Notes under the pieces: generated by a model
Databases searched by the model: none
What the model was told of the DNA's origin: nothing
Seen by the model: only the letters and a program-made list of their open reading frames with translations
Program-made: the position numbers and the translations under genes
Shown: positions 1 through 64,000 of the stretch, piece by piece
Layout: every line of letters begins with the position of its first letter
Numbering within the stretch: the stretch's first letter is position 1
Assembly: GCA_902538915.1 (NCBI GenBank)
Contig: CACBGZ010000001.1
Span: 1 to 64,000 of the forward strand
DNA: 64,000 bases
Reading direction: 5' to 3'
Origin: an uncultured Pelagibacteraceae bacterium
GTDB taxonomy: Bacteria > Pseudomonadota > Alphaproteobacteria > Pelagibacterales > Pelagibacteraceae

Positions 1-414
1 GATTTTATAATCGTAGATATGCCTCCAGGAACTGGTGATGCACAATTGACTTTTTCTCAAGGTATTGAGATGAATGGAGCGATTATAGTATCTACTCCAC
101 AAGAAGTAGCATTGCTTGATGTTAAAAGAGGAATAAAAATGTTTGATAAGCTTGGAGTAAAAATTTTAGGTCTTATAGATAACATGAGTTCTTTCACTGG
201 AGATGATGGAAAAAAATATGCAATTTTTGGTGAAGGCGGAGTTAAAAGAACAGCAGAGGAATTTAATAAAGAGTTTTTGGCTGAAATACCAATAGATCCA
301 AATGTTGGTAAATTTGGAGATCAAGGAAAGCCTATAGTAGAAAGTGATCCAAACAATGAAATATCTCAAATTTATATTAATTTAGCAAAAAAAATTAAAT
401 CAATTTACTTTTAA
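1..414 (+). CDS. mrp: Mrp/ApbC-family P-loop ATPase, C-terminal part (5' end outside window)
   Basis: This is the C-terminal 137 residues of an Mrp/ApbC/Nbp35 ATPase, a cytosolic protein that carries and transfers Fe-S clusters. The reading frame is open from base 1 and ends at TAA 412-414. The segment IVDMPPGTGDAQLT at the start is the characteristic conserved stretch of the family, followed by the usual IVSTPQEVALLDVKRGIKMF region. The Walker A loop lies before the window, so it cannot be checked. The gene converges on the surface-protein gene with only three bases between the two stop codons. Assignment to the family is secure; the choice between the names mrp and apbC is a convention. Confidence 0.9.
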   Translation, partial: DFIIVDMPPGTGDAQLTFSQGIEMNGAIIVSTPQEVALLDVKRGIKMFDKLGVKILGLIDNMSSFTGDDGKKYAIFGEGGVKRTAEEFNKEFLAEIPIDPNVGKFGDQGKPIVESDPNNEISQIYINLAKKIKSIYF

Positions 415-417
415 AAA

Positions 418-2577
418 TTAATATTTATTTGAAATCTTTAAATATAATCCATATTCTGGATCATCCTGAAAAAAGTCATAATGACTATCTAAGTTAATGT
501 TAAAACCGTCAACTTCTCGGTTATGAGAAAGTTTGGCTGAGGTGTCTTGCATTGACATGGCATAAGAAGATTTACTTGTAGCTCTGTAATCAAGAGCCAC
601 TACAAAACTATCGTGTTTGAAAGACTCTCCTAAGTCTCTTGTATACTTTGTCATTAAATTAAAACCATTATTTGCAAGTAGATCAAAACCGATTCCACTG
701 TAAATATTGTGGTTCGAATTATCTATACTACCAATAGCATAGGTATCGCTAGATGTGATAGTTGCATAAGAAAATTTTTGTTTCGTCGATGGGCTCAAGT
801 CAGCATAATATTCAAAATCAAAATATGGAATAAAGGATCCAATTTCAAATTCATAAGTATTATCTAAACTGGTACCAAGAGAAGTGGTAAAGTTTCCAAT
901 AAATTGATCATGGAACTTTAAGTTAATTCCCTCCGCACCTGTTTCCTCATACTCTCCAAAATGAGTTAATCCATAATTAACTTTAAATCTTGGGGTAATA
1001 TTAAATTTATCTCTGGAAATTGTATCTCTAAAACTTAAAGATCCATAAATTTGTTCTCCAGACCTTTCGCCTTTAGTGGATATGGTTCCACTATTATTAA
1101 TTAAATCTGAGTTGATAAAAGTAGCACCAATTAGATGATCTAAAAATTTATTTTCACCCCTAGGTCGACTTTCATAAAAAGTAAAACTAAATGTACTCAT
1201 ATCAATAGCACTACCAAAACTTCCCACATCTACATCATCATTTCCAAATCTTAAGGCGATACCTCTCATTAAGTTATCCTCATTCTTTTTATCTGCACCA
1301 AATGTAATTGCAGAAGTATTTATATCTTTTGAGGAGGCAACAGACGTCTCTCCAATTTTTCCTATACTAATTGTCCCCTCACTCCAAAAAGACCAATTAG
1401 AATTTTGTAAACTTGATTCTGAAGAATTATTGCTTGTGAAATATAGAGGAATTAAACTCTCAGAAAGAGCATTTAAAATCTCATTATTGAATTGGAATTT
1501 AATATTTTGGTTAGTTAAATTAACTCTTTTGCTATTTCTTCTTAACCACTCCATTCTATTCAAAACTGGTGTAGTAGTATGCATCATTAGCTTTCTAGTA
1601 GACTCAGATTGAGATTCTACTGATGCAACGTCATCTTTATTTTTTGTTGGATCTATACAAGTAATAACCCCATACGCACAGGGTAAATCAAACTCTCTAA
1701 CTAAATCCGATTCATGAAAATCTGTATAATAAAGTTTATTGGCACCTTGACTGAAATTAAAAGTTATTCCAGCAATACGTTCATCAGTTGCAGCATCATC
1801 GGTAACTGAGGTGTAGATCCCATTATCAGTTTCATTAAGGGATGCTGTATTAATTTCAAATGGAGTTGTAAGATTATAATCTTCTATGATGTTAGTAGAA
1901 GAACCGGTCCTTTGAGCCTTTACTATAAACATCTTATATCCATCTGAACTAAAACCAAACCCTTGATGCAAAAAATCTCCCTTTAGACTCGACATTGTTT
2001 TAGGATTACTATTTCTGGTCGAAGGATCAAATGGAGTAGAAAGATTATATTGTTCCAAAACTTGTGAAGATGATTGTAAAACATACATCTTTGTGCCATC
2101 AGAGTTAAAATCTAAACCTCTAGGATCACTTCCAAATTGAATAAATGTTTGATTACCAGCATCTGCATCACTCTCCAAATTACTTGTGTCATAAGGTGTG
2201 CTTAGAGTAAAAACATGTATTCCATCTTTATTATTAGCAGCTTCTGTTGTTAATATAAAAAGCTTTGTTCCGTCAGAATTAAATTTCAAATCTTGTGCTC
2301 TTTTTGTTGCCGTTGTTATTTCTTGTAATACAGGAGTGCCTGCGCTCTGAGTGCTGAATGGGACACTCAAAGGAACCTCAGATACATAACTTTTGTCAGA
2401 TGTATGAAAACCAAGAACATACATTTTCGTTCCAGTAGGATTAAAAACAACACCAGTTACATGATCCATTTGAGCTTCAGGTTGATAATCATTTACAAAA
2501 ATAGGTCCTGCAAAAGCAGTTGTATTAAAGTATAAAAAAATGATTATGAAAAATATTTTTTTTATAAGTTTCATCAA
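418..2577 (-). CDS. Surface protein: beta-propeller-like repeats plus autotransporter-like barrel
   Basis: A 719-residue exported protein. Residues 1-23 are a signal peptide (Lys-rich, hydrophobic core, cleavage expected after AFA). Residues about 42-290 contain five repeats of the type FNSDGTKMYVLQ, starting near 42, 97, 156, 207 and 271. Each is followed about 25 residues later by a strand such as YNLSTPFD, which looks like blades of a beta-propeller. Two cysteines (300, 307) end this part. Residues about 440-719 are rich in alternating hydrophobic strands with aromatic residues and glycines, like an autotransporter-type outer-membrane barrel, although the last residue is Tyr rather than Phe. 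Function is unknown; adhesion or surface binding is an inference. ATG at 2575-2577; the second codon is also ATG, so the start could be one codon later. Confidence 0.75.
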   Translation of the reverse strand: MMKLIKKIFFIIIFLYFNTTAFAGPIFVNDYQPEAQMDHVTGVVFNPTGTKMYVLGFHTSDKSYVSEVPLSVPFSTQSAGTPVLQEITTATKRAQDLKFNSDGTKLFILTTEAANNKDGIHVFTLSTPYDTSNLESDADAGNQTFIQFGSDPRGLDFNSDGTKMYVLQSSSQVLEQYNLSTPFDPSTRNSNPKTMSSLKGDFLHQGFGFSSDGYKMFIVKAQRTGSSTNIIEDYNLTTPFEINTASLNETDNGIYTSVTDDAATDERIAGITFNFSQGANKLYYTDFHESDLVREFDLPCAYGVITCIDPTKNKDDVASVESQSESTRKLMMHTTTPVLNRMEWLRRNSKRVNLTNQNIKFQFNNEILNALSESLIPLYFTSNNSSESSLQNSNWSFWSEGTISIGKIGETSVASSKDINTSAITFGADKKNEDNLMRGIALRFGNDDVDVGSFGSAIDMSTFSFTFYESRPRGENKFLDHLIGATFINSDLINNSGTISTKGERSGEQIYGSLSFRDTISRDKFNITPRFKVNYGLTHFGEYEETGAEGINLKFHDQFIGNFTTSLGTSLDNTYEFEIGSFIPYFDFEYYADLSPSTKQKFSYATITSSDTYAIGSIDNSNHNIYSGIGFDLLANNGFNLMTKYTRDLGESFKHDSFVVALDYRATSKSSYAMSMQDTSAKLSHNREVDGFNINLDSHYDFFQDDPEYGLYLKISNKY

Positions 2578-2596
2578 TACTTTGTTTTTTTAGAGA

Positions 2597-3544
2597 CTAT
2601 ATCAACTTATCTTTTAGATCAAAAGCAGTCATTAACTCATTCCATTCACGTTTGGATAATCCTGATTTTTCAGGATTAATTTTTTCACCACTAATTAATT
2701 TTTTAATTATTTCTTTACCATTTGAGGATACTTCAGTGCCTCCCACTCTATAATCCAAGAATGCTTCATAAGTAATTGGCACCCATCTTTTAACAGTATC
2801 TAACATAGCATCGGCATAAGCTCTTATTTCATATTGTGCATGATGATCAGCTCTTAGTCTTAAAAAATTCATCAAGTTTAAAAGATCCGTTTTCCAATAC
2901 CACTGGGTATAGGTATTTAGTGTTAAATTCATCCTTGCTAGTTCTCTTGCTAAACCAACTTGTTTTTCATCTATTACAGAGCCATCATATCTTTCATTAA
3001 GCATGGTTTCATAATTATCATAAGTTTGCTCTGCATCTTTTTTTAATAAATCTAAAACTTTTTTTGCTTGATCACCTGAAAGAACGTCTCCTCTTCCTTG
3101 TCTATTACTTTGAGATTGTGCAGCTAAATTTTCTATTGCTGGTAAATAAAACTCTTTATCTAAAATAGAATATCTTGCAGAATATTCGTTTACATTTGCT
3201 GTCCTATGTCTAATCCATTGACGAGCAATAAAAATTGGAAGCTTAACGTGATATTTTATCTCACACATTTCAAAGGGAGTACTATGCCAATGTCTCATCA
3301 AGTACTTTATAAGCCCTGCATCTGTTGAAACTTTTTTTGTGCCTTTACCGTATGAAACTCTAGCTGCTTGAACTATAGAAGTATCGTCTCCCATATAATC
3401 AATTACTCTTATAAAACCATGATCCAAAATAGGGATAGCTTCATAAAGAATATTTTCAAGTTCGGAAACTGTAACTCTTTTAGTTTTATTTTCCTGAGAC
3501 TGCTGATCTTTAATTTCTTGTTGTTGTTCCTTAGTTAGTTTCAT
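2597..3544 (-). CDS. thyX: FAD-dependent thymidylate synthase ThyX
   Basis: Flavin-dependent thymidylate synthase, which makes dTMP from dUMP with methylenetetrahydrofolate and NADPH and, unlike ThyA, does not produce dihydrofolate. The family signature RHR-x7-S is present at residues 112-122 ([11 protein letters not shown]), with dUMP/FAD-contacting segments around it ([22 protein letters not shown]). The 315 residues are longer than many ThyX proteins because of a charged, Gln-rich N-terminal tail of about 25 residues. The ATG at 3542-3544 is the first possible start. No thyA is seen in this window. The gene stands alone on the minus strand, divergent from the tmRNA. Confidence 0.95.
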
Positions 3545-3554
3545 GAATAATTTA

Positions 3555-3582
3555 TTGAATCTTTAACAATTACTTTTATATT
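3555..3582 (+). promoter_or_regulatory. Probable promoter of the tmRNA gene
   Basis: TTGAAT (3555-3560) and TATATT (3577-3582) are separated by 16 bases and resemble sigma-70 boxes. They lie just upstream of a small hairpin GTTGG-TTTT-CCAAC (3589-3602) and the predicted 5' end of the tmRNA acceptor piece. Read from sequence only; in such AT-rich DNA, similar boxes arise easily. Confidence 0.35.
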
Positions 3583-3603
3583 AATCATGTTGGTTTTCCA
3601 ACT

Positions 3604-3850
3604 ATGACGATAAACGAATCTCGTAATAACCATTGCGGACGTGGGGGCAGTACCCACCACCTCCACCATTTACAACTTATGGGGGTGAACTAGATTCGAC
3701 GGGTGACTAAAGGTTATTCTTTCGTTCGGAATTGTTCCTCCGTAAAGGGCTATTTTATAATTGCTAACGAAAGTTACGCACTTGCTGCTTAATTAACTTT
3801 GTTAATTAAGTAAACGGGGTTTGGGGCACCTGGCAACAGAACGCCCCCTA
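3604..3850 (+). ncRNA. ssrA: Two-piece, circularly permuted tmRNA
   Basis: Transfer-messenger RNA, which rescues stalled ribosomes and tags the unfinished protein. The gene is permuted as in other alphaproteobacteria. The acceptor piece comes first: T-arm GGACGTGGGGGCAGTACCCA, then CCTCCACCA ending at 3668. A 12-base spacer (3669-3680) that is presumably removed follows, and then the coding piece beginning GGGGGTGAACTAGATTCGAC. GGGGGTG pairs with CACCTCC to rebuild the acceptor stem, and GGTTATT (3712-3718) pairs with AATAACC in the acceptor piece. The resume codon and tag frame is 3763-3792 and reads ANESYALAA-stop, close to the E. coli tag ANDENYALAA. The last element is a GGGGC/GCCCC hairpin ending near 3847. 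Exact mature ends are estimates. Confidence 0.93.
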
Positions 3851-3854
3851 AAAT

Positions 3855-4523
3855 ATGAAAAAAAAAATAAATCAAACAATTAGTTGGAAAGGACAAAGTT
3901 TTAGGTATGCTAAAAAGGTTGAGCCGAACGGAGATCCACTTTTTGAAAAACATTTTTCTTTTTTTTCTAATAAAAAGATTAGAAATATGCTCGATGTTGG
4001 TTGTGGAAATGGAGATTTTTTAAATAACTTTTTAAAAAATAAAAAAATAAAAAAGGTTGGAGTCGAAACCTCACTGCAAACAATTAATTTTTGTAAAAAA
4101 AGACATAAAAACATTAATTTTAAAAAAGCATTTTGTCACAATTTACCTTTCTCAGATAATAAATTTGATTTAGTAAATGCTTGGTCAGTTATACATTGGA
4201 TAGATAGAAACCATTATCTACAAAGTTTAGGTGAATTAATAAGAGTTACTAATAAATTTTTAATGGTAATGGATTTTTTTCCAAAAGTTGAACACAAAGT
4301 CAAATACAAACATGTACCAGGTTTTTTTACCTTTAAAAGTGATTTTGATAAAATATTGAATTACTCAGGTTACCTCAAAAAAAAGTTTGAATTAAATTAC
4401 TTTATTAACGAAAAAACAAATAAATTGATAGTTCAAAATAATATAAGAGATAATATTCACCAAAGAAGAATGGTAATTTATGAGAAACAAATTACTTTAC
4501 CCTTGTTCAAATATAAAATTTAA
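3855..4523 (+). CDS. Class I SAM-dependent methyltransferase
   Basis: A 222-residue protein with a Rossmann-type methyltransferase core. Motif I is LDVGCGNGD at residues 46-54, an acidic residue ending strand 2 follows (VGVET), and a motif-IV-like segment FDLVNAWSVIHWID is present. The arrangement resembles methyltransferases of the Methyltransf_11 type; the substrate is unknown. The ATG begins a few bases after the tmRNA tail, with no Shine-Dalgarno sequence of its own visible in that small gap. It is very Lys/Asn-rich. The gene sits between two copies of a 13-base piece of the tmRNA tail (3835-3847 and 4658-4670), which suggests it arrived by insertion at the tmRNA gene. No integrase is left. 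Confidence 0.8.
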   Translation: MKKKINQTISWKGQSFRYAKKVEPNGDPLFEKHFSFFSNKKIRNMLDVGCGNGDFLNNFLKNKKIKKVGVETSLQTINFCKKRHKNINFKKAFCHNLPFSDNKFDLVNAWSVIHWIDRNHYLQSLGELIRVTNKFLMVMDFFPKVEHKVKYKHVPGFFTFKSDFDKILNYSGYLKKKFELNYFINEKTNKLIVQNNIRDNIHQRRMVIYEKQITLPLFKYKI

Positions 4524-4657
4524 AATTGTAAAACAAAAATATATTTCAACGAAATCAATGGAATCAAAAAAGAAAGTGAGGGCAAATTATATGTTACTCT
4601 CAACGAAGAAATTTCATTTATTAAGTAAATATGCTGATTAGTCTACTTAGGACGAGA

Positions 4658-4670
4658 AACAGAACGCCCC
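4658..4670 (+). repeat. Second copy of the tmRNA tail sequence (att-like direct repeat)
   Basis: The 13 bases AACAGAACGCCCC repeat exactly the end of the tmRNA coding piece (3835-3847) in the same orientation. The pairing partner GGGGC found in the real tmRNA is missing upstream of this copy, so it is not a second functional tmRNA end. A run of eight G/C in this AT-rich DNA makes chance repetition within 1 kb very unlikely. Flanking bases 4524-4657 and 4671-4725 show no open frame or other structure that I recognise, apart from TTAAGTAAA at 4621-4629, which also occurs in the tmRNA. Confidence 0.6.
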
Positions 4671-4725
4671 TTTAAATGACTTTAAGTCGCAGTGAATATT
4701 TCTGACAAAAAATTAATTATTCCGT

Positions 4726-4848
4726 ATGGAAACAGTTATACTTTTTTTATTAGCTATAGTAGTGATTTGGATTTTGTTTAGGCCAGTAACAAAAAAAGAG
4801 CTTGATAGGTACAATGATAAAGATAATTGGTCGAATATGGGATTTTAA
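4726..4848 (+). CDS. Small membrane protein (40 residues), function unknown
   Basis: An ATG-started frame of 40 codons. Residues 2-19 (ETVILFLLAIVVIWILFR) form a single membrane helix, followed by a charged cytoplasmic tail KKELDRYNDKD that ends in NWSNMGF. The composition and the clean helix/charged-tail layout favour a real protein, but there is no recognised family and only a weak ribosome-binding region. It lies between the att-like repeat and tRNA-Leu. Confidence 0.5.
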   Translation: METVILFLLAIVVIWILFRPVTKKELDRYNDKDNWSNMGF

Positions 4849-4890
4849 TATTAATTCCATAATTAAAATATAATAATAGACTCAAAATTT

Positions 4891-4976
4891 TGGTGCGGTC
4901 AGAGAGACTCGAACTCTCATGGACTAGGTCCACACGGCCCTCAACCGTGCCTGTCTACCAATTTCAGCATGACCGC
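4891..4976 (-). tRNA. tRNA-Leu (anticodon GAG)
   Basis: Read on the minus strand, the acceptor stem GCGGTCA pairs with TGACCGC. The anticodon stem CACGG/CCGTG encloses the loop TTGAGGG with anticodon GAG, a long variable arm follows as expected of a class II tRNA, and the T-loop is TTCGAGT. CCA is encoded (4891-4893). It is divergent from nadA, with 40 bases between. Confidence 0.95.
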
Positions 4977-5016
4977 AATATGACCCACATTAAATCAATG
5001 ACAAGAAGGTTTCAAA

Positions 5017-6021
5017 TTGATAAATTTAGTAATGGAATTTACTCAAGAAGTGAAAAATGCAACTGATCCAATCTATAAGAAGATTTCAAAGGTGATGCCT
5101 GAAATTGAATGGTCAATTCATGCTCCATATATTTATGAAATTAATAAACTTAAAAAAGAAAAAAATGCTGTAGTTTTAGCACATAATTATCAAACGCCTG
5201 AAATTTATCATGGTATAGCAGATTTTTCAGCAGACTCTTTGGCGCTTGCTGTGGAGGCTTCTAAAACTTCCGCTGATATCATTGTAATGGCTGGAGTACA
5301 TTTTATGGCTGAAACAGCAAAACTTATGAGTCCAAATAAAAAAGTTTTGTTACCAGATATGAGAGCAGGCTGCTCATTATCTTCTTCAATTACAGGTAAA
5401 GACGTGAGATTATTAAAAGAGAAGTATCCAGGAGTTCCTGTCGTCTCATATGTAAATACATCTGCTGAAGTAAAGGCTGAGACCGATGTTTGCTGCACAT
5501 CAGCAAATGCAGTTAAAATTGTAAAATCTTTAGGTGTTAAAAAAGTTATTTTTTTACCTGATGATTATTTAGCCAAATATGTTGCATCGCAAACTGATGT
5601 TGAAATTATTGCATGGAAAGGAATTTGTATGGTTCATGATCAATTCAATGAAAATGAGATTAAAGATATTAGAAAAAATAATCCAGGGATAAAAATAATT
5701 GCTCACCCGGAGTGTCCTCCAGAAGTGATTAAAGCTAGTGATTTTGCTGGATCAACTTCGGGAATGATTAATTATGTTAAAGATAATCAGCCTAAAAAAG
5801 TAATGATGGTGACTGAATGTTCTATGAGCGATAACATTCAAGTTGAAAATCCTAAAGTTGAATTCATTAGACCGTGCAATATGTGTCCTCATATGAAGAA
5901 AATCACTTTGCCAAAAATTTTAGATTGCTTAAATAATGAAACTGGCGAAATTATTATGGATCAAGAAACAATTGATAAAGCTAGATTGTCAGTAGAAAAA
6001 ATGGTTGCTATCGGTAGATAA
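5017..6021 (+). CDS. nadA: Quinolinate synthase A
   Basis: Condenses iminoaspartate with dihydroxyacetone phosphate to quinolinate in de novo NAD synthesis, using a [4Fe-4S] cluster. The 334 residues show the NadA hallmarks: AHNYQ near 55, MRAGCSLSSS with Cys119, KGICMVHDQF with Cys204, and CNMCPHMKK with Cys287/290. The three cluster ligands are expected to be 119, 204 and 290. The start is chosen as TTG 5017 because AGAAGG lies at 5004-5009, seven bases upstream; the ATG at 5032 (MEFTQE) would be 22 bases from it. The gene is followed at once by nadC, so the pair is an operon. nadB is not in this window. Confidence 0.95.
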   Translation: MINLVMEFTQEVKNATDPIYKKISKVMPEIEWSIHAPYIYEINKLKKEKNAVVLAHNYQTPEIYHGIADFSADSLALAVEASKTSADIIVMAGVHFMAETAKLMSPNKKVLLPDMRAGCSLSSSITGKDVRLLKEKYPGVPVVSYVNTSAEVKAETDVCCTSANAVKIVKSLGVKKVIFLPDDYLAKYVASQTDVEIIAWKGICMVHDQFNENEIKDIRKNNPGIKIIAHPECPPEVIKASDFAGSTSGMINYVKDNQPKKVMMVTECSMSDNIQVENPKVEFIRPCNMCPHMKKITLPKILDCLNNETGEIIMDQETIDKARLSVEKMVAIGR

Positions 6022-6027
6022 CACTTC

Positions 6028-6861
6028 GTGTCAAAAATTATATTAAGTGAAAATTTTATCAAGGACAGAGTAAAACTTGCTCTTGCGGAGGATTTATACC
6101 CTCATGGAGACATAACTTCTAACCTATTAAAAAATAATAAAGTAATTAAAGCAAAAATAGTTTCAAATCAAAAAGCAATTGTTGCAGGTTTGCTATTTGC
6201 TAAACAGTCGTTTAAACAAGTTGACAAAAAAATAAAGTTTGTTTTAAAAAAAAAAGACGGGTCCAAAGTCAAAAAAAATTCAGTAATAGCAATAATAAAA
6301 GGCAAGGCTAATTCTATAATGATTGGAGAAAGAGTTGCATTAAATTTTTTATCTCATATTTCTGGAATAGCGACAAAAACAAATCAATTTGTAAAATTAG
6401 CTGGAAAAAAATGCAAAATTTGCTGTACTAGAAAAACTTTGCCAAATTATAGGGTTATCCAAAAATATGCAGTTAAATTAGGAGGTGGTACAAATCATAG
6501 ATTTAATTTAAGTGATGAATTTTTGATTAAAGATAATCACATTGCAATTTCTGATTTAAGAGAATTAGTTTCATTAGCAATAAAATATAAAAGAGGGAAA
6601 AAAATTACAGTTGAGATAGATAATTTAAAGCAACTGAAAAAGATTATTGGACTTAAATTTAATACTATTTTGTTTGATAATATGAGTATTAAAAATCTTA
6701 GAACAGGCATAAGACTTGCTAAAAAACATTATGAAACTGAAGCTTCTGGGAATATAAATCTTAAAACTATAAAATCTATTGCTGCGACTGGAGTGGATAG
6801 AATCTCAATTGGAAGTATTACTCATAGTGCCCCTGCTATAGATTTCAAACTAGAAATCTAG
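6028..6861 (+). CDS. nadC: Nicotinate-nucleotide pyrophosphorylase (carboxylating)
   Basis: Quinolinate phosphoribosyltransferase, which turns quinolinate plus PRPP into nicotinate mononucleotide, the step after NadA. The 277-residue protein has the family core RKTLPNYRVIQKYAVKLGGG, with the Arg/Thr/Lys substrate-binding residues, followed by HRFNLSDEFLIKDNH. The C-terminal half holds the barrel strand EIDNL, then LFDNMS and EASGNI. The start is GTG, six bases after the nadA stop, in the same operon. The stop lies 14 bases from the convergent ppdK. Confidence 0.95.
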   Translation: MSKIILSENFIKDRVKLALAEDLYPHGDITSNLLKNNKVIKAKIVSNQKAIVAGLLFAKQSFKQVDKKIKFVLKKKDGSKVKKNSVIAIIKGKANSIMIGERVALNFLSHISGIATKTNQFVKLAGKKCKICCTRKTLPNYRVIQKYAVKLGGGTNHRFNLSDEFLIKDNHIAISDLRELVSLAIKYKRGKKITVEIDNLKQLKKIIGLKFNTILFDNMSIKNLRTGIRLAKKHYETEASGNINLKTIKSIAATGVDRISIGSITHSAPAIDFKLEI

Positions 6862-6875
6862 ATTATTGAATTTTT

Positions 6876-9542
6876 TTAATTTTTATTTTTCAAAAGCTCA
6901 GCCTGTGCTGCTGCCAATCTAGCTATAGGAACTCTATAAGGTGAACAGGAAACATAATTTAGACCAGCCTTTGAACAAAATTTAATACTCTTTGGATCAC
7001 CACCATGTTCACCGCATATACCCAATTTAATTTTTTTATTTTGTTTTTTTCCTTTAAAAACAGCTATTTCTACTAAGTTTTTCACTCCATCATCAATAGA
7101 TACAAATGGATCAATAGTAAAAATCTTATTATCTATATAATCATTTAGAAATTTACCACTATCGTCTCTACTTATTCCAAAAGTTGTTTGTGTTAAATCA
7201 TTGGTGCCGAAACTAAAAAATTCAGCATGTTTTGCAATATCATCAGCCTTAATTGCTGCTCTTGGTAATTCAATCATTGTGCCCACTAGAAATTCAATTT
7301 TTGTTTTATTTTCTTTTTGAACTTTTTTCGCAGTATTGATTACTAAATCTTTCATTATTTTAATCTCAGCTTCAGTCGAAACTAAAGGAATCATAATCTC
7401 AGGAAAAGCAAATTTATTTTTACTTTTTTTAAGTTCTGCAAGAGCCTCGAATATCGCTCTACATTGCATTTCATAAATTTCAGGAAATGAAATACCAAGT
7501 CTACAACCTCTATGTCCTAACATTGGATTTTGTTCATGTAGTTCTTCTATCCTGCTTTCAATGTCTTTTTTGTCTGATTCAATAACATTGGCAACCTCAG
7601 AAATTTCTTTATCAGATTTAGGTAAAAATTCATGTAACGGCGGATCTAATAATCTTACAGTAACTGGAAGTCCATGCATAATTTTAAATATTTCCATAAA
7701 ATCTTTTTTTTGATGTGGTAGAATCTTTTTAAGAGCATTAGATCTATCATCCAACGTTTTTGATAAAATCATTTCCCGCACAGATAAAATTCTTTCCTCA
7801 TCAAAAAACATATGTTCAGTCCTACAAAGTCCAATGCCCTCAGCACCAAAATCTCTAGCTGTTTTAGTATCTAGCGGAGTTTCAGAGTTGGTTCGTACTT
7901 TAAGTTTTCTAATTTTATCAGCCCATCTCATTAATATTGAAAACTCTCCTGATATTTCAGGTTTTATAGTTGGTACTGTGCCTAAAATTATTCTCCCTGT
8001 GGAACCATCAATAGTAATTGTTTCACCTTCTTTGATTTCAGCTGAAGATGTCTTAAAGACTTTTTTATCATAATTAATTTCAATTTCGCTAGAACCAGAA
8101 ACACAAGGTCTTCCCATTCCCCTAGCTACTACTGCAGCATGACTGGTCATGCCTCCTCTTGAAGTCAAAATTCCTTTTGCAGCATGCATTCCTTGAATAT
8201 CTTCAGGAGAAGTTTCAACTCTTACTAAGATTGTATCTTGCATCATATCATTTAATCTTTCGGCCTCTTCTGATGTGAAAACTACTTTTCCACTCACTGC
8301 ACCAGGAGACGCTGGAAGACCATTTGCTATAACCTTGATTGAACTTTTCTCATCTAAGGTTGGATGTAAAAGTGTATCCAAAGAGTTAGGATCAATTCGT
8401 AAAACAGCCTCTTTTTTTGTGATCAACTTTTCTTTAACCATATCAACTGCAATTTTTACCGCTGATTTTGATGTTCTTTTTCCAGATCGAGTTTGCAATA
8501 TCCAAAGTTTACTTCTTTCAACAGTGAACTCTACATCTTGCATATCCTTATAATGTTTCTCAAGTTTTTTTAAAATTTTGTATAATTCGTGATAAATTTT
8601 TGGCATCGACTCTTCCATAGACACATCATTAACTTTTGCTTCTTTTCTCGCCTTCTTGGTAATATATTGTGGAGTTCTGGTTCCAGCTACAACATCTTCT
8701 CCTTGCGCATTGATTAAATATTCTCCATAAATATTTTTTGTTCCATCTGAAGGGTTTCTTGTGAAGACAACTCCTGTTGCACAATCATTACCCATGTTTC
8801 CAAAAACCATTGATTGAACATTAACTGCGGTTCCCCATTCAGAGGGAATTTGATTTAATTTTCTATAAACTTTCGCTCTTTTACTCTCCCAAGATAAAAA
8901 TACAGCACTTATTGCTCCGAATAATTGATGATAAACATTTTGAGGAAAATCTTTACCTGTCTTCTCTTTAACTACATTTTTAAAATCTTTTATTAACCCA
9001 TCCCAATCCTCCTCATCGAGATCCGTATCGAGCAATACACCTTTTGTTAGCTTATAATTTTCTATTAACTCCTCAAAATTGTAACTTTCAACACCCATAA
9101 CAACATTTCCGTACATCTGGATGAATCTCCTATAACTATCTTTTGCAAATCTTCCGTTAGATGTATTGATGGCCAAAGCAACTACCGTTTTATCATTAAG
9201 TCCTAAGTTCAAAATTGTATCCATCATACCTGGCATTGAAACTCTTGCTCCAGATCTAACTGATAAGAGGAGAGGATTTTTTAAATCTCCAAATTTTTTT
9301 GACACATCTTTTTCTATTAGTTTAATTTCTTTCTTAATTTGGTTAATTAATTTAGAATTCAATTTTTTTTTATCCTTAAAAAAAATTTCGCAAACTTTTG
9401 TTGAGATAGTGAAACCAGGAGGTACAGGTAAGCCCATTCTTCCCATTTCAGACAAATTTGCACCTTTACCGCCTAAAAAATTTTGGGGATTTTTTAAATT
9501 TTTTGACTCTTTGGACTTAAAATTAAGAATTAAATTATTCAT
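6876..9542 (-). CDS. ppdK: Pyruvate, phosphate dikinase
   Basis: Interconverts pyruvate, ATP and phosphate with phosphoenolpyruvate, AMP and diphosphate. In a heterotroph it links pyruvate to gluconeogenesis or runs as a diphosphate-using glycolytic step. The 888 residues show the three-domain order: an N-terminal ATP-grasp part (KGANLSEMGRMGLPVPPGFT), the swivelling phosphohistidine domain (GGMTSHAAVVARGMG, catalytic His468), and a C-terminal PEP-binding barrel ending with CGEHGGDP (Cys843). Length is normal for the family. It overlaps the upstream glyS by eight bases, so they are co-transcribed. Confidence 0.97.
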   Translation of the reverse strand: MNNLILNFKSKESKNLKNPQNFLGGKGANLSEMGRMGLPVPPGFTISTKVCEIFFKDKKKLNSKLINQIKKEIKLIEKDVSKKFGDLKNPLLLSVRSGARVSMPGMMDTILNLGLNDKTVVALAINTSNGRFAKDSYRRFIQMYGNVVMGVESYNFEELIENYKLTKGVLLDTDLDEEDWDGLIKDFKNVVKEKTGKDFPQNVYHQLFGAISAVFLSWESKRAKVYRKLNQIPSEWGTAVNVQSMVFGNMGNDCATGVVFTRNPSDGTKNIYGEYLINAQGEDVVAGTRTPQYITKKARKEAKVNDVSMEESMPKIYHELYKILKKLEKHYKDMQDVEFTVERSKLWILQTRSGKRTSKSAVKIAVDMVKEKLITKKEAVLRIDPNSLDTLLHPTLDEKSSIKVIANGLPASPGAVSGKVVFTSEEAERLNDMMQDTILVRVETSPEDIQGMHAAKGILTSRGGMTSHAAVVARGMGRPCVSGSSEIEINYDKKVFKTSSAEIKEGETITIDGSTGRIILGTVPTIKPEISGEFSILMRWADKIRKLKVRTNSETPLDTKTARDFGAEGIGLCRTEHMFFDEERILSVREMILSKTLDDRSNALKKILPHQKKDFMEIFKIMHGLPVTVRLLDPPLHEFLPKSDKEISEVANVIESDKKDIESRIEELHEQNPMLGHRGCRLGISFPEIYEMQCRAIFEALAELKKSKNKFAFPEIMIPLVSTEAEIKIMKDLVINTAKKVQKENKTKIEFLVGTMIELPRAAIKADDIAKHAEFFSFGTNDLTQTTFGISRDDSGKFLNDYIDNKIFTIDPFVSIDDGVKNLVEIAVFKGKKQNKKIKLGICGEHGGDPKSIKFCSKAGLNYVSCSPYRVPIARLAAAQAELLKNKN

Positions 9543-11607
9543 TATTGACTTTTAAAAATTGAAAATTTATGTAATTTTGAAACGTTTTACATAGCATATT
9601 TATAAGTTCCAAACGGTTTTTTCTTAAACTTTCGTTTTCCTCGTTAACTTTTACATTATCAAAAAATTCGAAAACTTCTTTTTTAGTTTCAGCTAAAATC
9701 GATAAAGATTTTTCATAATTTTCATCACTGTCTATAGTAGAATAATATTTTTTTATATAATTAATTTTTTTATATAAGTTTTTTTCAAAATCACTTTTAA
9801 AAATACCAGGATCAGTTATATCATTTATTTCGATTACATTATCCTTCATTTCGTGATCTAAAATGTTTGAGGCTCTTTTATAACTTGAATTAATGTCTAT
9901 ACCAATTTGACTGTTAATTACCTTATTAAGACACCTTGCTTTTTCAAAAGATGAAAATAATTTATTTAATGAAAATGATGATAATGTTGCTTCGATTATA
10001 TCGTAACGTATTTCATTTTCTTTAAGATAGTATCTAAATCTATCTTTTAAGAAATAATGTAATTCATTTTTTAAATCTTTATTAGAAAGAATGTATCCTT
10101 GATCATCATAAAGACGTGAAGAATAATTCAAAAGGTCATTTATTTTTAAATTCTTTTTATTTTCTACAATGGTTCTTATTATGCCTAAGGCAATTCTCCT
10201 TAATGCTAATGGATCTTTCGAGCTCGTAGGTTTCTCGTTTATACCAAAAAAGCCCACTAAGGTATCAATCTTATCTGTAATCGATAATGCAACACTGAAT
10301 GGTTTTTTTGGTACAATTGACTTAAGACCTATTGGTAAATATTGTTCAGAAATAGCCAAAGAAATATCTTTATCAAATCCTTGATGTTCGGAAAAATATC
10401 CTCCCAAAAGTCCTTGGAGTTCGGGAAATTCACCAACAAGATCAGAGGTGAGGTCGGTCTTGCAAATTGATGCTAGCAATTCAATTTTCTCCTTACTAAT
10501 TAATAATTCATCTGAAATCATTCCACCAATTTTTCTCATTCGTTGAACTTTATCAAAATAAGATCCAAGACCTTTAAAAAAATTCACTGATTTTAATCCT
10601 GAAACCTTTTTAACTAGATTTTGAGTTTTATCTTTATTCCAAAAAAATTCTGCATCACTTAACCTTGCATCGACGACTCTTTCATTGCCAATTTTAATAA
10701 GTCCTTTTTGATCTTTTTTGTTTGCTACAATTAAAAATTGATTTGTAATTTCATTTTTTTCATTAAATGTTGGGAAATACTTCTGATGAGACTCCATTGT
10801 GAGTGTCAAAATCTCTTTGGGGACTGATAAAAATTTCTTATCAAAGTTACATAATAAAACATTTGGGCTATCTACTAAATTTACCACTTCATCCATTAAT
10901 TGAGAATTTTCTTTAATTTTCAGCCCTCTTTTTCCTAGTATTCTTGAAAAAGATTTATTGATTATTTTTAATCTTTTATTCTGATTGATAATAACTGCAT
11001 TACTTTCAAAAAAATTTTCATATTTCTTAAAATTTCCAAAGGATCTTTTTTTATCCTCAAAATCTTTATCTAAAAAAGTCTGGTTAGAAGAAACCAAATG
11101 ATGAAATTTAAAACTTATAACTTTTTTATCGAATATTGATAAGATTGATTTTAATGGTCTTCCCCAATTTAAATCAAATTCGCCCCATTTCATTGATTTT
11201 TTCCATTGATAGTTACCCAAAATTTTTGGAATGAATTCGGTGAGTAAGTCATGTGTTTTTAATGAGGTTGCTTTAGTTTTATAAAAATAAAATTCATCCT
11301 TTTCAGTTTTTTTTTTAAATAAATCCTTTTTTTCAATTTTGTTTGATCTCAAAAAACCTTCCAGCGCTCGTTCAGGAGCACTAGTTTTAGGGCCTTTAAT
11401 CTCTTTAGGTTTAATTTTAATTTGTTTATCTAGGCCTTCAAAAACTAAAACTAGTCTATTTGGAGTTGAAAAAGAAAAATTTTTTTTTGATTTAATTGAT
11501 TTTTCCTCAAATAAATTTTTAAAGTCTTCAAAAATTTTTTCTCTTAAATTTCTCTGTAACCCTGCTGGAATTTCTTCACTAAATAACTCTAAAAAAAATT
11601 CTGACAT
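9535..11607 (-). CDS. glyS: Glycyl-tRNA synthetase, beta subunit
   Basis: Beta subunit of the bacterial alpha2beta2 glycyl-tRNA synthetase, involved in tRNA binding. The N-terminus (ELFSEEIPAGLQRN) and the central segments (NEITNQFLIVANK; KDPLALRRIALGIIRTI) are those of GlyS. At 690 residues it is normal length. It begins on the base after the glyQ stop codon and overlaps ppdK at the other end, giving an operon sppA-like/glyQ/glyS/ppdK. Many Lys and Phe codons reflect the AT-rich genome. Confidence 0.97.
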   Translation of the reverse strand: MSEFFLELFSEEIPAGLQRNLREKIFEDFKNLFEEKSIKSKKNFSFSTPNRLVLVFEGLDKQIKIKPKEIKGPKTSAPERALEGFLRSNKIEKKDLFKKKTEKDEFYFYKTKATSLKTHDLLTEFIPKILGNYQWKKSMKWGEFDLNWGRPLKSILSIFDKKVISFKFHHLVSSNQTFLDKDFEDKKRSFGNFKKYENFFESNAVIINQNKRLKIINKSFSRILGKRGLKIKENSQLMDEVVNLVDSPNVLLCNFDKKFLSVPKEILTLTMESHQKYFPTFNEKNEITNQFLIVANKKDQKGLIKIGNERVVDARLSDAEFFWNKDKTQNLVKKVSGLKSVNFFKGLGSYFDKVQRMRKIGGMISDELLISKEKIELLASICKTDLTSDLVGEFPELQGLLGGYFSEHQGFDKDISLAISEQYLPIGLKSIVPKKPFSVALSITDKIDTLVGFFGINEKPTSSKDPLALRRIALGIIRTIVENKKNLKINDLLNYSSRLYDDQGYILSNKDLKNELHYFLKDRFRYYLKENEIRYDIIEATLSSFSLNKLFSSFEKARCLNKVINSQIGIDINSSYKRASNILDHEMKDNVIEINDITDPGIFKSDFEKNLYKKINYIKKYYSTIDSDENYEKSLSILAETKKEVFEFFDNVKVNEENESLRKNRLELINMLCKTFQNYINFQFLKVNNE

Positions 11608-12489
11608 TTATCTTTGCGACTCTACCCAAATTGCAGCAGCTTGTTTTGTGATTTCTCTTATTCGACCAATATATTCTGCTCTTTGAGCAACACTAATTGC
11701 TCCACGAGAATCTAATACGTTAAATATATGGCTTGCTTTCAAACATTGATCATATGCAGGTAAAGATATATTTTTTTCAACTAATGATTTTGCCTCACTC
11801 TCATGCATATCAAATATTTTAAATAAATTTTCTGTATTAGCATGCTCAAAGTTATAAGCTGAGAATTCTTTTTCCGATTGATGAAAAACTTCCCTGTAAT
11901 TAATACCTTCATCATTCCAAACTAAATCATAAACGTTTTTTTTCTGTTGGGTAAACATACAAATTCTTTCAAGGCCGTAGGTTATTTCCACTGACACTGG
12001 TTTACATTCGAAACCTGCCATTTGTTGAAAATATGTAAATTGGGATATTTCCATGCCATCACACCATACTTCCCATCCAAGACCTGCAGCTCCTAGAGTT
12101 GGGCTTTCCCAATCATCCTCAACAAATCTAATATCGTGATCTTTATGATTAATTCCTATTACAGACAAACTTTTTAAATAAAGTTTTTTAATATTTAGTG
12201 GAGAGGGTTTTATTATAACTTGAAATTGATAATAATGCTGAAGCCTATTTGGATTATCTCCATATCTTCCATCTGTGGGTCTTCGTGAAGGTTGAACATA
12301 TGCTGCTTTCCATGGCCTGGATCCAAGTGATCTTAGAGTAGTTGCTGGGTGGAATGTTCCAGCCCCGACCTCCATATCATAAGGTTGCAAAATTACACAT
12401 CCATTTTTACTCCAAAACTTTTGGAGATTAATAATTGTATCTTGGAAAGTTTGAAATTTTGGTTTTTTTTTATTTTTTTTAGAGGCCAT
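11608..12489 (-). CDS. glyQ: Glycyl-tRNA synthetase, alpha subunit
   Basis: Catalytic alpha subunit of glycyl-tRNA synthetase (class II). Strongly conserved stretches are visible: [57 protein letters not shown] and [19 protein letters not shown]. Its 293 residues match the usual length with a short Lys-rich N-terminal tail. The start overlaps the upstream peptidase gene by 11 bases, and the stop abuts glyS, consistent with coupled synthesis of the two subunits. Confidence 0.98.
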
Positions 12490-13285
12490 ATTTTTGCCAA
12501 ACTGATTTTTCCTCTAATATATTTGCTAATTGATCAACATGGTCATTTGAAGACGATAATTTTTTACTAAGCCAACTTTTTGATTTTTCAAATTTTTTAA
12601 TAATAACATCCTCTCCAAATTTTTCTCTCAATACCTGATTTGCATTTCCTATTTCATCTATCAAACCAAGATCTTTGGCTTTTCTACCTGACCAAAATTC
12701 ACCTGAAAATAATTCTACTTCAGATTTTTTAAGTTTTGATGATCTACTCTTTTCGACCACTTCTATGAAATCTTTATGTAAATCTAATTGAATATTTTTT
12801 AATCTTTCAATGTCTTCTTTTTTTTCATCTAGAAATGGATCTAATGTGCTTTTATTTTTCCCAGCAGTATGCACTCTTCTCTCAACACCTATCTTTTTTA
12901 TCAATTCTGTAAAGCCAAAAGAAGAGTAAATAACTCCTATTGAGCCTATAATTGAGCTCGAGTTTGCGTAAATTTCATCTCCAGCACATGCTATAAGATA
13001 TCCACCTGAGGCTGCTACATCTTCGGCAAAAACTATTACTTTCTTTTTATTTTTTTTTGCCTGTTGTCTAATTAGACTAAAAATTAAATGTGATTGGACT
13101 GGAGAACCTCCGGGAGAATTTATTGTAATTGCAACACACGGTGCTTTTTTAACCGAAAAAGCTTTTGAAATAATTTCCTCTTGACCAGCAAAATCTATAC
13201 CTTGTTTAAATTTACCAACATTTCCAATTACACCACTTAACTTTATGTGTGGAATAATTTTTTTCTTTTTTAAAAAAGAGAGCAT
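12479..13285 (-). CDS. S49-family serine peptidase (SppA/SohB type)
   Basis: A 268-residue member of the S49 (ClpP-fold) peptidases that clear signal peptides or membrane-protein fragments. The nucleophile is Ser93 in VAASGGYL; the general base is probably Lys145 in [10 protein letters not shown], 52 residues later as in Bacillus SppA. No clear membrane helix is visible at the N-terminus ([18 protein letters not shown]), so it may be cytosolic or peripheral. It is the first gene of the operon with glyQ, glyS and ppdK. I cannot separate SppA from SohB by name. Confidence 0.9.
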
Positions 13286-13353
13286 TTTGAATATTTATAG
13301 AATTTTTTTATGAATATAAAGACACCTTATAATTGAAGATTCAGGTGCGTCAA

Positions 13354-13381
13354 TTGATAAGTATCAAAAGCAACTTATTGT
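13354..13381 (+). promoter_or_regulatory. Candidate promoter with palindrome ahead of the polyprenyl synthase gene
   Basis: TTGATA (13354-13359) and TATTGT (13376-13381), 16 bases apart, form a possible sigma-70 promoter for the gene starting at 13399. The -35 box is also the left half of a perfect palindrome, TTGATA-AG-TATCAA (13354-13367), which could bind a dimeric repressor. The 113-base space between two divergent genes is long for this genome. No regulator is identified. Confidence 0.35.
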
Positions 13382-13398
13382 ACTAATTTGCTTGCTAA

Positions 13399-14412
13399 AT
13401 GGGAAGTGTCATACAGCTAAAAAATAAAATTAATAATTCATATTTTCAACTTAAAAATTCAGTTGAAGATAGATTGATGTTAGTTGAAGAAAAAATAAAG
13501 TCTAAATTAGAAAGTAATGTCGACCTGGTTCAGAAAATGACGAAGTATCACCTTGATACGGGTGGAAAAAGATTAAGGGCTTTACTGACTCTAGGTTCTG
13601 CAAAATTATGTGATTATTCAAAAGGAACTAGAGATGTAAATTTAGCTGCTTGTGTAGAGCTTATTCACTCAGCAACTTTAATGCATGACGATGTAATAGA
13701 TAACGGATCCATTAGAAGGGGGAGAGAAACTTTAAACAAAGTTTGGGATAACCATTCCTCTGTTTTGGTTGGAGATTATTTACTTAGTAGATGTTTTGAA
13801 ATGATGGTAGATGATGGAAATATTGAGGTCTTAAGACTATTATCCTCAACTTCCTCTAAAATTGCTCAAGGTGAGGTTCTTCAATTACAGCACAGAGGTG
13901 AAGTAGATATGTTGGAGGAAACTTATTTAAAAATAATCTCTGCAAAAACTGCTGAATTATTTGCAGCAGCTACAAAAGTTGGTGCAATTTTGTCAGATGT
14001 GACATCAAAAGAAAAAGAGGCTTTAGAATTTTATGGAAGAAATTTGGGATTAACTTTTCAAATAGCTGATGATACTTTAGATTACAATTCTGAGTCAAAA
14101 TTATTTGGAAAAAAAATTGGTAAAGATTTTTATGAAGGAAAAATTACTCTGCCAATAATTTTGTTATTTCAAAAAGCAAATCTTAAAGAAAAAGAAAGTC
14201 TAAAAAGTATTTTTTTAAAAAACAGCAGAGACGAAAATAATTTTAATTATACATTATCTTTAATTAAAAAATATGAAATTATTAAAGAATGTTATCAAAA
14301 AGCAAATCATTATATAAAATTAGCATCAAACTCGTTATCGATATTTAAAGACTGTAATGAAAGAAATATTCTTGAAAATTTAACTTCATTTAGTTTGTCA
14401 AGAGATTTTTAG
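13399..14412 (+). CDS. ispB: Long-chain polyprenyl diphosphate synthase (octaprenyl/decaprenyl type)
   Basis: Trans-polyprenyl synthase that extends FPP to the C40-C50 tail of ubiquinone. The first Asp-rich motif is HDDVID (residues 96-101), followed by RRG; the second is DDTLDY with KIGKDFYEGK after it. The 337 residues and GGKRLRALL near residue 55 fit IspB/DdsA rather than the short-chain enzyme encoded at 18067. Residues before the first Asp motif are small (Ala92, Thr93), as expected for a long product. Chain length cannot be fixed from sequence alone. It converges on pdxH with a four-base overlap. Confidence 0.92.
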   Translation: MGSVIQLKNKINNSYFQLKNSVEDRLMLVEEKIKSKLESNVDLVQKMTKYHLDTGGKRLRALLTLGSAKLCDYSKGTRDVNLAACVELIHSATLMHDDVIDNGSIRRGRETLNKVWDNHSSVLVGDYLLSRCFEMMVDDGNIEVLRLLSSTSSKIAQGEVLQLQHRGEVDMLEETYLKIISAKTAELFAAATKVGAILSDVTSKEKEALEFYGRNLGLTFQIADDTLDYNSESKLFGKKIGKDFYEGKITLPIILLFQKANLKEKESLKSIFLKNSRDENNFNYTLSLIKKYEIIKECYQKANHYIKLASNSLSIFKDCNERNILENLTSFSLSRDF

Positions 14413-15035
14413 GGACTTAAAAGACTTTTCGTCCAACTACCATTTTTATCTATAGAGTACTTTAATCTTTCGTGTATTCTATTATCTCCATCTAACCAAA
14501 ATTCAATTGTTGAAGGTGTTAAATTCCAGCCAGACCAGTGGTTTGGTCTAGGTACATTATCTTTGTCACTGTATTTTTTTTTATAATTTTCTAAAGCATC
14601 TAAAAGTTCACCTCTGGTCTTGAGAATACTGCTTTGTTTTGAGGCCCAAGCACCTATTCTGCTATTATATGCTCTAGAATTGTAGTACTCGTCTGCAGTT
14701 TGATCATCTACTTGTTTCAGTGTCCCAACTATCCGTATTTGTCTTAGTAGACTCTTCCAATGAAAGCACATTGTAGCATTAGGATTTTCTTTAATCTCGT
14801 TTCCTTTCTGACTATTTAAATTTGTATAAAAAACAAATCCTTTTTCACTATGACCTTTAAGTAGAACCATTCTTACTGAGGGAATACCCTCTTTATTTGC
14901 AGTACCAAGTGCTAAAGCATTTGGATCATTAATTTCTTTTTTTTTTGCCTCCTCAAACCATTTTTGAAATAGTTCAAATGGGTTATCTAGATCTAAGAAG
15001 CAATTATTAAGCCCTAGTGAGTTTTTTTGATTCAT
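14409..15035 (-). CDS. pdxH: Pyridoxamine/pyridoxine 5'-phosphate oxidase
   Basis: FMN-dependent oxidase making pyridoxal 5'-phosphate, the last step of vitamin B6 synthesis and the salvage step. The split-barrel FMN-binding segments are visible (SVRMVLLKGHSEKGFVFYTN; SQKGNEIKENPNATMCFHW), and so is the C-terminal substrate segment NRIHERLKYS. The terminal SLLSP corresponds to the usual R-L-A/S-P end. At 208 residues it is standard length. Its start is only 33 bases from that of the divergent aroC, so the two promoters must overlap. Confidence 0.95.
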   Translation of the reverse strand: MNQKNSLGLNNCFLDLDNPFELFQKWFEEAKKKEINDPNALALGTANKEGIPSVRMVLLKGHSEKGFVFYTNLNSQKGNEIKENPNATMCFHWKSLLRQIRIVGTLKQVDDQTADEYYNSRAYNSRIGAWASKQSSILKTRGELLDALENYKKKYSDKDNVPRPNHWSGWNLTPSTIEFWLDGDNRIHERLKYSIDKNGSWTKSLLSP

Positions 15036-15068
15036 AATTTAAACAAAATAATCTATACAATATAAATA

Positions 15069-16151
15069 ATGTCATTTAATACTTTTGGAAAGTCTTTTCG
15101 ATTCACAACTTGGGGGGAGTCCCATGGTCCAGCTATTGGGTGTATCATTGATGGGTGTCCACCGTTAATACCTTTAAAAGAGGCCGATATTCAAAAAGAA
15201 TTAAACAAAAGAAAACCTGGACAATCTAAATTTACTACTCAGAGGAAGGAAGGTGACAAGGTTCAAATTCTTTCAGGAGTTTTTGAGGGAAAAACGACTG
15301 GGACCCCAATATCATTAATAATTTACAATGAAGATATGCGTTCAAAGGATTATAATGATATTAAAAATAAGTTTAGACCAGGACATGCTGATTTTACATA
15401 TTTTAAAAAGTATGGAATAAGAGACTATAGAGGTGGTGGCAGATCATCTGCCAGAGAAACAGCTGCAAGAGTTGCAGCAGGTGCTGTAGCGAAAAAAGTT
15501 TTAGAAAATAAATTAGGAAAAAAATTTAAAATCATAGGAGCTGTAACCCAACTTGGAATATTAGGATGTGATACCAATAAATGGAATAATAAAGTTATTT
15601 CTAAAAACCCATTTTTTTGCCCAGATAAATCAATGTTAAAAATTTGGGAAAAATACTTATTAAGTATTAGAAAAGCTGGATCGTCATGTGGGGCGATAAT
15701 CGAAGTAAGAGCAAACGGTATTCCTGCTGGATTAGGCGCACCTATATACTCAAAATTAGACTCTGACATAGCATCAGCTATGATGAGTATAAACGCTGTA
15801 AAAGGAGTTAATATTGGCTCAGGTATGAACTCAGCACAATTGTCGGGCGAGGAAAATTCAGATGAAATTTCTCAAAATAGAAAAAAAACAAATTTTAAAT
15901 CTAATAACGCTGGAGGTATTCTAGGAGGTATTTCTTCTGGTCAAGAAATAATTGTTTCCTTTGCTGTAAAGCCAACCTCATCAATTTTAAAAAGCAAAAA
16001 AACAATTGATAAGTTTGGAAAGAATACAAGTATATCAGTGAAAGGTAGACATGATCCCTGTGTGGGTATTAGAGCTGTGCCTGTAGGTGAAGCAATGCTA
16101 TCGTGTGTTTTATTAGATCATTATCTTCTACATAAAGCTCAGTGTGGTTAA
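15069..16151 (+). CDS. aroC: Chorismate synthase
   Basis: Converts 5-enolpyruvylshikimate 3-phosphate to chorismate with reduced FMN, the end of the shikimate pathway. Signature 1 ([17 protein letters not shown]) is at residues 17-33; [20 protein letters not shown] and [17 protein letters not shown] carry the conserved His and Arg residues; a C-terminal [18 protein letters not shown] is present. Its 360 residues are normal. It ends five bases from the convergent dxs. Confidence 0.98.
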
Positions 16152-16156
16152 TTTTA

Positions 16157-18070
16157 TTAATTTTGTTTTTTCAATACTATATTAGAGTTTAATAAATCTA
16201 AAACTTTCTCCTCAATTGAAACCGAGTCAAGATTTGCCACTTTGTACATTTTCTCTGGAGTGTCTTGATCTATAAAAATATCTGGCAATGTTAATGATCT
16301 AAATTTTAAATTAGAATCCATTAGACCTTTTTTTGTCAAAAAATTTACCACATGAGATCCAAAACCACCAATTGAACCCTCCTCAATGGTCATGATCGCC
16401 TCATGAGTTGTAGCTAATTGCCAAATAAGGTTTTCATCTAAAGGTTTTGCAAATCTAGCGTCAACAACTGTTATTTGTACACCTTTTTTTGATAAATTTT
16501 CTGTAGCTTTCAAAGTTTCATTCAGTCTTGCTCCAAAATTAAGGATAACTAATTTTTTTCCCTCTTTGATAATTTTTGATTTCCCTATCTCAATTTTTTC
16601 ATTTATTGAAGGCAGAATTGAACCTAATCCTGTTCCTCTTGGATACCTAAAAGCGCAAGGTTTATCGTTTATGTCGATAGATGTATTAATCATTTTAACT
16701 AGTTCAGCTTCATCACTCGGTGCCATCACAATAAAATTTGGAAGAGTTGATAAATATGTTACATCAAAGCTTCCAGCATGTGTAGAACCATCGGCACCTA
16801 CAAGTCCAGCTCTATCTATTGCAAACCTTACAGGCAAACTTTGAATTGCCACGTCGTGAACTACCTGATCATAAGCTCTTTGAAGAAATGTTGAATAAAT
16901 TGCTGCATAAGGTTTATAATTTTCAGTCGCTAAACCTGCTGCAAATGTAACCGCATGTTGTTCAGCAATTCCTACATCAAAAGTTCGATCCGGGAATTCT
17001 TTACGAAAATTATCTAAGCCAGTTCCATCAGGCATTGCTGCGGTTACAGCAACAATTTTACTGTCTTTTTTTGCGTGCTTTATCAAAGTGTCCGAAAAAA
17101 CTTTTGTATAGGAGGGAATTTTGCTGTTGCTTTTAACTTGTTTGCCTGTTTTCACATCAAACTTGGATACTCCATGATAATGATCTTCTGCTTTTTCTGC
17201 AAATGAATATCCTTTACCTTTTTTTGTTTTAATATGAATAAGTATTGGCCCTTGGTGTTTTGTGTCTCTGGCATTCTTTAAAATTGGAATTAGAGAATTC
17301 AAATCGTGACCATCAATAGGACCTATATAATAGAACCCTAGTGAACTAAACAAAGTTCCACCTGTTACTGCTGATCTAATTAAATCCTCTGCTTTTCCAG
17401 CTTTCGCACTAAATCTTTTTGAAAAAGCTGACATAATTAATTTTAAAGTCTCTCTTAAACTAAAGTAAATTTTTCCTGAAAAAATTTTTGCTAAGTAAGT
17501 ACTCATTGCACCAACTGGTCTAGCAATAGACATATCATTATCATTTAGTATTACTATTATTTTAGTTTTAGAGGCACCCGCATTATTCATTGCTTCATAA
17601 GCCATTCCAGCACTCATTGCTCCATCACCTATTACTGCAATTACATTATCGGATTTGTTTGAAAGTTTATTTGCTACAGCAATACCCAAAGCTGAAGAAA
17701 TTGAAGTTGAGCTGTGCGCTGCTCCAAAAGGATCATATTCACTCTCTGATCTTTTCGTAAATCCAGAAAGACCTTTTCCTTGTCTTATAGTTCGAATTCT
17801 ATCTTTTCTTCCTGTTAAAATTTTATGAGGATAAGATTGATGGCCTACATCCCATATTAATTTATCATTTGGTGTATTGAAAATATAATGTAATGCAATA
17901 CTTAGCTCAACAACGCCAAGACTTGCACCTAAATGACCACCAGTAACAGAGACTGCATCAATCATTTCCTCTCTTAATTCATCTGCTACTTTTTGTAATT
18001 TTGTTTCAGGAATTTTTTTTAGATCAGAGGGAAAATTTATTTCATCTAAGAATTCGTATTTTTTTCTCAT
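16157..18070 (-). CDS. dxs: 1-deoxy-D-xylulose-5-phosphate synthase
   Basis: Thiamine-diphosphate enzyme making DXP from pyruvate and glyceraldehyde 3-phosphate, the entry to the MEP isoprenoid pathway. ThDP motif [20 protein letters not shown], the transketolase-like [17 protein letters not shown] segment and [14 protein letters not shown] are present. The 637 residues are standard. It follows ispA with a four-base overlap, in the alphaproteobacterial order xseB-ispA-dxs. It would supply precursors to IspA here and to the long-chain synthase at 13.4 kb. Confidence 0.98.
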
Positions 18071-18939
18071 TTTTTTCTATTCAAAATATAATTTAAAGTT
18101 TCAGATAAATTTTTTGAATTTGATCCATATTTTATTAATTTTTTGTTAATCTTTAAAATTAAATATTTAGCGTATTTAATAGTATTTTTATATCCTAGTA
18201 AACTAATTAGAGTCGCTTTACCTTTCTTTTTATCTTTTCCTGTTTTTTTTCCGGCAACAACTAATTTTCCTTTATAATCTATTAAGTCATCGGCAACTTG
18301 AAATAGTAATCCTATTTCTGCACCAATTTCTTCAAATTTCTTTATTTCTTTTTTACTTTTACTTTTCAAAATTAATGGGGCTGCACAAGCGAAACTAAAA
18401 AGTTTTCCTGTTTTTTTGATTTCCATTTCAATAATTTTTTTTTTTGAAATTTTTTTATGTTCATAATTTAAATCTAAAAATTGGCCGCCTGCGATACCAA
18501 GATGACCAGAGCTTCTGGAAATTTTATCTATCAAACTAATTTTAATTTTTTCTGAAACATTAAAATTTTTATGGCTTAAAATTTCGAAAGCTAAAGTTAA
18601 AAGAGAGTTACCAGCTAAAACAGCAGTTGACTCCCCAAATTTTATATGCGCTGAAGGTTTACCTCGTCTAATAGTATCATTATCCATACAAGGTAAATCA
18701 TCATGTATAAGGGAGTATGAATGAATACATTCAATTGCTGAACCTACTATAATCAAGGATTTATAATCTATTTTAAATAAAGAACCAACATCAATTAGAA
18801 TTTTTGATCTAATTTTTTTTCCACCAGAAAATAAACCATATTTCATTGGGGTAATTAATTCAGATTTTTTTTGTTTTTTTATAAATCCTTTTAAAAATAA
18901 ATTTGTATCTCTAGCGATTTTATTTAGCTTTGCTTGCAT
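18067..18939 (-). CDS. ispA: Short-chain prenyl diphosphate synthase (FPP synthase type)
   Basis: Condenses DMAPP/GPP with IPP. The 290 residues show the first Asp motif DDLPCMD at 80-86, followed by [12 protein letters not shown], and the second DDLIDY with [13 protein letters not shown]. Tyr75, five residues before the first Asp motif, is the bulky residue that usually stops elongation at C15, supporting FPP as product. It overlaps xseB upstream by 20 bases and dxs downstream by four. A geranylgeranyl product cannot be excluded. Confidence 0.93.
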
Positions 18940-19177
18940 TTTTTCTTAATATAATTTTTAATATATTTTCCTTAGTTTTTTTGCTGATATTTTTAACGTT
19001 TTCTTTAAATTTATTTTCAATAATACTATTAAGCTTTAATAATTTTTGATATTTTTCAATAGAGTCGTCTAAATTTTTTTGATTTTCTAGATCTTCGATT
19101 ATTTTGTTAGCTAGTTTTGTTAATTCTTCAATAGATAAAGTGTTGTAATTATTATTTGTTAAATTTTTTTCTTTCAT
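18920..19177 (-). CDS. xseB: Exodeoxyribonuclease VII small subunit
   Basis: An 85-residue protein with the XseB core LSIEELTKLANKIIEDLENQ followed by the usual SIEKYQKLLKLNSI and a charged tail. It pairs with XseA (not in this window) to degrade single-stranded DNA. Placement upstream of ispA and dxs is the classical order and supports the call for such a short protein. Its ATG lies just 20 bases from the divergent threonylcarbamoyl-AMP synthase start. Confidence 0.85.
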   Translation of the reverse strand: MKEKNLTNNNYNTLSIEELTKLANKIIEDLENQKNLDDSIEKYQKLLKLNSIIENKFKENVKNISKKTKENILKIILRKNASKAK

Positions 19178-19197
19178 ATAATACTCTGAATTAATAC

Positions 19198-20130
19198 ATG
19201 AAAATTAATCTTGCACATATTAAAAAAGCAAAAAAATACCTTGATAAAAATGAATGTATAGCAATACCAACTGAGACTGTTTATGGATTAGCAGGAAATG
19301 CTTATTCCGATGATGCATGCAGAAAAATATTTAAATTGAAAAAAAGACCAAAATTTAACCCTCTTATAGTCCATTACTATAATTACAATAATTTAGAAAA
19401 TGATTGTATTCTCAACGAAAATTTTTTTAAACTGTATAAAAAATTCTGTCCTGGTCCAGTCACATTTATTCTAAATTTAAAAAAAAAATCAAAGATTTCG
19501 AAGATTGCAACTAATCGAAAAATGGCACTTGCAGTTAGATTCCCAAAACATTCTGTCACTCGAAATTTACTGAAAATAATTGATTTTCCATTAGCTGCTC
19601 CTAGTGCGAATATTTCATCTCGATTAAGCCCAGTTTGTTCAAATGATGTAAAGGAAGATTTTGGTAAAAAAATTAAATTTGTACTTGATGGTGGAAGATC
19701 ATCAATTGGAATTGAGTCGACGATAATTGATATTAGAGATAAACCAAAAATTTTAAGATTAGGAGGTATAGACGTAATAAATATTGAAAAAATATTAAAA
19801 AAAAAAATTATAGTTAATAATAGTCCCACTAAAATTTCTGTCCCTGGTCAATCAAAAATTCATTATTCACCTGGAATTCCTATCAGATTGAGAGCCAAAA
19901 AAGCAAAAAATAAGGAAGCTTTTTTGTTTATAAATAAAAAAAAGAAAACACAATCAAATTATTATTTTTTATCTAAAAAGGGGAATTTAAATGAAGCTGC
20001 AAAAAATTTATACAGTACTTTAAGAAAAATTAAAAAAAACAAATATGAGTCTATTGCTGTTGCTAAAATTCCTAATAAAGGAATGGGTAAAACTATTAAC
20101 GACAGACTGACCAGAGCATCAAAGTTCTAA
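19198..20130 (+). CDS. L-threonylcarbamoyladenylate synthase, Sua5 type
   Basis: Makes threonylcarbamoyl-AMP from threonine, bicarbonate and ATP for the t6A37 modification of ANN-reading tRNAs. The YrdC-like catalytic domain spans about 1-200 (PTETVYGLAGNAYSD; LKKRPKFNPLIVHY; APSANISSRLSP; GIESTIID). A shorter Sua5 C-terminal domain follows, introduced by the linker PGQSKIHYSPGIPIRL. At 310 residues it is longer than the one-domain TsaC. Its stop overlaps the next gene (ABC ATPase) by one base, so the three genes to 21645 form an operon. Confidence 0.93.
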   Translation: MKINLAHIKKAKKYLDKNECIAIPTETVYGLAGNAYSDDACRKIFKLKKRPKFNPLIVHYYNYNNLENDCILNENFFKLYKKFCPGPVTFILNLKKKSKISKIATNRKMALAVRFPKHSVTRNLLKIIDFPLAAPSANISSRLSPVCSNDVKEDFGKKIKFVLDGGRSSIGIESTIIDIRDKPKILRLGGIDVINIEKILKKKIIVNNSPTKISVPGQSKIHYSPGIPIRLRAKKAKNKEAFLFINKKKKTQSNYYFLSKKGNLNEAAKNLYSTLRKIKKNKYESIAVAKIPNKGMGKTINDRLTRASKF

Positions 20131-20864
20131 TGCAAGCAACTCTTCAAGTTATTGGATTATCAAAAAACTATAATGAAAAAAATGCTGTAAAAGACATCTC
20201 ATTTAAATTAAATAAGAATGAAATTATAGGCATACTTGGACCTAATGGCTGTGGAAAAACAACAACAATTGGGATGATATTAGGATTATTAAAACCAACA
20301 AGTGGTAAAATATTAATTAATGGTATTGAAATAGAAAAAAACAGAGTTCAATTATTAAATAATTTAAATTTTATTTCTCCATATATAGAATTGCCAAAAA
20401 AATTGACTGTAAAACAAAATCTAATTGTATATGGCAAACTTTATGACATAAAAGACCTTAAAAAAAAAATTGAATACCTCTCTGAAAAATTGAGACTTGG
20501 TGATATAATTAACAAACTCACTGGAGAACTTTCATCTGGCCAGAAAAATAGAGTAAGTCTTGCTAAATCTATTATAAATGATCCATTAGTTTTACTACTT
20601 GATGAACCTACAGCATCTCTTGACCCAGAGACAGGAGATTTTGTTAGAAGTTTTTTTGAAGGTTATCAAAAAGAAAAAGGAACTTCTATTCTACTAGCTT
20701 CACATAATATGTCAGAAGTAGAAAGATTATGCTCTTCGGTATTAATGATGAATAATGGATCTATAATTGACCAAGGAAGTCCAGAAAAATTAATTCAAAA
20801 ACATGGTCGAAAAAATATGGAAGAAGTTTTTTTGAAACTTACGAGGGAAAACTATGAATTTTAA
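20130..20864 (+). CDS. ABC transporter ATP-binding protein (ABC-2 exporter)
   Basis: A 244-residue ATPase with Walker A GPNGCGKT (37-44), signature LSSGQKNR, Walker B LVLLLDEPTASLD and the switch His in LLASHNMSE. It most resembles the CcmA/NodI/YadG type of drug or polysaccharide exporters. It is paired with the permease that starts inside its last codons (11-base overlap). Substrate unknown. Confidence 0.92.
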   Translation: MQATLQVIGLSKNYNEKNAVKDISFKLNKNEIIGILGPNGCGKTTTIGMILGLLKPTSGKILINGIEIEKNRVQLLNNLNFISPYIELPKKLTVKQNLIVYGKLYDIKDLKKKIEYLSEKLRLGDIINKLTGELSSGQKNRVSLAKSIINDPLVLLLDEPTASLDPETGDFVRSFFEGYQKEKGTSILLASHNMSEVERLCSSVLMMNNGSIIDQGSPEKLIQKHGRKNMEEVFLKLTRENYEF

Positions 20865-21645
20865 TAAAATGTACGGACTTTTTCTGAGGCATTTTTATCT
20901 AATTAAAAGTTCATTACCAAGAATTCTAGATCTTGTTTATTGGCCGACAATACAAATAATTCTTTGGGGATTCATTTCTAAATTTTTCTCTATTTATAGT
21001 GATTATTATAATAATACGCTTGGAGTAATTCTCACTTGCGCAATTCTTTATGACATTCTTTTTAGATCCAGTATTAGTTTTAATATGCTTTTTTTAGAGG
21101 AAATTTGGAGCAGAAATTTTACTAATCTATTTATTGCGCCATTAAAACTTAAAGAGATAATTTCATCTTTAATTTTTACGGCTTTAATTAGAACTCTAAT
21201 CGGATTGGTGCCTGCAATATTATTAACATCACCTTTGTTTGGTATTTCTATATTAAAATTAGGTCTTCCCCTTCTTTTATTATTCTTAAGTTTATACATT
21301 TTTGGAATAACTCTCGGTTTATTTGTAAGTGCTGGCCTAATGAGATTTGGTCCCTCGTTTGAAAATATTGCTTGGTCATCTTTATTTTTATTAGCTCCAC
21401 TTGGTTGTATTTATTACCCAATCGAAATTCTTCCAACTTTTTTTCAAATCATAGCAAAGGGTTTACCTTTAGTTTACATTTTTGATGAAACGAGAAATAT
21501 TCTTTTAAATGGCTTAATAAATTATGAAAATTTAATTAAGGCATATGTTTTAAATATCATATATCTAGTTTGTGGAATTAGTTTGTTTTATTTCTCCTTT
21601 TTAAAAGCACGTATCAAAGGTACTTTAATCAATATGGGTGAATAG
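20854..21645 (+). CDS. ABC-2 type transporter permease
   Basis: A 263-residue integral membrane protein with about six predicted helices (for example around 33-49, 55-75, 102-128, 138-160, 172-190 and 230-250) and the ABC-2 layout, with a conserved-looking proline-rich stretch near YYPIEILPTF. It is the partner of the ATPase at 20130. The substrate is not evident, and the neighbours (tRNA modification, rluD) give no clue. It ends two bases from tRNA-Arg. Confidence 0.88.
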   Translation: MNFNKMYGLFLRHFYLIKSSLPRILDLVYWPTIQIILWGFISKFFSIYSDYYNNTLGVILTCAILYDILFRSSISFNMLFLEEIWSRNFTNLFIAPLKLKEIISSLIFTALIRTLIGLVPAILLTSPLFGISILKLGLPLLLLFLSLYIFGITLGLFVSAGLMRFGPSFENIAWSSLFLLAPLGCIYYPIEILPTFFQIIAKGLPLVYIFDETRNILLNGLINYENLIKAYVLNIIYLVCGISLFYFSFLKARIKGTLINMGE

Positions 21646-21646
21646 T

Positions 21647-21723
21647 TGGTGCGCCTGCTAGGAGTCGAACCCAGAACCTCCTGATCCGAAGTCAGGCGCT
21701 CTATCCAGTTGAGCTACAAGCGC
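21647..21723 (-). tRNA. tRNA-Arg (anticodon TCG)
   Basis: On the minus strand the acceptor stem GCGCTTG pairs with CAGGCGC (one G·T), the D-loop contains AACTGGATA, and the anticodon stem CCTGA/TCAGG encloses CTTCGGA with anticodon TCG. The T-loop is TTCGACT. CCA is encoded at 21647-21649. It lies antisense-convergent to the ABC permease, just after its stop codon. Confidence 0.96.
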
Positions 21724-21746
21724 ATATAATATTAATATAACATTTT

Positions 21747-22727
21747 ATGAAAAAAAAAATAAATTTGAAAGTAAAAGAAAATGATAAAAATTTTCGTTTA
21801 GATGTTTTTATCAGTAATAACAGCAAAGAGATAAGTCGTACTAGAATAAAAAATTTAATTTTAGATAAAAAATTAAAAATAAATAATAAGATTATCTTAG
21901 ATCCTGCAAAAAAGCTTAATCCTGGTGATAAAATTAATTTAATAATTCCTGAGCCAAAAAAGAGCTCTCTAAAACCTTATAAATATAAATTGAATATTGT
22001 ATATGAAGATGAGGACTTAATCGTTTTGAACAAACCCTCAGGTATTGTTATGCATCCTGGAGCAGGAAATTTTGACAATACAATTGTCAACGCTTTGATT
22101 AATTACGATAAAGATTCATTATCAAGTATTGGTGATAAATTAAGACCTGGGATTGTCCACAGGATTGACAAGAATACCTCAGGTCTAGTTGTTATAGCAA
22201 AAAATAATCAATCTCATGAAAACTTGTCACTTCAATTCAGCAAACATTCAATCACAAGAATTTACCAATTGTTAGTTTGGGGTAAAATAAGACCATCAAA
22301 AGGTAAAATAGAAACTTTAATTACAAGAAGTTCGAAAAACCGGCAAATGATGATGGTCAGTACTTCAAAAGGGAAAATGGCTATTACAAATTATCAAACG
22401 ATAGAACTTTTTGAAAATAAAAATATTCCAACTTTAAGCTTGTTAGAATGTAAACTAGAAACAGGAAGAACTCATCAAATAAGGGTCCACATGAATTTCT
22501 TAGGCAATAGTATTGTTGGAGATGATAAATATAAAAAAAAATTTAAAAAAATAAAAAATATCAACCCATTATTAGAAGAAAAAATTATTAATCTAAAAAG
22601 ACAATTTCTTCATGCTAAAACAATTGGCTTTATTCATCCAAAAAAGAATAAAGAAATGATATTTAATTCTATTTTACCCACAGAACTTGAAACTATTCTT
22701 AAAATGCTAAGAAAAACAAGCAAATAA
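21747..22727 (+). CDS. rluD: 23S rRNA pseudouridine synthase, RluD family
   Basis: Forms pseudouridines in 23S rRNA helix 69. The N-terminal S4 RNA-binding domain covers about 16-60 (FRLDVFISNNSKEISRTRIK), and the catalytic motif is HRIDKNTSGL with Asp141. GRTHQIRVH follows further on. The 326 residues and the S4 domain fit RluD, although RluC-type enzymes share these features. In other proteobacteria rpoH often lies near rluD, as it does here. Confidence 0.9.
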   Translation: MKKKINLKVKENDKNFRLDVFISNNSKEISRTRIKNLILDKKLKINNKIILDPAKKLNPGDKINLIIPEPKKSSLKPYKYKLNIVYEDEDLIVLNKPSGIVMHPGAGNFDNTIVNALINYDKDSLSSIGDKLRPGIVHRIDKNTSGLVVIAKNNQSHENLSLQFSKHSITRIYQLLVWGKIRPSKGKIETLITRSSKNRQMMMVSTSKGKMAITNYQTIELFENKNIPTLSLLECKLETGRTHQIRVHMNFLGNSIVGDDKYKKKFKKIKNINPLLEEKIINLKRQFLHAKTIGFIHPKKNKEMIFNSILPTELETILKMLRKTSK

Positions 22728-22766
22728 AATATTGAAAAAAAAAAAATATTAATTAGATAAACTGTT

Positions 22767-25794
<3,028 letters not shown>

Positions 25795-27093
25795 ATTTTA
25801 AAAGAAGATTTCTATTCTCGCTTTCTCCCATTATTCTTATTTTTGACTCTGTGCCTGACCTTCTTACGAGTATTCTTCCTTGACCTTTAATAAGTTTAGT
25901 TACTAATTTGACTGAATTTTTAATTTCTGATTTATTGATAATATTCTTATCCTTCACCTGAATATTCTTTAATAACTGAGGTGTTTTTTTAAATTTATCA
26001 AAAAAATCGCTAGCTTTTTTTCCTTTTCTTAGAGCAAATAAAGACTCTAAAGCAACAAGTAAACCATCTCCTGTGGTCGCAAATTTACCTAGAATAATAT
26101 GACCTGACTGTTCGCCACCTAAATTAAATTTATTTTTTTGCATCTTTTCTTTAACATATCTATCACCTACGTTAGCACGAATAAATTTAATACCTTTTTT
26201 TTTAAAAAATTTTTCAAGACCGTAATTTGACATTAGCGTTCCAACAACACCACCTTTCAACATCTTTTTACTTTTCCATCTTGTTGCCAAAGCAGCAATA
26301 ATCTGATCTCCATCAATAATATTACTCTTCTCATCACACATAATTACTCTATCAGCATCTCCATCCAATGAAATTCCTATATGCGCCTTGTATTTTTTAA
26401 CAGCTGATCTTATTTTTTTAGGAAATGTGGAGCCACAATTTTTATTAATGTTTAAACCATTTGGATTTACTCCTATTGCTATCACCTTAGCTCCTAAAGA
26501 TTTTAATAATTCGGGTCCAGCTTTATATCCAGCGCCATTTGCGCAATCAATCACAATCCTGAGACCTCTTAAATTAAATTCTTTAGTAAAATTTTTTTTT
26601 AAAATTTTAATATAATCTTTAGTACCAGTTTCTAATCTTTTTACTCTTCCTAATTTTTCGGGTTTTGAAAGATTTTTAACAATCTTTTTTTCTATTAAGC
26701 TTTCTATTTTTTTTTCTATTTTATCTGACAATTTCATTCCATCTGGGCCAAATAATTTTAAACCATTATCATTATGTGGATTGTGAGAGGCTGTAATCAT
26801 AATGCCCATATTCGCCTTCATAGTTTTTGTTAGCATTGCAAGACCATTTGTTGGCAAAGGTCCTAGGGTAAATACGTTCATACCTGCTGATGCCAATCCT
26901 GACACAAGTGCTGGTTCTAAAGTATAACCCGATAATCTTGTATCTTTAGCAATTACTGCAATTTGTTTTCTTTTTTTTTGAGATTTAAAATATGTTCCAC
27001 TTGCTAAACCAAATTTAAAAAACATATCTCCATTTATATTTTCGCTGTTGATAGCTCCTCTAATACCGTCAGTACCAAAATATTTTTTTGTCA

Positions 27094-28146
27094 TTAATTA
27101 TTCATAAACTTTTTAAAAATCTTTAAGCCTTGTAATACTTCATTTACATCATGAATTCTTAAAATTTGAACGCCTTGCATCATTAAGTAAATTGATGATG
27201 CCGTTGTACCACCAATTCTAAGTTTACTATCATTTATTCCTGACAAATCTTTAATAAACCTTTTTCTTGAATTTCCAACAAGTATCGGAAAACCTAGAGA
27301 ATGAAAAATAGAAATATTGTGAATTAGACTCATATTATGTTTCAAATTTTTTCCAAAACCTATACCGGGATCTAAAATTATATTATTATGCTTGATACCC
27401 TTTGATCTTATTAGTTTTATTTTGTCCTCAAAAAAATCATATACATCTAATAGTACATTTTCATAAATTGGTTTTTTTTGCATATTTTCTGGAAGACCTT
27501 TTGTATGTTGGATAACAAATGGAACTTTATATTTTTTAAGCACACTTAATGTGTTAACATCAAAATCTAGACCAGAAACATCATTAATCAGCTGCGCTCC
27601 TAGCTTTATACCTTTCTCCATAATATTTGACTTCCTAGTATCTAAAGATAATGATATTTTTTTTTTTATTAACAATTTTAAAATTTTATTTATCCTGTTC
27701 CATTCTAGCTTTTCTGATATTGATTTTGATCCTGGTCTTGTTGACTCACCACCAACATCAATTAAATCTGCTCCATCTTGTATTAGATTGATTGCATGAT
27801 AAAGTCCTTTCTTCTTTGTATTGAATTTTCCACCATCAGAAAAACTGTCGGGTGTTAAGTTTAATATACCTAGCAAATTGGTCTTTTTAAAATTAAAATT
27901 TGAGAAATTTTTTTTCTTTGATTTAATTTTTTTTAAATCAAAATTTATTTTTTTTCTTAGTGATTTTGATAATTTTTTTATTTGGTTTATATGGATCCTT
28001 TTTCTTGATTTTCTAGTTAATATTTCAATTTGATCGAATGAGATCTCTTTTTTCTGACATAATGGTAAGGTTTTTCTTTTATCAACTAATTTTATTGAGT
28101 GATTACCATAATAGAAATTACACGCTCTTGTGTAATATCTAAACAT
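27094..28146 (-). CDS. folP: Dihydropteroate synthase
   Basis: Couples p-aminobenzoate to the pterin in folate synthesis. The core starts near residue 90 with LLGILNLTPDSFSDGGKF; DLIDVGGESTRPGS, NDVSGL and ILDPGIGFGKN follow. The 350 residues exceed the usual 270-280 because of an N-terminal extension of about 85 basic residues, a kind of extension also seen in other alphaproteobacterial FolP proteins. It lies five bases after ftsH in the same direction. Confidence 0.95.
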   Translation of the reverse strand: MFRYYTRACNFYYGNHSIKLVDKRKTLPLCQKKEISFDQIEILTRKSRKRIHINQIKKLSKSLRKKINFDLKKIKSKKKNFSNFNFKKTNLLGILNLTPDSFSDGGKFNTKKKGLYHAINLIQDGADLIDVGGESTRPGSKSISEKLEWNRINKILKLLIKKKISLSLDTRKSNIMEKGIKLGAQLINDVSGLDFDVNTLSVLKKYKVPFVIQHTKGLPENMQKKPIYENVLLDVYDFFEDKIKLIRSKGIKHNNIILDPGIGFGKNLKHNMSLIHNISIFHSLGFPILVGNSRKRFIKDLSGINDSKLRIGGTTASSIYLMMQGVQILRIHDVNEVLQGLKIFKKFMNN

Positions 28147-28151
28147 TAAAA

Positions 28152-30053
28152 TTAGTGAACAATTTTTGGTTTAAGGCCTAATGCTCCCATAGCAGAACCT
28201 TTGTCGTCTTCAACCTGTAAGTTTTCTTTATCAGCTGGATAAATGTTTTTATTTATAATATTCTCAATTTCTTCCCCAGTTAGGGTTTCATAAGTCATCA
28301 GTGCTTTAGCAATTTTATGCAAATCATCAATTTTTTCAGTCAATATTTCTCTAGCTTTATTGTAACCTTCATCGACTAATCTTCTAATTTCTTTATCTAT
28401 TTTTTGAGCTACTTCTTCAGAAACAGATTGAGTTTGTGTAACTGATCTCCCTAAAAATACCTCCTCCTGATTTTCACCATACTCAACGGGACCCATTTCT
28501 TCACTCATCCCATATTTTGTTACCATTGCCCTAGCAAGTTGTGTGGCTTGATTTATGTCAGAGCCATTTCCACCTCCGGCTCCTGTTGAAATATTATCTT
28601 TTCCAAAAATTACCTCTTCGGCGACTCTTCCACCAAAGCATACTGCCAATCTTGCTTTTAAATATTTAATTGAATAGCCATGTTTATCTCTTTCGGGTAA
28701 ATTCATTACCATGCCCAATGCTCTTCCTCTTGGAATAATAGTAGCCTTATGAATAGGATCGTAACTTGGCATATTGAAAGATACAAGAGCATGTCCACCC
28801 TCATGATAAGCTGTCAGCTTTTTTTCATCCTCAGTCATAACCATTGAACGTCTTTCCGCTCCCATCATGACTTTATCTTTTGCATCCTCAAACTCATTTA
28901 AAGTTACTATTCTTTTATTTTTTCTTGCGGCCAATAACGCAGCCTCATTAACTAAGTTTGCAAGGTCTGCTCCTGAAAATCCCGGTGTTCCCCTTGCAAC
29001 GGTTCTTAAATTTACATCAGGGGCTATTTTGATTTTTTTGACATGTACTTTTAGAATTTTTTCTCTTCCAATGATATCTGGATTTGAAACTACTACTTGA
29101 CGATCAAATCTTCCTGGTCTTAACAATGCAGGATCTAAAACGTCAGGTCTATTAGTAGCAGCTATAATAATTACACCTTCGTTAGTGTCAAACCCATCCA
29201 TTTCGACAAGCAATTGATTAAGGGTTTGCTCTCTTTCATCATTGCCTCCTCCAAGACCCGCTCCTCTACTTCTGCCTACAGCGTCTATTTCGTCAATAAA
29301 AATTATACATGGAGAGTTTTTCTTTCCTTGCTCAAACATATCTCTTACTCTAGAAGCACCAACTCCAACAAACATTTCAACAAAATCAGATCCTGAAATA
29401 GTAAAAAAAGGAACTCTAGCTTCTCCAGCTATAGCTCTTGCCAACAAAGTTTTTCCAGTACCTGGTGGGCCAACAAGTAATGCACCTCTCGGTATTTTAC
29501 CTCCAAGTCTACTAAATTTTTTAGGATCTTTTAAGAACTCAACTATTTCCTCTACTTCCTCTTTGGCCTCTTCTACACCTGCTACATCATTAAAAGTAAC
29601 TTTGCCTTTAAGTTCGTTCATCATTTTTGCTTTTGATCTTCCAAAACCCATTGCTCCGCCTTTTCCACCTTGCATTTGCCTCATAAAAAAGATCCAAACT
29701 GCAATTAGTAGGAGCATTGGAAACCACGATAGCAAAACACCAAAAAGAGATGGCATCTTTTCATCAATAGGTGCTGCGGAGATACTAACTCCTTTTTCTG
29801 AAAGTTTTTCTATAAGGTTTGGGTCTTCAGGTGCATAAGTAGAAAAAGTATTTCCATTAGAATAGACACCTTTAATGTTTTTACCTTGAATATCAACTTT
29901 TACAACCTCACCATTCTCAACTGAAGTTAAAAATTCTGAGAAAATAACTTTGTTACCTTCTAGAGAATTTGTTTGTGGATTTTTAAACATATTATATAGA
30001 CCTATCGTCAGAAAGACGATTATTGCCCACATAGCTATATTTTTTAAATTCAT
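28152..30053 (-). CDS. ftsH: ATP-dependent zinc metalloprotease FtsH
   Basis: Membrane-anchored AAA protease that degrades misfolded membrane proteins and regulators such as sigma-32. Membrane helices lie at about 6-22 and 104-124, with a periplasmic loop between. Walker A is GPPGTGKT (195-202), Walker [12 protein letters not shown], and the SRH contains [19 protein letters not shown]. The zinc motif HEGGH is at 417-421. At 633 residues it is standard. Its likely substrate gene rpoH is 5 kb away in this window. Confidence 0.98.
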
Positions 30054-30117
30054 TAGTATAAAATAAGAATTATTATAAATTAAACAAGTGGCAATTTTGG
30101 TCTTAGGTAAAAAAAAT

Positions 30118-31146
30118 TCAATTCTCTTTTGATATTATTATTGTTTCGTTGACCTTTTCTATAATGCAACCACCTATAGTTTGCTTATAAAAAGTGCGAT
30201 TTTTGATTTTTGAGATAATTTTTTCTAACTTTTTGCCTCTAGCTGGAAAATCTTTTTGACCTACAAGTTTGATTGATTCTGACAGAGATCTTAAAATGAT
30301 CTCTAATGGTTGTTTAAAATATTCATTTTTAACAATTAACTTTTTTCTTTTTAATGAAAAAATCGTATTTTTTTTAAGATTTTTACTAACATAGTGCTCT
30401 ACAACATTGTTTGAATATTTTAAATTTTTAATTGTTATACCTAATTTCTTTTGGTCGAGCCCCTTTTTTTGAAGATCCTCTATAAGTTTTCTAATCTGAG
30501 TTCTGAGATATTTTTTATCTTCATTTGAAGGATCATTCACATAAAAATTAAATACTTTTTTTGCAATAAATCTAAGATCTTCCTTTTTTTCATCTATTAA
30601 AGGTCTTAATAAATTTTTTCCATTTATTTTAACTTCTTTGTCTAGAGATATTAATCCTTTTAAACCACTACCTCTCAACATTCTGATAAAAAAATTCTCA
30701 AAAAGATCATTTTTGTGATGTCCTAATAGAATATTCTTAATTTTAAATTTATCAGAGTGTGAAAATAATAATTCGTATCTTTTTTTTCTTGCTATCGACT
30801 GAATGTTTTTAAATGGTTTCCTGCCTACCCAGGTTAATATCTTTGATTCGATATGATGAGTTTTTAAAATTTTCTGGGTTTTTATTGCTTCTTTAGAGGA
30901 ATCTGGTCTAAGTTTATGGTCTACTATTAAAAATTTTGCAACTAATCCTTTTTTTATTGAATAGATTTTGGCTAAAAATGCTAGAGCTAAACTATCTGGT
31001 CCTCCAGAAACTGCTACAACAAAATTTTCTGAAATATTCAGATTTTTTTCAAATTTTTTATAAACTTTTTTAATTTTGTGATTACTTAATTTTATTGCTA
31101 AATTCTTAGGAATTTTGTTTATTACATTCAAATTTTTGAGACTCAT
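30118..31146 (-). CDS. tilS: tRNA(Ile)-lysidine synthase
   Basis: Adds lysine to C34 of the CAT-anticodon tRNA-Ile so that it reads AUA. AUA codons are frequent in this AT-rich genome, which makes the enzyme essential. The PP-loop is SGGPDS at residues 47-52, followed by VDHKLRPDS and [20 protein letters not shown]. At 342 residues it is somewhat short, lacking part of the C-terminal domain. The start lies 41 bases inside cpoB, which implies translational coupling. Confidence 0.93.
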
Positions 31147-32089
31147 ATTTAGCTTTTTGAATTACAGATTGGTTTGCTTCTGGGTACTGATTTTCAACAC
31201 CGTTAATCATTTTACAACCCTGATCTTTCTCTCCAATCTGAACCATTGATACACCAAGCTTTAATAAATTTATAGGGGCTTTTTCCCCTTCAGGATATTT
31301 TTGATAACCCTCTAAATATGCGGAAGCAGCATCAGTATAAAGTTGTCGAATTCTAAATGTTTCTGCATACCAATACTGTGCATTACCAGCTAATTTATGT
31401 TCTGGATTTGTTAAAACAAATTCTCTGAATGCTCTTTCGGCTGTTTTATAATCTCCATTTTTTAAAAAGCTAGTAGCGAAATTATATTGTTTTTCTGCTG
31501 ATGCATCAGGTAATATCTTTTCCTCCGATTGAAAAGTTTCTGTAACAATGGATGCAGTTGTCTCAACAGACTCTATTTTCTGAGTTTTTTCCTCTGTAGT
31601 TGTATCTTTATAAGAAATTGTGCCTAAATCTTGAGGTTGAGAACTTCCTGGTAGTTGCTCACTATCAGGTTTTTTAGAAACCTTAATTTCTGATTCATTA
31701 TCTAAAGTTGATTTTTCTAAATCTTGAAATCTAATTTGATTATCAGCTTGTACTTTAGACAATCTATTCGATAACTTATCTAATTTAAAATTTATTTCTT
31801 CAAACTTATTTGTTAGTTCTTGAAATTGATTTTCAATTTCAGAAAGTTTGAGCAAATGTCTTGTTAAAACATCTTCTGAATTAAACTCAGAGTTAACAGA
31901 AATATTAGAATTTTCACCCGATGTATCATTTGACTTGGAGTAAACAGCTTTTTCAAGAGTTTTTAGATCCTTTTGAATTAAACTTAAAACTTCATAAATA
32001 TCAGGATTGTCAGCTCTAACATTAAAGTTAATTAAAAAACTTAGGATCAATAATATAATTAAAAATGAGTCTTTTTTTTTAAAATGCAT
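31106..32089 (-). CDS. cpoB: Tol-Pal system protein CpoB (YbgF)
   Basis: Periplasmic coordinator of outer-membrane constriction and peptidoglycan synthesis. Residues 1-26 form a signal peptide (SFLIILLILSFLINFNVRA). A heptad coiled coil follows at about 70-120 (LSEIENQFQELTNKFEEI). After a low-complexity Ser/Thr/Glu linker comes the C-terminal TPR domain (AEKQYNFATSFLKNGDYKTA). The 327 residues are slightly longer than E. coli CpoB. It is separated from pal by a terminator-like hairpin. Confidence 0.9.
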   Translation of the reverse strand: MHFKKKDSFLIILLILSFLINFNVRADNPDIYEVLSLIQKDLKTLEKAVYSKSNDTSGENSNISVNSEFNSEDVLTRHLLKLSEIENQFQELTNKFEEINFKLDKLSNRLSKVQADNQIRFQDLEKSTLDNESEIKVSKKPDSEQLPGSSQPQDLGTISYKDTTTEEKTQKIESVETTASIVTETFQSEEKILPDASAEKQYNFATSFLKNGDYKTAERAFREFVLTNPEHKLAGNAQYWYAETFRIRQLYTDAASAYLEGYQKYPEGEKAPINLLKLGVSMVQIGEKDQGCKMINGVENQYPEANQSVIQKAKYESQKFECNKQNS

Positions 32090-32116
32090 TAGATATTAAT
32101 AGAAAAGACAATGATG

Positions 32117-32155
32117 GCAAAAAAAAGACCCTCAGTAACTTAACTAAGGGTCTTT
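32117..32155 (-). terminator. Intrinsic terminator after pal
   Basis: On the minus strand AAAGACCCT...AGGGTCTTT forms a nine-pair stem (32124-32155) with a further inner AGT/ACT pairing, followed by an uninterrupted T run (plus-strand A's from 32119). It sits between pal and cpoB, which run in the same direction, so it probably attenuates rather than ends the operon. Confidence 0.85.
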
Positions 32156-32170
32156 AATATTTCGATTTTA

Positions 32171-32650
32171 TTAATTAGCTTTTACAGTTACTGATCTTCT
32201 GTTTTTAGACCACGATAGCGGATTGGATCCAGAGTCAACTGGTCTTTCCTTTCCATAACTCAAAACTGAAATTCTGTCTGAAGAAACACCATAAGTCATT
32301 AGGTAATCTTTAGCAGCATTAGCTCTTCTTTCACCTAAAGCCAAGTTATACTCTCTAGTACCTCTCTCATCAGCGTGACCTTCTAAAACAATATTTATTT
32401 TTGAATTTTTTCTCAACCATGCAGCTTGCTTTCTTAAAGTTTCTCTCGATGCAGTAGTTAAAACAGATTCATTTGTAGCAAAAAATACTCTGTCAGGAAC
32501 ACCTGAGGCTAGATATTCAACTGTGTCTTTACCAGTGTAAACATCTCCTTGCATTTGACCTGTTCCAGCTTTTTTGGTTGCACAAGCAGAAAGTGCTAAA
32601 CATGCAACAATTACCAAAAGCGCATTTTTCAAAATTTTGTTAAATTCCAT
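32171..32650 (-). CDS. pal: Peptidoglycan-associated lipoprotein Pal
   Basis: Outer-membrane lipoprotein that binds peptidoglycan and TolB. The lipobox LSAC has Cys23 as the lipidated residue. The OmpA-like domain in the C-terminal two thirds shows the peptidoglycan-binding pattern LEGHADERGTREYNLALGER. The 159 residues are typical. A strong Shine-Dalgarno AAGGAG stands just upstream of the ATG, unlike most genes here, matching its expected abundance. Confidence 0.97.
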   Translation of the reverse strand: MEFNKILKNALLVIVACLALSACATKKAGTGQMQGDVYTGKDTVEYLASGVPDRVFFATNESVLTTASRETLRKQAAWLRKNSKINIVLEGHADERGTREYNLALGERRANAAKDYLMTYGVSSDRISVLSYGKERPVDSGSNPLSWSKNRRSVTVKAN

Positions 32651-32692
32651 AAAACTCCTTGATCAATTTACTTAAGTTTAATCTTCCACAAT

Positions 32693-32721
32693 TAGATAGA
32701 TGTTTCAAGTCTAAAAATCAA
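32693..32721 (-). promoter_or_regulatory. Candidate pal promoter
   Basis: On the minus strand TTGATT (32716-32721) and TATCTA (32693-32698) are 17 bases apart, with a predicted start about 35 bases before the pal ATG. Together with the terminator after pal, it would give pal its own short, abundant transcript. Sequence inspection only. Confidence 0.35.
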
Positions 32722-32723
32722 GC

Positions 32724-32766
32724 TAATTTATCTAATTACTTAATTTAATTTATCTAATTACTTAAT
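32724..32766. repeat. 22-base tandem duplication at the tolB 3' end
   Basis: Two perfect 21-base copies (32724-32744 and 32746-32766) with period 22, rich in TAATT. The second copy contains the last codons and TAG stop of tolB (minus strand); the first repeats that sequence just beyond the stop. It looks like a recent slippage duplication. Confidence 0.9.
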
Positions 32767-34094
32767 AAAGATGACCAAGATGGGTCTGAAGCATCTGTAG
32801 GCGTCTTGACTTCACGCTCATTGTACCCTGTGAGGTCTATAGACCATAATTTAGCGGAGAAGCCCTTTCCTTTATCATCTGTTTTTGTTTCTCGATAAAA
32901 AATTAAAACTCTACCATTTGGTGACCAAGAAGGTGCCTCTTGATAAAAGTTTTCTGTTAGCAATCTCTCACCTGATCCATCAGTTCTCATAACACCAATA
33001 TAAAATTTACCTTTATGTAATTTTGTAAAAGCAATCAAATCCCCTCTAGGAGACCAAACAGGAGTGCCATAAAGTCCCTTTCCAAAGGAAATTCTTTTTA
33101 CATTTTTTCCATTACTTTCCATGACATATATTTGTTGATAACCACTTCTATCTGAATTGAAGGAGATAAATTTTCCATCTGGAGAATAAGAGGGTGAAGT
33201 ATCAATTGATGGATGATTTGTGATACGGTCGACTACTCTACTCTCTAAGTCCATAGTAAAAATATCAGAGTTCCCGTCCTTGGCAAAACTCATAATAATT
33301 TTTTTTCCATCTGGAGAAAATCTTGGAGCAAAAGTCATACCTGGAAAATCACCTACTACCTCTTGAGTACCTGTCTCTATATCAAGCAAATAAACTCTTG
33401 GTAGATTTCTAAAATAAGAAAGATATGTCACCATTTGGCTTGTTTTGTTAAATCGTGGTGTTAGCACCAATTCGTTTCCAAGAGTTAGAAATTTGTTATT
33501 AAAACCATCTTGATCCATAATTGCTAATTTTTTTACTCTTTGAGTTTTTGGTCCTTCTTCAGCTACATAAATAATCCTTGTATCAAAATAACCTTTTTCT
33601 CCAGTTAATCTCTCATAAACTTTATCGGAGATTATGTGGCCAACTCTTCTCCAATTTGTGGGCACAGTCGTGAAAGCCAGTGCCATCATCTCTCTTCCCG
33701 CTAAGATGTCCCACAATCTAAATTCAACTCTTAATTTTTCATCAATAAAATTAACCTTGCCAGTAATTAATGCTTGAGCCTTAATTAATTTCCAATCTTC
33801 AAATCTTGGTTTTAAATTTGCAATGTCTGGTTTTTGAAGAAAAGCCTCTTTGTCTAATGGGTTGAATAACCCTGAAGTTTTAAGATTTCTTTCCACAATT
33901 TTGGATATTTCAGACCCAATATCTTTTTTATTAAGAATTTTTTGAAATTTAAATTTTGAGTCATTTTCTATTGCTAATGGTGAAACCGCTAATGGCAAGG
34001 GATCTAGATTACCCCTTGTAATATCAACTTTAATCAACCCCCATGCATTTATGGGAAAAAGAATGAAAATAAAAAGAATTATTTTTTTTATCAT
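32754..34094 (-). CDS. tolB: Tol-Pal system beta-propeller protein TolB
   Basis: Periplasmic TolB, bridging TolA and Pal. A signal peptide occupies residues 1-19 (IILFIFILFPINAWG). The N-terminal D1 domain covers about 20-170. The six-bladed propeller follows with PD40 repeats such as FSPDGKKIIMSFAKDGNSDIF, YSPDGKFISFNSDRSGYQQI and WSPRGDLIAFTK. The 446 residues are normal. It sits between pal and tolA in the standard order. Confidence 0.97.
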   Translation of the reverse strand: MIKKIILFIFILFPINAWGLIKVDITRGNLDPLPLAVSPLAIENDSKFKFQKILNKKDIGSEISKIVERNLKTSGLFNPLDKEAFLQKPDIANLKPRFEDWKLIKAQALITGKVNFIDEKLRVEFRLWDILAGREMMALAFTTVPTNWRRVGHIISDKVYERLTGEKGYFDTRIIYVAEEGPKTQRVKKLAIMDQDGFNNKFLTLGNELVLTPRFNKTSQMVTYLSYFRNLPRVYLLDIETGTQEVVGDFPGMTFAPRFSPDGKKIIMSFAKDGNSDIFTMDLESRVVDRITNHPSIDTSPSYSPDGKFISFNSDRSGYQQIYVMESNGKNVKRISFGKGLYGTPVWSPRGDLIAFTKLHKGKFYIGVMRTDGSGERLLTENFYQEAPSWSPNGRVLIFYRETKTDDKGKGFSAKLWSIDLTGYNEREVKTPTDASDPSWSSLLSN

Positions 34095-34102
34095 AATTTA
34101 TT

Positions 34103-34912
34103 TTATCCCTCTAACATCTCTCTTGCATCAAAATTTAATTGTAAATCTTTCCACCTTTCATATCCTGATGATGGAACTCTTAGAGGTTGGCAAAGTTTTA
34201 TTGCTCTTAAAGCACTTTCAGCTAAGACCTTATAGAATCCCTGTCCTGGCTTATTCATCCTAGCATGATCTAAAATCTCAGAACTTATAACACTACCGTC
34301 TGGTTTTAATTGTAATTTAATTCTGACTAACAAGTTTTCATTATAAGGCAAACCTAAAGGTATACTCCAACATCCAAAAATCTGAGCTTTAAGTGCATCC
34401 TCCTCACTTAAACTTAGACCAGCATTTTCAATATTCCTATCCTGATCTTGACTTATCTTATCTGTTTTTTTTAAAGTCTCAGCACTTTCGACTTTTGACT
34501 TATCAATTAGTGCTGCAATATTATTTGGGTCAAATAACTCTTTTTTTTCAAATTCTGAAACTTGCTTTACTTCGTTATCAATTTTTTCTGGGTTTTGCTT
34601 ATCTTCTTCAACTTTTTTGATTTTCTCAATATTCTCATCTGGCATCGGAATTGAGTCAGGTTTTATTTTTTTAACTTTTTTTGGTGGTGCCTGCTCTGAA
34701 ACTAGCTTTTCTTCCTTTTCTTTAATTTTTTCAATAATTTTTTTTGCTTTTGGGGCAAAAGGTATATTCGTTTTTTCTGATATTTGTATTAACTCAACTG
34801 AAACTATTGGAGGTAAGTTGATAGGTTTTTTTGCCAAAAAAGGTAAACTCATAGCCGTAATTGAAATTAATATTAAATGTAAAACTGAAGATATAATTAT
34901 ACTTCTGCTCAA
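34103..34912 (-). CDS. tolA: TolA-like envelope protein
   Basis: A 269-residue inner-membrane protein that spans the periplasm. The N-terminal helix at about 4-28 (IIISSVLHLILISITAM) contains the Ser-x3-His face that TolA/TonB use to contact TolQ-TolR. Residues 50-165 are a charged Lys/Glu/Pro linker, much shorter than in E. coli TolA. The last 90 residues are a TonB/TolA C-terminal domain (GCWSIPLGLPYNENLLVRIK; AESALRAIKLCQPL). Position between tolR and tolB confirms the role. Confidence 0.92.
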   Translation of the reverse strand: MSRSIIISSVLHLILISITAMSLPFLAKKPINLPPIVSVELIQISEKTNIPFAPKAKKIIEKIKEKEEKLVSEQAPPKKVKKIKPDSIPMPDENIEKIKKVEEDKQNPEKIDNEVKQVSEFEKKELFDPNNIAALIDKSKVESAETLKKTDKISQDQDRNIENAGLSLSEEDALKAQIFGCWSIPLGLPYNENLLVRIKLQLKPDGSVISSEILDHARMNKPGQGFYKVLAESALRAIKLCQPLRVPSSGYERWKDLQLNFDAREMLEG

Positions 34913-34918
34913 TTTAAT

Positions 34919-35335
34919 TTACCTCTCTTTATATGGTTCAGAAATAAGTGCTACTTTCGTAAAACCAGATCCAGATAAAAGACCCATAATTTCAAGCACC
35001 CGTCCATAATTTATAGTTTTATCACCTCTTACATAAATTCTTGTGTCTGTTCTATTTTTTGAAACAGCCAAAACTTTTGCAATTATTTTTTCATATTCAA
35101 CTTTAGATTCTTGAATAAAGATTTCACCTTTGGAATTTATAGTTAGAGTCAAAGGTTCAGTTTCCTCTGGGAGCGAGTCAGCAGAACTTTCTGGTAAATC
35201 AACTTGAACTCCAACGGTTAATAAGGGGGCAGTGACCATAAAAATTATTAGCAGTACTAACATTACATCCACAAAAGGTGTAACATTTATTTCACTCATT
35301 GGCTCTTTTGTAGAACGATTTAATTTAAAAGCCAT
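34919..35335 (-). CDS. tolR: TolR (ExbD family)
   Basis: A 138-residue biopolymer-transport protein. The N-terminus MSEINVTPFVDVMLVLLIIF holds the single membrane helix with the proton-carrying Asp (FVDVMLVLL), which is followed by a small periplasmic domain ending in VALISEP. It works with TolQ as the proton-driven stator that energises TolA. It lies two bases from tolQ. Confidence 0.96.
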   Translation of the reverse strand: MAFKLNRSTKEPMSEINVTPFVDVMLVLLIIFMVTAPLLTVGVQVDLPESSADSLPEETEPLTLTINSKGEIFIQESKVEYEKIIAKVLAVSKNRTDTRIYVRGDKTINYGRVLEIMGLLSGSGFTKVALISEPYKER

Positions 35336-35337
35336 CT

Positions 35338-36012
35338 TTAAATTATTGTTAAAAATCTTTTAGAAAAATTTTCTAACTTTTGGGAATATTTTATAGAATC
35401 ATAATTAAACTTGTTGTAGGCAATAACAGCGGGTATTGCAGCTAATAACCCAAGAGCAGTTGCGAAAAGTGCTTCTGCTATACCAGGAGCAACAATTGCT
35501 AAACTAGTATTTCTTGAAATTGCTATTGACTGAAATGAGTTCATGATACCCCAAACTGTTCCAAACAATCCGATAAAAGGTGCAGTTGAACCTACAGTAG
35601 CCAAAAATGTAAAACCTTTACTGATTTTTGACATTTGTTTTTCTATTCCAGTTTCGAGCATAGTTGTCATTCTTGAATTTAAATCTGTTTTTGATTTTCT
35701 TTTAAGCAAATTCTGCATCGCATCTTTAAAAACTAATGCCATTGGATCTTCAGGATTTGCTGGCAAACTATTATACATTGACTCTGCAGATTTAGAATTC
35801 CAGAATTTTTTTTCAAACTCCTCAGAAGACTGGTTTATTTTTTTGAATAACCTTAATTTTTCAATAATTACAGCCCAAGAGTATATTGAACAAACAATTA
35901 AAAGAACTATCACAGATTTTACAATGATGTCTGCTCTTATAAATAAATTTATTAAAGAAAAATCAGCGCTTGACGCTAAGCCAACTGCTTGAGTAGAGAT
36001 ATCTGCTTCCAT
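35338..36012 (-). CDS. tolQ: TolQ (ExbB family)
   Basis: A 224-residue proton-channel protein with three predicted membrane helices at about 30-50, 130-150 and 165-190. The conserved ExbB/TolQ segment ATVGSTAPFIGLFGTVWGIM is present, and APGIAEALFATALGLLAAIP follows. It heads the block tolQ-tolR-tolA-tolB-pal-cpoB that maintains the outer membrane during division. A 49-base gap separates it from the RuvC-like gene upstream. Confidence 0.97.
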   Translation of the reverse strand: MEADISTQAVGLASSADFSLINLFIRADIIVKSVIVLLIVCSIYSWAVIIEKLRLFKKINQSSEEFEKKFWNSKSAESMYNSLPANPEDPMALVFKDAMQNLLKRKSKTDLNSRMTTMLETGIEKQMSKISKGFTFLATVGSTAPFIGLFGTVWGIMNSFQSIAISRNTSLAIVAPGIAEALFATALGLLAAIPAVIAYNKFNYDSIKYSQKLENFSKRFLTII

Positions 36013-36061
36013 GTTGTCTTCTCACACTTAAATGTGTCATGATTTTGACTTTATATGTAAA

Positions 36062-36559
36062 CTAATAATCGTCTTTTTTACAGGTTTCATAATAAAAACT
36101 TGAAATTAAAATAGCATCAGCTTTATTAGAGTCCTTTTTTTTTGATAATTGTTGTGAAAAATAAGGAAATATCTCAATAGCCTTTGTTCTACTAGCATCT
36201 TTTTGAGAATTTATTAAATTAAAATACTTTTTCCATTTAGCTGGTCTTACAAAATACATTGGCAGTTGCATTGAAGAGCAAATGCCTTTTAGAATTCCAA
36301 ATGATTGACCAAAATTAAACATGCTTGTAACACCCTGACCTGGCATTGCTGACACTTGTTCGATTACAACTCTGATTTTATGATTTTCAAATTTATTAAT
36401 TCTTTTTGATATTTCATTGTATATCTGAGAACCATTGACTTGTCTTTTATTTTTTTTTCCCTCTATCATTGTTGGCATTTCTATTACATCAATAATTTTA
36501 CCATCCTCAAAAAAACAAATTGAACCAGAAATACCAGGATCTATTCCTATAATTAGCAT
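36062..36559 (-). CDS. RuvC-like Holliday-junction resolvase (atypical)
   Basis: A 165-residue RNase-H-fold nuclease. Likely catalytic acids are Asp7 in IGIDPGISG, Glu67 in VVIEQV and Asp143/Asp148 in SNKADAILI. The middle segment PGQGVTSMFNFGQSFGILKG and the PAKWKKYF region resemble the phage- or virus-like branch of RuvC relatives more than E. coli RuvC. The gene occupies the place after yebC where alphaproteobacteria keep ruvC, but ruvA and ruvB do not follow; tolQ does. It is probably the cell's resolvase; the name ruvC is left out because of the divergence. Confidence 0.8.
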   Translation of the reverse strand: MLIIGIDPGISGSICFFEDGKIIDVIEMPTMIEGKKNKRQVNGSQIYNEISKRINKFENHKIRVVIEQVSAMPGQGVTSMFNFGQSFGILKGICSSMQLPMYFVRPAKWKKYFNLINSQKDASRTKAIEIFPYFSQQLSKKKDSNKADAILISSFYYETCKKDDY

Positions 36560-36562
36560 AAC

Positions 36563-37285
36563 TTAATTCCTAAATTCTACGTTTGAATAAACATTTTGTA
36601 CATCATCATCCTCTTCTAAAGACATAAAAAAATTATTTAGATCTTTATTTTTTTCTTTAGGGAGTCTAATCTTATTTAATGGTATCCACGCTATTTCTGT
36701 AGATATAAAATTTATAATTTCTTTCTCTAATTCTTTTTTTACGTTGTAAATGTCACTGATTGAGCATTGAATTTCATGAAAATCAGATTTTGATTGACAT
36801 TCATCAGCACCAGCATCAATAGCTAATTCAAAAATACGTTCATCTGAAATTTCTTTTCTACCTATTTTAATTATACCCAGCTGGCTAAAATTATGGGAGG
36901 CAGATCCTTTGGTACCAAGACTGCCACCTGCTTTCTGAAAAATAGTTCTTATATTTGATGCAGTCCTATTTTTATTATCAGTAAGAGTTTCAACAATAAC
37001 TGCGATTTTCTCTGGTCCAAAACCCTCATATCTTAAACTTTCAAAATTCAATTCTGTGTTTAATGATGATTTATCTATAGCTCTCTCAATGTTATCTTTA
37101 GGCATGTTAGCAGATCTGGCAGCCTGTATTGCAGATCTTAATCTTGGATTCATACTTGGGTCTTTATCACCAAGCTTTGCGGCTACAGTGATTTCTTTAG
37201 ATAATTTTGAAAAAATTTTTGATCTTTGCTTGTCAACTTTACCTTTTTTATGTTTTATACCCGCCCAATGTGAATGACCTGCCAT
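36563..37285 (-). CDS. yebC: YebC/PmpR family protein
   Basis: Member of the YebC/TACO1 family, thought to act as a DNA-binding regulator or as a translation factor at difficult motifs. The start MAGHSHWAGIKHKKGKVDKQ and the segment LSKEITVAAKLGDKDPSMNP are near-invariant in the family. GGSLGTKGSASHNF and a C-terminal acidic EEDDDVQNVYSN are present. At 240 residues it is standard. It is packed three bases from the resolvase and three from ymdB. Confidence 0.96.
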   Translation of the reverse strand: MAGHSHWAGIKHKKGKVDKQRSKIFSKLSKEITVAAKLGDKDPSMNPRLRSAIQAARSANMPKDNIERAIDKSSLNTELNFESLRYEGFGPEKIAVIVETLTDNKNRTASNIRTIFQKAGGSLGTKGSASHNFSQLGIIKIGRKEISDERIFELAIDAGADECQSKSDFHEIQCSISDIYNVKKELEKEIINFISTEIAWIPLNKIRLPKEKNKDLNNFFMSLEEDDDVQNVYSNVEFRN

Positions 37286-37288
37286 AAA

Positions 37289-38095
37289 TTATATTCTACT
37301 TTTAATTAAATCTCCATAAATGTAACTTTTTATTTTTGAAGCAAGCCCAGTTTCTAAATCGCAATCTACAATTACGCCACTTAAAGTGGCATCGCCTTTA
37401 GCTGGAAAATGTTTAATTGAATCTTTTTTCATAAATTTGTTTAATGAATTATACTTATTCATTCCAATTACTGAGTCATAATCACCACACATTCCTGCAT
37501 CTGTTTGAAAGGCAGTTCCATTTTTTAATACTCTCGCATCATTAGTTGGTATGTGAGTATGAGTTCCGATTACTAGAGTAGCTTTACCATCAAAAAAATG
37601 GCCGATCGCATTTTTTTCACTTGTAATTTCTCCGTGAAAATCTACGACAAGTAAGTCATAGTCTTCTTTTAATTTGAACTTTTCTAAAAATTTTTTTGAG
37701 GTTTCAAAAACATCATCACATTTTTTCATAAAAACGTTTCCCATTAAGTTAAGGACACCAATTTTAACATCATTTTGAATTTTGAAAATTTCAAATCCTG
37801 ATCCAGGTGCAGGTTCAAATAAATTTTTTGGCCTTAGCAATCTATTTTCTTTATCAATATAATTCATTATTTCTTTCTGATCCCATACATGATTTCCAGT
37901 TGTAATTACATTAACTCCACAATTAAAAAAATCTTCGCATATTTCTTTTGTTAAACCTACCCCAGCTTCTGCAGCATTTTCACCGTTCACGATTACGAAA
38001 TCAATTTTATTAATTTTAATTTGCTCGAGAAGATTATTCATAATCTTAGAGCAGCCGGAAATACCAACTACATCACCTAAAAATAATATTCTCAT
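37289..38095 (-). CDS. YmdB-family metallophosphoesterase
   Basis: A 268-residue calcineurin-like phosphoesterase of the YmdB type, which in Bacillus hydrolyses 2',3'- or 3',5'-cyclic nucleotides. Metal-binding motifs are LFLGDVVG (Asp), NGENAAEAGVG, TTGNHVWD, VVDFHGEITSEK and GTHTHIPT. The real substrate here is unknown. It shares one base with the cyclo-ligase gene upstream. Confidence 0.92.
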   Translation of the reverse strand: MRILFLGDVVGISGCSKIMNNLLEQIKINKIDFVIVNGENAAEAGVGLTKEICEDFFNCGVNVITTGNHVWDQKEIMNYIDKENRLLRPKNLFEPAPGSGFEIFKIQNDVKIGVLNLMGNVFMKKCDDVFETSKKFLEKFKLKEDYDLLVVDFHGEITSEKNAIGHFFDGKATLVIGTHTHIPTNDARVLKNGTAFQTDAGMCGDYDSVIGMNKYNSLNKFMKKDSIKHFPAKGDATLSGVIVDCDLETGLASKIKSYIYGDLIKSRI

Positions 38096-38643
38096 TAATT
38101 ATTACCTTTTACGGTATTAGTTACTATAAAATCCAACTGAATATCATTTTTAGTAATCGGTATTTTTTTAACTTTTTGAAAAGAATAAGCCAAGCCAATT
38201 GTTAAAATCTTCTTTTTTTTTTTTAATTTTTTAATATATCTATCGTAAAATCCCCCACCGTAACCAATTCTATTTCGATTTTTATCAAAAGCAACCAGAG
38301 GTACTAATAAGATATTGGGTAATTTAATAACATCTGAAACTGGTTCAGGTATACCAAATTTATTTATTTCTAATGGATCTTTTGTTGACCAGTGAAAAAA
38401 ATCCATTTTATAATCTTTTCTAATCTTTGGTAGTGATAAATGATAATTATATTTTTCTAATTTTTTTAAAATTTCAATGGCATCAATTTCGTAATTATAC
38501 GGATAATATCCTCCAATAACTTTACCAGTTATTTTTGATTTTCTAATAATTTTTAATAAAAATTTAGAATCAATTTTATGGTTTTTATAATTATTTGCTT
38601 TTCTAATTTTTAATATTTTTTTTCTTATGTCTGATTTTTTCAC
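38095..38643 (-). CDS. 5-formyltetrahydrofolate cyclo-ligase
   Basis: Returns 5-formyl-THF to the active folate pool as 5,10-methenyl-THF using ATP. The C-terminal motif RIGYGGGFYDRYI is diagnostic; an N-terminal KKSDIRKKILKIRK helix and the substrate loop LPKIRKDYKMDF are also visible. At 182 residues it is standard. It lies directly downstream of zapA, a linkage shared by many proteobacteria, where 6S RNA often lies between the two; here only six bases separate them. Confidence 0.93.
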   Translation of the reverse strand: MKKSDIRKKILKIRKANNYKNHKIDSKFLLKIIRKSKITGKVIGGYYPYNYEIDAIEILKKLEKYNYHLSLPKIRKDYKMDFFHWSTKDPLEINKFGIPEPVSDVIKLPNILLVPLVAFDKNRNRIGYGGGFYDRYIKKLKKKKKILTIGLAYSFQKVKKIPITKNDIQLDFIVTNTVKGNN

Positions 38644-38649
38644 AGGAAA

Positions 38650-39096
38650 TTATTTGGATAAATCCTCGAGACTTGCTTTTTCAACAAAACTTGATATTTC
38701 GTTGGCAGCTTCATCTATTAATTTTTCATAATTTTTTTGATTTAATTCAATTTCATTTTTTAATTTATTATGATTTTTGTTAATTTCTTTAATTTCCTCC
38801 TCTTTTTTATCTCTATATTCATAAATTAAAGTTTTCAATTCTTTAAATTTATCTGAAAGATTTTTTAATTCATTTTTTTTTTGTTCAACTTTTTTTTTGG
38901 TTTCGTGGTATTCATCCATTACTTTTACTGCTGTAATTAACAAAAGCTTGTTTTCTCCGAGATTTCCCAGATCATTTTTAAGATTATTAAATTTTTGATT
39001 GATTTGGATTAATAATTCCTCAAGATGTTCCTCTTGACCATCATCACAAGACAGTAAAAACTCTTTTCCATTAAATTTAATACTTACGTTTGCCAT
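38650..39096 (-). CDS. zapA: Cell-division protein ZapA
   Basis: FtsZ-ring-associated protein that bundles FtsZ filaments. The N-terminal head (VSIKFNGKEFLLSCDDGQEE; LGENKLLLITAVKVMDEYHE) is typical ZapA. The remainder, about residues 65-140, is a long Lys/Glu coiled coil that makes the protein 148 residues rather than about 105. It overlaps the upstream coiled-coil gene by 13 bases. Confidence 0.88.
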   Translation of the reverse strand: MANVSIKFNGKEFLLSCDDGQEEHLEELLIQINQKFNNLKNDLGNLGENKLLLITAVKVMDEYHETKKKVEQKKNELKNLSDKFKELKTLIYEYRDKKEEEIKEINKNHNKLKNEIELNQKNYEKLIDEAANEISSFVEKASLEDLSK

Positions 39097-39407
39097 TTAT
39101 TGAATTCATTTAATAAATTATCTGTTTCTTGGTTTAATTCATCAATTTTCTGAGAAAATTGTTCTTGTTTTTTTATCTCATTTTTTTCTTGATTTTGAAT
39201 TGTACTAAGTTTATCGCTTAAACTATTATAGTCATCAAGTAATCTTTTGTATTTTTCCTCTAATTCTTGTTTTTCAATTTGTAATTGATTTTTCTGTTCG
39301 TCTAAATTTTCTATGTTTTTTTTTATATTCGAATTTTTCAAATTCAAATTTTTTAATTTTGTTAACGCTAAAGTTAATCTTTTTTCTTTTTCGTTTACAG
39401 AATTCAT
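39084..39407 (-). CDS. Coiled-coil protein upstream of zapA, function unknown
   Basis: A 107-residue protein that is nearly all coiled coil (IENLDEQKNQLQIEKQELEE; LDDYNSLSDKLSTIQNQEKN). No membrane helix or catalytic motif is present. Alphaproteobacteria often encode a short coiled-coil protein (DUF4164 type) in front of zapA, and I suspect this is the counterpart, perhaps working with ZapA at the division ring. That role is inference from position and structure. Its start is 55 bases from the divergent tkt. Confidence 0.7.
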   Translation of the reverse strand: MNSVNEKEKRLTLALTKLKNLNLKNSNIKKNIENLDEQKNQLQIEKQELEEKYKRLLDDYNSLSDKLSTIQNQEKNEIKKQEQFSQKIDELNQETDNLLNEFNKWQT

Positions 39408-39462
39408 ATATATATATTCATATTATTAAATAGAATCTTCTTAGTCTAGACAGGATAATTTT

Positions 39463-41406
39463 TTGAGCAAACAATATAGAGATTTAGCCAATTGCATTAG
39501 ATTTTTGTCAATCGATGCTGTTCAAAAAGCTAATTCTGGACACCCAGGAATGCCCATGGGGATGGCAGATGTAGCGACAGTTTTGTTCAAAGATTTTTTA
39601 AATTTTAATCCAAAAAATCCTAGTTGGATTAATAGAGACCGTTTTGTACTTTCTGCAGGTCATGGATCTATGCTGCTTTATAGTCTTTTATATCTCACTG
39701 GATATAAAAGTGTTTCTTTAAATGATATTAAAAATTTTAGACAGTTGGATTGTATTTGTGCTGGTCATCCAGAATATAACCCCAATAGTGGAATAGAGAC
39801 TACAACTGGTCCACTTGGGCAAGGAATATCTAATGCTGTTGGTTTTGCAATATCAGAAGAAATTTTAAAAAAAAAATTCGGAAAAAAAATAATTAATCAT
39901 AAAACATATGTATTAGCTGGTGATGGATGCTTAATGGAGGGGATAAGTCATGAGACTTTAAGTTTAGCTGGCCATTTAAAATTAAAAAATCTTATTCTTT
40001 TATTTGATGATAATTCTATATCCATTGACGGCCCAACTAGTTTGGCAGTTTCTGACAATCAAGAAAAAAGATTTAAAGGTTACGGTTGGAATTATCTAAA
40101 AGTTAATGGTCATAATTTCAAAGAAATTTCAATCGCATTAAAGAAAGCTCAAAAATCCACCAGGCCAACTATAATTTCTTGCAAAACAAAAATTGGCTAT
40201 GGGTCACCAAATAAAAGCGGCAAAGCTTCATCACATGGGAGTCCTTTGGGTGAGGATGAAATCAAACTAGTTAGAAAAAAACTTAAATGGAATTTTGAGC
40301 CTTTCAAGATCCCTAATGAATTATTGGGTGAATGGAAAAAAATTGGAGAAAAATCATCGAAAAAAGCAAAAGATCATGAAATTAAATACAAAAAAGTTTT
40401 ATCTAATTTTAAAGGCTTAAGCTCTTTAAAAAATTCAATTAAAAAAATAACAAATGATTATTTAAAAGAGCCAAAGCCTATCGCGACAAGAAAATCATCT
40501 GAGATGTTTTTGAATATTTTAACAAAACTTCCAAATGTAATTGGTGGTTCAGCTGATTTGGCTGGATCAAACAACACAAAAACCAAAGATCATAAAATTA
40601 TTAAACCTGATAATTTTTCTGGAAACTATATTCACTATGGAGTTAGAGAACACGCAATGTGCGGAATAATGAATGGTATTGCGTTACATAGTAATTTAAT
40701 TCCATATGGGGGTACATTTTTGATATTCAGTGATTATTGTAAACCATCTATAAGATTAGCGGCAATGATGAAACAAAGAGTAATTTATGTGCTTACTCAT
40801 GACTCTATTGGATTAGGTGAAGATGGTCCAACTCATCAACCAATTGAGCAGTTGACAAGTTTAAGATCAATCCCAAATTTGAATGTTTTCAGACCTGCAG
40901 ATACCATAGAAACTTTTGAATGCTGGCAATTAGCACTTGAAAGCCAAGAAACTCCAAGTGTGATAGCTTTGACTAGACAAGGTATAAATCCTGTGAGGCT
41001 TAAAAGTTCATCTAAAAATCTATCCTCTTCTGGTGCTTATGAAATTTTGAGAACTGGAGAAAATATAAATGTAACAATTCTAGCAACCGGATCCGAAACT
41101 ATTTTAGCTAGAGATGTAGGTCATAAATTGGCCACAGAGAGCATTTATTCCAAAGTAATATCAATGCCTTGTCAGGAATTATTTGATCAACAAAATAAAG
41201 ATTACAAAAATAAAATTTTAAATGAAACTGAATTAGTTGTTTCAATAGAGGCTTCTGAAACAAATTACTGGAAAAAATATACGGGCATTAATGGATTAAA
41301 TTTCGGAATTAACGACTTTGGAAAAAGCGCACCATACAAAAAAATTTATCATTATTTTGGTTTGAGTACCGAAAAAATAGTCGAGAGGATTAAGAATAGA
41401 TTATGA
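39463..41406 (+). CDS. tkt: Transketolase
   Basis: ThDP enzyme of the non-oxidative pentose phosphate pathway, moving two-carbon units between sugar phosphates. Conserved segments include [34 protein letters not shown], the ThDP motif [14 protein letters not shown] and [18 protein letters not shown]. At 647 residues it is standard. The start is TTG (ACAGGA upstream), giving [14 protein letters not shown]. It heads the operon tkt-gap-pgk-fba, a set reminiscent of alphaproteobacterial cbb operons but without RuBisCO. Confidence 0.97.
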
Positions 41407-42404
41407 AAATAAAAATTGGAATAAATGGAATGGGAAGAATTGGTAGAATGATTGCTCGAACCATAGTCGAAAACAATAATAATAAAATAGAGATTAAACA
41501 CATTAATAATAGAACAAATTCAGAAGCCTGTTCTGCTCTGTTAAAATACGACTCTGTGCACGGAAAATTTAATGCAGACGTAGATTTTGATGATAAACAC
41601 CTAATAATAAACAAAAATAAAATAACATTTAGTCAAGAAACAAATTTAAATAAAATTAATTGGAAAAAATTTGATGTTGATTATGTTTTTGAATGTACAG
41701 GAAAATTTAACTCAAGAGATAAGTTAGAACCTCATTTAAAAAATGGAGCAAAAAAAGTTATAGTTTCAGCTCCCTGTAAAAACGCAGACAAAACAATTGT
41801 ATTTGGTGTAAACGAGGCAGAATTAAAAAAAGGTGACAAAATAATCTCTGCAGCTTCATGTACAACAAATTGTCTTGCTCCAGTAGCTTATGTTTTAAAC
41901 GAAAATTTTGGTATCGAAAAAGGTTTTATGACAACTATCCATGCATTTACAACTGATCAGAGAATTTTAGATAATTCTCACAAAGATCCTAGAAGAGCAC
42001 GCTCAGCAAGCCAATCTATTATACCAACTTCAACCGGTGCATCTAAAACAATCGGTGAAATTATACCGTCTTTAAAAGGGAAATTAGAAGGTGTTGCGAT
42101 GAGAGTTCCTACTCCAAATGTTTCTATAATTGAACTTATTTTTTGCACCAAAAAAGATCTAAGTGTTGAAAAAATTAATTTAGCATTTCATAACTTTAGT
42201 AAAATAAATAAAATTCTTAAGATTACTAAAGAAAAACTTGTATCTATTGATTTTAATCATAATCCAGCATCCTCAATTATTGACACTAGCTTAACTAAAG
42301 TTGTTGGAAAAAATATGGGAAAAATTTCAGCCTGGTATGATAATGAATGGGGGTTTTCAAATAGGATGTGTGATATTGCAGAGCACATTCATAAGAACTC
42401 TTAA
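41403..42404 (+). CDS. gap: Glyceraldehyde-3-phosphate dehydrogenase
   Basis: Interconverts glyceraldehyde 3-phosphate and 1,3-bisphosphoglycerate. The Rossmann N-terminus is [11 protein letters not shown], and the catalytic loop [12 protein letters not shown] has Cys153. The residue that normally selects NAD (Asp in the usual I-N-D at the end of strand 2) is Asn36 here (HINNRTNSE), so NADP may be accepted. At 333 residues it is standard. It overlaps tkt by four bases and shares one base with pgk. Confidence 0.96.
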
Positions 42405-43591
42405 TGAATAATATAATAGACCAAGAAAATCTCAGTCAAAAAAAGGTTTTGTTAAGACTAGACTTAAACGTTCCATTAAAAAGTGGCTTTATAACTGATG
42501 AAACTAGAATTGACAAAATTGTTCCTATCATAGAATTTTTAATAAAAAAAAAATCGAAAATTATAATCATTTCTCATGTTGGAAGACCGAAAGGAAAAAT
42601 AAATAAAATTTTTTCACTAAAACCAATTTGTGAAAATTTAGAAAAAAAGTTAAAAAAAAAAATTCGATTATTAAATGATAATATTTTTAAACTTAAAAAA
42701 GAAGATTTATTTAAAAGTTCTCAAGATCAAATAGTTTTTTTAGAAAATATAAGATTCTATAAAGAAGAAGAAGAAAACGACGAATCTTTTGCAAAACATT
42801 TGGCGAGCTTTGCTGATTTATATGTAAATGATGCTTTTTCTTGCTCTCATAGGTTACATGCATCTGTTTGTAAAATTACAAAATTTCTTCCCTCATATGC
42901 CGGGCTGCAATTAGAAACCGAAATTAACGCACTTAAGAAAATTACAACGGAAATTAAAAAACCAGTTACTTGTATCATTGGAGGATCAAAAATTTTAACA
43001 AAAATTGGTATAATCAAAAATTTAATACCAAAGTTTAATTATATTATAATTGTTGGAGGAATGGCTAACAATATTATAAACTACAAGGGATATAACATTG
43101 GTAAATCAATTAAAGAGTTTAATTGTAAATCAGCAATAAAAGAGATTTTTAATACCTCAGAAAATCATTCTTGTGAAATTATTTTTCCTGAAGATGTTTT
43201 AGTTGGAAAAAATATGAATGATAATTCAAAAGTTAGAGAATTGGATGATATTGAAGACGATGAATTGATTTTAGATGTTGGACCCAAAACAATTCAAAAA
43301 GTGAAAAATATCATAAAAATAAGTAAGACAGTTTTATGGAATGGCCCAGCAGGTTATTTTGAGAATCCAAATTTTGCGAATGGAAGTTATGAGATCGCAA
43401 AAGCAATTGTAGAGAAATATAAAAAAAATTCAATTTACTCTGTAGTAGGTGGGGGAGATACTATAGCTTTGATAAACCAATTAAATATAATTCAAAGTTT
43501 TAACTTTGTTTCAACTGCTGGTGGAGCGTTTTTAGAATATCTTGAAGGAAAAGAACTTCCTGGTATAAAAGCCTTAAATCAAAATGTCTGA
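42404..43591 (+). CDS. pgk: Phosphoglycerate kinase
   Basis: Transfers phosphate between 1,3-bisphosphoglycerate and ADP. The N-terminal RLDLNVPLKSGFITDETRI, SHVGRPKGK and FLENIRFYKEEEEN are the substrate side. GGSKILTKIGIIKNL, LWNGPAGYFE and GGGDTIALI form the nucleotide side. In the usual GGAKVSTKI segment, this enzyme has Ser and Leu. The 395 residues are normal. It lies in the tkt-gap-pgk-fba operon. Confidence 0.97.
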   Translation: MNNIIDQENLSQKKVLLRLDLNVPLKSGFITDETRIDKIVPIIEFLIKKKSKIIIISHVGRPKGKINKIFSLKPICENLEKKLKKKIRLLNDNIFKLKKEDLFKSSQDQIVFLENIRFYKEEEENDESFAKHLASFADLYVNDAFSCSHRLHASVCKITKFLPSYAGLQLETEINALKKITTEIKKPVTCIIGGSKILTKIGIIKNLIPKFNYIIIVGGMANNIINYKGYNIGKSIKEFNCKSAIKEIFNTSENHSCEIIFPEDVLVGKNMNDNSKVRELDDIEDDELILDVGPKTIQKVKNIIKISKTVLWNGPAGYFENPNFANGSYEIAKAIVEKYKKNSIYSVVGGGDTIALINQLNIIQSFNFVSTAGGAFLEYLEGKELPGIKALNQNV

Positions 43592-44591
43592 ATTACATAA
43601 TACTGTTTTAAAAATTCTTGAAAAAGGAAAAGGAATTTTGGCTGCTGATGAAAGCACTGGAACAATGACCAAAAGACTAGATGATGTAAATGTTCCATCA
43701 ACCTCAGAGAATAGATTATTATTTAGAGAAACATTATTTAGTTCATCAAGTATGACTGACTGTATTGGAGGTGTAATATTGTATGATGAAACAATTAAAC
43801 AAGAGACTTCAAAAAAAATAAAAATACCAGAGTTAATTTCTAGAATGAAAAGCGCTCCAGGTATTAAAGTTGATACTGGTGCAAAAGTTTTAGCTGGATC
43901 ACCAGAAGAAAAAATTACAGAAGGCTTAGATGGATTAAGAGAAAGATTAAAAGAATATTATAAGCTTGGTGCAAAATTTACAAAGTGGCGAGGGGTTTAC
44001 AGTATAACAAAAAATTTTCCAAGCAAACTATCAATACAATCTAATGCTCATGCTTTAGCAAGATATTCTGCACTTGTTCAAGAGTGTAGAATGGTTCCAA
44101 TAGTTGAACCTGAGGTTTTAATGGATGGTGAACATTCTGCTGAAGAATGTTATGAAAAAACTTCAGAAGTAATAAAAAAATGTTTTGAAGAGTTAATTTT
44201 ACATAAGGTTGATTTAAAAGGAATTATTCTAAAACCTAATATGATCTTAGCTGGTAATAAATCTAAGAATATAATTAAGAATGAAGAAGTTGCTAAATTG
44301 ACACTTAAGTGTTTAAAAAATTCTGTCCCTTCTGAAGTTCCTGGAATTGCTTTTTTATCTGGTGGGCAGTCTGAAATCCAAGCAACAGAAAATTTAAACT
44401 TAATAAATAAATACAATGATACCGATTTTATAATGAGCTATTCTTTTGGACGAGCCCTTCAACAAAGTGCTTTAAAATTTTGGTCAAAAAATATCAGAGA
44501 CATTGAGGGTACTCAAAAAGTTTTTAATCATCGAGCAAAAATGAATACTTTAGCGGCTCAAAGTAAATGGTCTAAAGATCTTGAAGTATAA
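43584..44591 (+). CDS. fba: Fructose-bisphosphate aldolase, class I
   Basis: Class I (Schiff-base) aldolase of the eukaryote-like family. The N-terminal GKGILAADESTGTMTKRL, KWRGVYS, NAHALARYS and VPIVEPEVLMDG are diagnostic; the Schiff-base lysine is Lys217 in GIILKPNMILAG. At 335 residues it is slightly shorter than animal aldolases. With class I chemistry, no metal is needed. It overlaps pgk by eight bases and thiE by 11 in one operon. Confidence 0.95.
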   Translation: MSELHNTVLKILEKGKGILAADESTGTMTKRLDDVNVPSTSENRLLFRETLFSSSSMTDCIGGVILYDETIKQETSKKIKIPELISRMKSAPGIKVDTGAKVLAGSPEEKITEGLDGLRERLKEYYKLGAKFTKWRGVYSITKNFPSKLSIQSNAHALARYSALVQECRMVPIVEPEVLMDGEHSAEECYEKTSEVIKKCFEELILHKVDLKGIILKPNMILAGNKSKNIIKNEEVAKLTLKCLKNSVPSEVPGIAFLSGGQSEIQATENLNLINKYNDTDFIMSYSFGRALQQSALKFWSKNIRDIEGTQKVFNHRAKMNTLAAQSKWSKDLEV

Positions 44592-45195
44592 TAAGAAAAA
44601 ATTCGTTTATCTTATTTCCCCCTTAAAAATTAAAAAAGTTTTCTATAATGAATTAATTAACATTCTAAGTTCAAAAAAGGTTAGTTTTTTTCAATTAAGA
44701 CTAAAAAAAGAGAGTTTTAAAAAAAGATTCCTAATTGGAAAAAAAATAAAAAAAATATGTAAAAAATTCAATGTTAAATTTTTAATAAATGATGATGTTT
44801 TATTAGCAAAAAAACTAAATGCAGATGGTTGTCATTTGGGACAAAAAGATATGAATATTTTTGAAGCTAGGAAAATTATTGGAAATAAAATAATAGGAAT
44901 TACTTGTCATAATTCAATTAAATTAGCAAAAAAAGCCACTGAAGATAAAGCTAACTACATTGCAATTGGAGCATTCAATTCATCAAATACTAAAAAAGTT
45001 AAGTACAAAGCTACAATTAATTTACTAAAAAAAGTTAAAAAATTAACAAAAACTCCAATTGTTGCCATTGGAGGTATCAATTCAGAAAATTATAAAAAAC
45101 TTCTATTGAATAAAGCTAACTTTTTAGCTATCTCAGGCTACATTTGGAATAATAAAAAACTTAAACCAATTAAAGCAATTAAATATTTAAAATGA
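44581..45195 (+). CDS. thiE: Thiamine-phosphate synthase-like protein
   Basis: A 204-residue TIM-barrel protein of the ThiE/TenI family, which joins HMP-PP and the thiazole phosphate into thiamine phosphate. Family features are FLINDDVLLAKKLNADGCHL, LGQKDMN, IIGITCHN and AIGAFNSSNTKK, with VAIGGIN near the end. The start is taken as TTG 44581, within the last codons of fba, because no in-frame ATG precedes the conserved part. The N-terminus is unusually Lys-rich. It should work with thiD in this window; a TenI-like role is the alternative. Confidence 0.8.
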   Translation: MKYNKKKFVYLISPLKIKKVFYNELINILSSKKVSFFQLRLKKESFKKRFLIGKKIKKICKKFNVKFLINDDVLLAKKLNADGCHLGQKDMNIFEARKIIGNKIIGITCHNSIKLAKKATEDKANYIAIGAFNSSNTKKVKYKATINLLKKVKKLTKTPIVAIGGINSENYKKLLLNKANFLAISGYIWNNKKLKPIKAIKYLK

Positions 45196-45752
45196 AAATT
45201 AATGCTGGAGAAATAAGAGTGGGGATGCTTCTAGAACATAAAAATGATTTATGGCAAGTGCTAAAAACTCAACACGTAAAACCTGGCAAGGGAGGAGCAT
45301 TTGCTCAAGTAGAAATGAAAAGCGTAAATAAAAATACAAAATTAAATGAGAGATTTAGATCTAACGAAACTGTAGAAAAAGCGTCCTTAGAAGAAACACA
45401 GTTTAATTTTTTATATGAAGATGAAAATAATTATTTTTTTATCAATCCAAAATCGTTTGATCAAATTGAAATTAAAAAAGATATTGTTGGCGACAAAGGA
45501 AAATTACTTACAGAAAACTTAGGAGTTACAATTAGTTTTTATAATAGTTCACCTATCTCTGTCGACTTACCAAAACAAGTAACATGTAAGATTGACTCAA
45601 CTGACGCAGCTTTAAAGGGTCAAACTGTTTCTTCTTCTTATAAACCAGCAGTTTTAGTTAATGGTTTAAATATACAGGTTCCACCATTTATTGAATCTGG
45701 TGATGAAGTAATAGTTGATAGTCGAAGTCTTGAATACATAAAAAAAATTTAA
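45192..45752 (+). CDS. efp: Elongation factor P
   Basis: Translation factor that helps ribosomes through consecutive prolines. The three beta-barrel domains fit in 186 residues. The tip loop HVKPGKGGAFAQVE has the modifiable lysine at Lys33 (Lys34 in E. coli). The C-terminal signature with SSSYKPAVLVNGL and VPPFIESGDEVIVD is present. It overlaps thiE by four bases. Confidence 0.97.
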   Translation: MKINAGEIRVGMLLEHKNDLWQVLKTQHVKPGKGGAFAQVEMKSVNKNTKLNERFRSNETVEKASLEETQFNFLYEDENNYFFINPKSFDQIEIKKDIVGDKGKLLTENLGVTISFYNSSPISVDLPKQVTCKIDSTDAALKGQTVSSSYKPAVLVNGLNIQVPPFIESGDEVIVDSRSLEYIKKI

Positions 45753-45756
45753 ATTT

Positions 45757-46497
45757 ATGAACTCAATTTCTGCGAATTTAAATATAATGATCAAAGCTAC
45801 TGAAAAAGCCTCTAAGATTTTAATTAGAGATTTTGGTGAAATTGAAAAATTACAAGTTTCTAATAAAGGTCCAAATGATTTTGTAACTAACTCTGATTTA
45901 AAAGCAGAAAAAATAATAATTGAGGAATTAAAAAAGGCCAAACCTAATTACTCAATAATAAGTGAAGAAAATGGAGTTGAAAATAATAAAGATAAAAACA
46001 ATACATGGATAATAGACCCAATAGATGGAACTATAAATTTCTTGCATGGAATACCACACTTTGCAATATCAATAGCCCTTAAATCAAATGAGGAAATCAT
46101 TTCCGGAATAGTATTTGACCCAATAAAGAATGAAATGTTTTATGCTGAAAAGAACAATGGATCATATTTTAATAATCAAAGAATAAGAGTTTCAAAAAAA
46201 AATCAAATAAACGACTGTTTATTTGTTACTGGTGGAAAAATTAATAATGAACCTAATCTGCCCTATAGAAAATCTGGATGTGCAGCATTAGATATGGCAT
46301 ATGTAGCATCGGGGAGGTATGATGGTTATTTTCAAGAAAATTTGAATCTTTGGGATATTGCTGCAGGCATAATTTTAATAAAAGAAGCTGGAGGAATAAT
46401 AAATGATATAGATCTTTCAACCAATAAAAATATTAAAATTATCGCATCAAGTAGTAATATTAGTTCAAAATTGTTAGAAAAACTTAATAACTTTTAA
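45757..46497 (+). CDS. suhB: Inositol-monophosphatase family protein (SuhB-like)
   Basis: A Mg-dependent phosphatase of 246 residues. Motif A is [20 protein letters not shown], with the metal-binding Asp residues; motif B is [17 protein letters not shown]70-type SEENG precedes motif A. Candidate substrates are inositol phosphate, other sugar phosphates or fructose 1,6-bisphosphate. No separate FBPase is seen in the neighbouring carbon operon, so a gluconeogenic role is an attractive inference. It is four bases from efp. Confidence 0.9.
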
Positions 46498-46532
46498 TTG
46501 TTTTAAAAATTTCTTTTGTTATAAGTCTCGTC

Positions 46533-46763
46533 ATGAAAAAAAATATTCATCCAAACTATCATAAAATTAAAGTTGAAATGACAGATGGTAGTCAATTTGA
46601 AACTAAATCAACATGGGGGAAAGAAGGTGAGATATTGAAGTTAGAAATAGATCCAAAATCTCACTCAGCTTGGACTGGTGGAAAGCAAAAATTAATGGAT
46701 AAAGGCAGAATAAGTAAATTTAACAAAAAATTCCAAAACTTTAAATCTGAAAAGAAAAACTAA
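46533..46763 (+). CDS. rpmE: 50S ribosomal protein L31
   Basis: A 76-residue L31 with the standard start [19 protein letters not shown] and the C-terminal [20 protein letters not shown]. There are no cysteines, so this is the zinc-free form, sensible for a metal-poor ocean. It shares one base with the TrcR-like gene that follows. Confidence 0.95.
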
Positions 46764-47338
46764 TGTCTAATACTCCATTAATGCCTATGGCAACTGCTGT
46801 TTGGTTAGTTGAAAACACTACATTGACATTTAAACAAATTGCAAATTTTTGCAACATGCATGAAGTTGAAATTCAAGGTATAGCAGATGGGGAAGTAGCT
46901 AAAGGTATAAAAGCTTATAACCCTATAATATCAGGTCAACTCTCTAGAAATGAAATTGAATTGTCCTCCAAGGATCAAAATAGACCTCTTCAAATCAAAA
47001 ATACTGACATAGAAATTTCTAACAATGAACAAAAAATAAAAAGATATGTTCCTTTGTCAAAAAGACAAGACAAACCAGACTCTGCTTTATGGTTAATTAA
47101 GAATCATAATATTCTAAAAGACTCTCAAATATCAAGATTAGTTGGGATTACAAAAAATACTGTTACTTCTATAAGAAATAAAAGTTATTGGAATTTTAAT
47201 AATCTTAATCCAAAAGATCCTGTGGCTTTAAATCTTTTTTCCCAGAAAGAATTAGTTGAAGCAATTGAGAAGGCTGAAAGACGTATAAAAAGAGAAAAAA
47301 AAGAAAAGGATAAACAACAAAAGATTAATGCTCTTTAA
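46763..47338 (+). CDS. TrcR-like cell-cycle transcriptional regulator (DUF1013)
   Basis: A 191-residue protein of the alphaproteobacterial DUF1013/TrcR family. The N-terminal LMPMATAVWLVENTTLTFKQ and IADGEVAKGIKAYNPI are typical. A second helix-turn-helix-like stretch is visible at about 107-140 (KDSQISRLVGITKNTVTSI). The end is a Lys/Glu helix. In the family it binds DNA near cell-cycle genes; here that is an inference. It is followed by a hairpin (47367-47391) in front of rpsU. Confidence 0.85.
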   Translation: MSNTPLMPMATAVWLVENTTLTFKQIANFCNMHEVEIQGIADGEVAKGIKAYNPIISGQLSRNEIELSSKDQNRPLQIKNTDIEISNNEQKIKRYVPLSKRQDKPDSALWLIKNHNILKDSQISRLVGITKNTVTSIRNKSYWNFNNLNPKDPVALNLFSQKELVEAIEKAERRIKREKKEKDKQQKINAL

Positions 47339-47366
47339 GAATGAAAAATTATAGACATATTTTTTT

Positions 47367-47391
47367 AAAAGTGATATCAAATCGCCTTTTT
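47367..47391 (+). promoter_or_regulatory. Hairpin just upstream of the rpsU ribosome-binding site
   Basis: AAAAGTGAT and ATCGC-C-TTTT pair around the loop ATCAA (one G·T pair and one bulged C), ending in a five-T run directly before GGAGG (47392-47396). It could be a weak terminator for the trcR-like gene or a leader that controls S21 translation. Seen by inspection only. Confidence 0.5.
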
Positions 47392-47401
47392 GGAGGTGTT
47401 T

Positions 47402-47596
47402 ATTAAAATAGAAGTAAAAGATAATAATGTAGAACAAGCTTTGAGAGTTTTAAAAAGAAAACTTCAGAGAGATGGTTTTTTTAAGATTATAAAGCTGAAA
47501 AATACTTACGAAAAACCATCAGAGAAAAAAAAAAGAATTCTTCAAGAAAACATTAAAAGAGTAAAAAAATTAAATAAACTTAAAAATAGAATTTAA
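47402..47596 (+). CDS. rpsU: 30S ribosomal protein S21 (probable ATT start)
   Basis: S21 of 64 residues (MKIEVKDNNVEQALRVLKRK..., first residue read as Met), followed by the family's Lys/Arg-rich C-terminus. The only ATG/GTG/TTG codons in frame before the conserved part (TTG 47390, GTG 47396) lie inside the Shine-Dalgarno GGAGG at 47392-47396, so they cannot be used with it. ATT at 47402 has ideal five-base spacing and gives a normal N-terminus. If a standard start is required, the protein would instead begin MEVFIKIEV from TTG 47390. Confidence 0.8.
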   Translation: MKIEVKDNNVEQALRVLKRKLQRDGFFKIIKLKNTYEKPSEKKKRILQENIKRVKKLNKLKNRI

Positions 47597-47602
47597 GTTC
47601 AC

Positions 47603-47679
<77 letters not shown>

Positions 47680-47680
47680 A

Positions 47681-48937
47681 TCACATCAAATAAATATTTT
47701 TGAATATTCTCAAAAAGATATAAAAAAAACTAAACCCATATAGATAAGTTAAATTAATTTTTTTTGAAAAAAATTTTTTATAATTTAAATTATTGAATAT
47801 TAAAAAAATCATAATCAAGATTAATGGTTCATAATATTTGTGATAAATAGTGTTTTGTATATTTGACATGATTAACAAAAAAATAAAAATTAAATTATCT
47901 TTATGCAAAGTTGATAGATATATAATTAAAGATAAACTAAAAAAACTAATTATAAAAAAAATCAAATTATTATTAAATAAAATTTGTGATAACTGGAAAA
48001 AAACTCCTCCACCAGTGAAGCTAAATTGATAATTGAAGAAATAGGCTAAAATGGAAAAAAAAATTAAAATAAAGATTATGTTTGATTTAAGAAACAAAAT
48101 TATTTTTTTATAATCTAATAAAAAATATAAAACTGGTATTAAATGAAATAAAATAATTGAGCTGATGATTAATATTTTATTAGATATATTAAAACTCAAA
48201 CTTTTTGCAGCTTCATCTAAAGCAGGAGTTTTTCCAGCTGTAATGAAATTGATATCTAAAAAAAAAACGTAGTAAATCATTGGTGCTGATGCAGCAAAAC
48301 TAAATAAAACTAAAAACAAAAATTCTTTGAATTTTAATTTTTGAAAAAAATAATAAATAAAGTAGATATAAAATAACGAAAAATTAGGACTAATATAAGA
48401 AGAAGTTATTATTGAAATTAGAGTGCACCATGCAAATTTTTTTTGATTTCTCGCCAATAATAAGAATTTTAAAAAAAAATATATTGATAATATAAAAAAA
48501 ATTAAACCAGGTATTCTACTATCAGGCCATATAGCTAGTGAACGAAAAGTTGGTGATAAAAAAATTGATAATGCCAATAATCTTAAAGTAGTTCGATTTG
48601 TATCTTTAAATCTTAATTTAAGGCAACTATAAAATATCAAAATTAGGCCTAGGGAGATATGTAAATGAATTAGTCTTACAAAATCAAAGCTTAAACCAAA
48701 CTTTAGTAAGATTGATAAAAAAACAATATATACAGGTGAATGTCTTTGACCATAACTATCGTATTTTAGAAGAGTATTTTTAAAATCTTTTGAAAAATCC
48801 TCAAGAACAGGATTATATGCTTTTATCCAATCTAAATAAGATCCATAATTTAAGTTTTCATCAAAATAAAAACCAATTAATAAAGATATGTAAAGTAAAA
48901 ATAGTAATATTTTTTCTCTAAAATTTGCACTTTCCAA
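47681..48937 (-). CDS. Polytopic membrane protein, possibly GT-C type glycosyltransferase
   Basis: A 418-residue protein with about 10-11 membrane helices. After the first helix comes an acidic loop FDENLNYGSYLDWIKAYNPV and then YGQRHSPVYIVFLSILLKFG. This resembles the first extracytoplasmic loop of GT-C enzymes that use lipid-linked sugars, where a D-E/D-D pair is catalytic. No closer family is recognised, so the function is open. Phe, Ile and Leu content is extreme. It lies six bases after transaldolase, at the end of that operon. Confidence 0.6.
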   Translation of the reverse strand: MESANFREKILLFLLYISLLIGFYFDENLNYGSYLDWIKAYNPVLEDFSKDFKNTLLKYDSYGQRHSPVYIVFLSILLKFGLSFDFVRLIHLHISLGLILIFYSCLKLRFKDTNRTTLRLLALSIFLSPTFRSLAIWPDSRIPGLIFFILSIYFFLKFLLLARNQKKFAWCTLISIITSSYISPNFSLFYIYFIYYFFQKLKFKEFLFLVLFSFAASAPMIYYVFFLDINFITAGKTPALDEAAKSLSFNISNKILIISSIILFHLIPVLYFLLDYKKIILFLKSNIIFILIFFSILAYFFNYQFSFTGGGVFFQLSQILFNNNLIFFIISFFSLSLIIYLSTLHKDNLIFIFLLIMSNIQNTIYHKYYEPLILIMIFLIFNNLNYKKFFSKKINLTYLYGFSFFYIFLRIFKNIYLM

Positions 48938-48942
48938 TTTTT

Positions 48943-49641
48943 CTAAATCCTAAATTTAGATTTTTTACTATCAATTAAAAAAGCTTTAACTGTGTCAATT
49001 GTTAAATTCTTATAGGATTTTCCAAACTTTTCAATTTTTTCAATCATAGACGGAGGTATTGTGATTATGCTGCATCCTAATTTTTTAGATTGTATAAAAT
49101 TATATGGCTCTCTCACACTTGCCCATAAAATTTCGACATTACTAAATTTTTTTGAAATAGATATACTTTTTTTAATTTCAGGTATTGGATCCTTACCAAC
49201 ATCTGCAGCTCTACCAACAAAAATTGATATAATAACTCGAGTTTTTTTATCAATTACATTTAAAATTTTTTTTGTCTGATTTGAGTTATAGACTGCAGTT
49301 ATGTTTAATTTTATTTTCTTTTTATTTAACTCTTTTATAACTTTGCCAGTAAACTTTCCTTTTGAATTAACAACCGGTATTTTTACATAAACATTTTTTC
49401 CCCATGTACTTATTTTTAAGCCTTGTTCAATCATTTCATTAAATTTATCACCAAAGACCTCAAGAGATACTGGCTTTTTTTTACAAATTTTTAAAATATT
49501 TTTTGAGTAATTTTTATAGTTTTTTGCTCCAGCTTTTCTCATTAAACTTGGATTAGTTGTAAAACCTTTTACTATTTTTTTTTTATTAAATTTTCTAATT
49601 TGATTTAATTCTGCAATATCACAATATATTTTTGTATTCAT
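48943..49641 (-). CDS. tal: Transaldolase family protein
   Basis: A 232-residue TIM-barrel enzyme of the short transaldolase/fructose-6-phosphate aldolase group. The N-terminal IYCDIAELNQIRKFN, KGFTTNPSLM and the Schiff-base segment VYVKIPVVN (Lys87) are visible; ISIFVGRAADVGKDP and ILWASVREPYN follow. As transketolase is encoded at 39.5 kb, it probably completes the non-oxidative pentose phosphate pathway. It differs somewhat from canonical TalC, so substrate preference is uncertain. It sits six bases from pntB. Confidence 0.87.
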   Translation of the reverse strand: MNTKIYCDIAELNQIRKFNKKKIVKGFTTNPSLMRKAGAKNYKNYSKNILKICKKKPVSLEVFGDKFNEMIEQGLKISTWGKNVYVKIPVVNSKGKFTGKVIKELNKKKIKLNITAVYNSNQTKKILNVIDKKTRVIISIFVGRAADVGKDPIPEIKKSISISKKFSNVEILWASVREPYNFIQSKKLGCSIITIPPSMIEKIEKFGKSYKNLTIDTVKAFLIDSKKSKFRI

Positions 49642-49647
49642 TTATTG

Positions 49648-51045
49648 TTATAGATTTTTAGTGATATCTTCTGTCATTTTTTTCGCATCGGCAAACAACA
49701 TCAGAGTATTTTCTTTATAGAAGAGGTCATTATCAATTCCTGCATATCCTGGTGATAAACTTCTTTTTACAAAAAGAACTGACTTACATTTTTCGACATC
49801 AAGAACAGGCATTCCATAAATTGGACTTTGAGGGTCTGTTTTTGCTACAGGATTTGTTACATCATTCGCTCCGATTACAAACGCCACATCTGCATTAGCA
49901 AAATCATTATTAATTTCCTCTAATTCAAAAACTTCATCATAAGGTACATTAGCTTCAGCAAGTAGTACATTCATATGTCCTGGCATACGACCCGCAACTG
50001 GATGTATCGCATATGAAACTTTAATGCCATTTTTTTTTAAAGTATCAACCATCTCTCTCAAAGCATGTTGGGCTTGAGCGACTGCCATACCATATCCAGG
50101 TACTATGATAACTGAAGATGCATTTTTCATTAAAAAAGCTGCATCATCTGCGTTACCACTTTTGACTGGTTTTTGCTCTTTATTTTTATCTTTAGAAGAT
50201 TGATCTGTAGCACCAAAACCTCCCAAGATTACATTGAAGAATGAGCGATTCATTCCTTTACACATTATATAAGATAGAATTGCTCCAGATGATCCAACAA
50301 GAGCACCGGTTATAATTAAAGCAGTATTTTCTAGTGTGAAACCGATACCTGCTGCAGCCCAACCTGAATAAGAATTTAACATTGAGATAACTACAGGCAT
50401 ATCTGCTCCTCCAATAGGAATTATTAATAAAAAACCAATCAAAAACGAAATACCTATCAAAATCCAAAATAAATTAGAGTTCTGTGATGTACATAAAAAA
50501 TAAGTTAAAATTACAATAGAAATCAATATTAATGCGTTTAATAAATGTTGACCTTTAAAGGTAATAGGTGCACCGGACATAATACCTTGAAGTTTTAAGA
50601 AAGCTATAATTGAACCTGAGAATGTAATCGCACCCACAGCTGCTCCAATAGACATTTCAATCAAACTCGCAAGTTTAATTTCACCTGGGTATCCAAGATT
50701 AAACGCCTCTGGATTTATGAAAGCTGAAATCGCTACAAATACTGCAGCGAGACCAACTAGACTATGGAAACCAGCCACCAACTCAGGCATTGCAGTCATT
50801 GGAATTTTAAATGCAATAAACGCACCGATAACACCTCCGACACAAAGAAAAATCATAACATAAACAAATCCTGATGAGAAATTTCCAACAGAGAGAAAAG
50901 TAACAGTAATAGCTATTACCATTCCAATTATACCATAAAAATTTCCTTGTCTTGATGTTTCTGGAGATGATAAACCTCTTAATGCAAGGATAAAAAGTAC
51001 ACCAGAAATTAAATAAAAAATTGCAGATAAGTTTGCAGAAATCAT
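49648..51045 (-). CDS. pntB: NAD(P) transhydrogenase subunit beta
   Basis: The beta subunit couples proton entry to hydride transfer from NADH to NADP. The first 270 residues have about nine membrane helices (for example GFHSLVGLAAVFVAISAFI, GGADMPVVISMLNSYSGWAA). The NADP-binding domain III follows (VIIVPGYGMAVAQAQHAL; HPVAGRMPGHMNVLLAEANV; FVIGANDVTNP). At 465 residues it is standard. It overlaps pntA2 by four bases. Confidence 0.97.
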   Translation of the reverse strand: MISANLSAIFYLISGVLFILALRGLSSPETSRQGNFYGIIGMVIAITVTFLSVGNFSSGFVYVMIFLCVGGVIGAFIAFKIPMTAMPELVAGFHSLVGLAAVFVAISAFINPEAFNLGYPGEIKLASLIEMSIGAAVGAITFSGSIIAFLKLQGIMSGAPITFKGQHLLNALILISIVILTYFLCTSQNSNLFWILIGISFLIGFLLIIPIGGADMPVVISMLNSYSGWAAAGIGFTLENTALIITGALVGSSGAILSYIMCKGMNRSFFNVILGGFGATDQSSKDKNKEQKPVKSGNADDAAFLMKNASSVIIVPGYGMAVAQAQHALREMVDTLKKNGIKVSYAIHPVAGRMPGHMNVLLAEANVPYDEVFELEEINNDFANADVAFVIGANDVTNPVAKTDPQSPIYGMPVLDVEKCKSVLFVKRSLSPGYAGIDNDLFYKENTLMLFADAKKMTEDITKNL

Positions 51046-51353
51046 TTTTTATCTCTCTTTTTTTTTTTATACATTGCGAGCATTCTCTGTGTAACTAAGA
51101 AGCCACCAAAAATATTCACTGCAGCTAAAGTTATTGCTAGATATCCAAAGAAAGTTGATGAGGTAAAAATACTTCCCTCATCACTAGCTAGAGCAGCAAT
51201 TATAGCACCGACAATAATGACTGAAGAGATTGCGTTAGTTACTGACATCAAAGGCGTGTGTAAAGATGGTGTTACGCTCCAAACAACATAATATCCAACA
51301 AAGATTGATAAAATAAATATACTTAATCTAAAAATAAAGGGATCAATTTCCAT
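51042..51353 (-). CDS. pntAB: NAD(P) transhydrogenase subunit alpha part 2 (membrane part)
   Basis: A 103-residue protein with three to four membrane helices. Conserved VWSVTPSLHTPLMSVTNAIS is the membrane segment of PntA, split off as in many alphaproteobacteria. It joins pntB (four-base overlap) and pntA1 (three bases away) to form the membrane channel of the transhydrogenase. Confidence 0.95.
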   Translation of the reverse strand: MEIDPFIFRLSIFILSIFVGYYVVWSVTPSLHTPLMSVTNAISSVIIVGAIIAALASDEGSIFTSSTFFGYLAITLAAVNIFGGFLVTQRMLAMYKKKKRDKK

Positions 51354-51356
51354 AAT

Positions 51357-52445
51357 TTACTTAATTAAAGTTTTTTCTATTATTTCGTCTTCTAAGTTAA
51401 TATTAATTTTTCCAGTTTTTTTATCTAATAAATTTGATACAAAATTAAATAGATTTTTTGCATACAATGTTGAAGCAGAAATCGGCAACTTATTCAAAAC
51501 ATTCATCTCCCCCATTATTTTTACTCCGTTATGATTAATTATCTTATTAACCTCGGTAAATGCTGTATTTCCCCCCTGAATAGCTGCCAAGTCATAAATT
51601 ACAGATCCTACTTGCATGTTCTTAATCATATTTTCTTTCAAAATTACTGGCGCTTTCTTACCAGGTATTAAAGCCGTACATATGACTATATCAATTTTTT
51701 TTAAAGTTTCACTCAACAAATCTTCTTGCTTTTTTTTGAATTCTTCTGAAGCCTCTTTTGCATAACCTCCCTCAGTTTCGAGGTTTTCTGAGCCTTCTAC
51801 TGTTAAAAATTTACCACCTAAACTTTCAACTTGTTCTTTTGAGGCCATCCTAACATCTGTGGCGAAAACAATCGCACCCATTCTTTTCGCAGTTGCTATA
51901 GCTTGTAAACCCGCAACACCTGCGCCAACGACTAAGACCTTTGCTGCAGGTACTGTTCCAGCAGCAGTCATCATCATCGGTATTGCTTTTTCAAAATTAG
52001 CAAATGACTCGATTACCGCCTTATATCCTGCTAGGTTTGCCTGAGATGAAAGAATATCCATTGATTGAGCTCTAGTAATCCGTGGAAGTAACTCAAGTGA
52101 AAAATTGTTGATTTTTCTTTTTGATAATTTTTCTAATTTCTCTTTGTTTAAAAAAGGATTTAAAACTCCAATCAAATTTTGATTTTCTTTTAAAAGAGAT
52201 AAATTGTCATCAGATGGTAAGCCTAATTGTAATATTATATCGCTATTTCCCAAAAGGTCTTTGTCATTTTCAAGGATATTTACACCTTGGGATATGTAAT
52301 GATCATTATCAAAACCTAAATGAACACCATAATTTTTTGGAAGTAACACCTCAAAACCTAGAGTACTGTATTTCTTTGCTATCTCCGGAGTTATAGCTAT
52401 TCTTTTTTCGTAATCTAAATTTTCAGAAAGAGAAACTATTTTCAT
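51357..52445 (-). CDS. pntAA: NAD(P) transhydrogenase subunit alpha part 1 (NAD-binding)
   Basis: The soluble NAD(H)-binding domain I, 362 residues. It shows the alanine-dehydrogenase-like N-terminus (EKRIAITPEIAKKYSTLGFE), TRAQSMDILSSQANLAGYKA, the dinucleotide-binding loop VVGAGVAGLQAIATAKRMGA and the mobile-loop region TALIPGKKAPV. Together with the two downstream genes it makes NADPH from NADH and the proton gradient. It is 11 bases from the small cytochrome-oxidase peptide upstream. Confidence 0.96.
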   Translation of the reverse strand: MKIVSLSENLDYEKRIAITPEIAKKYSTLGFEVLLPKNYGVHLGFDNDHYISQGVNILENDKDLLGNSDIILQLGLPSDDNLSLLKENQNLIGVLNPFLNKEKLEKLSKRKINNFSLELLPRITRAQSMDILSSQANLAGYKAVIESFANFEKAIPMMMTAAGTVPAAKVLVVGAGVAGLQAIATAKRMGAIVFATDVRMASKEQVESLGGKFLTVEGSENLETEGGYAKEASEEFKKKQEDLLSETLKKIDIVICTALIPGKKAPVILKENMIKNMQVGSVIYDLAAIQGGNTAFTEVNKIINHNGVKIMGEMNVLNKLPISASTLYAKNLFNFVSNLLDKKTGKININLEDEIIEKTLIK

Positions 52446-52456
52446 GATATTCTATT

Positions 52457-52567
52457 TTATAATAAGAAAATTGCCATTAAAACCAAAACAATGACAACAG
52501 CGACAGTACCCCACAAGACAAATTTGGTGAAATTGTTCCAAGTTTTCTTATGGTCCTCATTATCCAT
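52457..52567 (-). CDS. aa3-type cytochrome c oxidase subunit IV-like peptide (36 residues)
   Basis: A minus-strand ATG frame reading MDNEDHKKTWNNFTKFVLWG, then a single membrane helix TVAVVIVLVLMAIFLL and stop. A short polar, His/Glu-rich N-terminus, a W-x2-F-T-K motif and one terminal helix are the pattern of the bacterial aa3 oxidase subunit IV family of alphaproteobacteria. It lies four bases after rpmJ and 11 before pntAA. Too short for firm proof, but the pattern is specific. Confidence 0.75.
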   Translation of the reverse strand: MDNEDHKKTWNNFTKFVLWGTVAVVIVLVLMAIFLL

Positions 52568-52571
52568 TTAA

Positions 52572-52697
52572 TTATTTCTGTCTTGCCTTAAACTTTGGAT
52601 TAGTTTTATTTATTATATAAACTCTTCCTCTACGTCTAACTAATTTAGAGTTGAGGTCTCTTTTTTTGATTGATTTTAAAGAACTTTTTATTTTCAT
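52572..52697 (-). CDS. rpmJ: 50S ribosomal protein L36
   Basis: A 41-residue basic protein, [20 protein letters not shown] followed by [20 protein letters not shown] and a final Lys. This is the longer, zinc-free L36 common in alphaproteobacteria (no cysteines). Its start is 13 bases after the 5S rRNA 3' end on the same strand, and no terminator is visible between them. Confidence 0.93.
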
Positions 52698-52710
52698 AAA
52701 ATTTATATGC

Positions 52711-52822
52711 CGGCAATGACCTACTCTCCCATATCTTAAGACAAAGTACCATCGGCGCTGAAAGGCTTAACTTCCGAGTTCGGAATGGGATCGGGTGTAA
52801 CACTTTCGCAATAATTACCGGC
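52711..52822 (-). rRNA. rrf: 5S ribosomal RNA
   Basis: Read on the minus strand, the 5' end GCCGGTAAT pairs with the 3' end ATTGCCGGC. The universal 5S core is present: ACACCCGATCCCATTCCGAA, CTCGGAAGTTAAGCC, then GCGCCGATGGTACTTTG and TGGGAGAGTAGGTC. No 23S or 16S gene adjoins; upstream lies a sugar epimerase gene. Ends are set from the terminal helix and may be off by a base or two. Confidence 0.96.
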
Positions 52823-52831
52823 GGGTGAACT

Positions 52832-52860
52832 TATATAGATAAAATATTCAATGTAAACAA
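52832..52860 (-). promoter_or_regulatory. Probable promoter of the 5S rRNA gene
   Basis: On the minus strand TTGTTT (52855-52860) and TATATA (52832-52837) are separated by 17 bases, with a predicted start about five bases before the 5S 5' end. An overlapping alternative is TTTACA and TATAAG, 16 bases apart. It would let the detached 5S gene be transcribed on its own. The rest of 52823-52881 shows nothing else. Confidence 0.5.
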
Positions 52861-52881
52861 AGTTTTGTATTTAAAAAATCC

Positions 52882-53769
52882 CTATTTTTCAGTATTTTTT
52901 ACAAAATTGTTAACATAATCTTTTAAGTTTATTTTACCATAAGTTCGGAAAATCTTATTTGATAGACTCAAATTTGATAAAGCTGATGCATATCTTTCTC
53001 CATCTCTGGGGGGTAAAAATTTAATTTTCTTTCCAAACATTTTTGCAACCTCTAAAATAGTGTAGCTGTTTCTATTAGAAATACTGTAAAATCTAGATCT
53101 ATTATTTTTCCAAGCCTTATAACATACTTTAACGGTATCAGTAACATGTGTGAATCTTCTAGTTTGTGAGCCAGGTTTAACTACCGGCAAAGGCAAATTT
53201 CTCAAATAACAATCTTCAAAAATTCCAATTACAGTTGACATGCTTCCTCTTTTTATTTGACCAGGGCCGTAAACATTATAAAAAAATATTACCTCGTATT
53301 TAAAATTAAACCATCTTCTCAAATTATCTAAAAGTTCCAAATTTTTTGCTTTAGTAAATGCATATGGAGAAAGGTTTTTATCTTTTCCCCTGTTACCTAA
53401 AGATGCAGATGTCGCGGAATAGATAAGTCTAATCTTGTGTTTTAAACAAAAATCAAAGACAGCGTTCGATCCTATTGAATTAGATTGTATACACTTGTTC
53501 ATATTTAAAAAACTTTGATAAATTCTTGAAAATTCACCAAAATGAAATAATGAGTCAATTTCGGAAACATACTTTTTTAAAATACTATCAATATTTTTAG
53601 TATTCCCTTTTATATATTTTACTCTTTTAGACTTAATATGATTTTTTTTTGTTCCAGATGAGTAATCATCTAAACTAATTATATTTTTATCAGTTTTTTT
53701 TATAAAATATTCTATTAAATTACTTCCAACAAAACCACATCCGCCTGTAACAATAATAACTTTTTTCAT
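52882..53769 (-). CDS. NAD-dependent sugar-nucleotide epimerase/dehydratase (GalE-like)
   Basis: A 295-residue extended short-chain dehydrogenase. The NAD loop is VTGGCGFVGSNLIEYF (7-22), and the catalytic pair is Tyr136/Lys140 in SPYAFTKAK. The Ser/Thr member is in YSATSASLGN. It resembles UDP-glucose 4-epimerases and dTDP-glucose dehydratase relatives; the sugar is not certain. It is the last gene of a minus-strand group with fcl and gmd (five bases from fcl) and the first island gene after the 5S region. Confidence 0.88.
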   Translation of the reverse strand: MKKVIIVTGGCGFVGSNLIEYFIKKTDKNIISLDDYSSGTKKNHIKSKRVKYIKGNTKNIDSILKKYVSEIDSLFHFGEFSRIYQSFLNMNKCIQSNSIGSNAVFDFCLKHKIRLIYSATSASLGNRGKDKNLSPYAFTKAKNLELLDNLRRWFNFKYEVIFFYNVYGPGQIKRGSMSTVIGIFEDCYLRNLPLPVVKPGSQTRRFTHVTDTVKVCYKAWKNNRSRFYSISNRNSYTILEVAKMFGKKIKFLPPRDGERYASALSNLSLSNKIFRTYGKINLKDYVNNFVKNTEK

Positions 53770-53774
53770 TTTTA

Positions 53775-54713
53775 TTAACTTTTAATTTTTTTAATATAAT
53801 CCTTGTAGGTTAAATCAAAACCTTTGTTTAAATTGTATTTTGATTTCCATCCATATTTTTGTGCTAAACTTGTGTCTAGTTTTTTTCTTGGGGTTCCGTT
53901 TGGTTTTTTCTTATCGAAAGTAATCTTTAAACTTGTATTAAGTTTTTTTATAATAAATTTGCAATATCCTAAAATTGATTTTTCTTCACCACTTCCAATA
54001 TTTATTAATGAATGATTTGTCTTTTTTTTTAAAAAAAATTCACAAGCATCTGCAAGATCATCTACATACATCAATTCTCTTTTTGGAGTTCCATCTCCCC
54101 AAATTTTAATCATTTTAGTTTTATTCCTTAAAGCTTGATGTGTTTTTGCTATCAAAGCAGGAAAAAAATGAGAGGTTTTAAGATTATAATTGTCGTTTGG
54201 CCCATATAAATTTGGTGGCATTAAACATATATAATTTGTTTTATACTGTTTGTTGTAAGCTTCACACATTTTGAAACCTGCAATCTTAGCTATTGCATAT
54301 GAATCATTTGTTTCCTCTAGTTTACCCGTCATTAAATATTCTTCCTTAATCGGCTGTTTTGAGTGTTTTGGGTAAATACAGCTCGATCCAAGAAAAATTA
54401 GTTTTTTAACTCCTGCTAAAAAAGATGAGTGAATTAAATTTGTCTGTATCATAATATTTTCGTAAATAAATTTTCCTTTTTGGTCATTATTAATAGAGAT
54501 ACCTCCAACTTTCGCGGCAGCAATAATCACAAAATCAGGTCTTATTTTTTTTATAGATAAATAAGTTTTTTTTTGATCAATTAAATCAAGACTTTTACGA
54601 TTTATAAAAAATAGATTTTTGTAACCTCTTTTTTTAAAGTGCCTCACAATAGATGAACCCACCATACCTTTGTGACCTGCAATGAATATTTTACTTTTTT
54701 TATTTAATTGCAT
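53775..54713 (-). CDS. fcl: GDP-L-fucose synthase
   Basis: Epimerase/reductase converting GDP-4-keto-6-deoxymannose to GDP-L-fucose with NADPH. The 312 residues contain the N-terminal [48 protein letters not shown], the catalytic [20 protein letters not shown] and [10 protein letters not shown] typical of Fcl/WcaG. It overlaps gmd by 14 bases; the two enzymes are consecutive steps. Confidence 0.95.
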
Positions 54714-55746
54714 TTAATATTTCATATTCTGACTTAATCATTTCATGAATTAATAAATTAATATTACTTTTAGGTTTCCATTTAAGCAGTTTTCTGGCTT
54801 TTTTTGCATCGCCCAATAAAGTATCTACATCTAATGGTCTGACATAATTTTGATCACACTCTATTATTGGAAAACCCAATTCGTTGTAACCTTTTTCTTT
54901 TATGCCTTTTCCTTTCCAAATCACTTTCATCTTTAATTGTTTCGCTGTTAAATTTATAAACTGTTTAATCGAATATTGCTTTCCTGTAGCTATAACATAA
55001 TCATCAGGTTTTTTTTGTTGAAGCATTTTCCACATAGCATAACAATAATCTTTTGCATGACCCCAATCTCTTTTTGAATTTAAATTACCTAAAAATAGTT
55101 TTTTTTGTTTTCCTTCTTTAATTTTGCAAAGTGCAGAAATAATTTTTTTTGTAACAAAGGTTTCCCCTCGCCTAGGACTCTCATGATTAAATAAAATTCC
55201 ATTACAAGCAAAAATTTTATAAGCTTCTCTGTAATTCTTAGTAATCCAATGAGCATATAATTTTGCAACACCATAAGGACTTAAAGGATAAAAAGAAGTT
55301 TTTTCATTTTGAGGTTTGCTTTGCACTTTACCGTACATTTCTGAAGTTCCTGCTTGATAAAATTTTGTTTTTTTTTCTAATTTATGAAATTTTATTGCTT
55401 CTAATATTCTAAGTGCACCCAAAGCATCTGCATTTGCTGTATACTCGGGTACCTCGAATGAAACGGCAACATGAGATTGAGCTGCTAAATTGTATATTTC
55501 ATCAGGTTTTATTTTTTTTATAATATTTGACACTGATAGTGAGTCTGTAACATCCCCGTAGTGAAGTCTAAATCTGTAATTTTTATCATGAGGATCTTGA
55601 TATATATGATCAACCCTAAGTGTATTTATACTTGAAGATCTTCTTTTTACTCCATGGACAATATAATTTTTTTTTAATAGTATTTCAGCAAGATAAGATC
55701 CATCTTGACCAGTAATGCCAAAAATTAAAGCAACTTTTTTTTTCAT
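54700..55746 (-). CDS. gmd: GDP-mannose 4,6-dehydratase
   Basis: Makes GDP-4-keto-6-deoxy-D-mannose from GDP-mannose. The 348 residues show [70 protein letters not shown] and the catalytic [39 protein letters not shown] is diagnostic. With fcl it supplies GDP-L-fucose, but GDP-mannose pyrophosphorylase is not in this window. Confidence 0.97.
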
Positions 55747-55786
55747 TTTTAAAAATTTTTTTTAAGTGTTAATATTCTAAATATAA

Positions 55787-57451
55787 TCATTTATCTCTTT
55801 TTAGGATATAGTAAATATTCTTTTTACTAAGAGATAATCCTTTTAAACTTTTACAATTTGTTTCATTGATCTTAACACAATTTTGATAATTTATTAACAT
55901 ACTGTTGAAATATTTATCCACTCTAAAATGGACTTGATCCAAGTAATAGAATGGATATGATAAAACTTTATAGTTATATTTTTGTACTTCATTATTAATT
56001 CTATTTACATTCCTGCCAGCAAAAATTATCAAAGAAAAAACAATTAAAAAAATAATTTTCTTCTTAAAGAACCTAATTGAGATAAATTTTGAAATGTATA
56101 ATGAAAAAGGTATAAATAGTATCAATGCTACTAAACTATAGCCACCATATCTAAGGCTAGGGTGATTGTAAAACCATTCAAAGAGCAAAATTAAAGCTAC
56201 TAAATATACAATATAATTTTGTTTTTTTATTTTTATATGAGATTTATTTTTTGAATAAAATGTAAAGAAAACTATTATCAATAAAAAAGCTAGACCAAGA
56301 ATAAAATCACTCACTTTATTGAAAAAATACATCTCCATCCAATTAGAAACCCAATTAAAACCTTTAATATAGTTTTCTGGATCATCTACTCGGTGGTTTG
56401 GGCCAGCACCAGCCTTAGCCCATTGTTCATACCAATCATTTGACGATTTTGCTTCATTAAACAATGACCAATCAAGATTTGCAAAACAGGTAATGCTTAC
56501 AGGGTACAAAATACAGCCAGAATTGAAGATATTGATTAATATTAAAAAAAAACCAGCAAAACAAAAAATATAAAAATAAAAATTCTTAAAAAAATTAAGA
56601 AATAATCTGTTTTTTTTAATCTCAAATAATATTGGAATTAATATCAATAAGTACAAAACGTAGAAGGCTTTCAATGTAATAATCAAGCCTAACAATATAA
56701 AAATTTTAGTAAAAATTTTTTCTATATTTATTGATTTTCTATACAAAGTAAAAACCTCAATAAATAAAATAAAAATTAATATTTGAGCAGAACGATCAGT
56801 GCCGTGTTCAGCTATTCTGTAAAAAAAAATATTGATAAACAAAAAAGATAAAAGACTTAAAAAGAAAATAAAGTCGTATATTTTACTCTTAAAGTCATCT
56901 TTCAATTTAAAAATTAATATTAAATTAGAAAATCCTAGAATTAATATTGCACCCATATTAAATAAAAAATATTCAATAATCGGTAAATAAAATAACGAAT
57001 TTAAATAAAAAATTGAAGAAGGTGTTCTAAACGCATGAACAAGTTGACCAGCCCCAACCACTAAATTTTCTTGTGTCAGATAATAAGTATAAGGAAAATG
57101 ATAAAATGGAAAATCGTCATGAGTTTTATGTGTTAAAAGTGCGATAATAAGTATTCCAAATATAAGACTAATATATTTTATATATATTCTAATTTTTTTT
57201 TTTTCTTTTGAAAAATTTAATATAAATAAAATAACTCCGGTTAATAAAATTATTGTATTGTGAAAATACCCATGGTTAAAAAAAAAATGTGTGAAGAATG
57301 ATATAGTTATAAAAAAAAGTAAGCTTCCAAGTAAATTATACTCAAACTCAATGTCGATAGTATTTTTAAAAATTTTTTGAAAAAATAAACCATAACCTAT
57401 TATTGATGCTATTATTGTTATATAATATGATATATAAATTGCTAAATTCAT
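55787..57451 (-). CDS. Large polytopic membrane protein of the polysaccharide island
   Basis: A 554-residue protein with about 12-13 membrane helices. A periplasmic loop after the third to fourth helix contains THKTHDDFPFYHFPYTYYLT and then LVVGAGQLVHAFRTPSSIFY; another loop near 320-370 carries Cys, Trp and acidic residues. The layout suggests a GT-C-like glycosyltransferase or a polymerase acting on lipid-linked sugars, possibly of the LIC_10190-type membrane family. This is only an inference from topology and neighbours. The gap 57452-57585 after its start is AT-rich and shows nothing. Confidence 0.55.
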   Translation of the reverse strand: MNLAIYISYYITIIASIIGYGLFFQKIFKNTIDIEFEYNLLGSLLFFITISFFTHFFFNHGYFHNTIILLTGVILFILNFSKEKKKIRIYIKYISLIFGILIIALLTHKTHDDFPFYHFPYTYYLTQENLVVGAGQLVHAFRTPSSIFYLNSLFYLPIIEYFLFNMGAILILGFSNLILIFKLKDDFKSKIYDFIFFLSLLSFLFINIFFYRIAEHGTDRSAQILIFILFIEVFTLYRKSINIEKIFTKIFILLGLIITLKAFYVLYLLILIPILFEIKKNRLFLNFFKNFYFYIFCFAGFFLILINIFNSGCILYPVSITCFANLDWSLFNEAKSSNDWYEQWAKAGAGPNHRVDDPENYIKGFNWVSNWMEMYFFNKVSDFILGLAFLLIIVFFTFYSKNKSHIKIKKQNYIVYLVALILLFEWFYNHPSLRYGGYSLVALILFIPFSLYISKFISIRFFKKKIIFLIVFSLIIFAGRNVNRINNEVQKYNYKVLSYPFYYLDQVHFRVDKYFNSMLINYQNCVKINETNCKSLKGLSLSKKNIYYILKRDK

Positions 57452-57585
57452 TAATATATTTCTATTTTTATTTTAACAATATTATCAAAAAAAATTATTG
57501 AAATTATTTTATTTAAAAAACTTTTATTTTAAGATAAATCAATTTAACAATTTTTAACATAAAATAATAAATATTTAGAGTTTTT

Positions 57586-58257
57586 GTGGATAATCTTACA
57601 TTAGTAATCCCAGCTAAAAATGAAAAAGAGTCTTTGCCCAAAGTGCTAGAAGAATTAAAAAGTTCGAATCTTAAAATTTTAGTAGTTTTAGAAAAAGAGG
57701 ATGAAGAAACCATTCAATCTGCAAAAGATTATAATTGCAAAATTCTATATCAAAACGGAAAAGGTTACGGTGATGCGTTAATTTTTGGTATTAACTCAGT
57801 ACAAACAGAACTATTTTGTATATTTAATGCAGATGGCTCGTTTGATCCAAAAGAGCTAAAAAAAATGACCGAGCAAATGAATTCTAATAGAGCTGATTTT
57901 GTTTTTGGAACTAGATATGAAAAAAACTGTGGGAGTGATGACGACACTATAATTACTTTAGTAGGTAACTTTATTTTTACCAAAATAGGAAATTTATTCT
58001 TTGGTTTAAATATTACTGATATTTTATATACTTATGTAATAGGCAAAACTTTAAAAGCTAAAGATTTGCATTTAACATCGAAAGATTTTAGAATTTGTGT
58101 TGAATTACCTATTAAAGCAAAAAGACAGAATTGTAAATTAACTACATCCAAATCTTATGAAAGATCAAGAATTGGCGGAGAAAAAAAAGTTAACGCTTTT
58201 AAAGACGGTTTCATAATATTGATGCATTTAATTAAATTATTCTTTATTAGAAATTAA
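57586..58257 (+). CDS. Family 2 glycosyltransferase (polyprenyl-phosphate sugar synthase-like)
   Basis: A 223-residue GT-A fold enzyme. The N-terminal LVIPAKNEKESLPKVLEEL and GKGYGDALIFGI are typical of dolichyl/polyprenyl-phosphate mannose synthases. The metal-binding stretch reads FNADGSFDP in place of the usual D-A-D, and FVFGTRYEKN follows. No C-terminal membrane helix pair is present. Start GTG 57586. It converges on the WecA-like gene with an 11-base overlap. Donor and acceptor are unknown. Confidence 0.82.
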   Translation: MDNLTLVIPAKNEKESLPKVLEELKSSNLKILVVLEKEDEETIQSAKDYNCKILYQNGKGYGDALIFGINSVQTELFCIFNADGSFDPKELKKMTEQMNSNRADFVFGTRYEKNCGSDDDTIITLVGNFIFTKIGNLFFGLNITDILYTYVIGKTLKAKDLHLTSKDFRICVELPIKAKRQNCKLTTSKSYERSRIGGEKKVNAFKDGFIILMHLIKLFFIRN

Positions 58258-59272
58258 AATTCTTGTATTTAAGCTTAAACAATTTTAGATAAGTTATAGT
58301 ATAAATTAAGATATTAATTAAAATTAATATTATTAAAATTTGAGTATTATAGATACTATAACTTCCAAGTAGTAAGATCAAAAAGTTATAAGAGTTAATA
58401 ATTAAACTTGAATAATTATTGCTAGCTAAATTGTTTGATTTTATTTTTTTTTTGAAAAAATAAAATAATAAATGATGTAAATGTTTACTATCTGGAGAAA
58501 CTGGAGACTTGCCTAATTTAAATTTTCTTATGATAGAAAACAAATTTTCAAAACATGGATACCATAACAATAACACAACATAAAAAGGTGAAACATTAGG
58601 ATCATATTTATGCAACTCAATCATTATATAGCCTATAAATAATCCTAATAAATATGCTCCTGAGTCTCCTAAATATAACTGGTTAAAAAAATTAAAAATC
58701 AGAATAATAAATAATATGTAACATAGGTAAATTGTATTTAAGTTGCTAAAATTTATTCCAATTAAAAGGTTTGATTTATAAAGTATAGCTAGAACTATAA
58801 AATAATATGTAAGAACTAAGCCATTTAAACCATCAATAAAATTGGTTCCATTAATTAAGATTATTAGACATAGAGTGCTAAATAAAATACTTAAATAATA
58901 ATTTTCTAAAAACTTATCAATAAATATAATTCTAGTTGAAATTCCATTTAAACTCAAAAAATGAACAAATAATAGGACTAGTACAAATTGATAAAATAAT
59001 CTTCTTGAAGGAACTGATAAAATTTTTAAATCTGAAAATAATCCTAGTATAAATATAGAAATAAAAAAAACATAAGCTATTACATCTCTTTCAATAAGAA
59101 TAATTGATAAAAATAATATGAGAAAAATTCCACCAGATAATGGTGTTTTTTTTGATCCTAAAATTTTTTGGTGTATCTCCCCAGAAAAATTTAAAAAATA
59201 TTTTTTTTTGATAATGAAAGAATTAAAAAAATAAATTACAATTGGAATCAAAAAAAAAAATAAATAATTCAT
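58247..59272 (-). CDS. Undecaprenyl-phosphate sugar-1-phosphate transferase (WecA/MraY family)
   Basis: A 341-residue protein with about ten membrane helices that starts lipid-linked glycan assembly by placing a HexNAc-1-phosphate on undecaprenyl phosphate. Family motifs are TPLSGGIFLILF near the start, NFIDGLNGLVLTY (Asp-rich), LGDSGAYLLGLFIG and the C-terminal HLHHLLFYFFKKK. The sugar could be GlcNAc or a 6-deoxy amino sugar. It is one base from the GT2 gene upstream on the same strand. Confidence 0.9.
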   Translation of the reverse strand: MNYLFFFLIPIVIYFFNSFIIKKKYFLNFSGEIHQKILGSKKTPLSGGIFLILFLSIILIERDVIAYVFFISIFILGLFSDLKILSVPSRRLFYQFVLVLLFVHFLSLNGISTRIIFIDKFLENYYLSILFSTLCLIILINGTNFIDGLNGLVLTYYFIVLAILYKSNLLIGINFSNLNTIYLCYILFIILIFNFFNQLYLGDSGAYLLGLFIGYIMIELHKYDPNVSPFYVVLLLWYPCFENLFSIIRKFKLGKSPVSPDSKHLHHLLFYFFKKKIKSNNLASNNYSSLIINSYNFLILLLGSYSIYNTQILIILILINILIYTITYLKLFKLKYKNFNF

Positions 59273-59273
59273 A

Positions 59274-60038
59274 TTATTTCTTTAAATAATTAATACTCAA
59301 ACACATAGTGTAATATAAAGATTTAATAAAATTAAATTTCATATGATAATTATATACTTTAAAAGCATCTATCAATTTTTGTGTAATTGAACTAGATAGA
59401 GAATTATCGAGCTTTCTCCATGAGGATAAAGTCTCATTAAAATAACAAATTATAATATTTTTTTTCAAAATTTTTAGCCATAAAACAAAGTCTTCTTTAG
59501 TTTTTAAATTAGGAAATGTAGTTTGATAATCAATTATTTCCTTTTTAATAATTACTGTTGACAATCCTATGTCACAAGATTTAATTAAATCATCTACTTT
59601 TTCAAAATTTTTAGAAATTCTTTCTCCTAAAACTCTATCATTTTTGTCAATAATTTCATAAGGAGTATGAGTAAATTTTAATTTATTTTTTTTCATAAAA
59701 TTAATTTGCTTTTCTAATTTATATTTTTTCCAGGTATCATCTGCATCTATAAACGCAATAAATTCACCATTTGCGTTTTCTATCCCTTTATTTCTAGAAA
59801 ATCCAGCCCCGACTGTCTTAGAATTTTTAATGATCTTTATTTTTTTTTCTGATTTAAATAATTTTTCTAAATAATCTAAGTCAGATAAATTTTCATCATC
59901 ATATATTATAATTATTTCATAATTATTGTACGATTGATTTAAAACTGAATTTATCGTTTTTAAAATATATTCTTTTTTTTTATAATAGGGTATTATTATT
60001 GATACCAATTCTTCGTACATCTGTTTTTTTGAGTTCAT
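59274..60038 (-). CDS. Family 2 glycosyltransferase
   Basis: A 254-residue GT-A enzyme. VSIIIPYYKKKEYILKTINS and SVLNQSYNNYEIIIIYDDEN open the fold; GFSRNKGIENANGEFIAFID and DADDTWKKYKLEKQI carry the metal-binding D-A-D. Probably transfers one sugar in assembly of the surface glycan. Divergent from the gene at 60103, with 64 AT-rich bases between. Confidence 0.9.
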   Translation of the reverse strand: MNSKKQMYEELVSIIIPYYKKKEYILKTINSVLNQSYNNYEIIIIYDDENLSDLDYLEKLFKSEKKIKIIKNSKTVGAGFSRNKGIENANGEFIAFIDADDTWKKYKLEKQINFMKKNKLKFTHTPYEIIDKNDRVLGERISKNFEKVDDLIKSCDIGLSTVIIKKEIIDYQTTFPNLKTKEDFVLWLKILKKNIIICYFNETLSSWRKLDNSLSSSITQKLIDAFKVYNYHMKFNFIKSLYYTMCLSINYLKK

Positions 60039-60102
60039 TAAAAATACATTAAACTTTTTTTATTTAGAAAAATATGTAAAACTAAGCAGCTCTTAATTAT
60101 AT

Positions 60103-61194
60103 ATGCAAGAAAAAAAGGAAATTTTTTATATTGCAGAATTAAATCTGCCAAGTAAATCTGCATACTCTATTCACGTCATGAAAATGTGTGAAGCTTTTTC
60201 AAAGCTAAAGTATAATGTTAGTTTAATTGTAATTAATAGCAAGAATATCAATCAAATAAATAAAATTTATAATATAAATTATAAATTTAACATTCTTTCA
60301 ATATTTAATAATTTTATTCTACTCAATTTTATACTTAGGATAATATTTTCACTAAAAATTCTAATTAGAAAATTTGATATTAACGCTTTATTTATTTCGC
60401 GTAGTATAATTTTTTCTCTTATGGCGTGTCTTTTAAAAAAAAAAATTATTTTAGAATTACATCATGAAATAACTGGTTTTTCTAAAATTATGTATTGGCT
60501 ATTTAAGAGTTTAAATTTAATTGAAAATTTAAACTTTATATTTTTAAATAAAAACTTAAGTCAAATATATAAAATTAGAAAAGAAAAATACTTAATTTTA
60601 GACGATGCTGTAAACTTAAGAGATTTTGATAATAAAAAAGTCCCAAAATACAAAAAAACATGTGTTTATGTTGGAAGTTTTTTTCAAGGAAAAGGTATTG
60701 AACAAATCTTAAGATTGGCCAAAAAGAATAAAAAAATTTCTTTTCATCTTTATGGAGAAAAAAAATATTTTAAAACCAAAGATAAAGAGAGAAATGTCAA
60801 ACTTTTTGATTATGTTAATTATTCTAAAATTCCTAATATTTTATCGAAGTATGAGGTTGCACTGATGCCATATCAAAATAAAGTTAGAGGAAGAGGTTCA
60901 ATTTATTTACAAAAATATATGTCACCTTTAAAAATGTTTGATTATATGGCTGCCAAAATGATTATAATTGCCTCTGATCTTAGTGTTTATAAACACATTC
61001 TTAAAAATAATTATAATTGTAGATTAGTAAATGTGAACAAAGATAAAGAATGGTCAAAGACAATTCAATCGTCTTTTAATAATAATAAAAAAAATAAATA
61101 TCTGAAAATCAATGCTTATAAAACAGTAAAAAAATACACTTGGGATAACCGCTGTAAAAAAATTATGTACTTTTTGAAAAAATTCGATTTTTAA
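60103..61194 (+). CDS. Glycosyltransferase, GT-B fold (GT4-like)
   Basis: A 363-residue protein. The N-terminal YIAELNLPSKSAYSIHVMKM is the acceptor-side domain, and the C-terminal donor domain has CVYVGSFFQGKGIEQILRL, KYEVALMPYQNKVRGRGS and SPLKMFDYMAAKMIIIASDL. It is one of the two plus-strand genes inside an otherwise minus-strand island. The donor sugar cannot be named. Confidence 0.85.
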   Translation: MQEKKEIFYIAELNLPSKSAYSIHVMKMCEAFSKLKYNVSLIVINSKNINQINKIYNINYKFNILSIFNNFILLNFILRIIFSLKILIRKFDINALFISRSIIFSLMACLLKKKIILELHHEITGFSKIMYWLFKSLNLIENLNFIFLNKNLSQIYKIRKEKYLILDDAVNLRDFDNKKVPKYKKTCVYVGSFFQGKGIEQILRLAKKNKKISFHLYGEKKYFKTKDKERNVKLFDYVNYSKIPNILSKYEVALMPYQNKVRGRGSIYLQKYMSPLKMFDYMAAKMIIIASDLSVYKHILKNNYNCRLVNVNKDKEWSKTIQSSFNNNKKNKYLKINAYKTVKKYTWDNRCKKIMYFLKKFDF

Positions 61195-61195
61195 T

Positions 61196-62176
61196 TTAAT
61201 TAAAAATTTTTTTATTTTTTAAAAACCACTCACATGTTTTTTTTACACCTTGATTGTGATTGGTAAACTCGACTTTGTATTTTAAAAAGTTTAATATTTT
61301 TTTATTATCTCCATAAGTTTTATAAACATCAGCTTTATCTCTAGCTTTTTTCTTAATTAATGGTTTTTTTGAATACTTGTTTATTTCTTTTAAAACCCTA
61401 GTTATGAGAACCGGTTTTGATGAGCATATATTAAAAATATCAAATTTCTTTTTTATCTTAATTTTAATAAGAGAATGACAAATTTGGACGGCATCATCAA
61501 TATAAGTAAAATCTCTGAAATGATTTCCGTTATTGAAAAGGGGGAAACTAAGACTTTTATAAGCTGAAATTAAATATTTCAAAATCATCATATCTGGTCT
61601 GCCCCAGGGACCATAAATAGTAAAAAATCTTAATCCAATCATTTTTGTATTTATTAGTTTGCTCATGGATTGTGCAAATTGTTCGTTGGAAAGTTTAGAA
61701 AGTGAGTATAAATTTATTGGGTTTACCTCAGAATTTTCTTTTTTAGGAAATGGTTTGCTGTCTCCATAAATTGAGCTTGAAGATGCAAAAAAAAATTTAT
61801 CAACTTTAAAAGTTTTTAATGTTTCGATTAAATTTATAAAACCAATAATATTTGCATCTGTATAAGATTTTGGATTTTTAAATGAATATCTTACCCCTGC
61901 TTGTGCCGCAAAATTAAAAACTGTGTTAAATTTATGTTTCTTAAATAAATTATGAATTTTATCTTTTTCTAATAAATCGATTTTATAAAACTTAAAATTT
62001 TTATTTTTTAAAAGATCTAAACGCTTTACTTTAAGTTTTTTTGTATAATAAGTATTAAGGTTATCAATACCGACAACATAATAATTTTTGGACTTTATTA
62101 AACTTCTGGCAAGCGAAAAACCTATAAATCCAGCTACTCCTGTAATTAATATCTTTTTTTTATTTTTAATCGCCAT
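61196..62176 (-). CDS. NAD-dependent epimerase, UDP-glucuronate 4-epimerase-like
   Basis: A 326-residue extended short-chain dehydrogenase. It shows ILITGVAGFIGFSLARSLIK, the segment GIDNLNTYYTKKLKVKRLDL, NFAAQAGVRYSFKNP and the catalytic NLYSLSKLSNEQ, followed by RFFTIYGPWGRPDMM; this set is typical of CapI-type UDP-glucuronate 4-epimerases. The start is taken at ATG 62176 (MAIKNKKK). A longer frame from 62242 would run 77 bases into the upstream glycosyltransferase gene and add a tail foreign to the family. The overlap is then 11 bases. Confidence 0.88.
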   Translation of the reverse strand: MAIKNKKKILITGVAGFIGFSLARSLIKSKNYYVVGIDNLNTYYTKKLKVKRLDLLKNKNFKFYKIDLLEKDKIHNLFKKHKFNTVFNFAAQAGVRYSFKNPKSYTDANIIGFINLIETLKTFKVDKFFFASSSSIYGDSKPFPKKENSEVNPINLYSLSKLSNEQFAQSMSKLINTKMIGLRFFTIYGPWGRPDMMILKYLISAYKSLSFPLFNNGNHFRDFTYIDDAVQICHSLIKIKIKKKFDIFNICSSKPVLITRVLKEINKYSKKPLIKKKARDKADVYKTYGDNKKILNFLKYKVEFTNHNQGVKKTCEWFLKNKKIFN

Positions 62177-63302
62177 TGAGTATATTAGATAATTTTTTTG
62201 AATTATAAAAACAAGTATACATTTTTGATTTTTTTTTTGCACCGACTAACTTTTTATTAATTTTTTCACTTGAAGAAGTAAGAAAATTATCTAGTGCCTC
62301 TTTAAAACTATTCTCATCATTTGAATTAAATATAAATCCATTTTCATTTTTACCAATAAATTCCTTTGGTCCACTCGGACAATCAGATGATATTATAGGT
62401 GTGCCCACGCAAGCACTCTCAACCATGACAAAACCAGGATCTTCCCACAAAGAGCTAGAGATTAAACATTTTGCATTATATAAATAATTAAAAATGTTTT
62501 TTTGAAAATCAATAATCTGAATTTTATTATCTAACTTTTTATCTTTAATAATTTTCTCATATGTTCTCTTGAGCTCTCCTTGTCCAATAATAATCAGATC
62601 ATTGTTCTGTAAATAATTTAAATTTTTTGCAAAAAAATTAATCAAGAAAATATGATTTTTTTGTTTTGTAAATCTCCCAATACTTAAAAAAAAAGGTTTC
62701 ATAAATTTAGTTTTTAATTTTTCTTTTTTTAGATTATTAATTTTTCTTACATTCAAAACAGGGTCTGGAATAAATAAAACCTTGTCCTCCTTGAAAATAC
62801 CTTTTTTTAATAAATAATTTTTTGTCTCCTCAGTTGGACAAATGACATATTTTATTTTGTTTGAGGCAATTTTCCAAAGTAGAAATCTAAAGATATTAAG
62901 TCTTGGATAGCCAGATATTCTAAGAATTAATTCTGTTTTAAAATTATTAAAAAAAAACATCAAAATTGGCATTGATGTAATTAAATGGATGATTAAATAA
63001 TTTGGCTTATCTTTTTCTAAAATTTTTTTTAACGGTAAATATGATTGAAAAAAAATTAAAAAATATAAATACCTTGAATTTAAGAAACCCTTAAATTTTC
63101 TGTCTTTTAAATCTCTTTTTGAAATTAAATTAATTTTTTCAACCATTTGAAAATTGTGTTTATCCCATTCCCCGAAAACATTAATTAAGAAATTTTTTGA
63201 ATCTTTTTTGTATCTTGTTAAAGAATTTATAGAGTTCGAGACTGATCTTAATGTCGCAATTTGTGGATCAATATGTGGCGACCAAAAATAATTTTTTTTC
63301 AT
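62166..63302 (-). CDS. Glycosyltransferase, family 4
   Basis: A 378-residue GT-B enzyme. The donor domain shows FFLSIGRFTKQKNHIFLINF, LIIGQGELKRTYEKII and SLWEDPGFVMVESACVGTP followed by IISSDCPSGPKEF, the E-x7-E region of GT4. The ATG overlaps the stop of the methyltransferase gene upstream (ATGA), so they are translated together. Likely transfers one sugar of the surface glycan. Confidence 0.9.
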   Translation of the reverse strand: MKKNYFWSPHIDPQIATLRSVSNSINSLTRYKKDSKNFLINVFGEWDKHNFQMVEKINLISKRDLKDRKFKGFLNSRYLYFLIFFQSYLPLKKILEKDKPNYLIIHLITSMPILMFFFNNFKTELILRISGYPRLNIFRFLLWKIASNKIKYVICPTEETKNYLLKKGIFKEDKVLFIPDPVLNVRKINNLKKEKLKTKFMKPFFLSIGRFTKQKNHIFLINFFAKNLNYLQNNDLIIIGQGELKRTYEKIIKDKKLDNKIQIIDFQKNIFNYLYNAKCLISSSLWEDPGFVMVESACVGTPIISSDCPSGPKEFIGKNENGFIFNSNDENSFKEALDNFLTSSSEKINKKLVGAKKKSKMYTCFYNSKKLSNILNGD

Positions 63303-64000
63303 TTTTTTATAATTTTTGGATAAGGTACATGTGTGATAAATTTTCCAGAATTAACATAAAAGAAATTTTCTTTTTTTAAAATTTCCTTATAGAAGTTCCA
63401 AGCTCCTAAAAAAACATATATTTGATTGTTTTTTAGTTTTTGATACTTGAGAACCTTAATCTTGGTTCCGGGCAACAATTTGCCAATTTTTTGTCTTGTG
63501 GTGTCATAAAAATGTTCAAAATAATTTTCTTTTAAATTACAATAATTAATAATTGTTACTGCCTTCGCTGAAGCACCATACCCTATAATTTTTTTGTTAT
63601 TTTTTTTAAGTTTATTAAATATCTCAATTAATTTAGTTTTAGATGCTTTAACTTTTTTTGAAAAATTTTTATAGCAAGAAAATTTATGAAGACCATATCT
63701 TTTTTCTAAAAAGATATTTTTTTTAAATCTAGATGAGGTTTTTACTCTTTTATTTTTAATTTTTTTGATATAATAACGATTTGATCCACCATGAACCTTG
63801 ATGTTTTCTACATCATAAATTTCTAAATTGTTTTTTTTTAGGATATTTTGTAAAGCGATTGTTGAAAAAACATAAATATGTTCATTATAAAATTGATCAT
63901 ACGAATTTTGTTTAATTGTTTCTAATAATGAAGGCTCCTCAATAATTAATGTACCATTATCTGCAAGAATTTTCGATACATTACTAAAAACCGAATTTAA
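63299..64000 (-). CDS. C-methyltransferase-type protein, C-terminal part (5' end outside window)
   Basis: The frame is open to the window edge, giving 233 visible residues and a TGA that overlaps the next ATG. LADNGTLIIEEPSLLETIKQ, NEHIYVFSTIALQNILKKNN and VENIKVHGGSNRYYI belong to the end of a SAM methyltransferase domain. IIGYGASAKAVTIINYC and KIGKLLPGTKIKV form the C-terminal domain found in sugar C-methyltransferases (such as TDP-sugar C-3 enzymes). The N-terminal zinc-binding and SAM motifs lie outside. It probably makes a branched or methylated sugar for the island's glycan. Confidence 0.85.
   Translation of the reverse strand, partial: LNSVFSNVSKILADNGTLIIEEPSLLETIKQNSYDQFYNEHIYVFSTIALQNILKKNNLEIYDVENIKVHGGSNRYYIKKIKNKRVKTSSRFKKNIFLEKRYGLHKFSCYKNFSKKVKASKTKLIEIFNKLKKNNKKIIGYGASAKAVTIINYCNLKENYFEHFYDTTRQKIGKLLPGTKIKVLKYQKLKNNQIYVFLGAWNFYKEILKKENFFYVNSGKFITHVPYPKIIKK

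Follow-up and report, generated by a model that had tools for sequence, protein, structure and literature searches.

The rpsU gene of this SAR11 genome, which encodes ribosomal protein bS21, almost certainly begins translation at an AUU codon, and the leader sequences of its relatives show that the same start, replaced rarely by AUC or ACG, is used behind a strong Shine–Dalgarno (SD) sequence by nearly all members of the family that were read. In our best reading, this start would be gated by SD pairing together with the fidelity of initiation, as exerted by IF3 and/or by 30S subunits deficient in S21. In the window, that is, the 64,000-nt stretch of DNA analysed, rpsU lies on the + strand at 47402..47596 and runs from the ATT codon (47402..47404) to a TAA stop codon (47594–47596). 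Its 64-aa product, which begins with IKIEVKDNNVEQALRVLKRKLQ..., scored 57 bits against PF01165 (Ribosomal_S21), for which the curated cut-off is 27, and is therefore a bS21 protein; its core is conserved in the 239 loci read, and it is the single PF01165 copy in the source genome assembly (approximately 79% complete). The SD sequence GGAGGT (47392..47397, + strand) is fully complementary to the 16S tail, ...GGATTACCTCCTTTCT. Its GGAGG core (47392–47396) is overlapped at its two ends by a TTG (47390–47392) and a GTG (47396–47398) codon, and 5 nt (47397–47401) separate it from the ATT. The initial annotation had described this arrangement of the SD, the TTG, the GTG, and the ATT at 47402, and direct reading of the window confirmed its letters.

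To follow the start codon across relatives, leaders were read in 239 loci of the order Pelagibacterales, which represent a selection: 59 loci came from the searches of the own genome, the genus, and the family, 80 from contigs of named genomes, 20 were further loci of the same genus obtained by the order search, and the last 80 stretches were chosen to cover every genus with a match along with more divergent copies from the window's genus. The searches among relatives found S21 in 52 of 61, 118 of 147, and 134 of 147 genomes. After the removal of identical stretches, 229 leaders were left, 221 belonging to Pelagibacteraceae (12 genera) and eight to a sister family; three copies with stop codons within the S21 gene (G098, G173, and G279) were retained in the leader counts. 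The start codon of the 221 family leaders was ATT in 206 cases, ATG in eight, ACG in four, and ATC in three. In the 11 genera besides the window's own (g2–g10, g12, and g13, each represented by 1–11 leaders) only ATT occurred, and both Candidatus Pelagibacter ubique records (L102 and L128) carried it as well. The family's start codon occupies the position at which the S21 genes of other Alphaproteobacteria begin with GTG or ATG. Codon 1 is nearly fixed among the isoleucine codons (206 ATT, 3 ATC, and no ATA), while the Ile codons 29, 30, 46, and 51 vary; however, codon 3 is likewise nearly fixed (ATA in 207 of 220), thus the synonymous-codon comparison of codon 1 carries little weight. The AUU start proposed from the window alone is nevertheless strongly supported by its conservation at the aligned position.

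All 213 non-ATG leaders have an SD of −6.9 kcal/mol or stronger, that is, the conserved strong SD expected of IF3-repressed starts, and the mean SD energies of the family leaders were −11.5 for ATT, −11.9 for ATC, −12.1 for ACG, and −0.3 for ATG. The SD of the rpsU in the window (−12.5 kcal/mol) stands far above the norm of its genome, as in the rpsU of Flavobacterium: the genome median is −3.1 kcal/mol, and the value was equalled by only three of the 425 genes predicted in 464 kb of the source genome, a contrast that is rather understated since the start choice in this prediction favours strong SDs. GGAGG precedes nine of these 425 genes, 331 are without any SD-like tetramer, and 337 start with ATG. 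A scan of 504 ORFs in the same 464 kb for an SD followed by a non-canonical codon gave five matches, among which GGAGG belongs to rpsU alone; the other four have only AAGGA, two of them with an ATG 5–7 codons upstream and two falling into one ORF.

The occurrence of ATG in relatives had been named in the initial annotation as an observation that would speak against the AUU start, and it was indeed found in 8 of 221 leaders; all eight, however, are without an SD, which fits the idea that the strong SD accompanies the weak codon. One clade of seven leaders (support 0.98) consists of four ACG leaders with an SD and three ATG leaders without it, and the other five ATG leaders were placed elsewhere in the poorly resolved tree, which was built from the upstream gene and S21 of 220 sequences, has weak deep support, and puts the ATG cases in two places. 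Thus, the weak codon and the strong SD go together in these leaders and were lost together at least once, perhaps twice. Loss of the anti-SD in the ATG group was considered as well and rejected, as the 16S tail was normal in the three genomes of this group with a whole 16S gene (L510, L512, and L513). The 16S matches of G095, G086, G291, G264, and G100 (L504–L506 and L516–L524) were in pieces, which may reflect assembly, masking, or inserts.

We consider it probable, though far from settled, that the pairing of a weak start with a strong SD in these leaders serves as a regulatory device instead of a fixed setting. According to the switch that we infer, a short rpsU mRNA with a leader of approximately 15 nt would be held on the 30S subunit through SD pairing, and the initiator tRNA would then meet AUU with a third-base mismatch, which is normally rejected by IF3. 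The output of S21 would depend on access to the 16S tail, beside which S21 sits, and on how strictly the start is selected, both of which are influenced by S21 itself and by the initiation machinery. A shortage of S21 or IF3 would ease rejection and raise S21 synthesis, and once the subunits are complete, the AUU start would be throttled. IF3 control of the SAR11 rpsU is plausible by analogy with known IF3-repressed genes. A counterpoint to such a switch is given by the same eight ATG leaders, which show that the weak start is dispensable.

The main rival is that AUU and the strong SD simply set a constant S21 output without any feedback, which we judge to be possible but the less convincing account. 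Compensation between the start codon and the SD has been reported as a general trend (PMC5622118), and the ATG leaders manage without an SD, just as equal net strength would predict. However, an AUG codon with a weak SD could give a constant output equally well and seems to be the solution of most genes in this genome; a non-AUG codon has instead persisted across 12 genera and in the sister family, and switches from AUG to AUU were otherwise very rare, 1 of 61,358, in the data given in the same paper (PMC5622118).

The leader itself contains a conserved block with the geometry of a promoter. In all 221 family leaders, the motif T[AG]GAC[AT] is followed after 17 nt (218 leaders) or 18 nt (three leaders) by a −10-like TAnnnn element, which is preceded by TGn in 221 of 221 and ends with A in 201. 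In the window, these are the −35-like element TAGACA (47352..47357, + strand) and the extended −10-like element TG A TATCAA (47372..47380, + strand). The distance between the end of the −10-like element and the start codon ranges from 18 to 31 nt across the family and is 21 nt in 140 leaders, including that of the window. From promoter geometry with an extended −10 element, the mRNA would start approximately 14–16 nt before AUU (about 47386–47388 in the window), so the rpsU leader is probably about 15 nt long. A generic sigma-70 scan of 47300–47720 called no promoter, and the block was found by comparison only. When the motif was relaxed, 464 kb of the genome held 12 occurrences compared with 25.7 in shuffled sequences, so this genome does not commonly use a promoter of this type. 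Our best guess is that the block TAGACA-N17-TATCAA (47352–47380) is a promoter, but it may also be an operator.

The initial annotation had placed a leader hairpin directly before the SD, and an RNA structure at this position could govern initiation in the manner of other ribosomal-protein leaders, which we regard as very unlikely. The letters are present: a weak inverted repeat spans 47367..47389 (+ strand), many leaders from the window's genus contain the repeat AAARTG...CAYTTT, a single column pair switches from A-U to G-C with both sides altered in 21 of 78 leaders, the covariation score was reached by one of 500 shuffles, and a five-pair version is 68% paired compared with 32%–58% when slid along the alignment. 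As an RNA structure, however, the repeat is poorly supported by folding, consensus, and covariation. The leader folds no better than shuffled sequences (z of −0.45 to −0.71 for three short stretches and +0.67 for a 141-nt one), consensus folding yields no pair, just one of the seven pairs covaries clearly, and relatedness alone can beat shuffles of this kind. Moreover, the partner letters, as judged by eye, are missing in many AUU loci of other genera, and the repeat lies across the −10-like element of the block common to 221 of 221 leaders. Accordingly, no conserved covarying stem of the kind that defines a structured leader was found, and there was no Rfam match here at gathering scores. Another candidate, an SD-hiding hairpin at 47383–47398 suggested by a terminator scan, was rejected, as its outermost pair is not kept (C stands opposite A in 85 of 140 relatives) and most of its other pairs exist because of the T-run and the SD.

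The codons around the ATT leave little room for another start. Of the family leaders that do not use ATG (213 in total), 50 lack any in-frame ATG, GTG, or TTG after the previous stop codon, and in 151 the only canonical codons are the TTG at codon −4 and/or the GTG at codon −2, both of which overlap the SD. Only 12 leaders have another canonical codon upstream, including ATG at −7 (four leaders) and at −11 (four leaders), and no SD was seen before any of these 12. The distance between the SD and the start codon of the 213 leaders is 5 nt in 186, 6 nt in 13, 4 nt in nine, and 9 nt in five, and such shifts by single bases argue against a translated upstream stretch. A conserved canonical codon downstream of ATT was not found either, as 126 of the 213 leaders have none through codon 25. 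Translation from the TTG at 47390 (or the GTG at 47396), which would give a product beginning with MEVFIKIEVK and would be annotated by a gene finder, is thus barely credible: an open frame from the TTG is present in the ORF list and the codon stays in 154 of 213 leaders, but it overlaps the sole SD with nothing SD-like ahead of it, 11 loci of the window's genus have lost it or carry it out of frame and are left without any canonical codon (L025, L026, L045, L054, L087, L102, L103, L112, L126, L134, and L499), a stop codon separates the SD from the ATT in genera g9 and g12, in two of five g5 loci, and in one g4 locus (L170), and the GTG is kept in just 15 of 213. The argument that the only strong SD overlaps the TTG and GTG and leaves ATT as the start was therefore upheld, and rpsU belongs to the genes in which no canonical start is usable in frame.

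Non-canonical starts of rpsU seem to extend beyond the family. In the sister family of the order (L206–L212 and L219), all eight leaders have the strong SD AGGAGG followed after approximately 8 nt by ATA and GTT or GTC, which is most simply explained by an AUA start. Among the other Alphaproteobacteria, 179 genomes gave a match and 90 of them were read, namely the best 30 and 60 more near the top of the list with some entries skipped. The start was GTG in 38, TTG in 14, and ATG in 12; in the other 26, neither the expected codon nor the one preceding it was any of these three. Nine of these 26 loci (L221, L222, L224, L257, L268, L269, L271, L276, and L311) have no in-frame canonical codon since the last stop codon and show ATA, ATC, or CTG before GTT or GTA. 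In two (L277 and L279), the codon immediately before is canonical, and their starts are probably ordinary; in five of the remaining 15, a GTG lies at the SD three codons before the expected start, resembling the window. The findings as a whole suggest that the rpsU start may be misplaced by gene finders in many genomes of Alphaproteobacteria. SD strength did not differ between the start-codon classes of the 90 Alphaproteobacteria outside SAR11 (p = 0.58), so the evidence for a trade-off between start codon and SD is confined to the SAR11 family, where it comes from one or two switches. In the phylum outside the class, ATG was the start of S21 in 23 and TTG in one of 24 loci found among the 30 best matches. 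The control gene L27 started with ATG in 30 of 30 loci read in the family (median SD −4.2; 51 of 60 genomes had a match) and in 30 of 30 loci read in the class, the window's own included.

S21 genes of viruses were also compared. ATG or TTG was the start in 57 of 57 viral genes from IMG/VR (L403–L459) and in two known pelagiphages, which use ATG and TTG, respectively. In the 57 genes, the starts sit at the aligned start or at most three codons before it, and the inner isoleucine is mostly kept; it aligns with the AUU codon of the host gene, mostly after 1–3 extra residues. Perhaps this isoleucine is a fossil of the host start, and the viral genes have escaped host control. A wider reading, to which we give only tentative credence, is that across Alphaproteobacteria the start codon of rpsU senses the completeness of the 30S subunit and closes a feedback loop through start fidelity, not through a repressor. 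In that case, subunits lacking bS21 or short of IF3 would accept AUU, AUA, AUC, CUG, and ACG behind a strong SD and complete subunits would reject them; SAR11 would have fixed the most extreme form, and the S21 genes of related viruses, which begin with ATG or TTG, would escape the loop.

Two further components of initiation were inspected. The tRNA gene that the initial annotation had noticed after rpsU was identified as a tRNA-Met (CAT) at 47603..47679 (+ strand), 6 nt past the stop codon, and is taken as the initiator tRNA. The stretch read contained this tRNA gene in 34 of the 40 loci tested, the sister family included, and in 10 of the 12 genera sampled; in the window's genus, it usually follows rpsU directly. 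It was missing from the one g5 locus, the one g7 locus, and the four sister-family loci tested. From this arrangement, the tRNA-Met is probably co-transcribed with rpsU. Its anticodon stem is TCAGG/CCTGA or CAAGG/CCTTG, thus one of the three usual initiator G-C pairs is A-U, and having AGG/CCU for GGG/CCC may loosen start selection. Initiator tRNA stems with an A-U pair in place of one G-C pair occur in other Alphaproteobacteria. The infC gene of the window's genus (L313–L342) starts with GTG straight after a stop codon (TAAGTG) and without an SD in 27 of 27 parsed loci (30 read); since it does not use AUU, the link between IF3 and rpsU rests on analogy. Elsewhere in the window, the Rfam pntA sRNA model matched near the 5S rRNA gene at 52510–52571 and 52708–52822, both on the − strand.

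A nearly fixed AUU on a ribosomal protein gene throughout an abundant ocean family, with an apparent AUA in the sister family, is to our knowledge a new setting for non-AUG initiation, and together with the strong SD it suggests that S21 is metered through the accuracy of translation initiation. The natural pairs found in close relatives (AUU with SD, ACG with SD, and AUG without SD) represent ready test constructs. No report of an AUU-started rpsU was found in open-licence papers, and a term search in the Pelagibacter intergenic RNA study (PMC2704228) met neither rpsU nor S21. A 2024 review describes the regulation of rpsU in E. coli as unknown (PMC10931766). Non-AUG starts and S21 feedback are each of a known kind; for their combination, which is nearly fixed over a family and recurs with different codons elsewhere in the order and in some of the class, no precedent was found in the open-licence literature.

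Among known systems, the UUG of the enterobacterial rpsT (bS20) is also a weak start on a ribosomal protein gene and has been proposed to serve autoregulation, but UUG is a canonical weak start and, according to the review, this regulation is neither confirmed nor refuted (PMC10931766). The AUU of infC and the GTC of sigR are non-AUG starts repressed by IF3 (PMC5472188), and in vitro the reading of AUU by the CAU anticodon was reported to be disfavoured as IF3 rises (PMC10158994). The Escherichia coli infC likewise carries AUU on a gene of the translation machinery and is under IF3 autocontrol (PMC5472188), and rejection by IF3 is presumed for rpsU; the gene is a different one, however, and the SAR11 rpsU has a strong SD in an SD-poor genome; infC itself has GTG without an SD in the window's genus. 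In the Streptomyces sigR, as in rpsU, both the non-AUG start and the strong SD ahead of it are conserved, the latter there as AGGAGGTG (PMC5472188), but it encodes a sigma factor and is known from one genus, while rpsU encodes a ribosomal protein and has AUU, AUC, ACG, and probably AUA across an order. The rpsU of Flavobacterium johnsoniae and its relatives resembles that of SAR11 in that an outstanding SD stands out in a genome poor in SDs and the leader is short, with a predicted length of 25 nt there (PMC9976891), and mutation or depletion of S21 in Flavobacterium was reported to favour strong-SD reporters and rpsU itself (PMC9976891; reviewed in PMC10931766). There, the SD serves as the regulatory device with 9–13 pairs and −14 to −21 kcal/mol (PMC9976891), whereas the rpsU of SAR11 has approximately six pairs and a non-AUG start in addition.
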